64,000 nucleotides of DNA. Origin: Actinotalea sp. JY-7876. Its GTDB lineage: Bacteria > Actinomycetota > Actinomycetes > Actinomycetales > Cellulomonadaceae. Below, one piece after another: positions 1 to 64,000 of this stretch. Within the stretch, counting starts at the first letter, position 1. Every line of letters begins with the position of its first letter. Where the stretch lies: the NCBI RefSeq assembly GCF_014042015.1, contig NZ_CP059493.1, forward strand, positions 3,100,001 to 3,164,000. The letters run 5' to 3'. The translations under genes were made by a program, and so were the position numbers. The notes under the pieces were generated by a model, which worked only from the letters and a program-made list of their open reading frames with translations, was not told where the DNA came from and made no database searches.

Positions 1-1
1 C

Positions 2-559
2 CCGGGCCCGCGGTCCGGCGACCGCGACGCGCTCGCGCGGTCGCTCGACGAGATCCTGGCCTGGGACCTCGCCGGGGCGCGCGTCCTGGTCGAGCACTGC
101 GACACGCTCGTCGCCGGGCAGCCGCCGGCCAAGGGCTTCCTGACGATCGAGGACGAGCTGGCCGTCCTGGCCGACCGGTCCGCCGCCGGCGCCGTCGGGA
201 TGAGCATCAACTGGGGCCGCTCCGCGATCGAGGGCCGCAGCGCCCGGACGCCGCTCGAGCACCTGCGCGCCGCCGCGGACGCCGGGCTGCTGGGCGCGCT
301 GGTGCTGTCCGGCGCGACGGACGCCGAGACGCCCTGGGGCGCGGCGTGGGGCGACGCGCACATCCCGCCGCGCGGCTCCGACCCGGCGCTCGCGGCGTCG
401 GCGGACTCGCTGCTCGGCCCCGACGACGTCGCCGCCGCCCTCGCGCTCGCCGGGCCGGGCTGCCTCGTGGCGGTCAAGGTCGCCGTGCGACCGCTCGACG
501 CCGACGTCGCGACGCGGATCGCCGTCGCGCGGGCGGCCCTCGCGCTCGCCGCCCGGTGA
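2..559 (+). CDS. DUF4862 family protein, C-terminal part (5' end outside window)
   Basis: The reading frame is open from the first bases of the window to a TGA at 557-559, so only the last 185 codons are present. The N-terminal half and the start codon are missing. The visible part contains motifs such as LVEHCD, KGFLTIEDEL and SINWGRSAIEGR, which I recognise from the DUF4862 family, a TIM-barrel-like family of unknown biochemical role often found among sugar and amino-sugar genes. The stop overlaps the GTG start of the next gene by 4 bases (GTGA), so the two are probably translationally coupled and act in one pathway. The family call is from recognition of the motifs; substrate and activity cannot be read from the sequence. 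Confidence 0.7.
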   Translation, partial: PGPRSGDRDALARSLDEILAWDLAGARVLVEHCDTLVAGQPPAKGFLTIEDELAVLADRSAAGAVGMSINWGRSAIEGRSARTPLEHLRAAADAGLLGALVLSGATDAETPWGAAWGDAHIPPRGSDPALAASADSLLGPDDVAAALALAGPGCLVAVKVAVRPLDADVATRIAVARAALALAAR

Positions 560-1446
560 GCACCGCACCCCGCGCGGGCGTGGTCGGCCTGGGCGTCATG
601 GGGGCGCCCATGGCCCGCCACGTGCTCGAGGCCGGGCTGCCCCTGCACGTCACCGCCCGCCGCCCGGCGTCGGCCGCGCCCCTGGTCGACGCGGGCGCCG
701 CCTGGCACGCCACGCCCCGTGAGCTCGCCGCGCACGTGGACGTCGTCGTGCTCATGGTCCCCGACCTGCCGGACGTGCTCGCCGTGCTCGACGGCCCCGA
801 CGGGCTGCTCGCGGGGGTGCGCGGACCGCTGGTCGTGGTCGTCGGGTCCACCGCGTCACCGACGGGCGTGCGCGAGCTCGGCGCGACGCTCCGCGAGCGC
901 ACGGACGGGCTCGTGAGCCTCGTCGACGCACCGGTGAGCGGCGGCCAGGAGGGCGCCGAGGCGGGCACGCTGTCGGTCATGGTGGGCGGCGCGCCCCACG
1001 ACGTGGCGCGCGCGATGCCGGTGCTCGCCGCGACGGGCACGGCGGTCCACCTGGGTCCGCTCGGCGCCGGTCAGGTCGCCAAGGCGTGCAACCAGATGAT
1101 CGTCGCCGCCACGGTGACCGCGCTCGCCGAGGCGGCCGTCGTCGCCGAGCGCGCCGGGCTCGACGTCGGCGCGATGCTCGACCTGCTCGGCGGCGGGTAC
1201 GCCGCGAGCCGCCTGCTGGAGGTCAAGAAGCACCGCTTCGCGACGCACGACCACAGCCCGTCCGGGCCGGCGAAGTTCATGGTCAAGGACCTCGGCTTCG
1301 CGCTCGACGAGGCGCAGCGCAGCGGGACCGCCACCGCGCAGACCGAGCTGCTGCTCGAGGTCTTCCGGGGCGTGACCGACGCCGGGCTCGGGGACCTGGA
1401 CACCTCCGTCGTGCAGGCGTGGGTCGAGTCCCGGACGCGTCTGTGA
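556..1446 (+). CDS. NAD(P)-dependent beta-hydroxyacid dehydrogenase (3-hydroxyisobutyrate dehydrogenase family)
   Basis: A 296-residue protein starting at GTG 556, inside the stop codon of the DUF4862 gene. A longer upstream reading is possible but its sequence is arginine-rich antisense-like filler. The N-terminus holds the Rossmann motif G-L-G-V-M-G-A-P-M, typical of the 3-hydroxyisobutyrate/tartronate semialdehyde reductase family. DAPVSGGQEGAE (substrate-binding loop) and K-A-C-N-Q-M (catalytic lysine region) follow in the expected order. The length is normal for the family. These cytosolic enzymes oxidise small beta-hydroxyacids or reduce semialdehydes. The exact substrate is unknown; coupling to DUF4862 hints at a sugar-acid pathway. 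A 12-bp hairpin about 95 bases downstream probably ends the transcript. Confidence 0.88.
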   Translation: MSTAPRAGVVGLGVMGAPMARHVLEAGLPLHVTARRPASAAPLVDAGAAWHATPRELAAHVDVVVLMVPDLPDVLAVLDGPDGLLAGVRGPLVVVVGSTASPTGVRELGATLRERTDGLVSLVDAPVSGGQEGAEAGTLSVMVGGAPHDVARAMPVLAATGTAVHLGPLGAGQVAKACNQMIVAATVTALAEAAVVAERAGLDVGAMLDLLGGGYAASRLLEVKKHRFATHDHSPSGPAKFMVKDLGFALDEAQRSGTATAQTELLLEVFRGVTDAGLGDLDTSVVQAWVESRTRL

Positions 1447-1541
1447 GGTATTCGCGCCGCGCCGTCGCAGCGGTGCGCACTCTCCTTCCGCGCGCGTCGC
1501 GCGGGTGCGCGAGTACCAGCGCCGGGGCACCTCGGACGCGG

Positions 1542-1573
1542 GACGTCGGGGCGTCGGACAGCGCCCCGACGTC
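1542..1573 (+). terminator. Hairpin between the dehydrogenase and nhaA
   Basis: A perfect 12-bp inverted repeat (GACGTCGGGGCG with CGCCCCGACGTC) with an 8-base loop lies 95 bases after the upstream stop and 69 bases before nhaA. There is no U-run, which is common for actinobacterial terminators. It could also fold in an nhaA leader, but I see no known riboswitch architecture. Confidence 0.5.
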
Positions 1574-1642
1574 GGTTACGGTCGTCGCCGACGGGCCGAG
1601 GCGAGGCCGTCGGACCCGTCCCGAAACGACCCGAGGACAGCC

Positions 1643-2902
1643 ATGACCGACCGCCGCCCGCCCGTGCTGGGCACCCCGACCCCCGGCTCCCTGCGCAACC
1701 TCGCGGACACGCTGCGCGCCGAGAACGCCGGCGCCATCCTGCTGCTCGCGGGCGCCGTCGTCGCGCTCGTGTGGGCGAACTCGCCGTGGCGGGACGCCTA
1801 CGAGGCGCTGGGCTCGGCCGTCGTCGGCCCCGCGGCCCTGCACCTCGACCTCACGGTCGCCGAGTGGGCCACGGACGGGCTGCTCGCGATCTTCTTCTTC
1901 GTCGTGGGCCTCGAGCTCAAGCGCGAGATGGTCGACGGCCAGCTGCGCCGCCCCTCGACCGCGATCGTCCCGATCCTCGCCGCGGTCGGCGGCATGGCGG
2001 CGCCCGCGGCCCTCTACGTGCTGGTCAACAGCCTGTCCGCCGGCGGCTCGCTCGACGGCTGGGCGATCCCCGTCGCGACCGACATCGCGTTCGCCGTCGC
2101 CGTGCTCGCGGTGTTCGGCAAGCGGCTCCCGCCCGCGCTGCGCGCCTTCCTGCTCACGCTCGCCGTCGTCGACGACCTGCTGGGCATCGTCGTCATCGCG
2201 GTGTTCTACGCCGAGGGCCTCGCGCTCGTGTGGCTGGCCGCGTCGCTCGCCGCCATCGTCCTCTTCGGCGTGCTCGTGCGCCGCAAGACGACCGCCTGGA
2301 TCCTCATCCCGCTGGCCGTGGTGGCGTGGGCGTTCATGCACATGTCCGGCGTGCACGCGACGATCGCGGGCGTGATCCTCGGGTTCACCGTGCCGGCGCT
2401 GGCCCGCGCCGGCGAGCGCGAGAGCCGGGCCGAGCGGCTCGAGCACGTGTGGCGCCCAGTCTCGGCCGGCCTCGCCGTCCCCGTGTTCGCGCTCTTCGCC
2501 GCCGGCGTCAGCATGAGCCCCGCCGCGCTCGCGGACGCGGTCGCGGACCCCGCCGCGCAGGGCGTCGCCCTGGGCCTGGTGGTGGGCAAGCCGCTCGGCA
2601 TCCTGACGGCGACGTTCCTGCTGGTGAAGTTCACCAAGGCGAACCTCGACGCGAGCGTCCGATGGCCGGACCTGGCGGCGGTGAGCGTGGTGGCCGGCGT
2701 CGGCTTCACGGTGTCGCTGCTGATCGGCGAGCTCTCGTTCAGCGCGGACTCCCCGCACAGCGAGAACGTCAAGGCGGCCATCCTCATCGGGTCGCTCACG
2801 TCGGCGCTGGTCGGCGGGCTGCTGCTGCAGTGGCGCGGGCGGCGGCACGTCGCCCGCCTCTCGGCCGGGGCCGCGGGCGGGGAGCCGGACGCCGCCGTCT
2901 GA
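1643..2902 (+). CDS. nhaA: Na+/H+ antiporter NhaA
   Basis: A 419-residue integral membrane protein with about a dozen hydrophobic segments. The start ATG at 1643 has a GAGGA ribosome site five bases upstream. Hallmarks of NhaA are the ATDIAFAVAVLAVFGKRLP helix and the paired aspartates in LAVVDDLLGIVVIAVFY, which bind Na+ or H+ during exchange. FFFVVGLELKREM near the N-terminus and VVGKPLGIL near the C-terminus also match the family. It exports sodium in exchange for protons and supports pH and salt homeostasis in the cytoplasmic membrane. It appears to be transcribed alone; the following regulator seems to have its own leaderless promoter. Confidence 0.96.
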   Translation: MTDRRPPVLGTPTPGSLRNLADTLRAENAGAILLLAGAVVALVWANSPWRDAYEALGSAVVGPAALHLDLTVAEWATDGLLAIFFFVVGLELKREMVDGQLRRPSTAIVPILAAVGGMAAPAALYVLVNSLSAGGSLDGWAIPVATDIAFAVAVLAVFGKRLPPALRAFLLTLAVVDDLLGIVVIAVFYAEGLALVWLAASLAAIVLFGVLVRRKTTAWILIPLAVVAWAFMHMSGVHATIAGVILGFTVPALARAGERESRAERLEHVWRPVSAGLAVPVFALFAAGVSMSPAALADAVADPAAQGVALGLVVGKPLGILTATFLLVKFTKANLDASVRWPDLAAVSVVAGVGFTVSLLIGELSFSADSPHSENVKAAILIGSLTSALVGGLLLQWRGRRHVARLSAGAAGGEPDAAV

Positions 2903-2944
2903 GCGGGCGGCCCGCGCTCGGTGGGCAGCCCCTACGCTGGGAAC

Positions 2945-3982
2945 GTGGCCACCAACACGTCGGGACCCGTCACCCTCAGCCAGGTGGCGCGTGAGGCCGG
3001 CGTGTCCCTCGCGACCGCGTCCCGGGCGATCAACGGCAGCGCGAACCGGACGGTGCGCGAGGACCTGCGGCAGCGGGTCCTCGAGACCGCCGAGCGGCTG
3101 CGCTACTCGCCCGACGCGAACGCGCAGGCCATGGCGCGGGGCCGCACCACCTCGCTGGGGCTGATCGTCCACGACATCGCGGACCCGTACTTCTCCTCGA
3201 TCGCCGCGGGCGTCGGCCTCGCGGCCGAGCGCGAGGGTCTGACGATGACCCTCGCCAGCACGCAGCACGACCCGGCGCGCGAGCCGGCGATCGTCGAGCT
3301 CCTCACGCGCCAGCGCGCGCGCGCCATCGTCGTCGCCGGGGGCCGTCGGGACGACGACGAGGTCAACGAGGCCATGCGCACGGCGCTCGCCGGGTTCCAG
3401 CGCTCGGGCGGCACGGTCACGCTCGTCGGGCAGCCCCTGCTCGACGTCGACACCGTCGTCATCGACAACCGCAGCGGGGCCGGGGACCTCGCGCGCGCGC
3501 TGCACGGGCGCGGGTACCGGCACTTCGGTGTGCTCGCCGGACCTGCCGACCACCTCACCGCCCGCGACCGGCTGGAGGGCTTCGTCGAGGTCCTCACCGA
3601 GCTCGGCGCGGCGCCCGGCGACGGCGCGGTCCTCGCGTCCGCGTTCACGCGGGACGGCGGCTACGAGGCCATGCGCACGCTGCTGCGCTCCGGCCCGCCG
3701 GTCCAGGTGGTCTTCGCGGTCAACGACGTCATGGCCGTGGGCGCCATGGCCGCCGCCCGCGAGGCGGGCGTCCGCGTGCCCGACGACGTCGCCGTGGCCG
3801 GCTTCGACGACATCGTCACGCTGCGCGACATCACCCCCGCGCTGAGCACGGTGCGCGTCCCGCTGGTCGACGTCGGCATCGCCGCGACCGAGCTCGCCCT
3901 CGCCGCCCCCTCGGCCGAGCCGCGCCTCATCCACGTCGGCGGCACCGTCGTCCTGCGCGAGTCCACCCCCCCACGCCCCTGA
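2945..3982 (+). CDS. LacI-family transcriptional regulator
   Basis: A 345-residue regulator. An N-terminal LacI helix-turn-helix (VTLSQVAREAGVSLATASRAING) is followed by the hinge region (RLRYSPDANAQAMARG) and a periplasmic-binding-like sugar domain with the usual LGLIVHDIADPYFSSI and VAGFDDI motifs. I chose GTG 2945 because TACGCT (2933-2938) sits six bases upstream, the spacing of a -10 box for a leaderless transcript. An alternative GTG at 2921 would add eight unconserved residues. The gene ends 19 bases from a convergent gene. No sugar gene adjoins it, so its regulon is probably elsewhere; the ligand cannot be predicted. Confidence 0.9.
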   Translation: MATNTSGPVTLSQVAREAGVSLATASRAINGSANRTVREDLRQRVLETAERLRYSPDANAQAMARGRTTSLGLIVHDIADPYFSSIAAGVGLAAEREGLTMTLASTQHDPAREPAIVELLTRQRARAIVVAGGRRDDDEVNEAMRTALAGFQRSGGTVTLVGQPLLDVDTVVIDNRSGAGDLARALHGRGYRHFGVLAGPADHLTARDRLEGFVEVLTELGAAPGDGAVLASAFTRDGGYEAMRTLLRSGPPVQVVFAVNDVMAVGAMAAAREAGVRVPDDVAVAGFDDIVTLRDITPALSTVRVPLVDVGIAATELALAAPSAEPRLIHVGGTVVLRESTPPRP

Positions 3983-4001
3983 CGCGTCGGGGGCAGGCGC
4001 C

Positions 4002-6044
4002 TCAGAAGCGGCCGCCACCGCCGCGGCGGCGCGAGCTCGAGCTGCGCTTGCTCGAGCTCGACCGGCGGCTGGAGCTGCTGCGGCTCGAGCTGCTGCGGCC
4101 CGAGCTCGACCGGCGGCTCGAGCTCGAGCGCCGGGAGGAGCCGCCGGACCAGCTGCTGCTGCGCGAGGACCCGCCCCACGACCAGCCGCTGCTCCCGCTC
4201 CCGCCCCAGCCGCTGCCGCCGCCCCAGCTGCTGTCGTCGTCGTCGGAGCGCCAGCGGTACTCGGACACGCCCGAGGGCTGGTACTCGAGGCGACGTCGGT
4301 CCGCGTCGACGTCGTCCTGCGCGGCCCGCCGGGCGCGCGCGACCTCGTGCTCCGCGCGGTCCGCGGCGGCGAGCGCCGCGACCGGGTCCGACGTCGCCAG
4401 GCCCCGGGCCTCGGCGAGCGAGCGCTCGCCCTCCACGAGGCGCGTGCGCGCGCCCGAGCGCACGACGGCGCCGTGCGCCGCGATCAGGCCGTTCACGCCG
4501 ACGACGGCGGAGTCGACGCGCGGCAGGACCTCGGCCAGCCGCGCCTGCGCCCGGGTGACCGCCTGCTCGCGCTCGCGCAGCGGCATGAGGGCGGCGTCCA
4601 GGGCGGCCTCGGCCTCGGTGAGGCGAGCGAGCAGCGCGAGCGGGTCGCCCGTGGTCCGCTCGCTCGCGGCCTGCGCGACGACGGCGCGGGCGGCCGTCGC
4701 GGCCGCGCCGACGGCGGGGTCCGCCGCGCCGAGCCGGTCGGCGTCGGCGAGGTCACCGGCGAGCGAGGCGAGGCCGGCGTCGATGCGCGCCGGGGCCTGC
4801 GCGAGCTGCTCCCCGGCGGCACCCAGCGCGTCGAGCAGGGCGAGCGCGCGGGCCACGCCCTCCTCGGCGGTCCGCGCGTAGCTCACGGCGGCGGCCCGGT
4901 CGGTCTCGACGACGACCTGCCCCTGGCGCACCGCTGTCGCGGCCTGGCCCAGCAGCGCCGTCGCTCCCCCGACGTTCTCGACCACCGAGGCCAGCGCCTC
5001 CGGCGGGTAGCCGGCCGCGAGCGTGTCGAGCGTGGCCTGGGCCGCGGGCAGGCGCTGCTCCGCCTCGCGCACGCGGGCGTCGAGCTCCGCGAGCGTCTGC
5101 GGCGCACGCGCGTGCAGGTCGCGCAGCTGCGCGAAGGCCTCGGTCTGCGCGTCCAGGGTCGCGTCGACCTCGTCGCACAGCCGGAGCACCTCGACCAGCG
5201 CCTCGCGACGCTGCTCGGGCGTCTCCGGCTCGTCGTCGTCGAGGCTGCGGCGCAGCGCGAACGCGCGCGTGAGCGACGCCTTGGCCGACGCGAGGGCCTC
5301 GTCGAACGTGCGCGTGGCCTCCACGCCGAACTGCGCCTGGGCGAAGCCGAGCTCCTGCTCCGACGCCCGCACGGCCTCGTCGACGGCGACGAGCGAGGTC
5401 CCCGCGCGCTTCTCGAGCTCCTCGGTCGTGAGCGCCTGCGGACGCGTGCCGGCGTCGGCGGCCCGGCGCGCGGTCCGCCGCCGGTGCGCGAGCCACAGCC
5501 CACCCGCGACGACGACGGCGGTGCCGCCGACCAGCGGCAGCGCCGACGGGCCGCCGGTGGCCGCGTCGCGGTAGCCGTCGGCCGCGGCGATCGCGGCCTC
5601 GGCCCAGTCGTCGTCGGCCAGGTGCGGCTCGATGTCGTCGGTCTCGACGTCGTGCAGCTGGTCGTCGGTCAGGCCGATCTCGTCGTGCGCCGAGACGCGG
5701 TACTCGCGGTCCTCGACGGCGACGGCGAGCAGCAGGTCGTCCCTGCCCAGGCCGGACAGGGTGGCCGTCTCGTCGGTCCAGTCGAAGGCGTCCAGGGCGT
5801 CGAACGTCTCGACGTAGACGACGAAGAGCTGGTAGTCGGTCTCGTCCTCGAGCCGCTCCAGCGCCGCCTCGACCCGGTTCTCGTCGCCGGTGGTCAGCAC
5901 GCCGGCGAGGTCGGTCACCTTCTCGCGCAGGTCCTGGGGCGGCTCGGCCGCGGCCGGCCCGGCGAGGGCGAGGCCCGCGAGCGCGGTCCCCGCCACCAGG
6001 GCGGCCGACGTCGTGCGGGCGTGGGGGCGTGGGCGTCGCAGCAC
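4002..6044 (-). CDS. TPM-domain membrane protein with long helical region and Ser/Arg-rich C-terminal tail
   Basis: About 680 residues from GTG 6044. The start is chosen because it places a signal peptide (basic RRPRPHAR, hydrophobic stretch, cleavage near AAAEPP) at the N-terminus. Residues about 40-160 form a TPM domain (DLAGVLTTGDENRVEAALER, DDLLLAVAVEDREYRVSAH), a family linked to photosystem repair in plants and often called TPM_phosphatase; its bacterial role is unclear. One transmembrane helix lies at about 168-187 (ALPLVGGTAVVVAGGLWLAH). About 400 alanine/glutamate-rich residues that look alpha-helical or coiled-coil follow. The last 80 or so residues are tryptophan/glycine/serine then repeated RSSSS-type blocks ending in GGGGRF. 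Expected topology is an exported TPM domain with a cytoplasmic helical part and basic tail. Confidence 0.82.
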   Translation of the reverse strand: MLRRPRPHARTTSAALVAGTALAGLALAGPAAAEPPQDLREKVTDLAGVLTTGDENRVEAALERLEDETDYQLFVVYVETFDALDAFDWTDETATLSGLGRDDLLLAVAVEDREYRVSAHDEIGLTDDQLHDVETDDIEPHLADDDWAEAAIAAADGYRDAATGGPSALPLVGGTAVVVAGGLWLAHRRRTARRAADAGTRPQALTTEELEKRAGTSLVAVDEAVRASEQELGFAQAQFGVEATRTFDEALASAKASLTRAFALRRSLDDDEPETPEQRREALVEVLRLCDEVDATLDAQTEAFAQLRDLHARAPQTLAELDARVREAEQRLPAAQATLDTLAAGYPPEALASVVENVGGATALLGQAATAVRQGQVVVETDRAAAVSYARTAEEGVARALALLDALGAAGEQLAQAPARIDAGLASLAGDLADADRLGAADPAVGAAATAARAVVAQAASERTTGDPLALLARLTEAEAALDAALMPLREREQAVTRAQARLAEVLPRVDSAVVGVNGLIAAHGAVVRSGARTRLVEGERSLAEARGLATSDPVAALAAADRAEHEVARARRAAQDDVDADRRRLEYQPSGVSEYRWRSDDDDSSWGGGSGWGGSGSSGWSWGGSSRSSSWSGGSSRRSSSSRRSSSGRSSSSRSSSSRRSSSSKRSSSSRRRGGGGRF

Positions 6045-6187
6045 CCCCGGATCGTCCCGTCCCGGGGCACCGACGGCAACACCCCGGACGCACCCGGACG
6101 AAAGTCGGGCGCCGCGGGACTCCACACCGGGACGCCGAGCCGCGTTCTGAGGGGGTACGGATCACCGCACCGACCCAGGAGGTCACG

Positions 6188-6745
6188 ATGAACGAGAGCA
6201 CCACACCCCGCACGCCCGCCCGCCCCCGCAAGCGCCTGGTGACGATCGGCCTCGTCGCCGCCGGCCTGTCCGTCGCCGGCGCGGGAGCGGCCGCCGCCGT
6301 CGCGCCGCACACCCCGGTCTCGCAGGCCGTCCGTGGCGCGCTCAGCGCCGTGGGGGTCGAGTGGACCACCGGGACCGACGGCGCCACGGCGCTCACCCCC
6401 GACTCCGAGGCTCGGCTGAACGCGTTCTGGGAGGCGGGGTACACGTCCAACGACGCGCAGGCCCTGGTGGACCTGTGGCACACCGACACGCTGGACGCCA
6501 AGGCCAAGGCCGGGCAGCTCGTCCTCGACGGCCAGGCGGTGCCGTTCGCGCCGGGCACGCACCCCGACGAGCCGGTGCTCTCCACCGACGCCTTCTGGGA
6601 GGCGGGCTACACGTACGCCGACGCCGAGGCGCTCGCCGCCCTGTGGGGCACGGACGTGGTCGAGACCAAGACCGCTGCGGCGCAGAAGCTCGCCGCCGGC
6701 GAGACGCTCCCGATCGCTCCCGGCACCTCCGCCCCCGCGTCCTGA
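6188..6745 (+). CDS. Membrane-anchored or secreted protein with two FWxAGY repeats (first gene of sigma/amidoligase operon)
   Basis: A 185-residue protein whose ATG follows a strong AGGAGG (6177-6182). A basic N-terminus (RPRKR) and one hydrophobic helix at 17-39 indicate an N-in/C-out anchor or signal peptide. The rest holds two copies of a roughly 45-residue repeat, at 78-124 and 135-180. Each has FWEAGYT, then D-A-x-A-L, L-W, a K-x-x-A-x-x-L segment, and ends P-x-A-P-G-T. The same repeat pair, and the preceding segment ending in V-G-V-E-W, recur in the fourth gene of this operon. I do not recognise a named domain. Its position ahead of an amidoligase and a sigma factor suggests it is a substrate, target or sensor in that system; this is inference. 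Confidence 0.75.
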   Translation: MNESTTPRTPARPRKRLVTIGLVAAGLSVAGAGAAAAVAPHTPVSQAVRGALSAVGVEWTTGTDGATALTPDSEARLNAFWEAGYTSNDAQALVDLWHTDTLDAKAKAGQLVLDGQAVPFAPGTHPDEPVLSTDAFWEAGYTYADAEALAALWGTDVVETKTAAAQKLAAGETLPIAPGTSAPAS

Positions 6746-6785
6746 CCGCTCGCCCGGCACCGCCGACCGCCCGCTGAGGAGACCC

Positions 6786-7874
6786 ATGATCGACGTGCAC
6801 GAGCTGTCGCTGCGCACCGGCTTCGAGATCGAGCTGCTGGCGCCCGCCGGATCGGACCGGCAGGTGCTCGCGGCGGAGCTGGCCGCGTGCGCCGGCGGAC
6901 GCGTCGAGCGGTCGTTCCACACGGACAGCGAGCCGTCGGCGGTGCCGGGGGTGGGCGTCTTCCGGCACCTGTCCCCCGCGTTCGACGTCGTCGACGCGGC
7001 GGGGCGGCCGGTCGCGCGCCTGGTCGACGACATCACGATCGCGGCTGACCTCGCCGGCCACCCCGGCGGCGCCGGGCACCGGGGCTGGTACCGGGTGCTG
7101 AGCGACGACGCGCGGCTGCTGCGCCTGGTCGAGCGGTACGCCGACCCGGGCGCGTCCATGGCCGCGGTCCTCGAGCCGGTCGCGGCGCTGTTCGGCATAC
7201 CGGCCGAGGTGCTGCCCGCCGCGACGCGCCTCAACGACGAGCGGGGCGCCACGATCGCGATCGCGCTCCCCCTGCCGGCGGGCCGCGAGCGACCGTGCGA
7301 GATCGTCACGCCGCCGATCGCGTCCGGCCACACCGCGGCGCTCGAGGCGCTGCTCGGTCCGGCGCGCGAGCTGGGCTTCACGGTCCCGCACGAGGCCGCC
7401 GTCCACCTGCACGTCGACGGGGCCCCGTTCCGCGAGGTGCCCGCCTTCGCGAACGTGGTGCGGCTGTTCGCCCACTGGCGCGAGGTGCTGTGGGAGGCGC
7501 TCGGCACCAACCCCGCGTGCCGCCGCCTCGCCCCCCTGCCGGATGACCTGGTCGAGCTCGTGGACCGCCCCTGGGAGGACGACTCCGCCCGCACCGGCTG
7601 GGAGCGTCTGCGGCAGGCGGCGCGGTCGACGGGGGTGACCAAGTACGCCGACGTGAACCTCACGCAGCTGCTCTCGGACCGCCCGGTCCGCGACACCCTG
7701 GAGGTGAGGATCCTGCCCGGAGCCGACCACGCCCACGCGATCGTCTCGCGCGCCGCCGTCGTGGAGGCGCTGCTGCGCCGCTGCCGCGACCCGGAGCCCC
7801 TGCCGCTGCCGGGTGCGACGGCGGCTCGGGACCCGCTGGACGCGCTCGACACCCTCGTGGCGGTGCGCCGATGA
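6786..7874 (+). CDS. Putative amidoligase (COOH-NH2 ligase, glutamine-synthetase-like fold)
   Basis: A 362-residue cytosolic protein with GAGGAG ahead of its ATG. Motifs match the Amidoligase_2 family: TGFEIE (11-16), a metal/ATP-binding acidic motif; CEIVTPP (171-177); HLHVDG (207-212); KYADVNL (286-292); and TLEVRILPG (304-312). Family members are predicted to form amide bonds between a carboxylate and an amine using ATP, making small peptides or modifying proteins (described by Iyer, Aravind and colleagues). The gene starts 40 bases after the repeat protein and its stop overlaps the sigma-factor start (ATGA), so all are likely one transcript. The substrate is unknown. An operon-encoded repeat protein rich in exposed carboxylates or lysines is one possibility. 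Confidence 0.8.
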   Translation: MIDVHELSLRTGFEIELLAPAGSDRQVLAAELAACAGGRVERSFHTDSEPSAVPGVGVFRHLSPAFDVVDAAGRPVARLVDDITIAADLAGHPGGAGHRGWYRVLSDDARLLRLVERYADPGASMAAVLEPVAALFGIPAEVLPAATRLNDERGATIAIALPLPAGRERPCEIVTPPIASGHTAALEALLGPARELGFTVPHEAAVHLHVDGAPFREVPAFANVVRLFAHWREVLWEALGTNPACRRLAPLPDDLVELVDRPWEDDSARTGWERLRQAARSTGVTKYADVNLTQLLSDRPVRDTLEVRILPGADHAHAIVSRAAVVEALLRRCRDPEPLPLPGATAARDPLDALDTLVAVRR

Positions 7875-8485
7875 CCACCTGGACGGGCGCGCGCGGCCCC
7901 GACAGCGCCGAGCTCCCCCTGCCGCCGAGGGCGCTCCTGCGTCCCGTCGCCACCGCGCGCCCGCGCGAGGCGCCCGACGCCGTCGGGCGCCGGCTGGACG
8001 ACGTCGTCCGCGCGCACCTGCCCGGGCTGCTGCGCTACGCGACGGTCCTCACGGGCGACGGGCACACGGCGGCCGACATCGTGCAGGAGGTGCTGCTCCG
8101 GGCGCACGTGCGCTGGGGGCGGATCGCCCTGCTCGACCGGCCCGACCTGTACCTGCGGCGCATGGTGACCAACGAGCACCTGTCCTGGCGGCGGCGGTGG
8201 CACGTGCGCACGGTCCGGCCGACCGACGACGACGTGCTCGCCACCCACGCCGAGCCGCGCAGCGACCACGCGGAGCACGTGGTCGAGGACGACGAGATGT
8301 GGCGCCGCCTCGCCGTGCTGCCCCCGCGGCAGCGCGCGGTGCTGGTGCTCCGGTACTACGAGGGCCTCGGCGACGCGGAGATCGGCGCCGTCCTCGGCAC
8401 GACCGCCGCCACGGTCCGCTCCCACGCCTCCCGCGCGCTGTCCACGCTGCGGTCCCAGCCCTCGAACCCCACGGAGACGCCATGA
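7871..8485 (+). CDS. SigE-family (ECF-type) RNA polymerase sigma factor
   Basis: 204 residues. Region 2 (YATVLTGDGHTAADIVQEVL, then LYLRRMVTNEHLSWRRR) and region 4 (LPPRQRAVLVLRYYEGL, then GTTAATVRSHASRAL) are typical of the actinobacterial SigE family of small group 4 sigma factors. It has an N-terminal extension of about 40 residues before region 2. The ATG overlaps the amidoligase stop by 4 bases, and its own stop overlaps the next gene's start by 4 bases. Tight coupling of this kind usually marks a sigma factor with its cognate regulator, so the following membrane protein is a candidate anti-sigma factor or signal receiver. The target promoters are unknown; autoregulation of this operon is plausible. 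Confidence 0.9.
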   Translation: MTTWTGARGPDSAELPLPPRALLRPVATARPREAPDAVGRRLDDVVRAHLPGLLRYATVLTGDGHTAADIVQEVLLRAHVRWGRIALLDRPDLYLRRMVTNEHLSWRRRWHVRTVRPTDDDVLATHAEPRSDHAEHVVEDDEMWRRLAVLPPRQRAVLVLRYYEGLGDAEIGAVLGTTAATVRSHASRALSTLRSQPSNPTETP

Positions 8486-9270
8486 GCACCGACCCGCTCC
8501 CGATGCGCCGGCACGACGACGACGTCGTGCGCCTCCACCCGGCCTCCCTCCCCGACGACGAGCTCGCCGCGCGGATCGCGCGCGCGCTGCGCTCGCGCCC
8601 GGTGGCCGGTCCCGACCCCGCCGTCGTGACCGCGCGCCTGGAGGCGCAGCTCGCGGCGACCGCACAGGGCCCGTCGCGGCGCGCCGCGGCCACGCGCCGC
8701 GTCGTCGTCGCAGGGGTCGTCGGCTCCTCGATCGCCGTCGCGGGCGCCGGCGCGGCCGCCGCGTGGGACCCGTACTCGGGTGCGTCCCGCACGGTCGAGA
8801 CCGTCGCGCAGGCCGTGGGACTCGAGTGGTCACCGCTCCCGGGCGACTACACGTTCGAGCAGCACGACGCGTTCTGGGGCGCCGGCTACACGAGCGGCGA
8901 CCTGAAGGCCCTCGTCGACCTGTGGGGCGTCGAGTCGATCGAGACGAAGGCCCGGGCCGGTCAGCTCATCCTCGACGGTGAGCCCGTCCCGGTCGCCGCC
9001 GGGACGTATCCCGAGCTCGAGGCCCCGCCGCGCGCCCCGGACGCTCCGGCTCCGACGGCTCCCCCCGCGGCCGGCGCCCCGTCCGGTGCGGACGATCTGG
9101 CGCCCGCCGCCTTCTTCGACGCCGGCTACGGGTACGAGGACGCGCTCGCCCTCGGGGAGCTGTGGGGGACCGAGATCGACGAGACCAAGGCCACCGCCGC
9201 ACGGATGCTCGAGGCCGGCGAGCCCCTGCCGTTCGCGCCCGGGGAGGGCGACGAGGTGCCCGCCGGCTGA
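8482..9270 (+). CDS. Single-pass membrane protein with two FWxAGY repeats, sigma-coupled (putative anti-sigma/sensor)
   Basis: 262 residues, starting at an ATG overlapping the sigma stop. Residues 1-70 form a cytoplasmic acidic/helical segment (LPDDELAARIARALRSR), 74-94 a transmembrane helix rich in valine and alanine. The outside part carries two repeats like those in the first operon gene: 130-175 (FWGAGYTSGD, LVDLWG, GQLILDG) and 210-255 (FFDAGYGYED, GELWGT, AGEPLPFAPG), joined by a proline/alanine linker (176-209). Layout and position right after the sigma gene fit a transmembrane anti-sigma or regulatory protein, but the short cytoplasmic part has no zinc-binding HxxxCxxC motif, so this role is inferred. 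Its stop lies 4 bases from the convergent chemotaxis gene. Confidence 0.78.
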   Translation: MSTDPLPMRRHDDDVVRLHPASLPDDELAARIARALRSRPVAGPDPAVVTARLEAQLAATAQGPSRRAAATRRVVVAGVVGSSIAVAGAGAAAAWDPYSGASRTVETVAQAVGLEWSPLPGDYTFEQHDAFWGAGYTSGDLKALVDLWGVESIETKARAGQLILDGEPVPVAAGTYPELEAPPRAPDAPAPTAPPAAGAPSGADDLAPAAFFDAGYGYEDALALGELWGTEIDETKATAARMLEAGEPLPFAPGEGDEVPAG

Positions 9271-9274
9271 GGCG

Positions 9275-10978
9275 TCAGTAGCGGAAGGCCCCGAGCCGGG
9301 CGCGGAGGTCGGCGGCCATGGCGGCGAGCTCGGTGACCGACGCCTGCACCTGCGTGATGACCTCGGACGACGTCGACGCCGCCGAGGCGACCCCGGTGAT
9401 GGTCGACGCGATCTCCCCGGCGCCCGTGGCCGCCTCGGTGACGCCGCGGCTCATCTCGGCCGTGGTCGCCGTCTGTTCCTCGACGGCGCTCGCGATGGTC
9501 AGCTGGTAGCCGTTGACGGCGGCGACGATCTCGCTGATCTCCTCGATGGCGCGCACCGCGCCCGTGGCGTCGGCCTGGATGGCCTCGACCCGGCGCGCGA
9601 TGTCCTCGGTCGCGCTCGCCGTCTCCCGCGCCAGGTCCTTGACCTCGCTCGCGACGACGGCGAACCCCTTGCCGGCCTCCCCCGCGCGCGCCGCCTCGAT
9701 GGTCGCGTTGAGCGCGAGGAGGTTGGTCTGCTCGGCGATGGAGGTGATGAGGCGCACGACGTCGCCGATCTCCTGCGACGACGTGCCGAGCCGCGCGATG
9801 GTCCGCGTCGTCGCCTCGGCCGCCTCGGTCGCGCGCGCGGCGACGCCGGCCGCACCCTGCGCGTTCTGCGCGATCTCGCCGATCGACGCGCCCATCTGCT
9901 CGGCACCGGCCGCGACGGCCTGCAGGTTGAGCGACACCTGCGCCGCGGCTGCGGCCACCGTCTCGGCCTGGACGGACGTCTCCTCCGCGCCGGCGGCGAC
10001 CTGGCTGTTGGCGGCGGAGAGCTCCTCGGCGGCCGCCGCGACCGTGTCCGAGACGTCGAGGGCACCGGCCAGCGTGCCGGCCAGGGCGTCCTGCGCGTCG
10101 CCGAGCGCGGCGGCCATGTCCCCGAGCTCGTCGCTGGTGCGGACCTGCGGCCGCGTGGTCAGGTCGCCCTGGGCGAGCGCGTGGATCGACCGGCCCACCT
10201 CGAGCACCGCGTGCCGGATGCCGCGCGCGACGAGCGCCCCGAGCGTGAGGCCGAGGACGACGCCGATGGTGGCGAGGCTGAGCAGGACCCGGACCTCGTC
10301 GCGGGTCCGGTCCTGGGCGTGGGTGATGACGTCGGCGATGACCGACTCGACCTCCGCGGTCACTGCCGCCAGCGCCGCGACCAGGTCGGCCCCGAGGGCG
10401 CCCGCACGCTCGTCGCGGATCTGTGCCCAGGCGGCGCGGTCGTCGGCGAGGGCGGCGTCCTGCAGCTCGCCCTGGACGACGTCGCGGTAGGCGGCGAGGG
10501 CGTTCTCGAAGGTGGCCCACCCCTCGGGCGCGGAGCCCTGCGCCGCCACGAACGCCTCCTCGAGCGCGGGCGCCGCCTCGTCGACGGCCGCCCACGCGGC
10601 GGCGGTGGCCTCGACCTGCTCCTGCTTGGCGGCGGGGTCGGCGTACGCGGCCTGGGCCGTGACGGTGGCGCGCACCGTCCACACCGCGTTGGTCAGCGCG
10701 GCGCCGGCCGCGTCGAGCTCGGACTGGACGCGCTGCACGCGCTCGATGTCCGCCTCCGCGCCGCGCAGCGCGACGGTGCCGTACGCCGCGATGAGGCCCG
10801 TGATCAGCGAGAGCACGCCGACGACGGCGAAGATGCGCGCGCGGACGGAGATGCGGCGGGCGCGTCGGGCCGGGGGCGTGGGAGGTGGCGTGGCCGGTGC
10901 GAGCTGCCGGGGCGCGGGGCGCGGCGTCGCGGGCAGCGCGGGGGGCGAGGCGGTACGCGGGGGCAGGACGCTGACCAT
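9275..10978 (-). CDS. Methyl-accepting chemotaxis protein
   Basis: A 567-residue receptor. The ATG at 10978 has GGAG six bases upstream. After a proline/alanine-rich N-terminus of about 45 residues comes the first transmembrane helix ([19 protein letters not shown]), a roughly 190-residue helical sensor region of four-helix-bundle type, a second helix ([17 protein letters not shown]), a HAMP segment ([15 protein letters not shown]) and the cytoplasmic signalling domain. The conserved hairpin tip reads [19 protein letters not shown] followed by [15 protein letters not shown]. It senses an external or membrane cue and signals to CheA/CheW, implying the organism is motile. No other chemotaxis or flagellar gene is in the window, so it is an orphan receptor here. 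The ligand is unknown. Confidence 0.95.
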
Positions 10979-11046
10979 GGTGGGCTCCGAGCGCAGGGGG
11001 ACGCGGCTCAGACCTATCGGCCGTTTCCGGGCGTTCGGGATGGGTT

Positions 11047-11361
11047 CTAGCTCCTGGGTTCTGGGCTCTCGGGAACGTGTGCTGTGGTGGTGGTCAGGAC
11101 GTGGGTGCGGAGCGGCCGGGCCAGGGCGATGCCGAGGACGACGGCGGGCGTGAGCAGCGCATAACGGGGCCCCGGGCCCTCGGCGGCGGCGTCGACCCAC
11201 CACATCGCCGCGAAGAGGCCGACGGTCACGGCAGCACCGCCGAGCCACCAGCGGAGACCGCGCGCCGCGATGACCTGGCGGGCGGTCGTGAGAAAGACCG
11301 CACCGACGGCGCCGAAACCCAGAGCGAGCGTGAGGGCGAGCCAGAACAGTGGATCAGACAT
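11047..11361 (-). CDS. Small integral membrane protein of unknown function
   Basis: 104 residues from ATG 11361; longer in-frame starts add unconserved low-quality sequence. Three hydrophobic segments are visible: [39 protein letters not shown] and [15 protein letters not shown], followed by a short hydrophilic tail ending PESPEPRS. I do not recognise a family. It lies upstream of the chemotaxis receptor on the same strand with about 70 bases between them, so co-transcription is possible. The ribosome site is weak. Hydrophobicity and codon pattern support a real gene, but with moderate certainty. Confidence 0.6.
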
Positions 11362-11952
11362 CGCGGCACTCGATTCCGTGGGACGAGTCGGCGGGGCAGA
11401 GGTTACCGGGGCGTGCCGGGCGTGGGGTATGACTGCCGGGGCGGCTCGACGTTGTGGGCACTCCTGAGACTGGCGCGGCTGTAGGCGACGCGATACCGTC
11501 CGCGGAAACAGGGCTTTCATGCCACCCACCGGCGCCGTGCATATGAGGCAGGCCCAGGTGCGGACCGGAACTTCAGTTCGGCGCGCACTCTTCCCTCGGA
11601 AGAGCTGCCATGCCGACGTGCACGAAGGTCCCCTAGCCGACTCCTCGCGCCGCAGCCCGTGCACTCGCGGCAATCCAGAAGGCCATGCGGGCAGGGGGAC
11701 GAACCGGTCCCGTGGCGGTGCACCCGTGCAGAGAGTGCACCGGGTGGCACGTCACCTCTCAAACCTCGCGAGGTAAGACGTCCCGGCGGTGGCAGGCCTT
11801 GGCTGGCGTCCGGTGAGAGCACGGTCGGCGACGCGACAAGTTGCTGACCGACCCCGACGTCCGGAGTGGGAGGCATCCATCCGGCTAATGGCCCACACTC
11901 CGGCGTGACCTGCCACTAGGATTGCCAACGAGTCGAGCAGAGGGGCGCGCAC
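11362..11952. other. Intergenic region at left edge of lower-GC patch
   Basis: About 590 bases without a convincing gene. The composition drops towards that of the TIR gene downstream. It should contain the promoter of the small minus-strand membrane gene and that of the TIR gene: TAGGAT at 11917-11922 is a plausible -10 box. GCGACAAGTTGC at 11833-11844 is repeated in inverted form at 13208-13219 on the far side of the TIR gene. Short open frames here have no family resemblance or ribosome sites I trust. Confidence 0.5.
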
Positions 11953-12828
11953 GTGAAGGTCTTCGTTAGTTGGTCCGGGACGGCGAGCCGCGACCTCGCG
12001 GAGTCGCTTCGTTGGTGGCTACCGAAAGTAATTCAGGGCACCACCCCGTTCGTGTCCGCGAAGGACATCGACAAGGGGGCCACCTGGACAAGTGTCCTGA
12101 GTTCCGAACTAAGTGACACCGACTTCGGAATCATCTGCGTCACGCCGGAGAACGTTGCCTCACCTTGGTTGAATTACGAAGCGGGAGCGATCAGCAAGTC
12201 GGTCGACTCGCGCACCTGCCCAGTGCTGCTCGGCGTTCGCAAGAATGACCTCACGGGACCACTAAAGCAACTGCAGGTAACGTCGCTCGAGTTTGACGAC
12301 ATGCTCCTGCTTCTTCGATCCCTCAACAAGGCGGCAGGCGGCGCCCTGCTCGACGCGGATCTTGAGGAGCAAGCGCGGATGTGGTGGCCTCGCCTCGAAG
12401 AGCGGATTCAAGCCATCGTCGTTCCTCCCGCTACCGAAGCCCTCGTGGCAACTCCGGAACCCGTCAAGCCCGAGTCCTCTGAATCCGAGATGCTGCTTGA
12501 AGTTCTCGGGCATGTTAGGGAAGTCTCTCGTCGAGTTGCCAGAATGGACCGCCGGGAAGGCCAGCCCAGCCGTTCCGTGCCTTGGCAGCATGATTTCGTT
12601 GCAGCATTGCACACCTACGGACTGTTAGTCACGGACACCACGACGGGTAGTTCGATCATTGAATTCAAGTGCTCCACGGATGCTATCCCGCCTGTACTCC
12701 CGGGTCGAACTTGGGCGATGCTCGCAGAACTTGCCCGCTCTCGGGGGAAGACCGTCAAGTTGTCCGACTTCAGCGGACGTGAAGTGGTGTTCGGGCCTGA
12801 CGGCTCGGCGAGCGAGCCTCCTTTCTAG
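11953..12828 (+). CDS. TIR-domain protein (probable NAD-consuming defence effector)
   Basis: 291 residues from GTG 11953, preceded by AGAGGGG. Residues 1-150 are a bacterial TIR domain: KVFVSWSG at the N-terminus, PFVSAKDIDKGATW, DFGIICVTPENV, and SPWLNYEAGAI, where Glu76 matches the catalytic glutamate of TIR NADases. After about residue 150 there is a linker and a C-terminal region (about 190-291) I cannot assign. TIR proteins of this kind typically act in anti-phage defence by cleaving NAD+ or making signal nucleotides. No partner gene adjoins it. Three 60-base stretches I counted by hand are 53-60% GC, far below the flanks, suggesting horizontal acquisition. Confidence 0.88.
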   Translation: MKVFVSWSGTASRDLAESLRWWLPKVIQGTTPFVSAKDIDKGATWTSVLSSELSDTDFGIICVTPENVASPWLNYEAGAISKSVDSRTCPVLLGVRKNDLTGPLKQLQVTSLEFDDMLLLLRSLNKAAGGALLDADLEEQARMWWPRLEERIQAIVVPPATEALVATPEPVKPESSESEMLLEVLGHVREVSRRVARMDRREGQPSRSVPWQHDFVAALHTYGLLVTDTTTGSSIIEFKCSTDAIPPVLPGRTWAMLAELARSRGKTVKLSDFSGREVVFGPDGSASEPPF

Positions 12829-12844
12829 GCCGCCTATTGCTCCG

Positions 12845-12866
12845 ACCCCCGAGCCGCTGAGGGGGT
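12845..12866 (+). terminator. Short hairpin after the TIR gene
   Basis: ACCCCC and GGGGGT form a 6-bp stem with a 10-base loop 16 bases after the TIR stop. It is short and lacks a U-run, so it is only a possible terminator. Confidence 0.35.
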
Positions 12867-13220
12867 GGGTGCTTCGTCTCCTCCTACCGCCCGCAGCCGA
12901 CCTACGTTGCCCGTGATTCGGCGCGCGACCCCAACCGTGCCGCGCAAGAGGCGGGCCGTCGGACCCGTGCGAGCTGCGCGGGTACTTCGCGCCAACCGCC
13001 TCAATCGCCTGGGCACGCTGACCTACGCCGACGCCTGCTGCGACGACGGACGCCGGGCGCGCGCCGGCGTCGGCGCTTCCTTCCGTGCACTGCGTGAGGG
13101 ATAGGGGTGACCGCTGGCCTATGTGTGGCTCCCGGAGTGGCACAAGACCGGTCACCCTCGCTCCTGAGAACCCTTTCCTGGGATCGACAGCTCAGGTAGG
13201 GCCCCAAGCAACTTGTCGCA
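12867..13220. other. Intergenic region right of the TIR gene
   Basis: About 350 bases between the TIR terminator and the convergent MFS gene. No open frame has a believable start, family or codon pattern. GCAACTTGTCGC (13208-13219), next to the MFS stop codon, is the inverted partner of 11833-11844. I see no integrase, tRNA or clear attachment site. Confidence 0.4.
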
Positions 13221-14489
13221 CTATGGCGCGACGGGCGCCACAGCGGGGCCCGACGGCGGCGTGGTGCCGCTCTCCTGGTCACGGGGCGGCGAGGCACCGA
13301 CGAGAACGCGGCCGAGCACCAGCACCCCTAGCCCCGCAATCACCACCGCGAGCAACGCCACGCGCAGGCTCGTGGCGTCGGCGACCACGCCCACGACCAT
13401 CGGCGAGATCAGGAAGCCGACGCGCAGCAGCCAGCTGACCACGGTGAGGCCGACCCCCGGCGGCAGGCCGGGCAGCTCGTCGGCGGTGTGCATGACAGCG
13501 GGGATCAGGGTCGCGACGCCGAGCCCGGCGAGCGCAAAGCCCACGACCGTGGTGCCGACGGACGGGACGGCGAGCGCCAGCCCCATGCCTGCCGCGATCG
13601 CGGCGCCGCCCACGCGGGCGACGCGGCGCTGGCCGAACCGGTCGACGGCTCGGTCGCCCGTCAGGCGGCCGATCGTCATCGCGACCGAGAGCGAGACGAA
13701 CGCGAGCCCCGCCGTCGCGGCGTCGGTGCCGACCTCCCCTCGCAGGTAGAGGGCGCCCCATGAGGACCCGGCGTCCTCGACGAAGGCGCCGCCGGCCCCG
13801 AGCACGCCGAGCGCCGCGAGCATCAGCACGGCGCGCCCGCCCAAGCGACGCAACGCCGACGTCGACGCAGCGCCATGGGCGACGTCGTCCGCGGGCTCGC
13901 GCTCGGCGTCCTCGGGACCGCGCAGCATGAAGCGGTACGCCACGACGGCGACGACGCTGAACAGCACGCCGGACGCGGCGAGATGCGCCGGCAGCGGCAC
14001 GGACAGCCCCGCGGCGACGGACCCGAGCACTCCGCCGACGACGGCGCCCACGCTCCACAGGCCGTGGAACGCGTTGACGATCGAGCGCCCGTAGGCGCGC
14101 TGCACGCGGAAGCCGTGCGCGTTCTGCGCGACGTCGATGACGGCGTCCAGCGCACCCGCGACCAGCATCAGCGCGGCGAGCGCGCCCCACGCCGGCGCGA
14201 GCGGCAGGCAGGCGACCGTCACCGCGGACAGGACCAGCCCGAACGCCGCGACCCTGCCGGAGCCCAGCCGCTGGATCAGCACGGGCGCGAGGAGTCCCGC
14301 GACCAGTGCCCCCGCCGGCATCGCCGCGATCGCGGTGCCCAGCTCGGCGTTGCTCAGGCCGAGGCGGTCCTTCACCTCGGGCAGCCGCGGCACGAGGTTC
14401 GCGTACAGGACGGCGTTGACGAAGAAGACGGCGGACACCGCGGCGCGGGCACGCCGCGCCGTCAGTGCGGGCGCGGCCGGGGAGGACAT
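13221..14489 (-). CDS. MFS transporter
   Basis: 422 residues with about 12 hydrophobic segments in two halves separated by a hydrophilic loop (RGPEDAEREPADD). The N-terminal half reads FFVNAVLYANLVPRLPEVKD then LGLSNAELGTAIAAMPAGA, a pattern I know from the sugar/drug transporters grouped near the fucose permease-like branch of MFS. The second half has IGRLTGDRAVDRFG as the MFS signature loop. It lies 46 bases downstream of the TetR gene on the same strand, in an acetyltransferase-TetR-MFS operon, so export of a toxic or modified compound under TetR control is likely. The substrate is unknown. Confidence 0.88.
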   Translation of the reverse strand: MSSPAAPALTARRARAAVSAVFFVNAVLYANLVPRLPEVKDRLGLSNAELGTAIAAMPAGALVAGLLAPVLIQRLGSGRVAAFGLVLSAVTVACLPLAPAWGALAALMLVAGALDAVIDVAQNAHGFRVQRAYGRSIVNAFHGLWSVGAVVGGVLGSVAAGLSVPLPAHLAASGVLFSVVAVVAYRFMLRGPEDAEREPADDVAHGAASTSALRRLGGRAVLMLAALGVLGAGGAFVEDAGSSWGALYLRGEVGTDAATAGLAFVSLSVAMTIGRLTGDRAVDRFGQRRVARVGGAAIAAGMGLALAVPSVGTTVVGFALAGLGVATLIPAVMHTADELPGLPPGVGLTVVSWLLRVGFLISPMVVGVVADATSLRVALLAVVIAGLGVLVLGRVLVGASPPRDQESGTTPPSGPAVAPVAP

Positions 14490-14535
14490 GGGGGCTCCGG
14501 GTACTCGTGCGGTGACGACGTCGTCGTCGCGGTGG

Positions 14536-15132
14536 TCAGCGGGTGAGGCGGAGCAGCGCGTGGCGCAGCTGCTCGGGGGTCATCGGGTCGGTCGAGAGTG
14601 CCTGGTGCAGGACGAGGCCCTCGACGAGCGCGTCGAGCTCGCGCGCCGTGACGGGGTCGAAGTGCAGCTCGAGCGCGCGCCGGCTGCGGACCATCCACGC
14701 CTCCGTGACCTCGCGCAGGGCCGGGCGGCGGGCGGCGGCGACGTAGAGCTCGACCGCGAGCAGCAGGGAGCGCCGGTCCGCGACGAGGTCGTCGGCCAGG
14801 TGCTGCGCCAGCGCCTCGACGGCGGCCTCGGCGTCCGGCGCGGACCGCATGCGGGCCTCGAGCGCCGAGGCGACGTCGTCCGCGAGGACGCCGAACGCCT
14901 CCTGGTGGAGCTCGTCGAGCGTGCTGTAGTGGTAGGTGAGGGACCCCGGCGAGACGCCCGCCGCCGCCCCGACCGCGCGGTGCGTGGCACCCGCGACGCC
15001 GCGCTCGGCGATGACGTCGAGGGTGGTCCGGATGAGCTCCGCGCGGCGGTCCGGGTCGGTGTGCAGCGCACGGCGGCGCTGCGGGGCGCGGGCCTTGGGC
15101 GGGCGGTCGGCGGCGTCGTCGTCCGGGCTCAC
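14536..15132 (-). CDS. TetR-family transcriptional regulator
   Basis: 198 residues from GTG 15132, which overlaps the stop of the acetyltransferase gene by 4 bases. The N-terminal helix-turn-helix (LIRTTLDVIAERGVAGATHR, then AVGAAAGVSPGSLTYHYSTLDEL) is a standard TetR DNA-binding domain. The C-terminal part (about 80-198) is the ligand and dimerisation domain. The likely operator is the inverted TGTACA pair at 15744-15759, immediately before the start of the operon's first gene. This predicts autorepression of the acetyltransferase-TetR-MFS operon, relieved by a small ligand. The ligand cannot be inferred. Confidence 0.92.
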   Translation of the reverse strand: MSPDDDAADRPPKARAPQRRRALHTDPDRRAELIRTTLDVIAERGVAGATHRAVGAAAGVSPGSLTYHYSTLDELHQEAFGVLADDVASALEARMRSAPDAEAAVEALAQHLADDLVADRRSLLLAVELYVAAARRPALREVTEAWMVRSRRALELHFDPVTARELDALVEGLVLHQALSTDPMTPEQLRHALLRLTR

Positions 15133-15743
15133 GGCTGGCGCTCCGGGGCGACGTCGTCGTCCTCCAGGGTGCGGATGACGCGCGCCGGGTTGCCGACCGC
15201 GACGACGTTGGCCGGGAGGTCCTTGGTGACGACCGAGCCGGCGCCGACGACGGTGTTCTCGCCGATCGTGACCCCCGGCAGGACGATGACCCCGCCGCCC
15301 AGCCAGACGTTGTTCCCGATGGTGATCGGCTCCGCCGCCTCCCACTTGTCGCGGCGCGGGCCGGGCGCGATGGGGTGCGTCGGCGTGAGCAGCTGGACGT
15401 TGGGGCCGATCATCACGTCGTCGCCGATGGTGATGGGCGCGACGTCGAGCGCCACGAGGCCGAAGTTGGCGAACGTGCGGGCGCCGATGCGGATGCGCGA
15501 GCCGAGGTCGACGTAGAACGGTGCGCGGATGCCGCTGCCCTCGCCGATCGAGCCGAGCAGCTGCTCGAGGATGAGCCGGCGCAGCGGCTCCTGGCGCGGG
15601 GTCGTCGCGTTGTACGCCGTGATGAGGTCGATCGCCGCGGCGCTCGCCTCGAGGATGCGGGGGTCGTCGGCGATGTAGAGGTCGCCCGCGAGCATGCGGT
15701 CGTACATGGTTCGGGTGTCGCCGCCGCGGGTGTCGCTCGTCAT
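15129..15743 (-). CDS. Hexapeptide-repeat sugar O-acetyltransferase (maltose/galactoside acetyltransferase type)
   Basis: 204 residues. The N-terminus (RTMYDRMLAGDLYIADDPRI) is the conserved Mac domain of maltose/galactoside O-acetyltransferases. The rest is a left-handed beta-helix built of hexapeptide repeats (APITIGDDVMIGPNV, ITIGNNVWLGGGVIVLPGVT, IGENTVVGAGSVVTKDLP) ending in the usual G-N-P-A-R-V-I. It transfers acetyl from acetyl-CoA to a sugar hydroxyl in the cytosol and is thought to detoxify non-metabolisable sugars, which would then be exported. That fits the MFS exporter in the same operon. It is the first gene, directly after a palindromic operator. Confidence 0.92.
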   Translation of the reverse strand: MTSDTRGGDTRTMYDRMLAGDLYIADDPRILEASAAAIDLITAYNATTPRQEPLRRLILEQLLGSIGEGSGIRAPFYVDLGSRIRIGARTFANFGLVALDVAPITIGDDVMIGPNVQLLTPTHPIAPGPRRDKWEAAEPITIGNNVWLGGGVIVLPGVTIGENTVVGAGSVVTKDLPANVVAVGNPARVIRTLEDDDVAPERQP

Positions 15744-15759
15744 TTGTACAACTGTACAG
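15744..15759 (-). promoter_or_regulatory. Palindromic operator for the acetyltransferase-TetR-MFS operon
   Basis: TTGTACA-AC-TGTACAG: two TGTACA arms two bases apart, ending at the base before the acetyltransferase ATG. Read on the minus strand it contains TACAGT, a possible -10 box for a nearly leaderless message, so a bound TetR dimer would block the promoter. Operator assignment is inference from position and symmetry. Confidence 0.7.
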
Positions 15760-15817
15760 ATCGTGCGCGAGCCGCCGCTATGCGTCCGCGTCGACCGCGG
15801 CGTGTGGGCCGAAGGGG

Positions 15818-15862
15818 TTGTCCGACCTGTCCCGGTGCAGTATTATTCGAACATACGTTCGA
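15818..15862 (+). promoter_or_regulatory. Sigma-70-type promoter with overlapping LexA (SOS) box
   Basis: TTGTCC (15818-15823), a 17-base spacer and TATTAT (15841-15846) form a good housekeeping promoter. Directly after it, at 15847-15862, lies TCGAAC-ATAC-GTTCGA, an exact match to the Gram-positive/mycobacterial SOS-box consensus CGAAC(N4)GTTCG with perfect arms. LexA bound here would cover the transcription start. It lies 19 bases before the DUF222-HNH start codon, so that gene should be induced by DNA damage. Confidence 0.85.
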
Positions 15863-15881
15863 GTGATCCGAGGAGGCGGGC

Positions 15882-17294
15882 ATGGCGGTGCTGGCGGCGG
15901 TGGAGCCCTTCGGGGTCGCCGCGCCGGCGCGCGTGGTCGCGGACGTGCGCGGGTTGGTGGAGCGGGTCAAGGGCGCGGGTGGTGCGGCGGGTGACTGGTC
16001 GGCGCTGGAGCGGCGTGAGGTGCTGGCGGCGCTGGACGCGGCGGTCGGTGCGTTGACGGTGGTGCGGGGCGAGGTGCTGCTGGCCGAGCGGGACAGTGGG
16101 ACGTGGCGGGCGTCGGGTGATCCGAGCTTCGAGGCGTGGCGCGGTCGCACGTCACGGTCGGGGGCGCGGGCGGTGCTGACCCAGGTCCGCCAGGCCGACG
16201 CCGCCACCCGGTTACCCGCACTGGGCGAGGCCGCCCGCGAGGGCGCGGTCACCGTGGACCACATGGACGCGCTCGGCCGCGTGGTGGCCGGGGCGTCGGG
16301 GGCGGTCAAGGAGGCCCTGGCTTCCCCGGAGCGGCAGGCCCAGCTGCTGGAGACCGCGCGGCGGGTCGATGCGGGGACGTTTGCGCGGGCCGCGGCGCAG
16401 CTCGCCGCCGAGCTGGACCCCCTCGCGCACGAGCGCGGGCACCAGGCCCAGCGCGCCGCACGGTTCCTGACCCTGTCCGACACCCCCGAAGGGACCCGCA
16501 TCAAAGGGCTCGTCGATCGGATGGCCGGGCACCGGCTGCGGCTGGCCCTCGAAGCGGTCTCCCCGCGGCCGGGCAAGGACGACGACCGCTCCCACGAGCA
16601 GCGCCGCGCCGACGCCCTGGACACCATCGCCGAGAAGATCCTCGCCCTACCCGAGACAGGCAGCGGCGCCGCGGTGCGACCCCACGTCTCCTTCCTCATG
16701 GACGCCGAGACCTGGGCCGGGCTGCGCGCACTGCGCGCGACCGGCGAGCCCGATGGTTCCGATGCCGCGTCGTTCGCGCCGGTCACCCTGGAGGACGGGA
16801 CGCCGGTGCCGATCAGCGAGGTCGCCCGGGCCCTGTGCGACTGCGACCTGACCCGCGTCGTGATGGACGCCGACACGATGCCCCTGGACATCGGACGCAC
16901 CCAACGCACCTACACCGGCGTCCAACGCCGCGCCGTGATCGCCCGGGACCGCGGGTGCTCGTGGCCCGACTGCGGCGCCGAAGCCCGCTGGGGCGAGGTC
17001 CACCACATCCGCTGGTGGGAACGCGACAACGGACCCACCTCCCTGACCAACGGCGTCCTGCTCTGCGTCTTCCACCACCACGAGGTCCACCGACGCGACC
17101 TGACCATCACCCGACAACCCGGACCACCCGGACCAGGACGCCGACCCCGGTACACCTTCCGTGACCAGCGCGGGCGACCCGTCGCCGTGCCGAATCGCGC
17201 CGCGCCCGGACTCGCTGACGATGGGGATGGCGGGGCCGGGGCGCCGATGCCGGACGCGGCCGGCCAACCACCGGACCTCTTCACCGTCCAGTGA
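15882..17294 (+). CDS. DUF222 / HNH endonuclease (13E12-repeat family), SOS-controlled
   Basis: 470 residues from ATG 15882 with AGGAGG five bases upstream. Residues about 20-330 form the DUF222 domain common in actinobacteria (RASGDPSFEAWRGRTSRSGA, ALCDCDLTRVVMD). The C-terminal HNH nuclease has C-S-W-P-D-C, GEVHHIRWWERDNGP, TSLTNGVLLC and HHHEVH, giving the paired cysteines and histidines for zinc and metal binding. The tail is proline/glycine-rich. Relatives in mycobacteria (13E12 family) are among known LexA-regulated genes, and the promoter here has a perfect SOS box. The cellular role of the family, whether DNA repair, mobile-element remnant or defence, is not settled. Confidence 0.92.
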   Translation: MAVLAAVEPFGVAAPARVVADVRGLVERVKGAGGAAGDWSALERREVLAALDAAVGALTVVRGEVLLAERDSGTWRASGDPSFEAWRGRTSRSGARAVLTQVRQADAATRLPALGEAAREGAVTVDHMDALGRVVAGASGAVKEALASPERQAQLLETARRVDAGTFARAAAQLAAELDPLAHERGHQAQRAARFLTLSDTPEGTRIKGLVDRMAGHRLRLALEAVSPRPGKDDDRSHEQRRADALDTIAEKILALPETGSGAAVRPHVSFLMDAETWAGLRALRATGEPDGSDAASFAPVTLEDGTPVPISEVARALCDCDLTRVVMDADTMPLDIGRTQRTYTGVQRRAVIARDRGCSWPDCGAEARWGEVHHIRWWERDNGPTSLTNGVLLCVFHHHEVHRRDLTITRQPGPPGPGRRPRYTFRDQRGRPVAVPNRAAPGLADDGDGGAGAPMPDAAGQPPDLFTVQ

Positions 17295-17420
17295 CACGCG
17301 GGGCGCCATCGAGCGCTGCGGGGCGCGCCGCAGCGCGCTGCCGGGCGGCTGACACGCGGTGCCGACGTGCCGCGTGTGGTGCTCGGAGCGTTCGCCACCC
17401 GGCAGCAAGGACGACGCGCT

Positions 17421-17480
17421 GCACCGCACCGCACCGCACCGCACCGCACCGCACCGCACCGCACCGCACCGCACCGCACC
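17421..17480. repeat. Pentanucleotide tandem repeat (GCACC)12
   Basis: Exactly twelve uninterrupted copies of GCACC (60 bases), ten bases after the stop codon of the small minus-strand membrane gene. The tract is a simple-sequence repeat prone to length change. It is outside coding sequence, so any effect would be on the 3' end of that transcript. Confidence 0.95.
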
Positions 17481-17490
17481 GACGGTGGAG

Positions 17491-17748
17491 CTACCGGCGC
17501 GGCTCGCGGGTCCGCGTCCGGAAGCCGCGGCGCAGCGCATGGAGAACGAACAGCACGCCGCCGATGGTCAGCACCCACGCCCCGGCGACCCCGACCGCGG
17601 GCGTCGACGCGCAATCAGCGCCGCCACCGCTCCCAGTGACGCAGCTGCCGCCCTGCACGCCCCACACCGCACCGATCACCACCGTGACGGCGAGGGCGGC
17701 GAGCAGCCAACGTCTGCCGCCCGTCCGATGCGTCATGGCCCGGACCAT
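17491..17748 (-). CDS. Small two-helix membrane protein of unknown function
   Basis: About 85 residues from ATG 17748, or 81 from ATG 17736; the ribosome site is poor for both. Two hydrophobic helices (WLLAALAVTVVIGAVWGVQG and VGVAGAWVLTIGGVLFVLHAL) flank a short loop with two cysteines (GGSCVTGSGGGADCAS) that would lie outside the membrane and could form a disulfide. The tail is strongly basic (RRGFRTRTREPRR), consistent with cytoplasmic placement. It follows the minus-strand oxidoreductase gene by 20 bases, so may be the last gene of that operon. No family recognised. Confidence 0.6.
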   Translation of the reverse strand: MVRAMTHRTGGRRWLLAALAVTVVIGAVWGVQGGSCVTGSGGGADCASTPAVGVAGAWVLTIGGVLFVLHALRRGFRTRTREPRR

Positions 17749-17768
17749 CCGCCCTCGTGAGGCACGCC

Positions 17769-19121
17769 CTACCCCAGGCCCAGGCGGAGGTCGGCGGTGC
17801 GGACCGGGAGGCCCGTCTCGAGGGAGACGTTGCCGGCGACGCCCACGACGACCGAACGGACGCCGTCGAGGAGGCCGGCCGCGCGACCCAGCGGGTCGTG
17901 CTCGGCGCCGCGGAAGAGGTCGCGCAGCATCTTCTCGTCGCCGCCGCCGTGGGCACCCTCGCCCGCAGGGATCTCGACCTCGACGGCCGGACCCCAGTGC
18001 TTCTGGACCACGAGGCGCTCGCCGTGGGCCGGCCGCGCGCCGGCGGCCTGGACGTCCTCGACCGCGCTCGGGTCCACGACCAGGCGACCGTCCTTGCCGA
18101 CGAGTACCGCGCCGCGCTCCACGACCTCGAGCTCCGCGCGCCCGGCGGTGCCGTTGACCGAGACCCGGTAGCCCTCCCACGGGCCGTGGGCGTTGAGCGA
18201 GTAGGTGAGCGTCGCGCCGCGGGCGTAGTCGACGATCACCGCCAGGTTGTCCTCGATCGTGATGCCGGAGGAGAACACGTCCCGGTCGCGCAGGTAGCCG
18301 TCGTGGTGCTCCACGTCGAGGTAGAGCTGCTTGAGCCGCTCGTTCTCCCGGAGGTCGAGCAGGAAGGGGTCGTTGCGCGTCGTGCGCGTCGAGCCGCGCG
18401 CCGGGCGCCGGATGAGCCCACGACGGCGGGCGTTGGACGCCCCGTAGAAGCGCAGGGCGCCGCTCGCGTAGACCCGCGACGGCAGGTCCGCGAGCCACCA
18501 GTTCACGAGGTCGAAGTGGTGCGACGCCTTGTGCACCAGCAGCCCGCCCGACAGGTCCTTGCGCCGGTGCCAGCGCCGGAAGTAGTCGGCGCCGTGCATG
18601 GTGTCGAGCACCCACTCGAAGTGCACGCTCGTGACGTCGCCGATCTCGCCCGAGGCGATGACCTCCTTGAGGGCGCTGTTGCGCGGCGAGTACCGGTAGT
18701 TGAACGTCAGCACGAGCGAGCGCCCGGTGTTCTCGACGGCGTCGACGATGCGCCGGCACCCGGCGAGGTCGGTCGTCAGGGGCTTCTCGAGCACGACGTC
18801 GGCCCCCGCGGCCATCGCCCGCGCGACCATCTCGGCGTGCGTGTGGTCGGGGCTCGTCACGATGACGGTCTGGACGTGCTCGACGTCGATCAGCTTCTCG
18901 AGGTCCTCGGGCGCGTAGCGCGCCGGCACCTGGGCGCCCGCGGCGCGCACCAGCTCGTCGTAGAAGTCCATGCGGCCGGGGTTCGGCTCGCACCAGGCCA
19001 CGATCTCGCCGACGTCGGCGTGCGGCCCGAGCAGCGCCTCGACGTACATCTGTGAACGGTGGCCCGTGCCGACCACCGCGTACCGGCGCCTGGCCGGACC
19101 CTCCTGCGCGACTCCACCCAT
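17769..19121 (-). CDS. Gfo/Idh/MocA-family oxidoreductase (module 1)
   Basis: 450 residues from ATG 19121. The Rossmann motif (YAVVGTGHRSQMYVEAL) is at the N-terminus, followed by the family's E-K-P motif (VVLEKPLTTD). Next is the substrate domain with FNYRYSPRNSALKEVIASGE, then LDTMHGADYFRRWHR and SGGLLVHKASHHFD, where the H-K-A-S-H-H-F-D segment holds likely catalytic residues. These enzymes oxidise or epimerise sugars with bound NAD(P). A close paralogue lies at 45241-46563, also directly after a binding-protein gene. Here it follows the binding protein by about 120 bases with a strong hairpin between, so its expression may be reduced relative to the transporter. Confidence 0.9.
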   Translation of the reverse strand: MGGVAQEGPARRRYAVVGTGHRSQMYVEALLGPHADVGEIVAWCEPNPGRMDFYDELVRAAGAQVPARYAPEDLEKLIDVEHVQTVIVTSPDHTHAEMVARAMAAGADVVLEKPLTTDLAGCRRIVDAVENTGRSLVLTFNYRYSPRNSALKEVIASGEIGDVTSVHFEWVLDTMHGADYFRRWHRRKDLSGGLLVHKASHHFDLVNWWLADLPSRVYASGALRFYGASNARRRGLIRRPARGSTRTTRNDPFLLDLRENERLKQLYLDVEHHDGYLRDRDVFSSGITIEDNLAVIVDYARGATLTYSLNAHGPWEGYRVSVNGTAGRAELEVVERGAVLVGKDGRLVVDPSAVEDVQAAGARPAHGERLVVQKHWGPAVEVEIPAGEGAHGGGDEKMLRDLFRGAEHDPLGRAAGLLDGVRSVVVGVAGNVSLETGLPVRTADLRLGLG

Positions 19122-19176
19122 GGGGTGTCCGTCCTTCCTGCTCCCGTGAGCGGACCTGCGTCCAGGGCTGACTCGG

Positions 19177-19209
19177 GTGGCCGTGCGGGCGCACTGCCCG
19201 CACGGCCAC
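19177..19209 (-). terminator. Strong hairpin after the solute-binding protein gene
   Basis: A perfect 14-bp inverted repeat (GTGGCCGTGCGGGC) with a 5-base loop lies 31 bases after the binding-protein stop and 55 bases before the oxidoreductase start. It could be a terminator, or a partial attenuator protecting the binding-protein message. Confidence 0.75.
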
Positions 19210-19240
19210 CCCACCAGTCGCAGCGGCGAACCGCTAGCGG

Positions 19241-20605
19241 TCAGTTGCCGGTCGCACCCTCGACCTCGCTGATGAACTGCGCGGCAGCGTCCTGCGGGCT
19301 CATCCGGTCGAACAGGACCTCCGCGTTGATGCGGCGGATGATCTCGGCCACCTCACCCGCGCCGACCGGCGGCACCGGCAGGCCGTCCACGATCTCGTCC
19401 TCGAGGTCGGTCAGGAACTCCGCCGCCTGCTGGTCGACGGGCGAGAAGTTGTCCACGACGGACTCGCGGACCTCGGTGTTCGCCGGCAGACCGCGGTCCG
19501 ACAGCATGATCTCCGCGGCCTCGGGGTCGTTGAGCAGGTAGTCGATGAGCGTCGCGGCCGCCTCCGGGTGCTCGGACGTGGCGGAGATCGAGTAGAACAT
19601 CGCGGGCTTGAAGTACATCCCGGTGCGCTCGTGCTCGGTCTCGCCCGGGTGGCGGAGCAGCTGGACCTCCTGGCCCGCCGCATTGCTCACGGCGCCCAGC
19701 TGGTTGCTCCAGAAGAACGCCATGCCACCCCGGTTGGTGCCGACGAGGGACTGCTCGGGCCCACCGGCGTCGATCTCGACCGTCTCGGCCGCGGACGGCG
19801 TCGCGCCCTGGTCGCGCAGCCGCAGCGAGATCTCCCACCACTGCGCGAGCGTGTCCTCGCTGAAGCCGATCGAGCCGTCCTCGTTGTACAGCGACTCCCC
19901 CTGCTGCCGCGCGAAGATCGCGAAGCCCGGCTCGTTGAACCCGTAGTCCTGCGTGCCGTACATGCCGTCGGGCAGCTTCTCGCTGAGCTCGGTCGCGATG
20001 TCGACGTAGTCGTCCCAGGTCCAGGACTCGTCGTCGGGCAGCTCGACGCCCGCCTGCTCGAACACGGCCGTGTTGGCGAGGATCGCGTAGGCGTTCACGC
20101 CGGTGGGCAGGCCGTACTGGCCGCCCTCCATCTCACCCGACGCGAGGATCGACTCGTCCAGGTTCCCCAGCTCGACGATGTCGCTGTACTCGTTGATGTC
20201 GGCGAGCACACCGCGCGTGGCGTAGTCGCGCAGGTAGCGCTCCTCCTGCGTGATGATGTCCGGGGCGTCGCCCGCGGCGACGGTCGTCGCCAGCTTGTCC
20301 CAGTAGCCGTTCCAGTCCGTGAAGTCGCTGACCACCGTGATGTTCGGGTGCTTGGTCATGAAGTTGTCGAGCACCTGCTGGGTGAGCTCGTGGCGGGTGT
20401 CGGACCCCCACCACGAGAACTTGATGGTGACCGGGGCGTCCGGGTCGTAGGTCTCCTCGGCCTCCGCCGGCCCCTCCGGCGCGTTGTCCGGGGCCTCCTG
20501 CGCGCAGGCCGTCAGGGCGAGACCGGCGGCCGCGACGACGGCGGCCGTGCCCAGCATGCCGCGCATGCCGCGGCGCGCGGGCCGGGTACGGGTGTGGTGG
20601 GACAT
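19241..20605 (-). CDS. ABC sugar transporter solute-binding lipoprotein (module 1)
   Basis: 454 residues. A twin-arginine-like basic start (RPARRGMRGM), a hydrophobic segment and the lipobox L-T-A-C predict a lipoprotein anchored at the Cys. The mature part is a family 1 extracellular solute-binding protein: VTIKFSWWGSDTRHELTQQV, PDIITQEERYLRDYA, SWTWDDYVDIATEL. The ligand is probably an oligosaccharide. It follows the two permease genes on the same strand after about 210 bases that include a hairpin and a 14-bp tandem repeat. No ATPase gene adjoins, so a shared MsiK-type ATPase elsewhere is expected, as usual for actinobacterial CUT1 systems. Confidence 0.93.
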   Translation of the reverse strand: MSHHTRTRPARRGMRGMLGTAAVVAAAGLALTACAQEAPDNAPEGPAEAEETYDPDAPVTIKFSWWGSDTRHELTQQVLDNFMTKHPNITVVSDFTDWNGYWDKLATTVAAGDAPDIITQEERYLRDYATRGVLADINEYSDIVELGNLDESILASGEMEGGQYGLPTGVNAYAILANTAVFEQAGVELPDDESWTWDDYVDIATELSEKLPDGMYGTQDYGFNEPGFAIFARQQGESLYNEDGSIGFSEDTLAQWWEISLRLRDQGATPSAAETVEIDAGGPEQSLVGTNRGGMAFFWSNQLGAVSNAAGQEVQLLRHPGETEHERTGMYFKPAMFYSISATSEHPEAAATLIDYLLNDPEAAEIMLSDRGLPANTEVRESVVDNFSPVDQQAAEFLTDLEDEIVDGLPVPPVGAGEVAEIIRRINAEVLFDRMSPQDAAAQFISEVEGATGN

Positions 20606-20728
20606 CGTGCTCCTCAGTGGTGTGCGGATCGATGCGTGACCCCGCGACGCGTCGCCGCAACGGTGCGGCGGGCGTGCGGGTACTGCGCCGGAGGTGGTGC
20701 TCGGCCGGCTCCGAGGGCCTGCGGTGTA

Positions 20729-20770
20729 GCGGTGCGGGTGGTGCGGTGCGGGTGGTGCCGTGCGGGTGGT
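20729..20770. repeat. 14-bp tandem repeat, three copies
   Basis: Three consecutive copies of GCGGTGCGGGTGGT (the third with one change) lie in the gap between the permease and binding-protein genes, just past a strong hairpin. The function is unknown. Confidence 0.85.
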
Positions 20771-20781
20771 GCGCGGTGCGT

Positions 20782-20809
20782 CCGGCGGGGGCTGCGTTGC
20801 CCCCGCCGG
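20782..20809 (-). terminator. Hairpin after the second permease gene
   Basis: CCGGCGGGGG and CCCCCGCCGG form a perfect 10-bp stem with an 8-base loop, beginning eight bases past the permease stop. With the hairpin at 19177-19209 it brackets the binding-protein gene, an arrangement often used to set different mRNA levels within one operon. Confidence 0.75.
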
Positions 20810-20817
20810 CGTCGGGC

Positions 20818-21801
20818 CTACTTGATGCCCGTGGTGGCGATGCCCTTGACCAGGTACTTCTGGCCGAACAGGAAGACCAGGAACACCGGGATGAGCGAGA
20901 CGATCGACATCGCGAACAGCGGGCCCCAGGAGCTCTCGCCCGTCGAGTCGACGAACGTGCGCAGCGCGACGGGGACCGTGTACATGTCGGGGTTGGTCAG
21001 GAAGATCAGCTGGCTGAAGAAGTCGTTCCAGGTCCAGATGAAGGTGAAGATCGCCGTCGTCGCGAGCGCGGGCGTGGCGAGCGGCAGCATGACCTGGAAG
21101 AAGATCCGGGCGTGGCCCGCGCCGTCGATGCGCGCGGCCTCGTCGAGCTCCTTCGGGATGCCCCGGAAGAACTGGACCATGAGGAAGATGAAGAACGCGT
21201 CCGTCGCCAGCAGCTTGGGCACGATGAGCGGCAGGAACGTGTTGATCCACTCCAGCTCGGAGAACAGGATGTACTGCGGCACGATCACGACGTGGATCGG
21301 CAGCATGATCGACATCAGCATGATCGCGAACCAGATCTTGCGGCCCTTGAAGTTGAGCCGCGCGAACGCGTAGGCCGCGAGCGAGCACGAGATCAGGTTC
21401 CCGGCGACCGAGCCCATCACGATGATGAACGAGTTCATCAGGTAGTGGCTGAAGGGGTGCAGCAGCGCCGTCCAGCCGTCCGTGTAGTTCGCCGGGTCGA
21501 GCTGCGAGGGGATGAGGCCGGGCTCGCGGAAGATGAGCTCCGTCGGCTTCAGGGAGCTCGAGAGCATCCACAGCAGCGGGTAGAGCATCACGAACCCGAG
21601 GGCGATGAGCAGCAGGTGCTTGCCCACGGTGCGGGTCCGCGCGGCCCACGGCGACGGGTCCCCCACGGCCCGCGTGCTGCGGCGGGGAGGGTCGCCCTGG
21701 GGGGCGGCAGCGGGCTCGACGCCCACCATGTTCCCGCCGGCGACGGCGGCCTGCGCCTGGATCCCGGGGGTCGGCACGTCCTGCTCGATGCGCTCAGTCA
21801 T
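20818..21801 (-). CDS. Carbohydrate ABC transporter permease (MalG type)
   Basis: 327 residues with six expected transmembrane helices after a roughly 50-residue cytoplasmic extension. The ATPase-docking EAA loop reads ELDEAARIDGAGHARIF, and QFFRGIPKELDEAA is typical of MalG-like CUT1 permeases. Its start overlaps the end of the first permease gene by 8 bases, so the two are translationally coupled and should form the heterodimeric channel. It works with the binding protein encoded downstream. Confidence 0.94.
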   Translation of the reverse strand: MTERIEQDVPTPGIQAQAAVAGGNMVGVEPAAAPQGDPPRRSTRAVGDPSPWAARTRTVGKHLLLIALGFVMLYPLLWMLSSSLKPTELIFREPGLIPSQLDPANYTDGWTALLHPFSHYLMNSFIIVMGSVAGNLISCSLAAYAFARLNFKGRKIWFAIMLMSIMLPIHVVIVPQYILFSELEWINTFLPLIVPKLLATDAFFIFLMVQFFRGIPKELDEAARIDGAGHARIFFQVMLPLATPALATTAIFTFIWTWNDFFSQLIFLTNPDMYTVPVALRTFVDSTGESSWGPLFAMSIVSLIPVFLVFLFGQKYLVKGIATTGIK

Positions 21802-22735
21802 TGTAGAAGACCCAGTACTTGGAGAGGAGGAAGTTGACGGCCGTCAGCCCCGCGATGATGACCACGAGCAGCCAGGCCATCGCCGAGGCGTAGCCCATGT
21901 CGAGGTTCGTGAAGCCCTTCTGGTACAGGTAGAGCGTGTAGAACATCGTCGAGTCCACCGGCCCGCCCGTCCCGCCGCTGACGACGAAGGCCTGGGTGAA
22001 GGACTGGAACGCGCCGATGAGCTGGAGCACCAGGTTGAAGAAGATGATCGGCGTGAGGAGCGGGAGCGTGATGCTCGCGAACTGCCGCAGCTTGCCGGCG
22101 CCGTCGATCGACGCCGCCTCGTAGTACATCTCGGGGATCTGGCGGAGCCCGGCGAGGAAGATGATCATCGGGGACCCGAAGGTCCACACGTTGAGGATCA
22201 CGAGCGTCCCGAGCGCGTAGTCGGGGTGCGAGACCCAGCCCTGGCCCTGGATGCCGAAGAAGTCGAGGACCTGGTTGATGAGGCCGTTCGTGCCGAAGAT
22301 CTGGCGCCACAGGATCGCGATCGCGACGCTGCCGCCGAGGAGCGACGGCAGGTAGAAGACCGACCGGTACAGGGCCAGGCCCCGCAGGCCGCGGTCGAGG
22401 AACAGCGCGAGCCCGAGCGCCGCCGCCAGCTGCAGGGGCACCGAGACGAAGACGTACGTCGCCGTGACCTGGAGCGAGTTGTGCAGCCGCCGGTCGTTGA
22501 GCATCTCGACGTAGTTGGCGCCGCCGATCCACTCCGGCGGCTGCAGCAGGCTGTAGTCCGTGAAGGACAGGTACAGCGAGGCGGCCATCGGGCCGGCGGT
22601 GATGAGGAAGAGGCCGACGAACCACGGCGCGAGGAAGAAGATCGCCGCCTTGTTGTCGCCGCGCTCCGCCGGGCTGGGCGTGGCCTTCTGCCCCTTGGTC
22701 TTGCGCAGAGCGGCGAGCTCACCGAGTGCTGACAT
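21794..22735 (-). CDS. Sugar ABC transporter permease (MalF type)
   Basis: 313 residues from ATG 22735. An upstream in-frame start would add 17 residues with no family support. Six hydrophobic helices are visible, starting FFLAPWFVGLFLITAGPMAA. The EAA loop is YYEAASIDGAGKLRQFASI. SRSVFYLPSLLGG-like sequence (LYRSVFYLPSLLGGSVA) is typical of the family. It is the first gene of the transporter operon and is divergent from the Gfo/Idh/MocA-DUF6807-altronate dehydratase operon. Two LacI-type palindromes lie in the shared promoter region, so both operons are likely controlled together. Confidence 0.94.
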   Translation of the reverse strand: MSALGELAALRKTKGQKATPSPAERGDNKAAIFFLAPWFVGLFLITAGPMAASLYLSFTDYSLLQPPEWIGGANYVEMLNDRRLHNSLQVTATYVFVSVPLQLAAALGLALFLDRGLRGLALYRSVFYLPSLLGGSVAIAILWRQIFGTNGLINQVLDFFGIQGQGWVSHPDYALGTLVILNVWTFGSPMIIFLAGLRQIPEMYYEAASIDGAGKLRQFASITLPLLTPIIFFNLVLQLIGAFQSFTQAFVVSGGTGGPVDSTMFYTLYLYQKGFTNLDMGYASAMAWLLVVIIAGLTAVNFLLSKYWVFYND

Positions 22736-22892
22736 GGCACCCCCCGACGTGGGGGCGCGCGCGACGCGCCGATGGGGTGGGGACAAGCGGCATGGGGCAC
22801 TCCTCGGTGATCGCCCTTGATGGACCGAGCGCGCTGGGCCGGGACGTTCCGGCCGGACAGCGCCACGCAGACCTGCAGCCTGCTACACAAAC

Positions 22893-22904
22893 TGAAACGC
22901 TTCA
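22893..22904. promoter_or_regulatory. LacI-type operator 1 in divergent promoter
   Basis: TGAAACGCTTCA is a 12-bp inverted repeat with a CG centre, the classic shape of a LacI-family operator. It lies between two divergent sugar operons, 158 bases from the permease start. Which regulator binds is unknown. Confidence 0.65.
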
Positions 22905-22920
22905 ACCCCGGAAGGGCTCG

Positions 22921-22944
22921 AAGGTGGAAAGCGCTATCCACCTT
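22921..22944. promoter_or_regulatory. LacI-type operator 2 in divergent promoter
   Basis: A 24-base inverted repeat with arms AAGGTGGA and TCCACCTT around the core AAGCGCTA. It ends two bases before TATACC (22947-22952), a likely -10 box for the rightward operon, so binding would block that promoter. Confidence 0.7.
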
Positions 22945-23002
22945 CGTATACCCTCTTTGTAACGGCCGCGACGAAGCGGTGTCAACCATCGGAGGAGCCG
23001 GC

Positions 23003-24238
23003 GTGCAGGATCTGCCCCGCATCGCCCTGGTCGGGATCCACGGCTACGGCGCCCACCAGCGCCGCATCATCGCCAACCTCGAGGCGTCCGGGCGCGCACG
23101 CCTGGTCGCGCTCGCCGACCCGCGTCCGCCCGACGCCGACTCCCCCGACGCGCCGTCGAGCGACCGCCCCGGCGTCCCGTGGTTCCCCGACCTGCGCGCG
23201 CTGCTCGACGCGAGCGCGGCGGACCCGACGACCCGGCCCGACGTCGTCGTCGTCGCCACCCCCATCCACACGCACGCGGACCTCGCCACGCTCGCCCTGC
23301 GCGCGGGCGCCGACGTGCTGCTCGAGAAGCCGCCGACGGCGTCGCTCGACGAGCTCGACCGCCTGCTGGGCACGGCCGCGGAGGCCGGGCGCGAGGTGCA
23401 GGTCGGCTTCCAGACCTTCGGCTCGGCGGCCCTCGACGTCGTCCACGACGCGGTGCGCGCCGGCGAGCTCGGCGACGTCACCGACGTCGGCGCCGTGGGC
23501 ACGTGGGTGCGGGCCGAGAGCTACTTCACGCGCGCCGACTGGGCGGGTCGCCGCGCGCTCGGCGGGCGGCCGGTCGTGGACGGCGTCGTGACCAACCCCC
23601 TCGCGCACGCCGTCGCCACGGCGCTCCACCTCGCCGGCGCACGCACCACCGACGACGTCGCCACCGTCGAGCTCGACCAGTACCGCGCCAACGACATCGA
23701 GGCCGACGACACGTCCGCGGTGCGGGTCGTGACCACGGACGGGATCCGCGTGACGCTCGGCCTGACGCTCTGCGCGGCCGAGCACGCCGACCCGATCGTC
23801 ACCGTGCGCGGCACGCGGGGCACCGCGACGCTGGACTACTACGCGGACACGGTCACGTTCCGTGCGGCCGACGGGTCCGGCGAGCGCACGGTCGCCGCCG
23901 CGCGCACGAACCTGCTCGCCAACCTGCTCGACCACCGCGCCGACCCGGCGGTCCCGCTGCTGGCCCCCCTGCGCGGGACCGGCGCCTTCATGCGCGTCCT
24001 GGACGCCGTCCGCGCCGCGCCCGATCCGACGCCGATCGCGCCCGAGCACGTCGACGTCGTCCAGGACGACGCGGACACGCGCGGCGACGGCGGCCCGCGC
24101 CGCGTGGTGCGCGACGTCGCCGCGTGGTGCCAGCGCGTCGCGGCGCAGGGCGCGACGTTCGCCGAGCTGGGCGCGCCCTTCGCGCGGCCGGTCGGGCCCG
24201 CCGACCCCACCCGGCCCGCGCGGGAGGTGACCGCGTGA
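23003..24238 (+). CDS. Gfo/Idh/MocA-family oxidoreductase
   Basis: 411 residues from GTG 23003, chosen because GGAGGAG (22991-22997) lies five bases upstream. The Rossmann part is unusual, G-I-H-G-Y-G-A-H-Q in place of the common GxGxxG, but this variant occurs in the family. DVLLEKPPTASLDELDR carries the E-K-P motif. The later part (YFTRADWAGRRALGGRPVVD, TNPLAHAVATALHLAGA) is the substrate domain. It is distinct from the two paralogous oxidoreductases at 17.8 and 45.2 kb. It is the first gene of a three-gene operon with 4-base overlaps, followed by DUF6807 and altronate dehydratase, so it likely acts on the same sugar acid or a derivative. Confidence 0.87.
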   Translation: MQDLPRIALVGIHGYGAHQRRIIANLEASGRARLVALADPRPPDADSPDAPSSDRPGVPWFPDLRALLDASAADPTTRPDVVVVATPIHTHADLATLALRAGADVLLEKPPTASLDELDRLLGTAAEAGREVQVGFQTFGSAALDVVHDAVRAGELGDVTDVGAVGTWVRAESYFTRADWAGRRALGGRPVVDGVVTNPLAHAVATALHLAGARTTDDVATVELDQYRANDIEADDTSAVRVVTTDGIRVTLGLTLCAAEHADPIVTVRGTRGTATLDYYADTVTFRAADGSGERTVAAARTNLLANLLDHRADPAVPLLAPLRGTGAFMRVLDAVRAAPDPTPIAPEHVDVVQDDADTRGDGGPRRVVRDVAAWCQRVAAQGATFAELGAPFARPVGPADPTRPAREVTA

Positions 24239-25224
24239 CCGCCGTCGTGCACGCCGGCGTCACGCCGCCGCCCTCGGCGGTCGGGCCCGACGCACCCGTC
24301 AAGGCTCCCCCGTGGGACCCGGCGCCCCGGTGGTCGCGGCACCACGGGCTCCTGGCCGTCCAGCTCGGGCCCACCGAGGTGCTGCGCTACGTCGACGGCG
24401 CGGGCAGCCCCGCGTTCGACGCGCCGCGCCCCCACCTGCACCCGCTCCGGACCCGGTCCGGCGTCGTCGTCAGCGACGCCGCGCCGCGCGACCACACCTG
24501 GCACGTCGGGCTCTCCGTCGGCGTGCAGGACGTCGACGGCACCAACCTCTGGGGCGGGCGCACCTACCTGCCCGACGCCGGCTACACGTGGCGCCACGAC
24601 CACGGTCGCGTCGTGCACCGCGCGTGGGAGCGACGCGAGCCCGGTGCCGTGCGCGAGGCGCTCGCCTGGCTCCGCCCCGACGGCACGCCCCTGCTGCACG
24701 AGGAGCGCACGCTCCGCTGGGACGCGGTGGACGACGCGACGTGGCGCCTGGAGCTCGGCGTGACCCTCCGCGTCCCGGCGGGCACCGCCGGGCGGTCGCC
24801 GGTCGTGCTGGGCAGCCCCGGCACGCACGGGCGCGAGCGCGCCGGCTACGGCGGGGTCTTCCTGCGCGTCGCGCCGTGCCGCGACGTCGAGGTCTCCACG
24901 CCGCTCGGGTCCGGCGAGGAGGCCGTGCACGGCACCCGCCCGGCCGACGGCGCGCACTGGCTCGCGTGGCGCGCCGACGTGGGCGGCCGGCCCGTCACCA
25001 TCGCCGTCGCACCGGGCGACGAGATCACGGCGCAGGACCCCTGGTTCGTGCGCGTCACGTCGTACCCGGGCATCGGCTCGGCGCTCGCCTGGGACACCCC
25101 GCTGCAGGTTGCGGAAGGATCTCCCGTGCGCCGGACGTTCACCTGGGTGTTCGCCGACGGGCGCCTGCCCGACGACGTCGTCGCCGCAGCCCTCGCGCCG
25201 GAGTACCGGAAGGACCAGTCATGA
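24235..25224 (+). CDS. DUF6807 / PmoA-family protein
   Basis: 329 residues from GTG 24235, overlapping the previous stop (GTGA). DHTWHVGLSVGVQDVDGTNLWGG and WRHDHGRVVHR are typical of the PmoA/DUF6807 family, where a conserved D-H-x-x-H segment begins a beta-rich fold. The biochemical function is not established; the family is often beside Gfo/Idh/MocA oxidoreductases in sugar clusters. No signal peptide is present, so it is cytosolic. The stop overlaps the altronate dehydratase start by 4 bases. Tight coupling to a hexuronate enzyme is a useful functional clue. Confidence 0.82.
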   Translation: MTAVVHAGVTPPPSAVGPDAPVKAPPWDPAPRWSRHHGLLAVQLGPTEVLRYVDGAGSPAFDAPRPHLHPLRTRSGVVVSDAAPRDHTWHVGLSVGVQDVDGTNLWGGRTYLPDAGYTWRHDHGRVVHRAWERREPGAVREALAWLRPDGTPLLHEERTLRWDAVDDATWRLELGVTLRVPAGTAGRSPVVLGSPGTHGRERAGYGGVFLRVAPCRDVEVSTPLGSGEEAVHGTRPADGAHWLAWRADVGGRPVTIAVAPGDEITAQDPWFVRVTSYPGIGSALAWDTPLQVAEGSPVRRTFTWVFADGRLPDDVVAAALAPEYRKDQS

Positions 25225-26771
25225 CCACCGAGACCGCCGCACCGCTCGCCGAGGCGACGCTCCTGCTGCGCCCCGACGACGACGTCGCCGTCGCGACCCG
25301 TGACCTGCAGTCCGGCACGGTGCTCCGGTGCCCGGACGGGACCGCGCTCGAGGTGACGCAGAGCGTCCCGCGGGGGCACAAGCTCGCCGTCCGGCCCGTC
25401 GCCACGGGCGACGCGGTGCACAAGTACGGCCAGTCCATCGGGCGCGCCCGGGTCGACATCGCCCCCGGCGACCACGTCCACACGCACAACCTGGCCATGG
25501 CGGACGTCGACCAGGACTACGAGTTCGGCACGGCCCGCGTCGTCCCGCAGCCGCTCGCCGGTCCGCGCCCGACGTTCCAGGGCTACCGGCGCGCCGACGG
25601 TCGCGTCGGGACGCGCAACTACATCGCGATCCTCACCTCCGTGAACTGCTCGGCGAGCTCCGCGAAGCTCATCGCGGACCAGTTCCGCGGCCCGGTGCTC
25701 GACGCGTTCCCGAACGTCGACGGCGTCGTTGCGCTGACGCACACCTCCGGGTGCGGCATGGTGCCGACGTCGGAGGGCGGGCAGATGCTGCTGCGCACGC
25801 TGCGCGGCTACGCGACGCACGCCAACGTCGCGGGCCTGCTGGTGCTCGGGCTCGGCTGCGAGATGCTGCAGGTGGACCAGGTGCTCGGCGGCGTCGACAT
25901 CCCGTCCGACACCCTGGTGCAGCAGCTGATCATCCAGGAGTCCGGCGGCATCCGGAAGACCGTGCGCGCGGGCGTCGAGGCGATCACCGCGATGCTGCCG
26001 CAGCTCGACGCGCGCCGGCGCGAGGAGTGCGACGTCAGCGAGCTGGTGCTCGGGTTGAACTGCGGCGGGTCCGACGGGTACTCGGGCATCACCGCCAACC
26101 CCGCCCTGGGCTGGGCGTCCGACCGGCTCGTGGCGTGGGGCGCGCGCTCCGTGCTGGCCGAGACGCCCGAGGTCTTCGGCGCCGAGCACCTGCTCACGCG
26201 GCGTGCGGTCTCGCCCGAGGTCGGCCGGCGGCTGCTGGACCGGATCGACTGGTGGCGGCGCTACGCCGAGGAGGGCGGCGGGTCGCTCGACAACAACCCG
26301 TCCCCCGGCAACAAGGCCGGCGGCCTGACGACGATCCTCGAGAAGTCCCTGGGCGCCGTCGCGAAGGGCGGGACGGCCGAGCTCGCCGCCGTCTACGAGT
26401 ACGCGGAGCCGATCTCGGTGCCGGGCTTCGGATTCATGGACACGCCGGGCTACGACCCGGTGTCGGTGACCGGGCTCGTGGCGGGCGGGTCGAACGTCGT
26501 GGTCTTCACGACGGGCCGCGGCTCGGTGCTGGGCTGCAAGCCGTCGCCGTCGATCAAGGTGGCCACGAACACGCAGATGTACCTGCGGATGGCCGAGGAC
26601 ATGGACCTCAACGCCGGGCGCATCGTCGACGGCACCGCCACGCTCGAGCAGGTGGGCCAGGAGATCCTGGACATGATCCTGCGCGTCGCGTCCGGCGAGC
26701 AGACGGTCAGCGAGCAGCTGGACCTCGGGCAGGACGAGTTCATCCCCTGGCAGCTCGGCACCGTCACCTGA
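25221..26771 (+). CDS. uxaA: Altronate dehydratase (UxaA family)
   Basis: 516 residues. Residues about 10-100 are the SAF domain of the small UxaA subunit (LRPDDDVAVATRDL, VPRGHKLAVRPVATGDAVHKYGQ with a final DHVHTHNL). The rest is the large domain, with RADGRVGTRNYIAIL, THTSGCGM, LNCGGSDGYSGITANPALG and GRGSVLGCKPSPSIKVATN. The cysteines and histidines match iron-dependent altronate/galactarate dehydratases. It converts D-altronate to 2-keto-3-deoxygluconate in galacturonate catabolism. With uxaC and the fructuronate/tagaturonate reductase-type gene nearby, it supports growth on hexuronates from pectin. A terminator-like hairpin follows its stop. Confidence 0.92.
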   Translation: MTTETAAPLAEATLLLRPDDDVAVATRDLQSGTVLRCPDGTALEVTQSVPRGHKLAVRPVATGDAVHKYGQSIGRARVDIAPGDHVHTHNLAMADVDQDYEFGTARVVPQPLAGPRPTFQGYRRADGRVGTRNYIAILTSVNCSASSAKLIADQFRGPVLDAFPNVDGVVALTHTSGCGMVPTSEGGQMLLRTLRGYATHANVAGLLVLGLGCEMLQVDQVLGGVDIPSDTLVQQLIIQESGGIRKTVRAGVEAITAMLPQLDARRREECDVSELVLGLNCGGSDGYSGITANPALGWASDRLVAWGARSVLAETPEVFGAEHLLTRRAVSPEVGRRLLDRIDWWRRYAEEGGGSLDNNPSPGNKAGGLTTILEKSLGAVAKGGTAELAAVYEYAEPISVPGFGFMDTPGYDPVSVTGLVAGGSNVVVFTTGRGSVLGCKPSPSIKVATNTQMYLRMAEDMDLNAGRIVDGTATLEQVGQEILDMILRVASGEQTVSEQLDLGQDEFIPWQLGTVT

Positions 26772-26781
26772 CGACGTCGGT

Positions 26782-26817
26782 CCGGCCGAGGGGTGCCGCA
26801 CTCCACCCCTTGGCCGG
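26782..26817 (+). terminator. Terminator hairpin after uxaA
   Basis: A 14-bp stem (CCGGCCGAGGGGTG with CACCCCTTGGCCGG, one G-U pair) and 8-base loop, starting 10 bases after the uxaA stop. Likely intrinsic terminator of the operon that starts at 23003. Confidence 0.75.
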
Positions 26818-26879
26818 GCGGGGCCGCTGCGGGACGCTGGTGGGGCAGCGGCAGTCGGCAGCGGGCGTCGGGGGGACGA

Positions 26880-27218
26880 ATGCTCAGCAGGGTGACGGCG
26901 GCGGAGCTCCGGGCAGGTGGCGGCCGGACCGCACGCTTCGAGGGCGAGCCGTACGGCTCGGGGGTCTCGTTCTTCCTGGTCGACGTCGACCCCGGCCAGG
27001 GCCCGCCGCTGCACCGGCACCCGTACACCGAGACCTGGGTGGTCCACGAGGGCGAGGCGACCGTCACCGCCGACGGGCAGGAGCACCACGCGAGCGGCGG
27101 CGACATCCTCGTCGTCGGCGCCGGCACGGCCCACAAGTTTTTGGCGACCGGCACGGGCGCGCTGCGCATGACGTGCATCCACGCCGCACCCCGCATGCAG
27201 CAGGAGAACCTGGAGTAG
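26880..27218 (+). CDS. Cupin-domain protein
   Basis: 112 residues from ATG 26880. It is a single beta-barrel cupin: motif 1 is PPLHRHPYTETWVVHEGEATV, with two histidines and a glutamate as metal ligands, and motif 2 is GDILVVGAGTAHKFLAT with the third histidine. Small cupins of this type bind a metal and may act as sugar isomerases, dioxygenases or sensors; the substrate is not evident. It sits alone between the uxaA terminator and a bidirectional hairpin shared with convergent uxaC. Confidence 0.85.
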   Translation: MLSRVTAAELRAGGGRTARFEGEPYGSGVSFFLVDVDPGQGPPLHRHPYTETWVVHEGEATVTADGQEHHASGGDILVVGAGTAHKFLATGTGALRMTCIHAAPRMQQENLE

Positions 27219-27243
27219 CCGCCGGCGCCCCGTCGGCGGCGCC

Positions 27244-27328
27244 GAGCACGTCCGTCCCTGGTGAGCACGTCCGTTCCCGGTGAGCACGTCCGCTGTGACG
27301 GACGCACTCGCGTGGAACGGACGTGCTC
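27244..27328. repeat. 19-bp tandem repeat ending in a perfect hairpin; probable bidirectional terminator
   Basis: Three head-to-tail 19-base units begin GAGCACGTCCG (27244, 27263, 27282). GGAACGGACGTGCTC (27314-27328) is the exact reverse complement of the start of unit 2, so a 15-bp stem can form. It lies between the convergent cupin and uxaC genes and probably ends both transcripts. It shares the core GGMACGGA with hairpins at 41540 and 45175. Confidence 0.8.
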
Positions 27329-27376
27329 AACGGGCTGTCGGCGCGGGCCGACGTCGCCCGCCCGGACCCCGGCGGG

Positions 27377-28849
27377 TCAGGTGCGGGGGGCGGGCTTCGG
27401 GTAGGCGAGCTTCGGGAGCTCGTAGGCCAGGTCGACGGCCGTCTCGACGGCCTCGTCCACCGTGAGGCGGTGCTCGGCGACCAGGCGGCCGAGGTAGCCG
27501 GCGTCGATCCGGCGCGCGAGGTCGTGCCGCGCGGGGATCGAGAAGAACGCGCGCGTGTCGTCGACGAAGCCCGTGGTGTTGTAGAACCCGGCCGAGTCCG
27601 TGACCGCCTCGCGGTAGCGGCGCATGCCGTCGGGGGTGTCGAGGAACCACCACGGCGCGCCGAGCTTCATCGCGGGGTAGACGCCGGCCATCGGCGCCAG
27701 CTCGCGTGCGAACACCGTCTCGTCGACCGTGAACACGATCAGCCGCAGGCCGGGGTGGTGGCCGAACGACTCGAGCAGGGGGCGCAGGGAGCGCGTGTAC
27801 TCGGCGGCGACCGGGATGTCGTAGCCGACGTCGGGTCCCCGCTCGGCGAAGACGTGGCTGTCGTGGTTGCGCAGCACGCCGGGGTGGATCTGCATGACCA
27901 GGCCGTCCTCGGCGGACATGCGCGCCATCTCGTGCAGCATGTGGCCGCTGAACGCCTGGGCGTCGGCCGCCGAGACCTCGCCGCGCAGCGCGGCGTCGAA
28001 GATCCGGCCGGCCTCGGCGGGCGTCAGCGGCGTCGTGTCGGCGAGCAGGTGGCCGTGGTCGGTCGCCCGCGCACCGGCGGCGATGAAGGCCGCGCGGCGC
28101 TGCTCGAGGGCGCGGACGTAGTCGGCGTAGGAGCCGACGTCGATCCCCGAGCGCTCGGCCAGCAGCGCGATGTCGTCGCGCCACTCGGGCCGGTCGACGT
28201 GCAGGAGGGCGTCCGGGCGGAACGTGGGCACGATGCGCTCGCCCCAGCCGCGGCCGGCGAGGTCCGCGTGGTCCGCGAGCGTCGCGGTCGCCGGGTCCGT
28301 CGTGGCGACGATCTCGAGGTTGAAGCGGTCGGCGAGCGCGAGCGGCCGGAAGGCGTCGGTGCTCAGCTGCGCCTGGACCTCGTCGTACAGCGTGTCGGCC
28401 GTCTGCGCCGACGGCGGCGCGCTGACGCCGAAGATCTCGACCAGCACGTGCTCCATCCAGTAGCGGGTGGGCGTGCCGCGGAAGAGCTTCCAGTTCGTGC
28501 AGAAGGTCCGCCAGATCTCGCGCGGGTCGGTCTCGACGGGCTTGCCGTCGCGCCGCGGGACGCCGAGGGAGTCGTGCGGCACCCCCTGCGAGACCAGCAT
28601 CCGCACGAGGTAGTGGTCCGGGACGACGAAGACCTCGGCGGGGTTGCCGAAGGGCTCGTCGGCGGCGAGGACGCCCGCGTCGACGTGACCGTGCATCGAG
28701 ACGATCGGCAGGTCGCGGGTGGCCGCGTAGACCGCGCGGGCCGCGTCGCGGCTGCTCGGCTCCGCCGGGAGCGCGCGGTCCGGGTGCAGCGCCCAGCCCT
28801 GCGTCGTGGTGCCGGGGGGCGACGTGGTGCCAACGTGCTGAGCGGTCAT
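27377..28849 (-). CDS. uxaC: Glucuronate isomerase (uronate isomerase)
   Basis: 490 residues from ATG 28849 with AGGAGG upstream. It is a TIM-barrel amidohydrolase-superfamily enzyme: the N-terminal metal motif is MHGHVD, followed by TNWKLFRGTPTRYWMEHVL, then IHPGVLRNHD and the C-terminal PWWFLDTPDGMRRYREAVTD. It interconverts glucuronate and fructuronate, or galacturonate and tagaturonate, the first step of hexuronate breakdown. It is divergent from the LacI regulator and mannitol-dehydrogenase-family gene, which carry out regulation and the next step. LacI-type half-sites in the shared 190-base gap suggest common control. Confidence 0.95.
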   Translation of the reverse strand: MTAQHVGTTSPPGTTTQGWALHPDRALPAEPSSRDAARAVYAATRDLPIVSMHGHVDAGVLAADEPFGNPAEVFVVPDHYLVRMLVSQGVPHDSLGVPRRDGKPVETDPREIWRTFCTNWKLFRGTPTRYWMEHVLVEIFGVSAPPSAQTADTLYDEVQAQLSTDAFRPLALADRFNLEIVATTDPATATLADHADLAGRGWGERIVPTFRPDALLHVDRPEWRDDIALLAERSGIDVGSYADYVRALEQRRAAFIAAGARATDHGHLLADTTPLTPAEAGRIFDAALRGEVSAADAQAFSGHMLHEMARMSAEDGLVMQIHPGVLRNHDSHVFAERGPDVGYDIPVAAEYTRSLRPLLESFGHHPGLRLIVFTVDETVFARELAPMAGVYPAMKLGAPWWFLDTPDGMRRYREAVTDSAGFYNTTGFVDDTRAFFSIPARHDLARRIDAGYLGRLVAEHRLTVDEAVETAVDLAYELPKLAYPKPAPRT

Positions 28850-29005
28850 CGGGCGACCTCCTGTGAGACGGCGTGAAACAATGGTGCTCCGCGCGTCATC
28901 CTTGCGCGTGACGTGCACGGACGCCAAGTGCGTGGCCACAAGTTGTCGCGCCCCACACGGGGCCCAGCGCGCCTTGCGCGGCGCGGATGAACCGTGCTCT
29001 GATTC

Positions 29006-29022
29006 TGATTCATCGTGTTTCA
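29006..29022. promoter_or_regulatory. Possible LacI-type operator between uxaC and its regulator
   Basis: TGATTCATCGTGTTTCA is an imperfect inverted repeat (five of seven arm positions match) with a CG-containing centre, 18 bases before the regulator start. The sequence GCGTGAAACA at 28871-28880, near uxaC, is the exact complement of its right arm (TGTTTCACGC), so each divergent promoter has one copy of this half-site. Confidence 0.5.
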
Positions 29023-29040
29023 CGCGAGAGGGGAACGCCC

Positions 29041-30057
29041 ATGGCGACGCTGCGCGACGTCGCACGAGCGGCCGGGGTCTCCCCCGCGACCGCGTCCCGC
29101 GCCCTGGCGAACCCCTCGAGCGTGTCCCCCGACCGGCGCGAGCGCGTGCAGGCCGCCGCCGCCGAGCTCGGCTACCGGGCCGGGCGCGACGAGCCGACGG
29201 GCCAGCGCCGGCTCGGGCTCATCGTCCCCGACATGCAGAACCCGTTCTTCTCGGGGATCGCGAAGGGCGTCCAGCACCGCGCGCGCGCCGCCGGCCTGGT
29301 CGTCGTCGTCGCGGACGCCGACGAGGACCCGCGCCTCGAGACGGAGCTCGTGCACCGGATGACGTCCGAGGTGGACGGCATCGTGCTGTGCTCGCCGCGC
29401 ATGCCGGACCAGGCGCTCGCGGCGCTCCCCCAGCACCCGCGGATCGTGCTGGTGAACCGCGAGTCCGAGCACCTGCGTTCCGTCGTGATCGACAACGAGG
29501 ACGGCATCCGCCAGGCCGTCGCGCACCTGCACGCGCTGGGCCACCGCCGGATCGCCTACGCCGGCGGCCAGTGGGGCTCCTGGTCGGACCGCGAGCGGCG
29601 GCGCGGGCTCGAGCTCGCCGCCCACGCGACCGACGACGTCGAGCTGGTGCAGCTGGGCCACTTCCCGACCGTCTTCGCGGGCGGCGTCGCGGCCGCCGAC
29701 CTCGTGGCCGCGAGCGGCGCGACGGCCGTGATCGCGCACAACGACCTCATCGCGCTCGGCATCCTCGACCGGCTCCGCGCCCGGGGCACCGACGTTCCCG
29801 GCCGCGTCTCGGTCGTCGGCTTCGACGACATCCCGGCCGCCACGCACGTCTCACCCACGCTCACGACCGTCGCCGTGCCGCTCCGCCTGCTCGGCCGGGC
29901 CGCCGTCGACCTGCTGCTGGACGAGGTCGACCACGGCGCGACCGGCACCGTGGACCTCGGCGAGGACCTCGACGAGGGCGAGCCCCGTACCCAGCGCATG
30001 TCCGTCTCGCTGGTCGTGCGCGCCTCCACCGGGCCGGTTCGCCCGGACGGCGCATGA
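29041..30057 (+). CDS. LacI-family regulator of hexuronate genes
   Basis: 338 residues from ATG 29041. The helix-turn-helix is TLRDVARAAGVSPATASRALANP, the effector domain has RRLGLIVPDMQNPFFSGIAKGVQ and VVGFDDIPAATHVSPTLTTV. It is divergent from uxaC and overlaps the next gene by 4 bases, so it most likely represses both directions in response to a hexuronate intermediate. This is inference from position. No close counterpart to E. coli ExuR/UxuR (GntR family) is present here. Confidence 0.9.
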   Translation: MATLRDVARAAGVSPATASRALANPSSVSPDRRERVQAAAAELGYRAGRDEPTGQRRLGLIVPDMQNPFFSGIAKGVQHRARAAGLVVVVADADEDPRLETELVHRMTSEVDGIVLCSPRMPDQALAALPQHPRIVLVNRESEHLRSVVIDNEDGIRQAVAHLHALGHRRIAYAGGQWGSWSDRERRRGLELAAHATDDVELVQLGHFPTVFAGGVAAADLVAASGATAVIAHNDLIALGILDRLRARGTDVPGRVSVVGFDDIPAATHVSPTLTTVAVPLRLLGRAAVDLLLDEVDHGATGTVDLGEDLDEGEPRTQRMSVSLVVRASTGPVRPDGA

Positions 30058-30092
30058 CCGCGACACCACCCACCACCACCCCAGGGGGACCC

Positions 30093-31574
30093 ATGACCCA
30101 CCGCCTCTCGAAGGCCACCCTCGCGTCCGTCGCCGGACGCCCCGACGTCCGGGGCCCGGCCGTGGACCCGGGTGCGGCCACCGTCGGCGTCGTGCACCTG
30201 GGCGTCGGCGCCTTCCACCGCGCGCACCAGGCCGTCTTCACCGAGGACGCGGCCGCCGCGGCCGGGGAGGACCGCTGGGGCATCTTCGGCGTGACGCCGC
30301 GCAGCCGCCGCGTCGCCGACCAGCTGGTACCCCAGGACGGCCTGTACTCGGTGCTCACCAAGGGCGCCGACTCGACGTCGATGCGGGTCATCGGCTCGAT
30401 GCGCGACGTCGCCCACCTGGGCAGCCGCACGCCCGACGTCCTGGCCGCGATCGCTGCGCCGACGACGCACGTCGTCTCCTCGACCGTCTCGGAGAAGGGG
30501 TACCACCGCGCGCCCGACGGGCGCCTCGACCTCGGCGACGACGCCGTCGCGGCCGACCTCGCCACGCTGCGGGCCGAGCTCACCGGCGGCTGGTCCGACG
30601 ACGCGGCGCACACACCCGTCGGCGCGATCGCGCGCGGGCTCGCGCGGCGGGCGGAGCACGGGACGCCGCTCAGCGTCCTGTGCTGCGACAACATGGTCGA
30701 CAACGGGCACGTGCTGCGCGGCCTGGTGACGGACCTGCTCGAGGCGGCCGGCGCCGACGTCGTGCGGGCGTGGGCGCAGGACGCGGTGCGGTACCCGCTG
30801 ACGATGGTCGACCGGATCACGCCCGCGACGACGGACGCCCACCGCGCCGAGGCGACGCGCCTGCTCGGCCTGCGCGACGAGGGCCTCGTGGTCGCCGAGC
30901 CGTTCAGCCAGTGGGTTATCGAGGACTCGTTCGCCGGGCCGCGACCGCGCTGGGAGCTCGCGGGGGCGATCCTCGCCCCCGACGTCCGGCCCTACGAGCG
31001 GGCCAAGCTCCGCATGCTCAACGGCACCCACTCGGCGGTGGCCTACCTCGGCGCGCTGCGCGGGCACCGGCTCATCGACGAGGCGCTCGGGGACCCCGAG
31101 GTGGCGGGCCTCGCGCGCCGGCTCCTGGACGAGGACGTCATGCCGACGCTCGAGCAGCCGCAGGGCGTGGACCTCGCGGAGTACCGGGACTCGATCCTGT
31201 CGCGCTTCGCGAACCCGTCGACCGGGTACACCACGCTCCAGGTCGCGGGCGACGGCTCGCAGAAGCTGCCCATGCGCATCCTCGGCACCGTGGCGGACCG
31301 GCTCGCCGCGGGCGTGGTCCCCGAGGCGGCCGTGCGCACGCTGGCGGCGTGGATGGTCTTCGTCGCGCGCGGCCGTGACGTCGCCGGCCGGGAGCTGCCG
31401 CTCGACGACCCGCTCGCCGACCAGCTGCGCGAGGCGGCGTCGGGCGACGACGCCGGCCTGGCCGACCGCATGCTCGCCCTGCGCGCGGTGTTCCCCGAGG
31501 CACTCGCCGAGGACGACCGCCTCCGCACGGCGCTGCGCACGGAGGTCGCGAGCGTCCAGCGCCTGCTGACCTGA
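30093..31574 (+). CDS. uxuB: Mannitol dehydrogenase family protein, probable fructuronate/tagaturonate reductase
   Basis: 493 residues from ATG 30093, chosen for AGGGGGA four bases upstream. An in-frame ATG at 30054 overlapping the regulator stop would add 13 residues and allow coupling. The NAD-binding motif is VHLGVGAFHRAHQAVFTEDA, and the catalytic-lysine region is AKLRMLNGTHSAVAYLGAL, both characteristic of the long-chain polyol dehydrogenase family. The gene follows the hexuronate LacI and uxaC, so reduction of fructuronate or tagaturonate to mannonate or altronate is the probable reaction. Altronate dehydratase nearby would take the product. Mannitol oxidation is the alternative. Confidence 0.88.
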   Translation: MTHRLSKATLASVAGRPDVRGPAVDPGAATVGVVHLGVGAFHRAHQAVFTEDAAAAAGEDRWGIFGVTPRSRRVADQLVPQDGLYSVLTKGADSTSMRVIGSMRDVAHLGSRTPDVLAAIAAPTTHVVSSTVSEKGYHRAPDGRLDLGDDAVAADLATLRAELTGGWSDDAAHTPVGAIARGLARRAEHGTPLSVLCCDNMVDNGHVLRGLVTDLLEAAGADVVRAWAQDAVRYPLTMVDRITPATTDAHRAEATRLLGLRDEGLVVAEPFSQWVIEDSFAGPRPRWELAGAILAPDVRPYERAKLRMLNGTHSAVAYLGALRGHRLIDEALGDPEVAGLARRLLDEDVMPTLEQPQGVDLAEYRDSILSRFANPSTGYTTLQVAGDGSQKLPMRILGTVADRLAAGVVPEAAVRTLAAWMVFVARGRDVAGRELPLDDPLADQLREAASGDDAGLADRMLALRAVFPEALAEDDRLRTALRTEVASVQRLLT

Positions 31575-32170
31575 CCCGACACCGCTCGTCCCTCCGCCGC
31601 GGAGCCCCGTGCCCTCGGCGAAGCCCCTGCCCCGAGCGCGGAGCGTCGTGCCATCCGCGGAGCCCCGTGCCCACCAGCGGAGCGTCGTGCCATGAGCGCG
31701 GAGCGTCGTGCCATCCGCGGAGCCCCGTACCCACCAGCGGAGCGTCGTGCCATGAGCGCGGAGCGTTGTGCCCCGACACGCCGGCGGGTCGCGGCACGAC
31801 GCTCCGCACTAGCTCGCGCCCGCCCGTCTCCTGCGCACCGAACCGCCCTCGAGCCGCTGAGGACGCCGGGGAGCCTGGGGCCACCGCGACGGCGCGGAAC
31901 CACGCCCGTGGCGGAGCGCCGTGTCGAGTGCGGAGCGACGTGCCGTCCGGCGGAGCGTCGTGCCACGAGTGTGGAGCGTGGCGCCGGGACACGCCGGCGT
32001 GTCATGGCACGGCGCTCCACGCTCGGAGAGGGAAGAGCACCACCTCCACGCTCGGAGAGGGGAGAGCACCACCTCCACGCTCGGAGAGGGGAGAGCACGA
32101 CTCCCGCGGTCGGGGGCTCGTCCAGCAGCGCCGGACGTTGCGCTGCTTGACCTCCGTGCGCCGTGCGCCC
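31575..32170. repeat. Repeat-rich intergenic region with tandem and inverted repeats
   Basis: A gene-free stretch of about 600 bases. A 60-base unit starting GAGCGCGGAGCGTCGTGCCA is present twice in tandem (31634-31693 and 31694-31753, one difference), with a partial third. Its core GCGGAGCGTCGTGCC occurs repeatedly and reappears inverted at 31793-31807, forming a large hairpin with 31759-31773. A second inverted structure surrounds the 16-base palindrome GACACGCCGGCGTGTC (31988-32003). Three copies of a 29-base unit CTCCACGCTCGGAGAGGGG... start at 32015, 32044 and 32073. Long open frames crossing it on both strands are repeat artefacts. The function is unknown. Confidence 0.85.
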
Positions 32171-32193
32171 TACGGTTGGGAAAGCGCATTCCC
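32171..32193 (+). promoter_or_regulatory. Promoter with LacI-type operator for the oxidoreductase/isomerase operon
   Basis: TACGGT (32171-32176) resembles a -10 box; directly after it GGGAAAGCGCATTCCC (32178-32193) is a 16-base inverted repeat with two mismatched positions around a GCGC centre, matching the LacI-family operator form. It lies 86 bases before the start at 32280. Confidence 0.65.
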
Positions 32194-32279
32194 CACACAG
32201 CCGACGGCGTCGTCGGGGCGGGGTGCGCGCCACGACTCCCGCCTCCGAGGCGGCACCGAACCACACACGGAGGCATCCC

Positions 32280-33443
32280 ATGGCCAGCCCGGTCCTGCGC
32301 ATCGCGATGAACGGCGTCACCGGTCGGATGGGGTACCGCCAGCACCTCGTGCGCTCGATCCTGCCCATCCGCGACGCGGGCGGCGTCGAGCTCGCCGACG
32401 GCACGCGCGTGCAGGTCGAGCCGATCCTCGTCGGCCGCAACGAGGCGAAGATCCGCGAGATCGCCGAGCAGCACGGCATCGAGCACTGGACGACCGACGC
32501 GGAGGCCGCGATCGCCGACCCCGGCATCGACATCTACTTCGACGCGCAGGTCACCTCCCGCCGCGCCGCCGCCCTGACCGCGGCGATGAAGGCCGGCAAG
32601 CACATCTACACCGAGAAGCCGACGGCGGAGACGCTCCAGGAGGCCGTCGAGCTCGCCCGGACGGCGCGCGAGGCGGGCATCACGGCCGGCGTCGTGCACG
32701 ACAAGCTCTACCTGCCGGGCCTCGTGAAGCTGCGCCGCCTCGTCGACGAGGGCTTCTTCGGCCGCATCCTGTCGCTGCGCGGCGAGTTCGGGTACTGGGT
32801 CTTCGAGGGCGACGTCCAGCCGGCCCAGCGCCCGTCGTGGAACTACCGGGCCGAGGACGGCGGCGGCATGACCGTCGACATGTTCTGCCACTGGAACTAC
32901 GTCCTCGAGGGCATCCTCGGCGACGTCAAGGCCGTCACGGCACGCACCGCCACGCACATCCCGACGCGCTGGGACGAGCAGGGCCGCGAGTACGCCGCCA
33001 CCGCCGACGACGCCGCCTACGGCATCTTCGAGGTCGAGACGCCCGCCGGTGACCCCGTGGTCGCCCAGATCAACTCCTCGTGGGCCGTGCGCGTCTACCG
33101 CGACGAGCTGGTCGAGTTCCAGGTCGACGGCACGCACGGCTCGGCGGTCGCCGGGCTGCGCAAGTGCGTCGCCCAGCAGCGCGCCCACACGCCCAAGCCC
33201 GTGTGGAACCCGGACCTGCCCGTCACCGAGCCCTTCCGCGACCAGTGGCTCGAGGTCCCCGCCAACGGCGACCTCGACAACGGCTTCAAGCTCCAGTGGG
33301 AGGAGTTCCTGCGCGACGTCGTCGCCGGGCGCGAGCACCGCTACGGCCTGCTGTCCGCGGCACGCGGCGTGCAGCTCGCGGAGCTCGGCCTGCGCTCCTC
33401 GGCCGAGGGTCGCCGCCTCGAGATCCCGGCGATCGAGCTGTGA
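32280..33443 (+). CDS. Gfo/Idh/MocA-family oxidoreductase
   Basis: 387 residues from ATG 32280 with GGAGG upstream. The N-terminus (IAMNGVTGRMGYRQHLVRSI) is a dinucleotide-binding variant, followed by GKHIYTEKPTAETLQEAVEL with the E-K-P motif. HDKLYLPGLVKLRRLVDEGF and GGGMTVDMFCHWNYVLEGIL form the substrate domain. It is probably a cytosolic NAD(P)-dependent sugar or sugar-acid dehydrogenase. It is coupled by a 4-base overlap to a TIM-barrel isomerase, a pairing seen in pathways that oxidise and rearrange unusual sugars. The operon promoter has a LacI-type operator. Confidence 0.88.
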   Translation: MASPVLRIAMNGVTGRMGYRQHLVRSILPIRDAGGVELADGTRVQVEPILVGRNEAKIREIAEQHGIEHWTTDAEAAIADPGIDIYFDAQVTSRRAAALTAAMKAGKHIYTEKPTAETLQEAVELARTAREAGITAGVVHDKLYLPGLVKLRRLVDEGFFGRILSLRGEFGYWVFEGDVQPAQRPSWNYRAEDGGGMTVDMFCHWNYVLEGILGDVKAVTARTATHIPTRWDEQGREYAATADDAAYGIFEVETPAGDPVVAQINSSWAVRVYRDELVEFQVDGTHGSAVAGLRKCVAQQRAHTPKPVWNPDLPVTEPFRDQWLEVPANGDLDNGFKLQWEEFLRDVVAGREHRYGLLSAARGVQLAELGLRSSAEGRRLEIPAIEL

Positions 33444-34357
33444 CCAGCCCGGCGCACGCGGCCGACGGCGACCTCGCCCGCCTCTCGCTCAACACGGCCA
33501 CGACCAAGGCGCTCACGCTCGCCGAGGCCGTCGACGCCGCGGTCCGCGCGGGCCTGCCCGCGGTGGGCCTGTGGCGCGACCGCGTGCAGGAGGCCGGTCT
33601 GGAGCGGGCCGCGCGCCTGGTGGCCGACGCCGGCCTGCGCGTCTCGTCGCTGTGCCGGGGCGGGTTCCTCACCGCGGCCGACGACGCCGGCATCGCGGCC
33701 GCGCTCGAGGACAACCGCCGCGCCGTCGTGGAGGCGGCGACCCTGGGCACGCGCGAGCTGGTCTTCGTCGTCGGCGGTCTCCCGGCGTCCCCGGGTGCCG
33801 GGCTGCCCGCCTCGCCCCACCCGGGCGGCGCGGCCGCGGACCCGGCCCGCGACGTCGCCGCCACGCGCCGGCGCGTCGCCGACCGCATCGCCGACCTGGT
33901 CCCGTTCGCCCAGGAGCACGGCGTGCGCCTCGTGCTCGAGGCGCTGCACCCGATGTTCGCCGCGGACCGCGCGGTGATCTCGACCCTCGGCCAGGCGCTC
34001 GACCTGGCGGAGCCCTTCCCCGCCGAGACGGTCGGCGTCGTCGTGGACACCTACCACGTGTGGTGGGACCCGGACCTCGAGCGCCAGATCGCCCGCGCCG
34101 GCGCGGAGGGCCGCATCGCCGGCTACCAGGTGTGCGACTTCCTGCTCCCCCTCGCCGACGACGCCCTGCTCTCGCGCGGGTACATGGGCGACGGCTTCGT
34201 CGACTTCGCCACGATCACGCGCTGGGTCGGGCAGGCCGGGTACACCGGCGACGTCGAGGTCGAGATCTTCAACCAGGCGATCTGGGACCAGCCCGGGGAC
34301 GACGTCGTCGCGACGGTCGCCGAGCGGTACCGGCGCCACGTCCTGCCGTTCCTCTGA
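33440..34357 (+). CDS. Sugar phosphate isomerase/epimerase (xylose-isomerase-like TIM barrel)
   Basis: 305 residues from GTG 33440, which overlaps the upstream stop (GTGA). The barrel shows LSLNTATTKALTLAEAVDAA at the start, VRLVLEALHPM with the metal-binding glutamate, VGVVVDTYHVWWDPDL with the aspartate/histidine pair, and VEVEIFNQAIW with the final glutamate. This set of metal ligands is typical of the AP_endonuc_2/xylose-isomerase-like family that acts on keto-sugars. A low-complexity glycine/proline insert (GLPASPGAGLPASPHPGG) lies in one loop. Together with the preceding dehydrogenase it likely converts an oxidised sugar; the substrate is unknown. Confidence 0.87.
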   Translation: MTSPAHAADGDLARLSLNTATTKALTLAEAVDAAVRAGLPAVGLWRDRVQEAGLERAARLVADAGLRVSSLCRGGFLTAADDAGIAAALEDNRRAVVEAATLGTRELVFVVGGLPASPGAGLPASPHPGGAAADPARDVAATRRRVADRIADLVPFAQEHGVRLVLEALHPMFAADRAVISTLGQALDLAEPFPAETVGVVVDTYHVWWDPDLERQIARAGAEGRIAGYQVCDFLLPLADDALLSRGYMGDGFVDFATITRWVGQAGYTGDVEVEIFNQAIWDQPGDDVVATVAERYRRHVLPFL

Positions 34358-34450
34358 CAGCGCGCTGACCTGCGGCGTCACGCCGCATGCCGAGGGCACC
34401 CGTGTGTACGTCGAGCCGCAGACCTCGGCCGTGCGGCCGACCGGCGTCGC

Positions 34451-35212
34451 TCAGCCCGCGAGCGCCGCGCGCAGGAAGGCGATGTCCTCGGCCTGACGCT
34501 CCGCCGGCGTCTCGACGACGGCGTCGCAGCCGGCCTCCCGCACGACGTGCGCGATGAGCTCGGCGGGGATGGTCCCCGTCGCGAAGTTGGCGTGGCGGTC
34601 GCGGCTGGAGCCGAACTCGTCGCGCGAGCTGTTGGCGTGCACGAGGTCGATGCGCCCGGTGATGGCCTTGACCCGGTCGACGATGGTCTCGAGGTCTTCC
34701 CCGGCCGCCCACGCGTGGCAGGTGTCGAGGCAGAAGCCGACGTCGTACCCGCCGATCGCGTCCCACAACATGGCGATGCGGTCGAGCGTGCGCGCGCACG
34801 CGTTCTCGCCGCCGGCGGTGTTCTCCACCAGGACGAGCACCGGGAAGGTCGCCCGCTCGAAGGTCTTGCGCCAGTTGTCGACGCCGACGGCGATGTCGTC
34901 GCCGTCGCCCACGTGACCGCCGTGGACGATCAGGCCCTTGCCCCCGAGCGCGGCCGCCGCCGCGGCGTGCTCGGCGATCATCTTGCGGCTCGGGATCCGG
35001 ATCTTGTTGTTCGTCGACGCGACGTTGACCAGGTACGGCGCGTGCGCGTAGACGCCCAGGCCGGACCCGACGACGTCGGCCGCGTCCTCGCGCGGGACGG
35101 GCTTCTTCCACCCCTGCGGGTCCGCGAGGAAGAACTGGACCGCCTCCGCGCCCACCTCGGCCGCGGCCGCGACCGGGTCCCCGTCCCGCACGTGCGCTCC
35201 GATCAGTGCCAT
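34451..35212 (-). CDS. nfo: Deoxyribonuclease IV (AP endonuclease, Nfo type)
   Basis: 253 residues, a TIM-barrel enzyme with the endonuclease IV signatures: IGAHVRDG with the first zinc histidine, VYAHAPYLVNVAS, LIVHGGHVG, LVENTAGGE and VGFCLDTCHAWAAGEDL, then HANSSRDEFGSSRDRHANF with the DRH motif. It cuts DNA 5' of abasic sites in base-excision repair. It is slightly shorter than E. coli Nfo (about 285 residues). It is transcribed apart from the sugar genes around it and faces the sugar isomerase end to end. No SOS box is seen upstream. Confidence 0.92.
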   Translation of the reverse strand: MALIGAHVRDGDPVAAAAEVGAEAVQFFLADPQGWKKPVPREDAADVVGSGLGVYAHAPYLVNVASTNNKIRIPSRKMIAEHAAAAAALGGKGLIVHGGHVGDGDDIAVGVDNWRKTFERATFPVLVLVENTAGGENACARTLDRIAMLWDAIGGYDVGFCLDTCHAWAAGEDLETIVDRVKAITGRIDLVHANSSRDEFGSSRDRHANFATGTIPAELIAHVVREAGCDAVVETPAERQAEDIAFLRAALAG

Positions 35213-35304
35213 GCCGCCAGGCTAGACGAGCCCACCCGCCGCCCCCACCCCCGGGTGGTCGAGGCCTCGGGGACGACCGGCCGGACGGCAGGTCGGACGG
35301 GAGG

Positions 35305-36129
35305 TCAGACGGCGGCGGCCGCCGCGGCGCCGGCGCGGACGAGGTCCGGCAGGGCCGCGACCAGCGACTCCGGAGTCGGCACCGGCGCGTCCGGGTCGTC
35401 CTCGAGGTGGCCCAGCACGATGCCGGCCAGCGCGAGCACGGGGACCGACCAGTCGGCCGTGCGCGTCGAGCCGTAGGGAGCCAGCGCCCGGGTGTCGTGG
35501 ATGAGCGCCGGGTCGGCCAGCCCTGCGACGACGAACCCGTTGGTCGCCGCACTGATGGTGCGCGCGACGACGTCGTACCCCTCGTCACCCGCGAGCGGCG
35601 GCACCAGGCGACGGGCGAACAGGTGCGCGGCCCCCGCGATGATGGCCCGGCCCCGTGCCACGGCGCGGCGCTCGCTGCGCACGAGCGCCTCCGCAAGCGC
35701 CGTCCGCAGCTCCTCCGAGGGCACCCCGAGGAAGGCCGCCCGCAGCGCGAGGTACGTCTGGAACTGCGGGGACGCGAAGGTCGCGCCGACGTCGGCGGCG
35801 AAGGCCAGGCGCAGCAGCTCGACGAAGAGGTCGTGCCGGCCGGCCGCCGTCGTCAGGTCGGACCACCCCGGGCTCAGGAGCGGCGCCGCCTCGGCCTGCA
35901 CCTGTTCGCCGATGTGGGGCAGCTCGCTCCCGCGTGCGAGCTGGAGCAGGACGTCGTCGAGGAACGCCTCACGGCTCGGCCAGCGCCGGTAGGCCGACGT
36001 GCGCGAGACGTCCGCCGCGCGGATGACCTCCTCGAAGCGCAGCCCGTCGAGGCCGACGGTGATGCCCTGGTCGGCGAGCACGTCGAGTGCGGCGGCGAGC
36101 ACGCGCTGCTCGGTCTCGGCGTCGCTCAT
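35305..36129 (-). CDS. TetR-family transcriptional regulator
   Basis: 274 residues from ATG 36129. The N-terminal helix-turn-helix reads RVLAAALDVLADQGITVGLD then FEEVIRAADVSRTSAYRRWP, a TetR domain of the variant with R-R-W-P in the recognition region. The C-terminal ligand domain is longer than average. It is divergent from a small membrane protein and a deazaflavin-type reductase, with an imperfect palindrome in the 100-base gap, so it probably represses them. The ligand is unknown. Confidence 0.88.
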   Translation of the reverse strand: MSDAETEQRVLAAALDVLADQGITVGLDGLRFEEVIRAADVSRTSAYRRWPSREAFLDDVLLQLARGSELPHIGEQVQAEAAPLLSPGWSDLTTAAGRHDLFVELLRLAFAADVGATFASPQFQTYLALRAAFLGVPSEELRTALAEALVRSERRAVARGRAIIAGAAHLFARRLVPPLAGDEGYDVVARTISAATNGFVVAGLADPALIHDTRALAPYGSTRTADWSVPVLALAGIVLGHLEDDPDAPVPTPESLVAALPDLVRAGAAAAAAV

Positions 36130-36187
36130 GCGGGGTCGCCGAGCTCGGGTGGGACGTTGACGCGGTGCAGCCACGGTTCTACCTTTG

Positions 36188-36210
36188 GGACATGGGATAC
36201 CAAGTGTCAA
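36188..36210. promoter_or_regulatory. Candidate TetR operator in divergent promoter
   Basis: GACATGGGATACCAAGTGTC is an imperfect inverted repeat between the TetR gene and the membrane-protein gene. Read on the minus strand it contains TTGACA, a possible -35 box. Only 6 of 10 arm positions match, so this is tentative. Confidence 0.35.
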
Positions 36211-36229
36211 CGCAACGCGGGCGATCGTG

Positions 36230-36688
36230 ATGCCCGCCCACGTCGTCATCGGTCATGCGGCCGCCATCGTCGCACCTCTCGCCGCGCTGCTGGCGCTCGT
36301 CTACGCGCTGGTCCCGGCCGCCCGTCACCGCACCCGCATCGCGCTCGTCGTCGTCGCGGCCGTGGCGCTCGCCCTGTGCGCGTGGGCCGGCGACGCGGGC
36401 GGCGACCTGCTGGACCGGCTCACGGCGACCGCGCCGCAGCCGCTGCCGGCCGAGGTCCAGGAGCACGCCAAGGGCTCGGACGCCCTGACGGTCTCGGCGT
36501 TCCTCATGCTGACCGTCGCTGCCTGGAGCGTGTGGCGACCGCTCCGCCCCGGGCGACCCGGCGCCCGGTCGGCGCGCGTCGCGCGGGTGCTTCTCGTCCT
36601 GAGCGCCGCGGCAGTCCTCCTGACCACCGTCACGGTGCTCGTCGCCGCGATGGCCGCGGTGTGGGCGACGCAGCCCGGGTGGCAGTGA
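36230..36688 (+). CDS. Four-helix membrane protein (DUF2231-like)
   Basis: 152 residues from ATG 36230. Four hydrophobic segments are visible: VVIGHAAAIVAPLAALLALVY, IALVVVAAVALALCAWAG, ALTVSAFLMLTVAAWSVW and VARVLLVLSAAAVLLTTVTV. A histidine in helix 1 (VVIGHAAAI) and one in the loop (EVQEHAKGSD) resemble the spacing in DUF2231 proteins, which may bind haem or other cofactors; this resemblance is my impression, not a firm match. The stop overlaps the next gene's start by one base, so the two are co-translated and probably both controlled by the divergent TetR. Confidence 0.7.
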   Translation: MPAHVVIGHAAAIVAPLAALLALVYALVPAARHRTRIALVVVAAVALALCAWAGDAGGDLLDRLTATAPQPLPAEVQEHAKGSDALTVSAFLMLTVAAWSVWRPLRPGRPGARSARVARVLLVLSAAAVLLTTVTVLVAAMAAVWATQPGWQ

Positions 36689-37176
36689 TGCGCGGCATCC
36701 TGCCGGGGGACGTGACCCGGTGGATGTACCGGAGCGGGCGGCCGAACTGGCTCGCGCGGCCCATGAACACGCTGGCCGCGTGGCAGTACCGGCACGGCGT
36801 CCTCACGTTCGGCGGCCGCGGCGTCACCCTCGACGTCCGCGGGCGCACGTCGGGACGCGTCGTGTCGCTGCCGCTGGTGCTCGTCCGGCACGAGGGCGAG
36901 CGGTACCTCGTCTCGATGCTCGGACCCGACGTCCAGTGGCTGCGCAACGTGCGCGCCGACGGCGGCCGGGCCGTCCTGCACGCGCCGCGTCCCGAGCCCG
37001 TGCTGCTCACCGAGGTCCCGGCCGAGGACCGTGCCCCGATCCTGCGTCGCTACGTCGAGCTGGCTCCCGGCGGCCGCCCGCACATCCCCGTGCCGGTGGG
37101 CGCCCCGGTCGAGCACTTCGCCGCCGTCGCCGAGCGCCACCCCGTCCTGCGCGTCGACCGCCGACAGGCACCCTGA
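36688..37176 (+). CDS. Nitroreductase/deazaflavin-dependent oxidoreductase (Ddn-like split beta-barrel)
   Basis: 162 residues starting at ATG 36688, overlapping the previous stop (TGATG). Motifs LDVRGRTSGRVVSLPLVLV, GERYLVSMLGPDVQWLRNVRADGG and ILRRYVEL are typical of the actinobacterial F420-dependent Ddn/nitroreductase family. The proteins bind F420 or flavin in the cytosol or at the membrane and reduce quinones or xenobiotics. Co-translation with a membrane protein and control by TetR are consistent with a redox or detoxification role. The substrate is unknown. Confidence 0.88.
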   Translation: MRGILPGDVTRWMYRSGRPNWLARPMNTLAAWQYRHGVLTFGGRGVTLDVRGRTSGRVVSLPLVLVRHEGERYLVSMLGPDVQWLRNVRADGGRAVLHAPRPEPVLLTEVPAEDRAPILRRYVELAPGGRPHIPVPVGAPVEHFAAVAERHPVLRVDRRQAP

Positions 37177-37200
37177 CCTTGCCGACATCCGGCGCGAGGT

Positions 37201-37234
37201 GGCCGCTCGGGGTGCCCGCAGCACCCGAGCGGCC
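37201..37234. terminator. Bidirectional terminator hairpin
   Basis: GGCCGCTCGGGGTGC and GCACCCGAGCGGCC pair over 14 positions with one bulged G and a 5-base loop, 24 bases after the reductase stop and 60 bases past the convergent GDSL gene's stop. It probably serves both strands. Confidence 0.7.
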
Positions 37235-37294
37235 GTGACCCGTCGCCGCTGCGCCTCGCAATGCGCGGAGCGTGGTGCTCGTGGGGCGGTCGGG

Positions 37295-38476
37295 TCAGAG
37301 GAGGCCGGGCGCCAGGGTGGGGAGGAGGCCGGCGAAGCGCTCGCCGATGTGGCGCTGGCCTGCGGCGTCGGGGTGCAGGCGGTCCGGCAGCGGCATCGCG
37401 TCGCTCTCGGCCGGGCCGAACAGCTCACGCCCGTCGAGATACGTCAGGTTCGGGTCCTCGGCGGCGCGCCGCCGCACCACCGCCGCGAGCACCTCACGGA
37501 TCACGCGCAGGCTCAGCTTGCCCTCGGTGAGCTCCTCGGGCCGGCCCGTCGTGCGGAACACCGGCGCGCTCGCGGGCGAGGCCGGGTCGATCGACGTCGG
37601 GCCCGGGCGGTCCTCGACGATCGGGCACAGGATCGGCGAGATGACGACCACCGGCGTCGTCGGGTGCCCCTCGCGGATCGTGTCCAGGAACCCCTCGACG
37701 GCCGGGACGAAGGCGCGGCGGCGCATCACGTCGTGGTTGACCACGTTGATGCCCAGCTTGAGCGTGATCAGGTCGGCGGGCTGGTCCCGGATCGCACGCG
37801 CGACGAACGGGTCGAGCACCGCGTTGCCGGAGAACCCGAGGTTGACCAGGTCCAGGCCGAGCGCGCGTGCGGCGACGGCGACCCAGGTGCCCGTCGGGCG
37901 GTCCGCCGACGCGCCGTGGCTGATCGAGCTGCCGTGGTGGACCCAGCGGGGACCGGGCGCCGGGCGGGGCGGCGCGACGTCGCCGTCGGCCCGGAGCGCG
38001 ACGAGCGTCACCACCTCCCCGAACGCGGGCCACACCTCGACCTCCGAGGCGCCGGGCGGGAGCTCGAACGCGAGCGTCACGACGGGCGCCGGGGTCCACG
38101 TCGCCCGGCGCGTGGCGTAGTCCATCTCGACCAGCCCGTGGCCCCCGCCCGGCACCACCGTGGCGACGACGTCGCCGTCGGCCACGGCCTCCCACGGCTG
38201 CGCCGGCGGGACCACGCCGGGCTCGCCGGACGGGCGGTTGACCGAGAGCGTGCGCCGCAGCCGGACGTCGAGCTCGAGCCGTCGCGCCGTGGTGCGCAGC
38301 GCCAGGCGCGCGCCCGACGGCTGCTCCTGGGTCATGCGCAGGAAGTCGTCCGGGAGCTGGGCCCGCGCGGCGGCGGGCAGGCGGTGCAGCCGCAGCCCCT
38401 CGGCCGTCGGCTCCACCTCCGCGACGCCCCGGATCTCGACCGGTCCGCCGACGAGCGGCACGTCGCGCAGTCCCAT
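37295..38476 (-). CDS. SGNH/GDSL-type hydrolase (carbohydrate esterase-like)
   Basis: 393 residues. An N-terminal beta-sandwich region of about 165 residues is followed by an SGNH hydrolase domain. Block I is HHGSSISHGASADRPTGTW with the catalytic serine, block II the LVNLGFSGNAVLDP glycine/asparagine, block III ITLKLGINVVNHD, and block V DRLHPDAAGQRHIG with the Asp-x-x-His pair. No signal peptide is present, so it is cytosolic. Likely it removes acetyl or other ester groups from imported sugars. It is the last gene of an SDR/FAD-oxidoreductase/esterase operon, 13 bases after the FAD gene. Confidence 0.87.
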   Translation of the reverse strand: MGLRDVPLVGGPVEIRGVAEVEPTAEGLRLHRLPAAARAQLPDDFLRMTQEQPSGARLALRTTARRLELDVRLRRTLSVNRPSGEPGVVPPAQPWEAVADGDVVATVVPGGGHGLVEMDYATRRATWTPAPVVTLAFELPPGASEVEVWPAFGEVVTLVALRADGDVAPPRPAPGPRWVHHGSSISHGASADRPTGTWVAVAARALGLDLVNLGFSGNAVLDPFVARAIRDQPADLITLKLGINVVNHDVMRRRAFVPAVEGFLDTIREGHPTTPVVVISPILCPIVEDRPGPTSIDPASPASAPVFRTTGRPEELTEGKLSLRVIREVLAAVVRRRAAEDPNLTYLDGRELFGPAESDAMPLPDRLHPDAAGQRHIGERFAGLLPTLAPGLL

Positions 38477-38489
38477 GGTCAGGAGTAGA

Positions 38490-40583
38490 TCAGTGGACGT
38501 TGCCGTGCTCGCGGAACTCGCGCCAGACGTTCTCGAAGAAGTCGTCGTCCTCGGGCACGGGCCGGCGCGGGCGCCACCGCAGCGTCGTCGTGCCCTCCTC
38601 GCCCGCGCCGCCGTCGGGCGACCACGCCGCCTCCTGCACCTCGCCGTCGAGCACACCGCCGTCGAGCCGGAACCGGAAGATCTCCGGCAGGTCGAGCTCG
38701 GCGTCGGCGTCGGGCCCGTGGCCGCGCCGCGGCAGGGACCCCTCGGGGTCGGTGTAGAGGACCGACCCGCGCGAGCGCCCGCCGTGCTCGACGTAGTCGA
38801 CCATCGCGTGCAGGTAGACGTAGGCCGTCGTGAGGATGTCGCGGACCAGGAAGGTGCGGTTGACCGCGCGGCGCGAGCCGCCGTCCGCGACGACGACGTC
38901 GGAGTACGCCGCGAGCCACGCCGTGACCTGCGCGAGCGCCTCGCGGACCGAGTCCGGCGAGCGCACCGGCCCGGCCTTCGCGCTCATGAGCACGCCGACG
39001 TCGCGCAGCAGGTCACCCGTGTTGTCCGGCGCGCCCGACGCCGCCCGCGCCGTGGCCCGCGCGACCAGGTCGTGCGCGCCCGCGACGGCGGCCGCGGCGG
39101 CGGCGTCGAAGGCCTCGCCCGGCGGGACCGTCGAGGGGCCGCGGTGCGCGGCGATGAACTGCGCCGCCCGCGTCGCACCCACCTGGCCGCTGTTGAGCGC
39201 GGCGCCGCCCGGCCGGTAGACGCCGTGCGCGCCGCCCGCCTCGCCGACGGGGAAGAACCCCGTGACGTTCGACTGCCACCACGCGTCGACGAGCAGCCCG
39301 CCGTTGTTGTGCTGCGCGCACACGTCGACCTCGAGCATCTCCTGCTCCAGGTCCACGTACGGGTTCTTGCCCAGGTAGAACTGGTACGCGGGCTCGTTCA
39401 TGCGCCGCAGCCGCTCGATCGGCGTCCCGAACAGGACGCCCGCGCGCTCCAGGTAGGCGTAGGCCTCGGGCGACAGGGCGCTGGGGTCGAACTCGTCGCG
39501 GACCGGGTTGCGCCGGAAGTCGAGGAACACGCGCCGCCCGCGCAGCACCGTCTCGCGGTAGACGAGCAGGTCGATCAGCGAGGACCCGTCGACCGCCTTG
39601 CGGATGTCGAACGGCCACTGGTAGCCCTTGAGGAAGACCAGCGACATGAGGCGGCCGTAGTCGGGGATCGCCTCGGTGAGGAACTCGCGCTCGTCGCCGC
39701 CGTCGGCGTCCGTCGAGACGAAGCGCGGCACCACCTGCATGTACGTGCCGGACACGTTCCAGCGCGGCTTGGTCGAGGCGAGCCCGAACTGCCACTCGGT
39801 GAGGTTCTTGCCGTGCACGCCCGCGCGGTACGCCGCCCCGGACGCGCCCCACTGTCCGTTGGGGAAGACGCGCGTCGCGTACATGCCCGCGGGGCCGCCC
39901 GTGGCGTAGACGAGGTTGGCGCAGCGGAACAGCAGGAAGGGCGAGGCCGTCGGGTCGTCCGGGTCGACGTGCACGTCCGTGCGCAGCACGAGCAGGCCGG
40001 CGACCTCGCGCCCGCCGTCCGCGCCGGGGCGCGTGAGCACCTCGACCACGCGGCACTCGTCGAAGATGCGCGTCCCGTTGCGGTGCACCTTCTTCTCGAG
40101 CTGCTCGACCATCGAGCGGGACGTGTACGGGCCGACCGACGTCGCACGCCGGCGCGGGTCGTGGTCGGTCTTGTAGCCGATGAACTCGCCGTACCGGTTC
40201 TGCGGGAAGGGGACACCGAGGTCGCACAACCGCAGGAACCCGCGGGCCGACAGCGCGGCCTCCGCGAGCGCGTTGTCGCCGTCCATCGCGCCGCCCGCGT
40301 AGAGCGTCTGCGCCATCTCCCGCACGGAGTCGCCGTCGCCGCCCGAGAGCGTGAGCTTGTAGTAGGTCTGCTTGTCCGAGCCCGCGTTGCGGCTCGAGCC
40401 CGCGTTGACCTTGTCCGCGACCATGACGACGTCGTCGTGCCCCAGCTCCCAGAGGCGGTCGGCCGCGCAGAACCCGGCGGAACCCGTCCCCACGACGACG
40501 GTCGTGGCGGTGACGACGGGGACGTCGCGTCCGGCGATCCGCAGCGTCTCGGGCTCGTGGGTGGGCGCAGGCTCGTGCGTCAT
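38490..40583 (-). CDS. FAD-dependent oxidoreductase (fumarate reductase/FAD_binding_2-like flavoprotein)
   Basis: 697 residues. The N-terminal dinucleotide motif (TTVVVGTGSAGFCAADRLW) is followed by NAGSSRNAGSDKQTYYKL, where the succinate dehydrogenase/fumarate reductase family has its FAD-linked segment. YATGGPAGMYA, then PVGEAGGAHGVYRPGGAALN and the following SGQVGATRAAQFI match the second FAD-binding part of this family. No Tat or lipoprotein signal is visible, so it is cytosolic. The natural substrate is unknown; a sugar or sugar-acid oxidation or reduction is likely from the operon (SDR before, esterase after) and the LacI-type operator upstream. Confidence 0.85.
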   Translation of the reverse strand: MTHEPAPTHEPETLRIAGRDVPVVTATTVVVGTGSAGFCAADRLWELGHDDVVMVADKVNAGSSRNAGSDKQTYYKLTLSGGDGDSVREMAQTLYAGGAMDGDNALAEAALSARGFLRLCDLGVPFPQNRYGEFIGYKTDHDPRRRATSVGPYTSRSMVEQLEKKVHRNGTRIFDECRVVEVLTRPGADGGREVAGLLVLRTDVHVDPDDPTASPFLLFRCANLVYATGGPAGMYATRVFPNGQWGASGAAYRAGVHGKNLTEWQFGLASTKPRWNVSGTYMQVVPRFVSTDADGGDEREFLTEAIPDYGRLMSLVFLKGYQWPFDIRKAVDGSSLIDLLVYRETVLRGRRVFLDFRRNPVRDEFDPSALSPEAYAYLERAGVLFGTPIERLRRMNEPAYQFYLGKNPYVDLEQEMLEVDVCAQHNNGGLLVDAWWQSNVTGFFPVGEAGGAHGVYRPGGAALNSGQVGATRAAQFIAAHRGPSTVPPGEAFDAAAAAAVAGAHDLVARATARAASGAPDNTGDLLRDVGVLMSAKAGPVRSPDSVREALAQVTAWLAAYSDVVVADGGSRRAVNRTFLVRDILTTAYVYLHAMVDYVEHGGRSRGSVLYTDPEGSLPRRGHGPDADAELDLPEIFRFRLDGGVLDGEVQEAAWSPDGGAGEEGTTTLRWRPRRPVPEDDDFFENVWREFREHGNVH

Positions 40584-40607
40584 GTCGACCTCCAGGTCGC
40601 AGGTCGG

Positions 40608-41402
40608 TCAGAGACGGGGGATGTGCATGCCGCCGTCGACGTGGAAGACCTCGCCCGTCGAGTACGGCGTGCGGCCGGACGCGAGCATCGCGACGGCCTG
40701 GCCGACGTCGGCCGGACGGCCCCAGCGGGCCATCGGGGCGAGGCCGCCGTCGAAGAGGGCGTCGTAACGCTCGGTGACGCCCGCGGTCATGTCGGTCGCG
40801 ATCACGCCGGGGCGCACCTCGTGGACGACGACGCCCTCGGGCGCCAGGCGCGCGGCCCACAGCTGGGTGGCCATCGCGACGCCGGCCTTGGAGATGCAGT
40901 ACTCGCCGCGGTTGGTCGAGACGGTGGTGGCGGAGACCGAGGAGACGTTCACGACGGTCGCGACGGGACCGGCGGGCGGCTCGGGCAGCGCCTCGAGCGG
41001 ACCGCGGAGCGCGATGACGCGGTTCGCGAACGTCTGGGTGAGGAAGTACGGGCCGCGCAGGTTGATGCCCAGCACGCGGTCGAAGCTCTCGGGGGTGGCG
41101 TCCAGGAGGTCCGCGCGCACCTCGGGCGCGACGCCCGCGTTGTTGACCAGCAGGTCGAGGCGGCCCCAGGCGTCGACGGCGTCGTCGACGTAGCGCGCGT
41201 GGTCCTCGGGGTCCGCGACCGAGCCGCGCACGTAGCGGATCCGGTCGACGTCGCCCGCCTCGTCGCGGAGCTCGGCGAGCAGGTCGGCGGGCTCCTCACG
41301 CGTCGCGAGGATGGAGACGCGCCACCCCTCCGCGAGCAGGGCGCGGGTGATCCCCAGCCCGATGCCACGGTTCCCGCCGGTCACCAGTGCCACGCGCGGC
41401 AT
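40608..41402 (-). CDS. Short-chain dehydrogenase/reductase
   Basis: 264 residues. The cofactor motif ALVTGGNRGIGLGITRAL, NNAG (LDLLVNNAGVAPE), and the catalytic set VVNVSSVSATTVSTNRGEYCISKAGVA (Ser, then Tyr-x-x-x-Lys as Y-C-I-S-K) identify a classical SDR. The C-terminus (GEVFHVDGGMHIP) is typical. It is cytosolic and uses NAD(P) for oxidation of an alcohol, here probably a sugar derivative. It is the first gene of the operon with the FAD-dependent enzyme (24-base gap) and the GDSL hydrolase. Confidence 0.93.
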   Translation of the reverse strand: MPRVALVTGGNRGIGLGITRALLAEGWRVSILATREEPADLLAELRDEAGDVDRIRYVRGSVADPEDHARYVDDAVDAWGRLDLLVNNAGVAPEVRADLLDATPESFDRVLGINLRGPYFLTQTFANRVIALRGPLEALPEPPAGPVATVVNVSSVSATTVSTNRGEYCISKAGVAMATQLWAARLAPEGVVVHEVRPGVIATDMTAGVTERYDALFDGGLAPMARWGRPADVGQAVAMLASGRTPYSTGEVFHVDGGMHIPRL

Positions 41403-41477
41403 CGTCGCCCTCTCGTCGTCCCACGGCCCGCCCGACGACGACCCGCCCGCCGATCCTGCCAGGTCCCGCGGGGGTTC

Positions 41478-41491
41478 GGCAAGCGCTTTCC
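41478..41491 (-). promoter_or_regulatory. LacI-type operator upstream of the SDR/FAD/GDSL operon
   Basis: GGCAAGCGCTTTCC is an inverted repeat around AAGCGCTT with one mismatched pair in the outer arms, 75 bases upstream of the SDR start. It matches the operator form seen at 22921 and 32178. Confidence 0.6.
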
Positions 41492-41539
41492 CGGTCCCTG
41501 CCGCACCGGCGACTCACCGCCCCCAGCGCTCCGTCCGCG

Positions 41540-41589
41540 GGTTTTGGCACGGATGCGGGCGCGCGGACACCCGGATGCGTGCCAAAACC
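41540..41589. repeat. Intergenic hairpin (TTTTGGCACGGA core)
   Basis: Arms GGTTTTGGCACGGATGCGGG (41540-41559) and CCCGGATGCGTGCCAAAACC (41570-41589) pair at 18 of 20 positions, with a 10-base loop. It lies between divergent genes, so it is not an ordinary terminator. Its arm resembles hairpins at 27314 and 45175 (shared GGMACGGA). Confidence 0.8.
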
Positions 41590-41701
41590 GCGCGGCTCGC
41601 CGGCCGGCGAGCGGCTCGCTGGCCGGCGGGCGGGGTGGGCGTGGCTGGCATAGCGTCGGGGTCGGCGGGCAGGCGCCCCGGCCGCTACCGAGGAGGACAC
41701 C

Positions 41702-41875
41702 GTGACCGAGAACTTCGACGCCGTGCCGGACGGTCCGCACCCCCACGGCACGGGCATCCGCGAGGACGGCCCGACGCTGTCCGGCCTGCCCGACGACGCC
41801 CCGGACGAGCTGCGCGCCACGCTCTCGGGCGGCGACCCGGACCACCTGCCCACCGAGGACGCACCCGGGCGCTGA
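41702..41875 (+). CDS. Small acidic protein, 57 residues, unknown function
   Basis: GTG 41702 with GAGGAGGA just upstream opens a 58-codon frame ending TGA 41873-41875. The product is hydrophilic and acidic (starts VTENFDAVPDGPHPHGTG, includes GLPDDAPDELRATLSGG, ends TEDAPGR) with many Asp, Pro and Gly and no hydrophobic core, so it is likely disordered. The codon third positions are strongly G/C, as expected for a real gene here. It is transcribed towards recQ with about 135 bases between. No family recognised; the strong ribosome site is the main support. Confidence 0.6.
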   Translation: MTENFDAVPDGPHPHGTGIREDGPTLSGLPDDAPDELRATLSGGDPDHLPTEDAPGR

Positions 41876-42009
41876 CACCCCCGGGGGGCGGGCCGAGCAC
41901 GCGGCCGAGGACGGGGCCGCACCGCCGGCCTGAGCCGCCACGCAGGGCCGGACGCCGACGGCCGGTGGACCGCCGGGGCGGCGTCGGTGGCGGAACGTAG
42001 GGTGGTGGC

Positions 42010-44139
42010 GTGCCCACGTCCCCCGAGCAGTCGCCGTCGGCGCCCGACCTGGCATGGGACGTCTCGTACGACGACGAGCCGCCCTACGACCCGGAGTACG
42101 ACGCCGCGCCCCCGCCCGATGCGTCCCCGCCGCCCCCGTCCCGGGCACGGCCGGCGCCCGCGGCGACGGCGCCGGTAGCGCGCGCAGCAACCGCACCGGC
42201 GCGCCCGCGCGCCGCGGAGCGCGTCGGCCCGGCGCCCACGCCCCTCGAGGTCCTGCGGGAGGTCTGGGGCTACGACAGCTTCCGCGGCGAGCAGGCCGCG
42301 ATCATCGACACCGTCGTGGCGGGCGGCGACGCCCTCGTCCTCATGCCCACCGGCTCGGGCAAGTCGCTCTGCTACCAGGTGCCAGCGCTCGTCCGCCCGG
42401 GCACGGGCGTCGTCGTCTCCCCGCTCATCGCCCTCATGCAGGACCAGGTCGACGCGCTGTCGGCGGCCGGCGTGCGCGCGGGCTTCCTCAACTCGACGCA
42501 GGACCCGACGCAGCGCCGCGAGGTCGAGCGCGCGTACGTCGAGGGCGACCTGGACCTGCTCTACCTCGCACCCGAGCGCCTGCGCGTGCCGTCGACGCTC
42601 GAGCTCCTCGACCGAGGCGAGATCGCGCTGTTCGCGATCGACGAGGCGCACTGCGTGTCCCAGTGGGGGCACGACTTCCGTCCCGACTACCTGCAGCTGT
42701 CGGTGCTGCACGAGCGCTGGCCGGCGGTCCCGCGGATCGCGCTCACCGCCACGGCGACGGAGACGACGCACCGCGAGATCGCGGAGCGCCTCGACCTGCG
42801 CGAGGAGTCCGGCGCCAAGCACTTCGTCGCGAGCTTCGACCGGCCCAACATCCAGTACCGCATCGTGCCCAAGGCGAGCCCGCGTCAGCAGCTGCTCGAC
42901 CTGCTGCGCACGGAGCACGCGGGCGACGCCGGCATCGTCTACTGCCTGAGCCGCGCGTCGGTCGAGCAGACGGCCGAGTTCCTCAGCGCGCAGGGCATCA
43001 CGGCCCTGCCGTACCACGCGGGCCTGGACCGGCGCGTGCGTGCCGCCAACCAGTCGCGGTTCCTGCGCGAGGACGGCCTGGTCATGGTCGCGACCATCGC
43101 GTTCGGCATGGGCATCGACAAGCCGGACGTGCGCTTCGTGGCCCACCTGGATCTGCCCAAGTCCGTCGAGGGCTACTACCAGGAGACCGGGCGCGCGGGC
43201 CGCGATGGCCTCCCGTCGACCGCCTGGCTCGCCTACGGCCTGCAGGACGTCGTCCAGCAGCGCCGGATGATCGACCAGTCCGAGGGCGACGCCGCCCACC
43301 GCCGCCGGCTGTCCGCGCACCTGGACGCCATGCTCGCGCTCTGCGAGACCGCGGGCTGCCGCCGCGTGCAGCTGCTCGCGTACTTCGGCCAGGCCTCCGA
43401 GCCGTGCGGCAACTGCGACACGTGCCTCTCGCCGCCCGACACGTGGGACGGCACCGTCGCCACGCAGAAGCTCCTGTCCACCGTGGTCCGCCTCGACCAG
43501 CGCGGCCAGCGCTACGGCGCGGGCCACCTCGTGGACATCCTGCTCGGCCGCGAGACGCCGCGCGTGCAGCAGCTCGGCCACGCGTCGCTGAGCGTGTTCG
43601 GCGTCGGCGCGGACCTGTCCGAGCCGGAGTGGCGCGGCGTCGTGCGGCAGGTCCTCGCGCAGGGCCTGCTCGGGGTCGACGGTGACGGCTACGGGACGCT
43701 GCGCCTGACCGACGCCGGCGCCGAGGTGCTCCGCGGCACGCGCACGGTCGCGCTCCGGCACGAGGCCGCGCGGCCCGCGCGCGTGCGCTCGTCGCGCCGC
43801 GCCCCGACGGCGGCAGCGCCCGAGCTCACGTCCGAGGCGACCGACGTCTTCGAGCAGCTGCGCGCCTGGCGCGCCGCGACGGCGAAGGAGCAGGGCGTGC
43901 CCGCGTACGTCGTCTTCCACGACGCGACGCTGCGCGAGATCGCGACCCGCCTGCCGAGCACGCTCGAGGAGCTCGGCTCGGTCAGCGGCGTCGGGGCGGC
44001 CAAGCTGGAGCGGTACGGCCGGACGCTGCTCGCGGCGCTCGGCGGCGACGGCTCGGCAGGCGACGGGGACGGCACCCCCGGGGCCGACGAGCCGGACGCG
44101 CCGCCCGCGCGGGGGGCCGAGCCGGCCGGCACCGCGTGA
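42010..44139 (+). CDS. recQ: ATP-dependent DNA helicase RecQ
   Basis: 709 residues from GTG 42010. TAGGGT at 41998-42003, six bases upstream, fits a leaderless promoter. After a disordered proline-rich N-terminus of about 75 residues come the SF2 helicase motifs: [13 protein letters not shown], Walker [17 protein letters not shown] box [19 protein letters not shown], and motif [17 protein letters not shown]. The RecQ zinc site has four cysteines (ALCETAGC then EPCGNCDTC), followed by the RQC region and a C-terminal HRDC domain ([20 protein letters not shown]). It unwinds DNA 3' to 5' in recombination and repair. Confidence 0.97.
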
Positions 44140-44149
44140 CGGCGCGCTG

Positions 44150-45163
44150 ATGGGCGCCGTCCTCGCCGCCCTGGGCACCATGGCGGCGATCGCCGTCGTC
44201 GGGTGGCTGCTCGCGCGGTCGCGCGCGCTCGGGCCGCACGCCGAGCAGGTGCTCGCGCGCGCGGTGTTCGTCATCGCCGCGCCGAGCCTGCTGGCCGTGA
44301 CGATCGCCCGCGCCGACCTGGCCCTGCTGCTCTCGCGCCAGGCGCTGGTCATCGCGGCGACCACGCTCGTCGTCGTCGCCGTGGCGGCGGCCGTGCTGCG
44401 CGGGCTGTGGAAGCGGCCCGTGGGCGAGGCGACGATCGGCACGCTCGCCGCCTCGTACGTCAACGCCGGCAACCTCGGCATCCCGATCGCGGTCTACCTG
44501 CTGGGGGACGCGGTCGCCGTCGTGCCGACGCTCCTGTTCCAGCTGCTCGTGCTCGCGCCCGTCGCGTTCACGATCCTGGACGCCCAGGCCGAGCGGGACC
44601 CGGTGCGCGAGCACGCGGCGTCGGGCGGGCAGGAGCCGGTCGCCGACGCGGCCGACGACGTCGCCGCCCCGGCCCGCGGCCGGGGCCTGGGCCGGGCGCG
44701 CCGGGTCCTGGCCCGCACCCTGCGCAACCCGATCATCATCGGCGCGCTCACCGGCGTCGTGCTGTCCGTCCTTCCGTGGGACGTGCCCGACGTCGTGCTC
44801 GAGCCCTTTCGGCTCATCGGCGCCGCCGCGGCCCCCCTCGCGCTGCTGACGTTCGGCATGTCCGTCGCCGGCCTGGGGCGCGGCGCGGACCGCGACCGCA
44901 GCCGCCCGCGCGAGCTCGCGCTCGTCGTCGTGCTGCGCTCGGTGGTCCACCCCCTGCTCGCGATCCTGCTGGGCCGCGCCCTGGGTCTCGAGGGCGTCGA
45001 GCTGCTGGCGGTCGGCACGATGGCGGCGCTGCCGACCGCGCAGAACGTGCTGGTCTACGCCGTGCAGTACGACCGCGGCCGCGCACTCGCACGGGACGCC
45101 GGGCTCGTCACGACCCTGCTCGCGCTGCCCGTCCTGCTCGGGATCGCCGCCCTGCTCTCCTGA
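44150..45163 (+). CDS. AEC-family transporter (auxin efflux carrier type)
   Basis: 337 residues with about ten hydrophobic helices. The first half contains AASYVNAGNLGIPIAVYLLGD, the conserved asparagine/glycine motif of AEC permeases, and the second half LPTAQNVLVYAVQYD as its counterpart. A hydrophilic central loop (about 145-185) separates the halves. These carriers move small organic anions such as malate or malonate across the cytoplasmic membrane; the substrate here is unknown. It starts 10 bases after recQ, probably co-transcribed, and ends at a strong bidirectional hairpin. Confidence 0.88.
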   Translation: MGAVLAALGTMAAIAVVGWLLARSRALGPHAEQVLARAVFVIAAPSLLAVTIARADLALLLSRQALVIAATTLVVVAVAAAVLRGLWKRPVGEATIGTLAASYVNAGNLGIPIAVYLLGDAVAVVPTLLFQLLVLAPVAFTILDAQAERDPVREHAASGGQEPVADAADDVAAPARGRGLGRARRVLARTLRNPIIIGALTGVVLSVLPWDVPDVVLEPFRLIGAAAAPLALLTFGMSVAGLGRGADRDRSRPRELALVVVLRSVVHPLLAILLGRALGLEGVELLAVGTMAALPTAQNVLVYAVQYDRGRALARDAGLVTTLLALPVLLGIAALLS

Positions 45164-45174
45164 CCCGCCGCCGC

Positions 45175-45222
45175 GTTCTGGAACGGATCTCGCCGCCGCG
45201 ACGGCGAGATCCGTTCCAGAAC
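45175..45222. terminator. Perfect 21-bp hairpin, bidirectional terminator
   Basis: GTTCTGGAACGGATCTCGCCG (45175-45195) and its exact complement (45202-45222) flank a 6-base loop, between the convergent AEC transporter and oxidoreductase genes. Arms include the GGAACGGA core also found at 27314. Confidence 0.88.
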
Positions 45223-45240
45223 CGGGTCGGCCCGGGGGAG

Positions 45241-46563
45241 CTAGAGGGGCAGGCCGAGCTCCGCGACGTCGACGCGGCGGGACTCCGCCATCGAGATGTT
45301 CGCCGCGAGGCCGACGGCGACCGAGCGGAGGCCGTCGAGGTAGCCCGCGCGCCGCCCGAGCGGGTCGGGGCCCGTGCCGCGGAAGACGTCGTGCAGCAGC
45401 AGCGCGTCGCCGCCCCCGTGGCCGCCGCGCTGGTTGACGATCTCGACCTCCTCGGCCTTCTCCCAGTGCCGCTGCACCGTCAGGCGCTCGCCGTGCCGGC
45501 GCAGGTCGCTGTCGGCGACGTCGTCGACGACCGAGCTCGCGTCCAGGACGAGGCGGCCGTCCGGCCCCGCGAGCACCGCGGCCCGCTCCACGACGTCGAG
45601 CTCCGCGCGCCCCTCGGTGCCGTTGACGCTCACCCGGTAGCCCTCCCACGGGCTGTGCGCGTTGAGCGAGTAGCTCATGACCGGCCCGCCCCGGTAGCCG
45701 ACCAGCGCCGAGATGTTGTCCTCGATCGTGATCCCGGGCGCGAAGACGTCGCGGTCCCGCTGGTAGCCGTCGTGCTGCTCGGCGTCCCAGTACAGGGCCT
45801 TGAGCTTGGGGTCGTTGCGCAGGTCGAGCGCGAACGGGTCGGTGCTCGGCGGGTCGACGGTCCCGCGCGGCGGCCGCTCCCCCAGACCGCGCGCCGCCGC
45901 GTTGGCGTCGCCGTAGAACTTGAGCGCGCCGGACGCGACGACCCACTCCGGGACGTCGTCGAGCCACCAGTTCATGAGATCGAAGTGGTGCGTCGCCTTG
46001 TGGACGGCCAGCCCGGCGGAGTGCTCCTTCTCCCGGTGCCAGCGCCGGAAGTAGTCGGCGCCGTGCATCGTGTCGAGCACCCACTCGAAGTGCACGCTCG
46101 TCACGCGGCCGATGCGCCCGGAGGAGATGACCTCCTTGAGCGCGGCGTTGCGCGGGGAGTACCGGTAGTTGAACGTCATGATCACCGATTTGCCGGACTC
46201 CTCGACGGCCGCCACGATCTCGCGGCAGCCCTCCGCCGTCGTCGTCAGCGGCTTCTCGAGCACGACGTCGACGCCCGCGCGCAGGGCGCGCGACGTCATC
46301 TCGGCGTGGGTCCAGTCCGGGCTGATCACCAGCACGGCATCGAGCCGCTGCTCGGCGATCATGCGCTCGAGGTCCGGCACGTCGTAGCGCACCGGGAGCT
46401 CGGTCCGGCCCGCCGCGCGGACGAGCGAGTCGGCGTAGTCGGCGCGGCCCGGGTTGGGCTCGCACCAGGCGACCAGCTCCCCGACGTCGGCGTGGGCGCC
46501 GACCAGGGCGTCCACGTACATCTGGGACCGGGCACCGGTCCCCACCACGGCGAAGCGGCGCAT
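45241..46563 (-). CDS. Gfo/Idh/MocA-family oxidoreductase (module 2, paralogue of 17769-19121)
   Basis: 440 residues. FAVVGTGARSQMYVDALVG is the NAD(P) motif, VVLEKPLTTTAEGCREI the E-K-P segment, and FNYRYSPRNAALKEVISSG, LDTMHGADYFRRWHRE and VHKATHHFDLMNWWLDD the substrate domain. Long stretches are identical or nearly so to the enzyme at 17.8 kb, which also follows a binding-protein gene, so the two modules arose by duplication. The start overlaps the stop of the binding-protein gene by one base. It probably processes the imported sugar by oxidation at one ring carbon; the substrate is not known. Confidence 0.9.
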   Translation of the reverse strand: MRRFAVVGTGARSQMYVDALVGAHADVGELVAWCEPNPGRADYADSLVRAAGRTELPVRYDVPDLERMIAEQRLDAVLVISPDWTHAEMTSRALRAGVDVVLEKPLTTTAEGCREIVAAVEESGKSVIMTFNYRYSPRNAALKEVISSGRIGRVTSVHFEWVLDTMHGADYFRRWHREKEHSAGLAVHKATHHFDLMNWWLDDVPEWVVASGALKFYGDANAAARGLGERPPRGTVDPPSTDPFALDLRNDPKLKALYWDAEQHDGYQRDRDVFAPGITIEDNISALVGYRGGPVMSYSLNAHSPWEGYRVSVNGTEGRAELDVVERAAVLAGPDGRLVLDASSVVDDVADSDLRRHGERLTVQRHWEKAEEVEIVNQRGGHGGGDALLLHDVFRGTGPDPLGRRAGYLDGLRSVAVGLAANISMAESRRVDVAELGLPL

Positions 46564-47891
46564 CAGCCGATCACCGCCTCGACCTCGGAGACGAACTGCT
46601 CGGCGGCCTCCTGCGGCGTGAGCCGGTCGAACAGGACCTGCTCGTTCATGCGGGCCATGATCCCGGCCACCTCTCCGGCGCCGATGGGCGGGGTGTTGAG
46701 GCTGTCCTCGATGGTCGGCGCGACGCGCTCCATGAACTCCGCGGCCCGGCGGTCCGCGTCGGTGAAGTCGCTCTCCAGGGCGGCACGCACCTCGAGGTTC
46801 ACGGGCAGCCCGCGGTCGGACAGGATGAGCCGGCCGGCCTCGACGTCGTTCAGGAGGAAGTCGACCAGGAGCGCAGCCTCCTCGGGGTGCTCGCTGTCGG
46901 CCGAGATCGAGTAGTACATCGACGGCTTGACGTACATGCCCGTGCGCTCACCGGCCGTCTCGCCCGGCATCCGCAGCAGCTCGAGCGTGCGGCCCGAGGC
47001 GTCCTCGGTCGGGCCGAGCTGGCTGGTCCACCACACGCCCATGCCGCCGGTGCCCGTGGCCATCAGCGAGCGCGTGGAGTCCGCGTTGATCTCGATCGAC
47101 GTCGACGCGGGCGGGGTGCCGCCCGAGTCCCGCAGCTCGACCGACATCTCGAAGAAGTCGGCCAGGGTCTGCGTCTCGAAGCCGAGCGTCCCGTCCTGCG
47201 CGTAGAGCTCCTCGCCGTGCTGCCGCGCGTAGATCGCGAAGGCGACCTCGCTGAAGCCGTGGTCCTGCGCGCCGTAGGTGCCCTCGGGCGTCGCCGCGCT
47301 GATGGCCACGGCGGTGTCGACGTAGTCCTGCCACGTCCACGTGTCCTCGTCGGGCATCGGCACGCCGGCAACCTCGAACGTGGCCGGGTCGGCGAGGACG
47401 GCAGCGGTCAGCGTCCCGGTCGGGATGCCGTAGAGGGCACCCTCGAACTCGCCGGCGCTGGCGACGCTCGGGTCCAGGTCGTCCGTGCCGATCGCGTCGA
47501 GCTCGGCCAGGTCCGCCAGCACGCCGCGCGAGCCGTACTCGCGCAGGTACCGCTCCTCCTGGGTGATGACGTCGGGCGCGTCCCCCGCGGCGACGGACGT
47601 GGACAGCTTGTCCCAGTAGCCGCCCCAGTCGGAGTACTCGCCGACCACCTCGATGTGGGGGTACTTCTCCTCGAACAGGTCGAGCACCTGCTCGGTCGTC
47701 TGGTGGCGGTTGTCGTTGCCCCACCAGGAGAACCGCAGGCGGACCTGCTCCTGCTCGTCACCCGACGCCGTCGGCTCCTGCGGGTCGGCGTCGGCGCCGC
47801 TGCACGCCGCCAGGGCGGTGGCGGCGCACATCACGAGCGCCGCGGCGGCGGTGCGGCGGCGGGCGGGCGGGCGGGTGGTACGTGCCGTCAT
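46563..47891 (-). CDS. ABC sugar transporter solute-binding lipoprotein (module 2)
   Basis: 442 residues with a signal peptide and lipobox (A-L-A-A-C). Family 1 solute-binding features include VRLRFSWWGNDNRHQTTEQV, PDVITQEERYLREYGSRGVL and WTWQDYVDTAVAI. It is clearly paralogous to the binding protein at 19241-20605. No permease gene is adjacent, so it either uses the permeases at 20818-22735 or others outside the window. It is followed directly by the paralogous oxidoreductase and preceded by the glycosidase gene 63 bases away, suggesting one operon for import, oxidation and cleavage. Confidence 0.93.
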   Translation of the reverse strand: MTARTTRPPARRRTAAAALVMCAATALAACSGADADPQEPTASGDEQEQVRLRFSWWGNDNRHQTTEQVLDLFEEKYPHIEVVGEYSDWGGYWDKLSTSVAAGDAPDVITQEERYLREYGSRGVLADLAELDAIGTDDLDPSVASAGEFEGALYGIPTGTLTAAVLADPATFEVAGVPMPDEDTWTWQDYVDTAVAISAATPEGTYGAQDHGFSEVAFAIYARQHGEELYAQDGTLGFETQTLADFFEMSVELRDSGGTPPASTSIEINADSTRSLMATGTGGMGVWWTSQLGPTEDASGRTLELLRMPGETAGERTGMYVKPSMYYSISADSEHPEEAALLVDFLLNDVEAGRLILSDRGLPVNLEVRAALESDFTDADRRAAEFMERVAPTIEDSLNTPPIGAGEVAGIMARMNEQVLFDRLTPQEAAEQFVSEVEAVIG

Positions 47892-47954
47892 CGTTCTCCT
47901 CGTGGTGCGGGTGGATCCTCGGACGCGTGGTGTGTCGCCCGACGTCGTGGTGCC

Positions 47955-50117
47955 CTAGGGCAGGGGCACGAAGCCCTCGTGGCGCACGCTCCAGCCGGCG
48001 CCGAAGCCGGGCGTGGGCGCCTCGCCGCCCTCCCAGCCCGCGACCATCAGCGCGACCGCGACCAGCAGCCCGCCGTTGCCCGGCAGGTACAGCGGCAGGT
48101 GGTCGGTCTGGCGGTTGTGGCCGTTGGGCAGGTAGGCGTTCTTGGGCAGGTCCAGGAGCAGCGCGTCGACGGCGCCCTGCGGGTCGCCCAGGCGCGTGGC
48201 GGTCATCGCCAGCGCCGGGTAGTCCCAGCCCCAGGTGCTCGGCCAGTCCCAGTCGGCGAGCACGTCGTCGAGCGTCGCCCGCACGACGGCGGGGTCCAGC
48301 AGCCCGGTGTCCGGCACGACGCCCAGCCCGTAGACCATCGACGGGTGGTCCGCGCGCACGGTGAACGGCTCGACGCCGATCGCCGGGTAGACGCCGTCGC
48401 GCACGAGCGGCCGCGCCATGCCGTCGGCGACCTCGTCCCAGCGCGGCTCGCGCGGCAGGCCGGCGTGCTCGCGCCACTGCTGCGCGACGCGCAGGCCCCA
48501 CACCCAGTACGCGAGCTCGAACGGCGGGTTGGTCGCCCGCTCCCGCACGTCGGCGTACGACTCCTGCGCCGGGACGAGCGGGGGGCCGAGCGCGAACCCC
48601 TGGGGCGTCGGCTCGACGACGTCGGCCATGAAGCGCGCGGTCTGGTCCACGAGCGCGCCGTAGCGCGCCACGACGTCGCCCCGGCGCTCGGGCGGCGCGG
48701 CGCGGCGCAGCAGCTCGGCGAGGTGCAGGACGTGCGGCTGCTGCCACAGCAGGAAGGGCCCGATGTGGCTCGGGCTCTCCTGCCCGTCGGGGGCGACCTG
48801 CTTGGGCCACCGGGCACCGTCGTACCCCTGGGTCCGGGCCGTCTCCTGCGCCGCGGGCAGGATGCGCTCGTACCAGCCCATGCTGCGCTCGAGCAGGTCG
48901 GGGCGGCCCCACACGGCGAAGTGCGCCGCGTGCCACCAGTGCATCTCCAGGTGGAACCGGCCGCGCCAGCTGTTGCACGTCAGGCCCGTCTCCTGCGGCG
49001 GCGTCGAGCCGGCGCACTGGATCGCGGTGAGGTACTGCGACAGGACGACGCGCCGCTCGAGCTCGGGCGCGCGCGGGTCCGTGCTGCCGGACAGGTCGAG
49101 GGCGGCGCCGCGCCGCCAGAAGGCGGGCCAGTGGGCCCGCGAGGCGGCGAGCACGCCGTCCACGTCGAGCGGGGTCGCCGGCACCTCGGACGCCGCAGGC
49201 GCCACCTCGAGGACCAGGTCCAGCGTGCCGTCGGCGTCCAGGACGAGCTCGTGCGGCGCGACGGCCGCCGCGCGGGCACCGGTCCACAGCCGCACCACGT
49301 ACGCGTCGTCCGCGGCGCCGTCGAAGCGTCGGTGGACGACGGCGCCGTCGGGCCGGTCCTCGACCTGCGTCACGTGGGCCTCGGGACGCGTCCAGTCGGC
49401 CGCGTTGCTCCACGACGTGGAGCCGTAGGGGAAGGCGAGGCGGACGGCGACGTCGTGCGCGCCCTCGTCGCCGGGCCCGCCCGCGCCCGGTGCCGCGTCC
49501 GGCACCGGCACGAGGCGGACCGCGAGCGCGTCGCGCTGCGGGTGGCACGCCGTGGTGACCCGCAGGCGGCGGCCCGCGAGCTCGACCTCGCTCTCGACGA
49601 CGCCCGTCCACAGGTCGAGGGCCTGCTCGGCGGCGCCGAGGTCCGACGGCGAGGGCGCAGCCCACGGGCGCGGCGCGCCCTCGCCGTCCACCCCACCGCC
49701 GGTCCCCGGCGGCCGGGTCACCAGACCGACGCGCACGAGGTCCAGGCGGTGGGGGTTGGCACGGAGCCAGCGGTGGGACACGTCGAGCCCGGAGTCGTCC
49801 GAGCCGTGCAACGACCCCGCGTCGACGTACGGCACCTCACCGCGCGAGGTCCGGTAGGGGCGCCGCGTCGCCGCGAGGTCCACACCGTCCGGCCGCGGGG
49901 TGCTGTGCCACGCCCACTGCGCCTGCGTGCCCAGCAACGTCCCGGGAGCACCACCTCCCGGGTCCGTCACCGAGAACTGCTCGGGGAACGTCTGCAGGCC
50001 CGTGACGTCCACGGTCCAGCAGACCTCCCCGTTGCCGACCGTCAGCGGGGAGGTCGGCTCGATGCCGGTCACCCGGACCGTGTGCCTGCGCACCACGGCC
50101 TCGCGATCCACGCGCAC
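47955..50117 (-). CDS. Cytosolic glycosidase-like protein, (alpha/alpha)6 (six-hairpin) type
   Basis: 720 residues from GTG 50117, chosen because AGGAGG lies seven bases upstream; upstream frame is out-of-family. An N-terminal beta-sandwich (GNGEVCWTVDVTGLQTFPEQ, then beta-rich sequence to about 330) is followed by a helical barrel with RRVVLSQYLTAIQCAGS, FHLEMHWWHAAHFAVWGRP, ARWPKQVAPDGQESP and STWGWDYPALAMTATRLGD. This layout matches six-hairpin glycosidases related to GH65/GH95-type clans; I cannot give the exact GH family. No signal peptide, so it acts on imported oligosaccharides. Candidate acid residues are in HLEMHWW and WGWDYP. Confidence 0.78.
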   Translation of the reverse strand: MRVDREAVVRRHTVRVTGIEPTSPLTVGNGEVCWTVDVTGLQTFPEQFSVTDPGGGAPGTLLGTQAQWAWHSTPRPDGVDLAATRRPYRTSRGEVPYVDAGSLHGSDDSGLDVSHRWLRANPHRLDLVRVGLVTRPPGTGGGVDGEGAPRPWAAPSPSDLGAAEQALDLWTGVVESEVELAGRRLRVTTACHPQRDALAVRLVPVPDAAPGAGGPGDEGAHDVAVRLAFPYGSTSWSNAADWTRPEAHVTQVEDRPDGAVVHRRFDGAADDAYVVRLWTGARAAAVAPHELVLDADGTLDLVLEVAPAASEVPATPLDVDGVLAASRAHWPAFWRRGAALDLSGSTDPRAPELERRVVLSQYLTAIQCAGSTPPQETGLTCNSWRGRFHLEMHWWHAAHFAVWGRPDLLERSMGWYERILPAAQETARTQGYDGARWPKQVAPDGQESPSHIGPFLLWQQPHVLHLAELLRRAAPPERRGDVVARYGALVDQTARFMADVVEPTPQGFALGPPLVPAQESYADVRERATNPPFELAYWVWGLRVAQQWREHAGLPREPRWDEVADGMARPLVRDGVYPAIGVEPFTVRADHPSMVYGLGVVPDTGLLDPAVVRATLDDVLADWDWPSTWGWDYPALAMTATRLGDPQGAVDALLLDLPKNAYLPNGHNRQTDHLPLYLPGNGGLLVAVALMVAGWEGGEAPTPGFGAGWSVRHEGFVPLP

Positions 50118-50167
50118 CGAACCGCCTCCTCGCCCCGTCGTCCGTCGGTCCGCGTGTGCCCGAGCGC

Positions 50168-51535
50168 TCAGGACGTCGCCGAGGTCAGCTCGGTGACGAA
50201 CTGCTCGCCGGCCTGCGCGGGGTCGATCTGCCCGAACAGCACGGCGTCGTTCAGCCGAGTGAGGATCGCGACGCTCTCGGTCGAGCCCGTCGGGCCGATG
50301 ACGAAGTGGCCGTCGACGTGCTCGGCCATCCGCTCGATGAAGTCGTACTCCGTCTGCTGGACGGGCTCGAGGTCCGCCGAGAGGTGCTCGCGGAGGGTCG
50401 GGTTCGCCGGGACGCCGCGGTTGGCGCCGATGAAGTCCGCCGCCTCGGTCGAGTTCACCAGGAAGTCGATGAGCTTGGCCGACGCCTCCGGGTGCTCGCT
50501 GTTGGCGCTGATCGTGTAGAGCTGCGACGCCTGGAGCCAGGTCCCCGGACCCTCGTGGTTCGACTCGCCCGGGGGCAGCATCATGATCATGTCCTGGCCC
50601 GCCGCCGAGCTGTACGCGGTGAGCAGGTTGGACCAGCCGAACTTCATGCCCGCGAGGCCGCGGCCGATGAGCGTCTGCTCGGGCGCCGCCTGGCCGGCGA
50701 GCTCGGCCGTGAGGCTGGCCTGGGGCGAGGCGCCCGACTCCATGAGCCCGCTCGTCATCTCGAACCACTGCTCGACGATGTCCGGCTCGATGACGACGCC
50801 GTTCTCGTCGTAGAGGCCCTCGCCGGTGTGCTGGTTGGCGTAGAGGTCCAGGACGTCGGGGGACGTCGGGTCCTCGGTGCCGTAGGTCCCCTCGGGCGTG
50901 TTCGCCGAGATCTCCTCCGCGATCTCCGCGAAGTCGTCCCAGTCCCACGTCTCGTCGTCGGGCAGGTCGACGCCCGCGGCCTCGAAGACCGCGGGGTTGA
51001 CGATGAGACCGAAGGTGTTGACGCCCGTGGGGACGCCGTACTGGGTGTCGCTGAAGAACCCGTTGGACAGGGCGCCCTCGTCGAGCGAGGAGAGGTCGAG
51101 GTGGTCCGAGACCGTCGCGAGGTCGAGCAGCACGCCGCGGTCGCCGTACTCGCGCGGGTAGGCGCCGCCCATCGTGATGACGTCGGGCTCGTCGCCCGCC
51201 GCGACGCCGGTCGCCAGGCGGTCGAAGTAGGAGGTGAAGTCGACGGACTCCGTCTCCACCGTGATGTTGGGGTTCGCCGCCTCGAAGGCGTCGACCGCCG
51301 CGTTGGTCATGGCGGCGCGCTCCTCGTTGCCCCACCAGACGAAGCGGATGGTGGCCGGGGCGTCCGGGTCGTAGTCGTCTGCCGGCTCCTCGGCGCCGTC
51401 GGTCGGCCCGTCGCCCGCGCCCGCGCCGGCGTCGCCCGAGCAGGCGGCGGTGAGCAGCAGGACGCCGGTCGCCAGGCCGGCCCCCAGCGCGCGTGCGGTG
51501 CGGCGGTTCCGGTGGGTTCCTCGTGTGGGTCGCAT
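50168..51535 (-). CDS. ABC sugar transporter solute-binding lipoprotein (third)
   Basis: 455 residues, with signal peptide and lipobox (L-T-A-A-C) and a glycine/alanine/acid linker after the cysteine. ATIRFVWWGNEERAAMTNAA and PDVITMGGAYPREYGDRGVL show it belongs to the same family as the other two binding proteins, but it is more diverged. It lies 50 bases upstream of the glycosidase gene on the same strand and is the first gene of the likely operon (binding protein, glycosidase, binding protein, oxidoreductase). Two palindromic operators sit upstream. No permease or ATPase adjoins. Confidence 0.92.
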   Translation of the reverse strand: MRPTRGTHRNRRTARALGAGLATGVLLLTAACSGDAGAGAGDGPTDGAEEPADDYDPDAPATIRFVWWGNEERAAMTNAAVDAFEAANPNITVETESVDFTSYFDRLATGVAAGDEPDVITMGGAYPREYGDRGVLLDLATVSDHLDLSSLDEGALSNGFFSDTQYGVPTGVNTFGLIVNPAVFEAAGVDLPDDETWDWDDFAEIAEEISANTPEGTYGTEDPTSPDVLDLYANQHTGEGLYDENGVVIEPDIVEQWFEMTSGLMESGASPQASLTAELAGQAAPEQTLIGRGLAGMKFGWSNLLTAYSSAAGQDMIMMLPPGESNHEGPGTWLQASQLYTISANSEHPEASAKLIDFLVNSTEAADFIGANRGVPANPTLREHLSADLEPVQQTEYDFIERMAEHVDGHFVIGPTGSTESVAILTRLNDAVLFGQIDPAQAGEQFVTELTSATS

Positions 51536-51588
51536 CGTCGTCCCTCCTGCCGCGTCGTTGCGGCGATACGGCCCCGGCCGGGGCGGTA

Positions 51589-51600
51589 TGAATCGATTCA
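51589..51600 (-). promoter_or_regulatory. LacI-type operator before the third binding-protein gene
   Basis: TGAATCGATTCA is a perfect 12-bp palindrome with a CG centre, 54 bases upstream of the start at 51535. It has the LacI-family operator shape. Confidence 0.65.
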
Positions 51601-51663
51601 GTAAGTCGATCCGACCTCGCGCCAGGTACGGCCCCTCGAGGCCGGCCCTCGCCACCGCGAGGT

Positions 51664-51677
51664 TTACACCGGTGTAA
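51664..51677 (-). promoter_or_regulatory. Second palindromic operator before the third binding-protein gene
   Basis: TTACACCGGTGTAA is a perfect 14-bp palindrome with a CG centre, 64 bases upstream of the 51589 site and 25 bases from the end of the sigma gene. A LacI-family protein may bind both and loop the DNA. Confidence 0.6.
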
Positions 51678-51701
51678 GGAGACCACACCGCTCGGGTCGG
51701 G

Positions 51702-52961
51702 TCAATGGGCTGGCCAGGACCGGGCGTCCGCGAGCGCCGCGCGGCGCCGCCCGAGGGCCGCCGCCTGCGCCGCGTTCGGGCACAGGGCGACGGCACAGTC
51801 GTAGGCCTCGTCCGCCTCGCGCGTCCGGCCGAGGCGGGCCAGCAGCTCGGCGCGCGTGGCATGGAAGGGCTGGTACCCGGCCAGCGCCGCGGCGAGCGGC
51901 TCCAGCTGGGCCAGCGCCACCTGCGCGCCGTCGAGCTCGGCCACCGCCACCGCCCGGTTCAGCGCGACGACCGGCGAGGGGTCGAGACGCACGAGCTGGT
52001 CGTACAGGGCCAGGACCTGCGACCAGTCGGTGTCGCGGACGTCCCGCGCGCAGGTGTGCACGGCGTTGACCGCGGCCAGCAGCTGGTAGCGGCCGGGTGG
52101 CACGCCGGCCGCCAGCCGCTCCCGCACCAGGCGGTGCCCCTCGGCGAGCAGGGCGGTGTCCCACGCCCCGCGGTCCTGCTCGTCGAGCGCCAGGAGGTCA
52201 CCGCTCGCCGAGACCCTCGCGGGCCGCCGCGCGTCCGTGAGGAGCATGAGCGCGAGCAGCCCGGTCACCTCGCCGTCGTCCGGCAGCAGGTCGTGCAGCA
52301 GGCGGGCCAGGCGGATCGCCTCGGCCGTCAGCTCCGGCCGGAGCGGTCCGGACGCGGTCGCCAGGTACCCCTCGTCGAACACCAGGAGCAGCACGGTGAG
52401 CACGTCCGCCACCCGACCGGGGAGCTCCGCAGCGGACGGCGGACGGTACTCGCGGGCCGTCGCCCTGAGCGCGGCCTTGGCCCGCGTGATCCGGCGCCCG
52501 ACGGCGTCCTCCTGCACCAGGAGGGCTCGCGCGATCTCGGGGACCGTCAGCCCTCCGACGAGGCGCAGCGTCAGCGTCACGCGCGCCGCCGGGGACAGCA
52601 CAGGGTCGCAGCACAGGAGGACCAGGCGCAGCCGGTCGTCGCCCAGTGGGCCCGACGGACCGGCAGGCGCGGGCGGGTCGGCGGCGTGCAGGGCGGACGC
52701 CTCGAGCTGCTTGGCCTCGCGCCTGCTCTCGCGCCGCACGCGGTCCACCGCCTTGCGCATCGCCGTGGTCGTCAGCCACGCGCCGGGCCGGTCGGGGACG
52801 CCGTCGACCGGCCAGCGCTCCACCGCGGCGGCGAAGGCCTCCGCCGCCGCGTCCTCCGCGATGTCGAGGTCGCCGAAGCGCCGCACGAGGAGCCCGACCA
52901 GGCGGGCCCACTCCTCGCGGTGGGCCCGCGCGGCCGCCTCGCGGGCGTCCACGCGGCTCAC
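51702..52961 (-). CDS. ECF sigma factor with C-terminal TPR-like extension (ECF42 type)
   Basis: 419 residues from GTG 52961. Region 2 is LVGLLVRRFGDLDIAEDAAAEAF and region 4 LVGGLTVPEIARALLVQEDAV. A long C-terminal part (about 190-419) with LLVFDEGYLATASG and helical repeats (YDQLVRLDPSPVVALNRAVA) is characteristic of the DUF6596/ECF42 group, in which the extension, not a separate anti-sigma factor, is thought to control activity. The start overlaps the stop of the YCII/DGPF gene by 4 bases, the arrangement known for this group. Target promoters are unknown. Confidence 0.92.
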   Translation of the reverse strand: MSRVDAREAAARAHREEWARLVGLLVRRFGDLDIAEDAAAEAFAAAVERWPVDGVPDRPGAWLTTTAMRKAVDRVRRESRREAKQLEASALHAADPPAPAGPSGPLGDDRLRLVLLCCDPVLSPAARVTLTLRLVGGLTVPEIARALLVQEDAVGRRITRAKAALRATAREYRPPSAAELPGRVADVLTVLLLVFDEGYLATASGPLRPELTAEAIRLARLLHDLLPDDGEVTGLLALMLLTDARRPARVSASGDLLALDEQDRGAWDTALLAEGHRLVRERLAAGVPPGRYQLLAAVNAVHTCARDVRDTDWSQVLALYDQLVRLDPSPVVALNRAVAVAELDGAQVALAQLEPLAAALAGYQPFHATRAELLARLGRTREADEAYDCAVALCPNAAQAAALGRRRAALADARSWPAH

Positions 52962-53290
52962 CCCCCGAGCAGGGGCCGCAGCTCGACCCGGCGGTGGCAG
53001 TGCCGCGAGCCCTGCGCCGCCAGCTCGAGCGCGACCTCCCGGCTGGGGGCCTCGACGATCCAGAAGCCGGCGAGGTACTCCTTCGACTCGAGGAACGGCC
53101 CGTCGGTGACGAGCGGCTCGGCCCCCGACCGGCCGTCGACCACCGCCGCCGTGGCCGGCGCGCCGAGGCCGGCGGCGAAGACCCAGTGGCCGTCGGCCCG
53201 CAGCCGGTCGTTGAACGCGTCGACGGCGGCCATCTCGGCCGCGGTCGCGGAGCCTGTCGTGTCGTCGATCACCGAGATCACGTACCGCAC
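52958..53290 (-). CDS. YCII-related (DGPF) protein, ECF42 partner
   Basis: 110 residues from GTG 53290, with GAGGAGG upstream. It shows RYVISVIDD at the start and VTDGPFLESKEYLAGFWIVE, containing the D-G-P-F motif that names the family. The fold is a ferredoxin-like alpha/beta barrel; function is uncertain, possibly enzymatic or a small-molecule binder. It overlaps the sigma gene, so the two are co-expressed. It may be a member of the sigma factor's own regulon, as reported for ECF42 systems. Confidence 0.9.
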   Translation of the reverse strand: MRYVISVIDDTTGSATAAEMAAVDAFNDRLRADGHWVFAAGLGAPATAAVVDGRSGAEPLVTDGPFLESKEYLAGFWIVEAPSREVALELAAQGSRHCHRRVELRPLLGG

Positions 53291-53376
53291 GGGGGAACCT
53301 CCTCGCTCACGGGCCCCGGACGGGCCCCTCACCATGTCGACGAACGGGCCGGCCCCGATCGGACACCCGCCACGCC

Positions 53377-54381
53377 TCAGGCGGTCGACTCCCGCACCAC
53401 GAGCCGGTGCGGCGCGACGACCTCGAGCTCGACCGCCGCCGGGCCGTCGTCCAGCCGCGCGAGCAGCAGCTCGACGGCCGAGCGGGCGATCTGGGTGCGT
53501 CCCGGGTTCACCGTCGTCAGGCTCGGGCGCGAGAACCGCGCCTCCTCGATGTCGTCGAAGCCCACCACCGCGACGTCGCCGGGCACGTCGACGCCGCGCT
53601 CGTACAGGACCCGCATCGCACCGAGCGCCAGCACGTCGTTGAGCCCGACGACGGCGTCGATGCGCGCCCCGGCGTCGAGCAGCCCGCGCATCGCGTCGGC
53701 ACCCGCGGACCGGCTCCAGGTCTCGGTGAAGCCGACGAGGCCCGGGTCGAGCTCGAGCCCGGCCCCGCGCAGTGCCGCGCGGATGCCGTCGGTACGCAGG
53801 GACCCCGCGCCCGTGCCCGTGCCGTCGAAGCTCCCGACCACCGCGACCCGACGTCGGCCCTGCGCGAGCAGGTGCTCCGTCGCGGCGCGGGCGCCGGCCG
53901 TGTTGGCCATGGCGACGTGCGGGACGCGGCTGTGCAGCGAGCGCTCGCCGAGCAGGACGATCGGGAAGTCCACCTCGAGCGCCGGCGAGTCCTGGCCGCG
54001 CAGGGCCAGCGGGGAGAAGATCAACCCGTCGGTCATGCGCCGGCGCGCGCTGAAGAGCACCTCCATCTCGCGCTCCCGCGAGCCGCCGGTCTGCTCGATG
54101 AGCACCGTGTACCCGCGCGCGGCCGCGGCGTCGATCACCTCGTCGGAGAGCTCGGCGAAGTACGGCAGGCTCAGCTCGGGCACCGCGAGCGTGAGCATCC
54201 CGGTGCGGCCGAGGCTGAGGTTCCGGGCCGAGAAGTTCATCTGGTAGCCGAGGTCGTCGATGGCCGCGCGCACCTTGCGGCGCGTCTCGTCGCTGACGTG
54301 GGGGAAGTCGTTGACGACGTTCGACACCGTCTTGACGGACACCCCGGCCGCCCTGGCCACGTCCCGCATCGTCGCGGCCAC
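53377..54381 (-). CDS. LacI-family regulator, divergent to GH5 glycosidase
   Basis: 334 residues from GTG 54381, with ATG 54369 as the alternative. The helix-turn-helix TMRDVARAAGVSVKTVSNVVN is followed by the hinge (YQMNFSARNLSLGRTGML) and the effector-binding domain (VAVVGFDDIEEARFSRPSLT). It is divergent from a cytosolic GH5 enzyme, and the intergenic gap holds the perfect palindrome GGTAACCGGTTACC, the probable operator. The inducer is likely the GH5 product or substrate, such as cellobiose-like or mixed-linkage glucan fragments; this is inference. Confidence 0.92.
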   Translation of the reverse strand: MAATMRDVARAAGVSVKTVSNVVNDFPHVSDETRRKVRAAIDDLGYQMNFSARNLSLGRTGMLTLAVPELSLPYFAELSDEVIDAAAARGYTVLIEQTGGSREREMEVLFSARRRMTDGLIFSPLALRGQDSPALEVDFPIVLLGERSLHSRVPHVAMANTAGARAATEHLLAQGRRRVAVVGSFDGTGTGAGSLRTDGIRAALRGAGLELDPGLVGFTETWSRSAGADAMRGLLDAGARIDAVVGLNDVLALGAMRVLYERGVDVPGDVAVVGFDDIEEARFSRPSLTTVNPGRTQIARSAVELLLARLDDGPAAVELEVVAPHRLVVRESTA

Positions 54382-54485
54382 GCGCCCTCCCCTCGTCGCC
54401 CCGCGGTCCGCGGGTGGTGGGCGCCACTATCCCATCGCCAGGCTGGACACCCCGCGCGGCGCCGCCTAGGGTCGCCCGGGACGAT

Positions 54486-54499
54486 GGTAACCGGTTACC
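54486..54499. promoter_or_regulatory. Perfect palindromic LacI-type operator before the GH5 gene
   Basis: GGTAACCGGTTACC is a perfect 14-bp palindrome with a CG centre, 39 bases upstream of the GH5 start and 104 bases from the divergent LacI start. Its form is that of actinobacterial LacI-type operators. Confidence 0.75.
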
Positions 54500-54538
54500 G
54501 GGCATCGCCACCACGCCTGCCCTCGACGAGGAGGACGC

Positions 54539-55918
54539 ATGACGCACACGATCCGGGTCGACGGCACGCGCCTCGTGCGGCCCGACGGCCAGGAGGTCCT
54601 CCTGCGCGGCGTCGGGCTGGGCGGCTGGATGACGATGGAGAACTTCATCACCGGCTACCCCGCGACCGAGTCCCAGATGCGACGCGCGGTCACGCGCGTG
54701 CTCGGACCGGAACCCGCGGAGGCCTTCTTCGAGACGTTCCTGCTCGAGTTCTTCGCCGAGGCCGACGCCGCGCACCTCGCGTCGCTCGGCATGACCTGCG
54801 TGCGGGTGCCGTTCAGCTACTTCCACCTCGAGGACGACGACGCCCCGTTCGAGATCAAGGAGTCCGGCCTGCGCCACCTCGAGCGCGTCGTGCGCATCCT
54901 GGGCGAGCACGGCATCCACACCATCCTCGACCTGCACGCCGCGCCGGGCCGGCAGAACCAGCACTGGCACTCCGACAACCCCACGCACTACGCGGAGTTC
55001 TGGAACCACCGCCACTTCCAGGACCGCGTCGTGCACCTGTGGGAGGCCGTGGCCGACCGGTTCAAGGACGACCCCTGGGTGGCGGGCTACAACCCGCTCA
55101 ACGAGCCGTCCGACGTGACCGGCGAGAAGATCGGACCCTTCTACGCGCGGCTGGAGCGGGCCATCCGCGCCGTCGACCCGCACCACGTGCTCTTCCTGGA
55201 CGGCAACCGCTACTCGACCGACTTCTCGATGTTCGCCGAGCCCTTCGAGAACACGGTCTGGACCGCGCACGACTACGCGCTGCCCGGCATCGCGGCGGTC
55301 AGCCGCTACCCGGGCGAGACGCGCGGGCAGCACTACGACCGCGGCACGGTCGAGCAGACGTTCCTGCGCCGCACCGAGGTGATGCGCCGCACGGGAACCC
55401 CGATCTGGGTGGGCGAGTTCGGCCCGATCTACGTCGGCGACGCCGAGCGCGTCGACGGCGCCTACCGCCTGCTGCAGGACCAGCTGAACATCTACCGCGA
55501 GCACGGCGCCAGCTGGAGCCTGTGGACCTACAAGGACGTCGGCAGCCAGGGCCTGGTCACCACCGACCCCGCCTCGCCGTACCTGGAGCGCATCCGGCCT
55601 GCGCTCGAGAAGAAGCAGCGCCTCGGCACCGACTCGTGGGGCGGGAGCGACGCGCACACGCGCGACGTCCTGGACCCGATCGAGGCCCTCTTCGCGCGCG
55701 AGTTCCCGGACTTCGACCCCTACCCCTGGGGCCCGCGCCAGTGGATCAACGTGCTGGTCCGGCACGTGCTGCTGGCGGAGCCGCTCGTCGACGAGTACGC
55801 GCGTTGCTTCACGGGTCTCGACGCCGACGGCGCCGCGGAACTCGCGCGGTCCTTCCGCTTCGACCGCTGCGTCGAACGCACCCGCCTGAGCACGCTGCTG
55901 CGCGCGCACCTGCGCTGA
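54539..55918 (+). CDS. Glycoside hydrolase family 5, cytosolic
   Basis: 459 residues from ATG 54539 with GAGGAGGA upstream. GVGLGGWMTMENFITGYP begins the barrel, GYNPLNEP holds the acid/base Glu189 and PIWVGEFGP the nucleophile Glu293; TILDLHAAPGRQNQ and WTAHDY are further GH5 signatures. There is no signal peptide, so it cleaves imported oligosaccharides. The sequence resembles exo-beta-1,3-glucanase/beta-glucosidase-like GH5 members, but the exact subfamily is uncertain. It is divergent from a LacI regulator and ends at a strong hairpin. Confidence 0.92.
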   Translation: MTHTIRVDGTRLVRPDGQEVLLRGVGLGGWMTMENFITGYPATESQMRRAVTRVLGPEPAEAFFETFLLEFFAEADAAHLASLGMTCVRVPFSYFHLEDDDAPFEIKESGLRHLERVVRILGEHGIHTILDLHAAPGRQNQHWHSDNPTHYAEFWNHRHFQDRVVHLWEAVADRFKDDPWVAGYNPLNEPSDVTGEKIGPFYARLERAIRAVDPHHVLFLDGNRYSTDFSMFAEPFENTVWTAHDYALPGIAAVSRYPGETRGQHYDRGTVEQTFLRRTEVMRRTGTPIWVGEFGPIYVGDAERVDGAYRLLQDQLNIYREHGASWSLWTYKDVGSQGLVTTDPASPYLERIRPALEKKQRLGTDSWGGSDAHTRDVLDPIEALFAREFPDFDPYPWGPRQWINVLVRHVLLAEPLVDEYARCFTGLDADGAAELARSFRFDRCVERTRLSTLLRAHLR

Positions 55919-55946
55919 GGCCCGGCCGGCGCAGCGATCGACGCGA

Positions 55947-55995
55947 CGAGCCCGCCGGTCCGGCACACGCGGGGTGTGCCGGACCGGCGGGCTCG
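55947..55995. terminator. Perfect 22-bp hairpin, bidirectional terminator
   Basis: Arms at 55947-55968 and 55974-55995 (beginning CGAGCCCGCCGGTCCGGC) are exact complements with a 5-base loop, between the convergent GH5 and ABC permease genes. Confidence 0.9.
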
Positions 55996-56011
55996 GTGGT
56001 CGTGCGGGGCG

Positions 56012-57139
56012 TCAGGCGGCGAGCGCCTCCTTGAGGCGGACCCGCCCGCTGAAGCGCAGGAGCGAGCGGGCGTAGATCCGCGCGCCGAGGGCGATGACCG
56101 CGACGCACGAGGCCACGAGCAGGGCGAGCGCCGCGAGCGGCTCCCACCAGGCCGCCTCGCCGAGGAACAGGCGGACGGGCATCGCGACCGGCGCGCTGAA
56201 CGGCACGTACGACGCGATCTTCATGACCAGCGCGTTCTCGTTGAAGAACACGATGACGAAGTACGGCGTCATCGTCAGCATCATCACGGGCGTGAGCACC
56301 GGACCGGTGTCCTCGATGCGCGAGACGAGCGAGGCGCTCGCCGCGAACACCGAGGCCAGGAGCACGAAGCCCACGAGGAAGAACACGATGAACCACGCGA
56401 CCGGGCCACCGAGCGCGGAGAGCAGCTCGTCCTGACCGGTGACGACCGCACCGATGATGGCCACGGCGGCGATGGCCGCCGTCTGCCCGAGCGCCAGGGC
56501 GCTGTTGCCCAGGATCTTGCCCGCGAGCAGGGCCCGCGCCGGCACGGTGGACAGCAGGATCTCGACGACCCGCGACTGCTTCTCCTGGACCGTGTTCTGG
56601 GCGATCGTCGAGCCGAAGGTCATCGCCGACATCATGAAGATGGCGCCGAAGGCGAAGGAGACCAGGTAGCGCAGGCCGGTCTCGTCGCCCTCGTCCGCGT
56701 CGAGCAGCTCGACCGACGGCGCGACCGAGAGGCCACCGACGAGGCTCTGCGGTGCGTCGGTCAGCGCGACGACCGTGATGCCGGTCGGGTTCTCCCCCGA
56801 CTCGTCGGGGAGCACGGCCGCGGCGACCTCCTCGGACTCGACCAGCTCGCGTGCCGCGTCCGCGTCGTCCGCCATGACGGGCTCCATGCCGGGCATGGCC
56901 TCGACCACGTCGGCCGTCTGCGCCACGACGGCGACCTGCGTGGCCTCCGCGGTGCGCCCGGACAGGAAGCTGCTGCCGATGACGGCGGCCAGGACGCCGA
57001 GCAGCAGGACCGCGGTCGAGATGAGGAACGACTTGGTCCGCACCTGCGCGAGGATCTCGCGCTCGGCGACCATGAGCGTCGCCGGGACGACGCCCGGGAC
57101 GGCGGGGCGGGGCGGGCGGGTGGGGGCGGGAGTGCTCAT
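56012..57139 (-). CDS. ABC exporter permease, NatB type
   Basis: 375 residues from ATG 57139. A single N-terminal helix (FLISTAVLLLGVLAAVIG) is followed by an extracytoplasmic loop of about 110 residues and then five helices, including SFAFGAIFMMSAMTFG and FIVFFLVGFVLLASVF. QEKQSRVVEILLSTVPARALLAGKILG is the conserved segment of the ABC-2/NatB family. It forms the membrane part of a Na+ or drug efflux pump. It overlaps the ATPase gene by 4 bases. Confidence 0.92.
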   Translation of the reverse strand: MSTPAPTRPPRPAVPGVVPATLMVAEREILAQVRTKSFLISTAVLLLGVLAAVIGSSFLSGRTAEATQVAVVAQTADVVEAMPGMEPVMADDADAARELVESEEVAAAVLPDESGENPTGITVVALTDAPQSLVGGLSVAPSVELLDADEGDETGLRYLVSFAFGAIFMMSAMTFGSTIAQNTVQEKQSRVVEILLSTVPARALLAGKILGNSALALGQTAAIAAVAIIGAVVTGQDELLSALGGPVAWFIVFFLVGFVLLASVFAASASLVSRIEDTGPVLTPVMMLTMTPYFVIVFFNENALVMKIASYVPFSAPVAMPVRLFLGEAAWWEPLAALALLVASCVAVIALGARIYARSLLRFSGRVRLKEALAA

Positions 57140-58095
57140 CGGGCCGGCTCGCTCTCGGTGCGCAGGGTCGGGGTCGCGTCGGCGGCGTCGGGCCCGGCCT
57201 CGGGCTCCGCCTCGTCGCGGACGATGTCGCGGAAGATCTCCGCGAGGGTGGGGCGCACCGGCGTGAACGCGCGCACGGGCGCCTGGTCGAGAGCGGTGCG
57301 CAGCACGCGCTGCGCCGCCTGCTCGTCGGCGTCGAACCGGGCCCAGCCACCGTCGAACTCGACGACGGCGACCCCCGGCTCGGTCCGGAGCCAGCCGAGG
57401 TCCCCGGCCGAGTCGATCTCGTAGCGCGGCTCCGCGAAGGACTCGCGCAGCTCGTCGCGCGGGCCGGCCGCGGCGATCCGGCCGCCGGCGATGACCACGA
57501 CGTCGTCGCACAGCCGCTCGACGACGTCGAGCTGGTGCGAGCTGAACAGCACCGGCACGCCGCGGGCCGCCGTCTCGGCGAGCACGGAGACGACCGTGTC
57601 GACCGCGAGGGGGTCGAGGCCCGAGAAGGGCTCGTCGAGGATGAGGACCTCGGGGTCGTGGACCAGGGCGGCGGCGATCTGGACGCGCTGCTGGTTGCCC
57701 AGCGACAGGTCCTCGAGCGCGTCGTCCGCGCGCGGGCCCAGGTCCAGGCGCTCGAGCAGGTCACGGGCGCGGGCGTCGGCGGTGCGCCGGTCGTAGCCGT
57801 GCAGCCGGGCCAGGTAGGCGAGCTGCTCCGCCGCCTTCATCTTGGGGTAGAGGCCGCGCTCCTCGGGCATGTACCCGAAGTGCCGCCGGGCCTCGTCGCT
57901 GAGCGACGCACCGTCGAGGGTCACCGTGCCGCCGTCGGCCGACAGCACGCCGAGGATGATCCGCATCGTGGTGGTCTTGCCGGCGCCGTTGCCACCGACG
58001 AAACCGGTGAGGCGGCCGCGCTCCACCGCGAAGCCGACGTCGTCGAGCACGAGGCGGTCGCCGAAGGACCGTCGGATGCCGTCCAGCCTGAGCAT
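57136..58095 (-). CDS. ABC exporter ATPase, NatA type
   Basis: 319 residues. Walker A is GGNGAGKTTTMRII, the signature LSLGNQQRVQIAAAL, and Walker B EVLILDEPFSGLDPLA, with switch histidine in LFSSHQLD. The roughly 80-residue C-terminal extension contains the DUF4162 domain typical of NatA-like ATPases (about 225-300). Together with the adjacent permease it powers export. It is 121 bases from the response-regulator gene's stop, separated by hairpins, so is probably a separate transcript from the two-component system, though a functional link is common. Confidence 0.94.
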   Translation of the reverse strand: MLRLDGIRRSFGDRLVLDDVGFAVERGRLTGFVGGNGAGKTTTMRIILGVLSADGGTVTLDGASLSDEARRHFGYMPEERGLYPKMKAAEQLAYLARLHGYDRRTADARARDLLERLDLGPRADDALEDLSLGNQQRVQIAAALVHDPEVLILDEPFSGLDPLAVDTVVSVLAETAARGVPVLFSSHQLDVVERLCDDVVVIAGGRIAAAGPRDELRESFAEPRYEIDSAGDLGWLRTEPGVAVVEFDGGWARFDADEQAAQRVLRTALDQAPVRAFTPVRPTLAEIFRDIVRDEAEPEAGPDAADATPTLRTESEPAR

Positions 58096-58152
58096 GTCTC
58101 CCCCTGGGGGTCACGTCCCGCGGGGCCTCCCCGCGACACGATCAACCGTAGG

Positions 58153-58205
58153 GAGCCGCCGGCTCCGGCGGCTCAGGCGCGGGGCGGAACCTCGGCCTCC
58201 GCCCC
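58153..58205 (-). terminator. Two hairpins after the response regulator
   Basis: GAGCCGCCGG with CCGGCGGCTC (58153-58174) and GGGGCGGA with TCCGCCCC (around 58181-58205) lie between the response-regulator stop (58217) and the ABC ATPase start (58095). They likely end the two-component transcript. Confidence 0.65.
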
Positions 58206-58216
58206 GGGGTGGAGGC

Positions 58217-58897
58217 TCAGCCCCCGACGAGGCCGTGCTCGTAGGCGAACACGACCGCCTGCACGCGGTCGCGCAGCGACAGCTTCATGAGGACGTTGGA
58301 CACGTGCGTCTTGACCGTGGCCCTTCCGAGCACGAGCTCGGCCGCGATCTCGTCGTTCGTCAGCCCGCGGCCCATGAGCACGAGGACCTCGCGCTCGCGC
58401 TCGGTCAGGCCGGCGACCTGGGGCGACGGGCCACGCGTGGCCGCGGGCCCCGCCTCGCGGCGGACCCGCACGGCGCGCGCGATCACCGCCCGCGTCACCT
58501 CCGGCGCGAGGAGGGCGTCGCCCGCGGCGACGGCGCGCACGCCGGCGACGAGCTGCTCGGGTCGGGAGTTCTTGAGCAGGAAGCCCGAGGCCCCCGCCTC
58601 GAGCGCCTCGGCCAGGTAGTCCTCGCGGTGGAAGGTCGTGAGGATGAGCACGCCCGCGTGGACCTCGGGGTCCGCCGTCAGCAGCCGGGTCGCCTCGAGC
58701 CCGTCCATGTCCGGCATCTGCACGTCCATGCAGACGACGTCGGGCCGCAGGGCGCGGGCGAGCTCCACGCCCTCGCGCCCGGTGCCTGCCTCGCCCACCA
58801 CCTCGAGGTCCGGCTGGAGGCCGAGGATCGTGCCGATGCCGGCGCGCACGAGCTCCTGGTCGTCCACGAGCAGGACGCGGAAGGCGGGCCGGCTCAC
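58217..58897 (-). CDS. Two-component response regulator, NarL/LuxR family
   Basis: 226 residues. The receiver domain has the acidic pair FRVLLVDDQELVRAG, phospho-acceptor aspartate in DVVCMDVQMPDMDGLE, and ILTTFHREDYLAEALEAGA with the switch residues. The C-terminal LuxR helix-turn-helix is GLTEREREVLVLMGRGLTND then GRATVKTHVSNVLMKLSLRD. GTG 58897 overlaps the kinase stop by 4 bases, so the pair is coupled. The nearby NatAB-type exporter may be a target, but this is inference. Confidence 0.95.
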   Translation of the reverse strand: MSRPAFRVLLVDDQELVRAGIGTILGLQPDLEVVGEAGTGREGVELARALRPDVVCMDVQMPDMDGLEATRLLTADPEVHAGVLILTTFHREDYLAEALEAGASGFLLKNSRPEQLVAGVRAVAAGDALLAPEVTRAVIARAVRVRREAGPAATRGPSPQVAGLTEREREVLVLMGRGLTNDEIAAELVLGRATVKTHVSNVLMKLSLRDRVQAVVFAYEHGLVGG

Positions 58898-60324
58898 GAG
58901 GCCTCCCGGCCGGTGGACGCGGACGCGGCGTCGAGCGGGATGCGCGCGCGGACGAGGAAGCCGCCGCGGCTGCGCGGGCGGGCGTCGAGGGTCCCGCCGT
59001 CGGCCGCGACGCGCTCACGCATCCCCACCAGGCCGAGGCCGGACGAGGCGACGGGCCCCCGGCGCGTACCGGCGCCGTCGTCGGCCACCTCGAGCTCGAC
59101 GGCGTCGCCCAGGTACCGCAGCCGGACGTCCGCACGCGCGCCGACGCCGCCGTGCTTGCGGGAGTTCGTCAGCGCCTCCTGGGCGATGCGGTAGAGGTTC
59201 AGCGAGACGAGCGGGGGCAGCGGGACGGGGTCGCCGACCACCTGGAACGTCGCGGGCAGGCCGATCTCGCTCGACTGCGCGACGAGGTCCGGGATGCGCT
59301 CGACCGTGAGCGAGCCGACGCTGTCGCGCGCGCCGGGGCCCACGACGGCGACCCCTCCCGAGGTCACGCCCTCCGCGGGCACCTCGCGCAGCGTGCCGAG
59401 CAGGCCCTGGAGCTCGGTGATGGCCTGCCGCGCCGACTCCTCGACGTGCTCGAGGGCGACCGCGGCGCGCGCGGGGTCGGAGGCCTGGAGCGCGCGCGCC
59501 GCGCCGGCCTGGACGCCCATGACGGAGACGTGGTGCGCGACGGCGTCGTGCAGCTCGCGCGCGATGCGCAGCCGCTCGAGCGCGACGGCCTGGCGCTCGA
59601 CCACCCGCCGCTCGAGCTGCAGCAGGCGACCACGGTAGGCCGTGCGCGCCCGGTCGCGCGCCGACGTCCACGAGTGCTCGCCGAACCACACCGCGCCGCC
59701 GAAGTAGAGGACGTTCGTCAGCAGCTGGATGAGCATGTAGGCGACGAACGGCGAGAAGGCGCCGGCCCGGGACAGCCCGGGCAGGGAGTCCGGGTCCGTC
59801 GCGGCGCGGAAGATGCTGTAGACCAGCCAGATCAGCATCGCGGTGACGACCCCGGCGCGGACCACCGCGGCGCGGCGCCGGTCCGCGGTCCACGCCCCGA
59901 CCGTGTAGAGCGCCATGAAGAGCGAGATGTTGAGGAACAGCGTCTCGGGGACGCTCAGCTCCCCCGCGAGGACGAAGGCGGTCGCGACGAGCACGGTGAC
60001 GGCGGCGGGCCACCGGCGGCGCACCGCGAGCGGCAGGGTCCCGAGCGCGAGGCAGAGCACCGACAGCCAGCCCGCCGCCGGCTCGTCGTAGATGCCCGCC
60101 GTGCGCAGCAGCGCCATGCTGAGCACGGAGCCGAGGAAGAGGCAGGCCGCCACGAGCAGGTCCCCGCGCAGCTGCTCGGCCGTCGGCCCCGGTCGCTGCC
60201 AGCCGGCCATGTCGGGGTCGACGGCGGACGGCGCCGGCGGCTCGACGGCCCCGGGCGCGGTCCCGACGGGGCCCAGGACCACGTCGTCGGCAGGTCGGCT
60301 CGCGACGGCCGGGGAGCGTTCCAC
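58894..60324 (-). CDS. Sensor histidine kinase (HisKA_3 type)
   Basis: 476 residues from GTG 60324. TAAGGT at 60332-60337, seven bases upstream, suggests a leaderless transcript. About five transmembrane helices (LLVAACLFLGSVLSMALL through AYMLIQLLTNVLYFGG) form the sensor part. HisKA_3 phospho-acceptor is in LRIARELHDAVAHHVSVMG, and the ATPase domain has YRIAQEALTNSRKHGG (N box) and VADDGAGTRRG then SSGLGLVGMRERV. It senses a membrane or cell-envelope cue and phosphorylates the downstream regulator. Confidence 0.94.
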   Translation of the reverse strand: MERSPAVASRPADDVVLGPVGTAPGAVEPPAPSAVDPDMAGWQRPGPTAEQLRGDLLVAACLFLGSVLSMALLRTAGIYDEPAAGWLSVLCLALGTLPLAVRRRWPAAVTVLVATAFVLAGELSVPETLFLNISLFMALYTVGAWTADRRRAAVVRAGVVTAMLIWLVYSIFRAATDPDSLPGLSRAGAFSPFVAYMLIQLLTNVLYFGGAVWFGEHSWTSARDRARTAYRGRLLQLERRVVERQAVALERLRIARELHDAVAHHVSVMGVQAGAARALQASDPARAAVALEHVEESARQAITELQGLLGTLREVPAEGVTSGGVAVVGPGARDSVGSLTVERIPDLVAQSSEIGLPATFQVVGDPVPLPPLVSLNLYRIAQEALTNSRKHGGVGARADVRLRYLGDAVELEVADDGAGTRRGPVASSGLGLVGMRERVAADGGTLDARPRSRGGFLVRARIPLDAASASTGREAS

Positions 60325-60488
60325 GCGGCCGACCTTAGCCGCCAGGGCGGACGTGACGGACGCCACCCTCAAGCCGCGACGCCGCGCGCCGATGACCTGT
60401 GCGGCGCGCTCGCGCGCCCACCCCGCGGCGCCCACCAGGTCCGCGGGCCGAACCACGCCGGCACACCCCCGCCGGAAGACGGAGCACC

Positions 60489-60830
60489 ATGCACGCCGCC
60501 ACGGAGGCGATCGGGATGATCGCCTCGCTGACCTCGTTCCTGCTGTGGGTCCCCCAGGGCGTCCGCGTGTGGAGAGCACGCCGCAGCACGCACCTCCTGT
60601 CGGGCATCGCCCTGAGCACCCAGGTGATCTCGCTCGCGGGATCGCTGCTGTGGTTCACCTACGCCGTGCTCATCGAGTCGTTCTGGATCGGCGCGCCCCT
60701 GATCGTCAACGGCCCCATCGCCGTCATGACGATCGTCGTGCTCCTGCGCGCCCGTCGTACCGCCGCCGCGACAGCCACCGCGGTCCTCGCGGGGACCGCC
60801 GAGGCGGACGAGGTCGCGCTCGCCGCCTGA
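60489..60830 (+). CDS. PQ-loop (SemiSWEET-like) small membrane transporter
   Basis: 113 residues from ATG 60489 with GGAG upstream. Three hydrophobic helices are present: AIGMIASLTSFLLWVPQ, ALSTQVISLAGSLLWFTYAVL and GAPLIVNGPIAVMTIVVLL. The proline-glutamine pair at 22-23 (LLWVPQGVRVWRAR) and LSGIALSTQ are the SemiSWEET/PQ-loop signature. SemiSWEETs dimerise to form a bidirectional sugar pore. It is divergent from the kinase and lies between sugar loci, consistent with sugar flux; the sugar is unknown. Confidence 0.85.
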   Translation: MHAATEAIGMIASLTSFLLWVPQGVRVWRARRSTHLLSGIALSTQVISLAGSLLWFTYAVLIESFWIGAPLIVNGPIAVMTIVVLLRARRTAAATATAVLAGTAEADEVALAA

Positions 60831-60970
60831 CGCGGTGCGGGTGAGATCTGCCGGGTGACGTTCACCTCGCCGCCCGGCGTGCCGATGACGGGGGCGTGTC
60901 GGCGACGACCCGGAGGAGGGTCTCGCGGCGGTCCCCCGCGCCGCGCGGCCCTCGGCCGGCGCGCCTGCGT

Positions 60971-61010
60971 TCCCGCCGGGTCCCGCCGGGTCCCGCCGGG
61001 TCCCGCCGGG
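60971..61010. repeat. 10-bp tandem repeat, four exact copies, abutting rhaB stop
   Basis: TCCCGCCGGG is repeated four times exactly, ending at the base before the stop codon of the minus-strand rhamnulokinase gene. It would form the first 40 bases of the rhaB 3' region. Each unit is partly self-complementary (CCCG..CGGG), so adjacent units can pair. Confidence 0.92.
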
Positions 61011-62495
61011 TCAGCGCAGGCGCGCCTCGGCCTGCGTCCAGGCGGCGGCGTCGACGTCGCCGGTCGGCTCGTAGCGCGTCAGCTGCTGCCCGCGCGCGCC
61101 CACGGCACGCAGCGCGCGCAGGTCTCCCGCGAGCGCGCCGACGGCGCGCGCCTGGACCAGCACGTTGCCGAGCGCGGCGGCCTCGACGGGGCCCGCCACG
61201 ACGGGCAACCCGGTCGCGTCGGCCGTGAGCCGGCACAGCAGCGCGTTCTGCGAGCCACCACCGACGACGTGGACGACGTCGACCTCGCGACCGGAGAGCG
61301 CCGCCGCCTCCCCGACCGCCCGGCGGTAGGCCAGGGCGAGCGAGTCGACGATGCAGCGCACGACCTCGCCCGGCGTGCCCGGGACCGGCTGGCCGGTGCG
61401 CGCCGCCTGCGCCGCGATGCGGTCGGGCATCCCGCCCGGCGGCAGGAAGACGGCGTCGTCGGCGTCGACGACGGTGCGCAGCGGCTCGGCCGCGGCGGCG
61501 GCCGCCAGGAGCTCGGCGAGGTCCGCGGCGCTCCCGGCGTCGCGCCAGGCGCGCCGGCACTCCTCGAGCAGCCACAGGCCCATGACGTTGCGCAGGTACC
61601 GGACGGTCCCGTCGACGCCGAGCTCGTTGGTGAAGTTGGCGAGCCGGCTCGCCTCCGTGAGCACCGGCGCGTCGAGCTCGAGGCCGACGAGCGACCACGT
61701 GCCGCACGAGACGTACGCGGCGCGCTCCCCCGCGGGCACGCCGACGACGGCCGACGCCGTGTCGTGCGACCCGACCGCGAGCACCGGCAAGGGCTCGGGG
61801 TGACCGATGGCGGCGCGCACGTCGTCGGCGACGTGCCCGATCACCGTGCCCGGCTCGCGCAGCGGCGGCAGCAGCGCGGGGTCGATGCCCAGCCGGGCCG
61901 CGAGGTCCGCGTCCCACGTCCGCGTGCGCACGTCGAGCAGTCCGGTCGTCGACGCGTTGGTCACCTCCGCGCCGCGCGCGCCGGTGGGCCCGGTGAGCCA
62001 CGCGGACAGCAGGTCCGGCACGAGGAGGAGCCCGCGTGCCGCGGCGAGCCGGGCGGTGCCGGCGGCGGCCACGAGCTGGAACACCGTGTTGAACGGCTGC
62101 ACCTGAAGCCCGTTGCGCGCGTAGAGCTCGGCCGCCGGCACGGTGGCGAAGACGCGCTCGGGCACGCCGTCGGTCCGCGCGTCGCGGTAGTGCACCGGAT
62201 TGCCCAGGAGCACGCCGTCGGCGTCGAGGAGCCCGTGGTCCACCGCCCAGCCGTCGATCCCGACCCCGGCGAGCGTCCCGTACCGCCGCGCCGCCTCACG
62301 CAGCCCGGCGAGCACGCCGCGGTGCAGCGCCAGCACGTCCCACTGCAGCGTGCCGTCGACGACGACCGGCTCGTTGGCGAACCGGTGGACCTCGTCGAGC
62401 TCGACACGCTCCTCGCCGGGTGCGCCGAGCACGCGCCCGACGACCACCCGCCCGCTGGACGCGCCGAGGTCGACCGCCGCGAAGGCCCGGCTCAC
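61011..62495 (-). CDS. rhaB: Rhamnulokinase
   Basis: 494 residues from GTG 62495, a FGGY-family kinase. AAVDLGASSGRVVVGRV is the phosphate-binding motif, VGIDGWAVDHGLLDADG and NTVFQLVAA are substrate-binding segments, VGSHDTASAV is the conserved motif with the catalytic aspartate, and VHVVGGGSQNALLCRLTADA the nucleotide-binding C-terminus. It phosphorylates L-rhamnulose at C1. The start overlaps the stop of the aldolase/dehydrogenase by 4 bases, so they are one operon for rhamnose catabolism. Confidence 0.95.
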   Translation of the reverse strand: MSRAFAAVDLGASSGRVVVGRVLGAPGEERVELDEVHRFANEPVVVDGTLQWDVLALHRGVLAGLREAARRYGTLAGVGIDGWAVDHGLLDADGVLLGNPVHYRDARTDGVPERVFATVPAAELYARNGLQVQPFNTVFQLVAAAGTARLAAARGLLLVPDLLSAWLTGPTGARGAEVTNASTTGLLDVRTRTWDADLAARLGIDPALLPPLREPGTVIGHVADDVRAAIGHPEPLPVLAVGSHDTASAVVGVPAGERAAYVSCGTWSLVGLELDAPVLTEASRLANFTNELGVDGTVRYLRNVMGLWLLEECRRAWRDAGSAADLAELLAAAAAAEPLRTVVDADDAVFLPPGGMPDRIAAQAARTGQPVPGTPGEVVRCIVDSLALAYRRAVGEAAALSGREVDVVHVVGGGSQNALLCRLTADATGLPVVAGPVEAAALGNVLVQARAVGALAGDLRALRAVGARGQQLTRYEPTGDVDAAAWTQAEARLR

Positions 62496-64000
62496 CGCAG
62501 GAAGGCGGCGGCCACGCCGGAGTCGACGGGCACGTGCAGGCCCGTCGTCTGCACGAGGTCCGGACCCGTGAGCGCGAAGACGGCCGCGGCCACATGCTCG
62601 GGCAGCACCTCACGCTTGAGCAGCGTGCGCTGCGCGTAGTACTGGCCCAGCTCGTCCTCCGGCACGCCGTAGACGGCCGCGCGCTTGGCGCCCCAGCCGC
62701 CCGCGAAGATGCCCGACCCGCGCACCACGCCGTCGGGGTTCACCCCGTTGACCCGGATGCCGTGCTCGCCCAGCTCGGCCGCGAGCAGCCGCACCTGGTG
62801 CGCCTGGTCGGCCTTGGTCGCGGAGTAGGCGATGTTGTTCGGCCCCGCGAAGAGCGAGTTCTTCGAGGCGATGTAGACGACGTCGCCGCCCATGCGCTGC
62901 GCGATCATCGCCCGCGCCGCCTCGCGCGCCACGAGGAACGAGCCGCGCGCCATGACGTCGTGCTGCAGGTCCCAGTCCGCCGTCGTCGTCTCGAGCAGCG
63001 GCTTGGAGATCGACAGCCCGGCGTTGTTGACGACCAGGTCGACGCCGCCGAACGCGAGCGCCGCCGCGTCCACCATCGCGCGGACGTCGTCCTCGGACGT
63101 CACGTCGGCGCGCACCGCGATCGCGCGGTCGGGGCCGCCGATGCCGGCCGCGACCTCCTGCGCGCGCTCGAGGTCGAGGTCCGCGACGACGACGCAGGCG
63201 CCCTCGGCCGCCAGGCGCTCCGCGATCGCGCGCCCGATGCCCGAGGCGGCACCCGTGACGAGCGCGACCCGCGTCGCGAGCGGCGCGGGCTTCGGCAGGC
63301 GCGCGAGCTTGGCCTCCTCGAGCGCCCAGTACTCGATCCGGAACTTCTCGGCCTCGTCGATCGGCGCGTAGGTGCTGATCGCCTCGGCGCCGCGCATCAC
63401 GTTGATCGCGTTGACGTAGAACTCGCCCGCCACGCGCGCCGTCTGCTTGTCCTTGCCGAACGAGAACATCCCGACGCCGGGCACGAGCACGATGGCCGGG
63501 TCCGCGCCGCGCATCGCGGGGCTGTCGGGCGTCGCGTGGCGCTCGTAGTAGGCGGCGTAGTCGGCGCGGTAGGCCTCGTGCAGCTCGCGCAGCCGCGCGA
63601 CGACGTCGTCCAGCGGCGCGTCGGCCGGCAGGTCGACGACCAGCGGCTTGACCTTGGTCCGCAGGAAGTGGTCCGGGCACGACGTGCCGAGCTCGGCGAG
63701 CGTCGGCGCCTTCTCGCGTGCCAGGAAGTCCAGGACGACGTCGTCGTCGGTGACGTGCCCCACCTGCGGCCGGTCGGTGCTGGCCAGGCCGCGGATCGTG
63801 GGCGCGAGCGCCGCGGCGCGCGCACGCCGCTCGGCCGCCGGCAGGGCCTCGCGGCCCGGCACGACGGCGCCGAACGGGTGCTCGCCCAGCGCCTGCGTGC
63901 GCTCGGCGATGAAGCGCTCCGCGGTCCGGATGATCTCGAGCGAGCGCTGCTCCGCCTCGTCGGACGTGTCGCCCCACGCGGTGATCCCGTGCCCGCCGAG
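62492..64000 (-). CDS. Bifunctional rhamnulose-1-phosphate aldolase/short-chain dehydrogenase (5' end outside window)
   Basis: The frame is open from 64000 to the stop at 62492, giving 502 residues without the start codon. At the edge, LGGHGITAWGDTSDEAEQRS is the end of a class II aldolase domain with a metal-binding histidine. After a linker come an SDR domain with VALVTGAASGIGRAIAERL, VVNNAGLSISK, YIASKNSLFAGPNNIAYSATK (Ser and Tyr-x-x-x-Lys), and VPVDSGVAAAFLR at the end. Such fusions (RhaD/RhaAD-like) cleave L-rhamnulose 1-phosphate to dihydroxyacetone phosphate and L-lactaldehyde, then oxidise the lactaldehyde. It is upstream of and coupled to rhaB. Confidence 0.94.
   Translation of the reverse strand, partial: LGGHGITAWGDTSDEAEQRSLEIIRTAERFIAERTQALGEHPFGAVVPGREALPAAERRARAAALAPTIRGLASTDRPQVGHVTDDDVVLDFLAREKAPTLAELGTSCPDHFLRTKVKPLVVDLPADAPLDDVVARLRELHEAYRADYAAYYERHATPDSPAMRGADPAIVLVPGVGMFSFGKDKQTARVAGEFYVNAINVMRGAEAISTYAPIDEAEKFRIEYWALEEAKLARLPKPAPLATRVALVTGAASGIGRAIAERLAAEGACVVVADLDLERAQEVAAGIGGPDRAIAVRADVTSEDDVRAMVDAAALAFGGVDLVVNNAGLSISKPLLETTTADWDLQHDVMARGSFLVAREAARAMIAQRMGGDVVYIASKNSLFAGPNNIAYSATKADQAHQVRLLAAELGEHGIRVNGVNPDGVVRGSGIFAGGWGAKRAAVYGVPEDELGQYYAQRTLLKREVLPEHVAAAVFALTGPDLVQTTGLHVPVDSGVAAAFLR

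Follow-up and report, generated by a model that had tools for sequence, protein, structure and literature searches.

The operon lies at positions 6188–9270 of the window, by which we mean the whole stretch of 64,000 nucleotides that was analysed; the host genome is 3.55 Mb in size and forms one single contig. Four genes, A, B, C and D, are located on the forward strand. Gene A (6188–6745, +) encodes a protein of 185 residues; as judged from its translation, a repeat search and an orthologue alignment, with the topology assigned by eye, the protein is predicted to be exported and contains two repeats. Gene B (6786–7874, +) starts with either ATG 6786 or GTG 6795 and encodes a 362-residue protein, which matches the Amidoligase_2 profile (PF12224) and is predicted to be cytosolic and of glutamine-synthetase-superfamily fold. 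Gene C (7871–8485, +) encodes an ECF sigma factor of 204 residues; by profile match, its nearest NCBIfam subfamily is TIGR02983, for which it scores just below the cut-off. Gene D (8482–9270, +) encodes a 262-residue protein, predicted from its translation and model to be a membrane anti-sigma factor or sensor. The B/C and C/D junctions are each one 4-base ATGA overlap, which confirmed the four-gene operon with two such overlaps that had been proposed in the sequence-only reading; its description of a repeat-protein pair flanking the amidoligase and the sigma factor is also correct, with two repeats in both A and D. One ECF-type promoter, CTCCACA-N15-GCGTTCT, was identified upstream of the operon (6120–6148, +) by motif search and is the predicted binding site of sigma factor C.

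Further downstream in the window, positions 11953–12828 (+) encode a TIR_2-domain protein (Pfam, 40.2 bits versus 28), residues 1–190 of which match the PADLOC TIR-TM model with an E-value of 8.6e-62; this may be a defence gene near the operon. Positions 17421–17481 hold one perfect GCACC tandem array (12.2 copies, 100% matches), possibly a simple-sequence tract of variable length.

The repeat is ∼45–50 residues in length and forms a three-helix unit in the predicted model of D. Repeat and profile matches place the two repeats of A at 6407–6556 and 6575–6724 (+). Those of D are at 8854–9003 (+; helices 125–133, 138–148 and 152–164) and 9094–9243 (+; helices 207–213, 218–228 and 232–244). Trp and Pro are invariant and Lys is near-invariant; it is present in 207 of 209 distinct repeats, and the conservation of both Trp and Lys is ∼100%. 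In the model of D, conserved Asp and Lys residues lie close to where helices 2 and 3 begin. The number of copies per protein ranges from 1 to 4 among the loci. Using D as query, the genome-scale search retrieved A with an E-value of 4e-25. A begins with one short basic N-tail, followed by a hydrophobic signal or transmembrane segment with an AxA-like end (by eye) and the two repeats. The envelope location suggested earlier is supported by this signal-like N-terminus, assigned by eye, and by helix 71–95 of D, which is of low pLDDT. The twin-arginine pair in A is absent from several relatives; therefore, folded export of A is unsupported.

The earlier proposal of an undescribed system presupposed a repeat outside the well-known families, and the searches agree. 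For A and D of the window and five further natural proteins, no Pfam family scored above its cut-off; for D of the window, none was found at an E-value of 0.05. At the same threshold, 35 D proteins gave only five scattered weak Pfam families, each in one or two members, and no convincing fold match for the repeat was found in the PDB. Like CW_7 (PF08230), the operon repeat is a small helical tandem unit, and we take its AGYDY-like stretch to resemble the CW_7 wall-binding repeat. However, CW_7 was not among the matches listed for the five natural proteins and three artificial permuted peptides (to E 10, with HMMER filters on), nor among those for the 35 D proteins (to E 0.05), which places the repeat outside CW_7 by profile; CW_7 itself was found in 0 of 148 class genomes. 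The CW_7 genome search and the Pfam search thus found no link between the repeats and a known wall-binding family. Several genomes of the Cellulomonas family also encode standalone, signal-bearing two-repeat proteins (L085, L086, L087, L088, L089 and L090; L034, 1616–2203; L041, 6794–7372). They lie apart from the operon or follow closely behind it and retain the lysine; by eye, no obvious promoter copy is present directly upstream.

B scores 61.1 bits against Amidoligase_2, well above the curated cut-off of 22, and all 21 aligned B sequences (window counted) match the profile at E 0.001 or better. No other Pfam family matches B up to E 1. Glu14, Glu16, Asp47, Glu172, His207, His209 and Arg308 are the same in all 21 aligned sequences and presumably play catalytic roles. 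A glutamine synthetase (GS)/GCS-like fold is the defining link of Amidoligase_2; B belongs to this family by its profile score and by its GS/GCS-like model, and is thus predicted by fold to be a ligase of the glutamine-synthetase superfamily. Dop of the Pup system is among its fold matches, on a par with others. The likeness to the Pup ligase and depupylase (PafA/Dop) is in fold only, since B gave no Pfam match to the Pup ligase family at E 1 or better. Pup carries the tail motif GGE/GGQ; different from it, A and D of the window do not end in GGE or GGQ. No export signal could be seen in B by eye, in agreement with a cytosolic protein.

C passes the general ECF model TIGR02937 (77.7 versus a cut-off of 42.9). 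Against the SigE-family model TIGR02983 it scores 136.7 bits, below the cut-off of 141.55; this is still its best-scoring NCBIfam subfamily, and 13 of 13 aligned C sequences match it at E 1e-20 or better. Of the earlier assignment as a SigE-family factor, the ECF part stands with SigE as the nearest family, whereas the subfamily cut-off is narrowly missed.

In the predicted model of D, the ∼70 N-terminal residues contain helices 25–38 and 46–61, which are followed by helix 71–95 and, beyond it, the repeats. Block means of the model confidence are 64–78 for the N-terminal helices and 49–71 for the transmembrane helix, and the pTM of the whole model is 0.48. According to PMC7406223, an ECF sigma factor with a membrane anti-sigma factor is a common layout, and class II (CnrY-like) anti-sigma factors contain two short cytosolic helices, in less than about 50 residues, ahead of one transmembrane helix; D shows the three corresponding helices at moderate to low model confidence. 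A class I zinc anti-sigma factor was also considered for D. Its Hx3Cx2C motif, present in some of the class I factors, is ruled out, as D contains no cysteine. Like ECF/class II pairs, C and D are co-encoded and combine a predicted short two-helix cytosolic part, one predicted transmembrane helix and a self-promoter; different from them, the outer three-helix repeat of D is common to a second operon protein, and an amidoligase is present in the operon. Across 39 loci, the distances of C and of the D N-terminus, with the amidoligase background removed, gave a partial rho of 0.31, a modest value to which no significance test is attached; the corresponding values with C were 0.08 for A and, for the two D repeats, 0.19 and −0.01. 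This correlation is only suggestive of a partnership between C and the N-terminus of D. From the helix layout, we infer with good support that D is the anti-sigma factor of C, with a short two-helix part in the cytosol, one transmembrane helix and the repeats outside. The earlier view that the pair is unlike a usual sigma/anti-sigma pair needs some correction, since D has the layout of a short two-helix membrane anti-sigma factor.

The motif CTSCACA-N15/16-RCGTY was first spotted by eye in the sequences upstream of A and then counted in these same sequences. It is present in 44 of 47 repeat–amidoligase loci, which are related and thus not independent; 37 have the stricter −10 end. Kineococcus was omitted from this set, having no upstream DNA, and Quadrisphaera was included. 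In the base-shuffle control (200 rounds), the motif was found in 0.02 loci on average and in 1 at maximum. The three loci without it are those of G089 and G064 and the second copy of G159. The strict form, CTSCACAN{14,17}RCGTYNT, has one match in the host genome, that at 6120–6148, and the backward control has 2. Among 45 relatives, a strict match was located by eye immediately upstream of A in 33, including G189 and G133, in which A stands alone; summed over all 45, the strict pattern is found 98 times and its backward control 124 times, which gives no sign of an excess of strict matches elsewhere in the relatives. Similar sites, TTACAC ... GCRTCTT, precede the sigma gene in two of three distant loci (by eye). 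Such a pattern would be expected if C were an autoregulated ECF sigma factor acting mainly on its own operon; judged from sequence, this role of C is well supported, and weaker targets are possible. The earlier proposal that the sigma factor controls the operon gains strong support from this conserved self-promoter.

Two further observations concern the same region. The leader after the −10 element (∼6149–6187) is alike across genera (GGGGGCA-GCACATCC-like, by eye), beyond the needs of a ribosome-binding site. On the reverse strand, positions 4005–6125 hold a divergent gene encoding a TPM-domain protein (84.1 bits versus 22.1) with a Ser/Arg/Gly-rich tail, and the 5′ end of this gene overlaps or abuts the operon promoter region.

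Within the family, the repeat was detected in 46 of 200 genomes (D as query, E 0.001) and the amidoligase in 41 (profile, E 1e-10), all of which are among the 46. The four genes are contiguous in 35 of the 41 amidoligase genomes and cut by contig ends in four (G064, G125, G175 and G195). In the other two, B is kept: G131 has A 6.9 kb away and a damaged sigma gene and D, and G089 has only a remnant of A and neither sigma gene nor D. Together with four loci of named genomes (L037, L041, L042 and L049), the 35 make 39 contiguous A-B-C-D loci, the window included, among 61 sequences; the remaining 22 are truncated, show the gene order of the distant loci, or were fetched as exceptions or standalone repeat genes. 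All 39 have the exact overlap between B and C, and 36 of the 39 have that between C and D. Contiguity in so many loci and the conserved overlaps argue that the linkage of the four genes is not due to chance. Quadrisphaera (L052), outside the 39, has the same order with the amidoligase split over two frames. The repeat-positive genomes without amidoligase are G053, G133, G139, G173 (marginal, E 9e-4) and G189. In G189 and G133, A and its promoter are still present, with no amidoligase within the 10–12 kb fetched; G053 has a repeat stretch, with B absent within 8 kb. By eye, most of A is lost in one copy of G171. In L080 (G089), L082 (G131) and L091 (G171), A or the sigma/D genes decay while the amidoligase frame stays open. 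The second copy of G159 (L083) contains repeat and amidoligase only.

Beyond the family, the repeat profile and the amidoligase profile each match 5 of 394 class genomes, and the five are identical, host included; the general PF12224 profile also picks out these five among 207 class genomes, and in all of them the amidoligase adjoins a repeat protein. The co-occurrence proposed earlier thus extends beyond the host, as does the idea of a system, the four genes being found together in other genomes. Three distant class genomes have the order sigma factor, four-repeat D and amidoligase; in a fourth, the contig starts inside the repeat gene. In the phylum sample (396 genomes, E 1e-8), only the host and G846, which is of another class, were positive. 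The G846 locus encodes a four-repeat protein with a signal-like N-terminus, whose gene has an ATGA overlap with that of the amidoligase; no sigma profile match was found within the 13 kb fetched. The plasmid collection gave no match. The repeat–amidoligase pair occurs without an adjacent sigma gene in L083 and L139. The 14 largest clusters of flanking genes all come from Cellulomonas loci only, and therefore no conserved helper pathway is seen among them. A repeat gene sits immediately ahead of the amidoligase whichever gene order is found, while the sigma gene has moved. We read the repeat protein and the ligase as the working core, and the sigma factor and D as the control part in most loci seen. 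In G131 and the second G159 copy, the pair has no working adjacent controller, as would fit an effector role of the pair; G089, with the ligase and a remnant of A, argues against strict dependence on A or is a decaying locus.

Taken together, the locus appears to be a conserved actinobacterial four-gene unit whose sigma factor switches on its own operon. We propose, at somewhat less than even confidence, that it is a cell-envelope module which regulates itself and comprises a writer, a reader and a sensor. C probably drives mainly its own operon, as the promoter data support well, and its response would give more A, B, C and D. In the cytosol, B might turn a carboxylate of an envelope precursor into an amide and so write a mark. 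Outside, the repeats, with their conserved aromatic residues and lysine, might bind the marked molecule; A would be the secreted binder and D the membrane-held sensor copy of the reader, reporting to C. Occupancy of the D repeats may hold or release C, so that the output of the operon would follow the amount of the mark. Marking of a precursor inside by B and binding outside by A would be the simplest arrangement, because B is predicted to be cytosolic and the repeats are predicted to be outside; the same observations are compatible with B acting on A or D before their export, and the natural losses favour neither view. Sequence evidence supports the control logic well; confidence in the chemistry of the mark is low. 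Slightly more tentative is the wider proposal of an undescribed covalent envelope marking system, in which the ligase would mark either a wall molecule or the repeats themselves with an amide, the three-helix repeat would read this mark, and the sensor copy of the reader would be fused to the anti-sigma factor, so that the mark controls its own synthesis.

Three other explanations were weighed against the writer–reader–sensor module. B may instead act on A and D themselves and form an amide bond on them prior to export, with the near-invariant lysine as one possible site, so that they are modified, tagged or cross-linked surface proteins; the tagging or cross-linking suggested in the sequence-only reading gained no direct support. 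In nearly every locus a repeat gene stands immediately before the amidoligase, with either gene order and even where no sigma gene is present, which favours this view, as do the lysine in all but two distinct repeats, the Dop match of B and the lack of a conserved helper pathway among the largest flanking clusters. However, B shows no export signal and belongs to a fold class that requires ATP, the repeats are predicted to be outside, and folded export is unsupported; the positions of the conserved Asp and Lys in the model do not suggest an internal Asp–Lys bond, and standalone repeat proteins keep the lysine away from any amidoligase. We consider this modification unlikely, at about one chance in four. 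Alternatively, B could release an amide or dipeptide that A binds and D senses, for signalling or self-protection. GS, GCS and YbdK-kind enzymes, which B matches in fold, act on small amino-acid substrates, and the patchy spread (41 of 200 family genomes, 5 of 394 in the class sample) would fit; but no exporter or further biosynthetic gene was found beyond Cellulomonas among the 14 largest flanking clusters, and the plasmid collection gave no match, which makes such a small-molecule circuit improbable.

Slightly less probable still is an ordinary ECF stress operon. D would then be no more than an anti-sigma factor, the repeats would serve as spacers or adhesive stalks, and B would be a passenger enzyme with no tie to the other genes. 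A varying repeat number, 1 to 4, would suit spacers, and the ECF/membrane anti-sigma layout is common according to PMC7406223. Such a passenger is hard to reconcile with the agreement of repeat and amidoligase in 5 of 5 class-level and 41 of 41 amidoligase-bearing family genomes, or with pairs that lack an adjacent sigma gene (L083 and L139), and the near-complete conservation of Trp and Lys is unexpected for a spacer.

No description of the four-gene system was found in the open-access literature, as far as titles and the beginnings of abstracts tell. The conserved ECF-type promoter, the repeat–amidoligase core, the class II-like layout of D and the glutamine-synthetase-superfamily model of B are new here. 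The analysis defines a repeat family with no Pfam match above cut-off, and the promoter, with its single strict match in the host genome, is usable as a reporter. Amidoligase_2, whose role is unclear, gains a testable context with a constant partner protein, a sigma factor that appears to be dedicated and natural loss variants. As the anti-sigma candidate shares its outer domain with a second exported protein of the operon, the arrangement leads to one clear feedback prediction.
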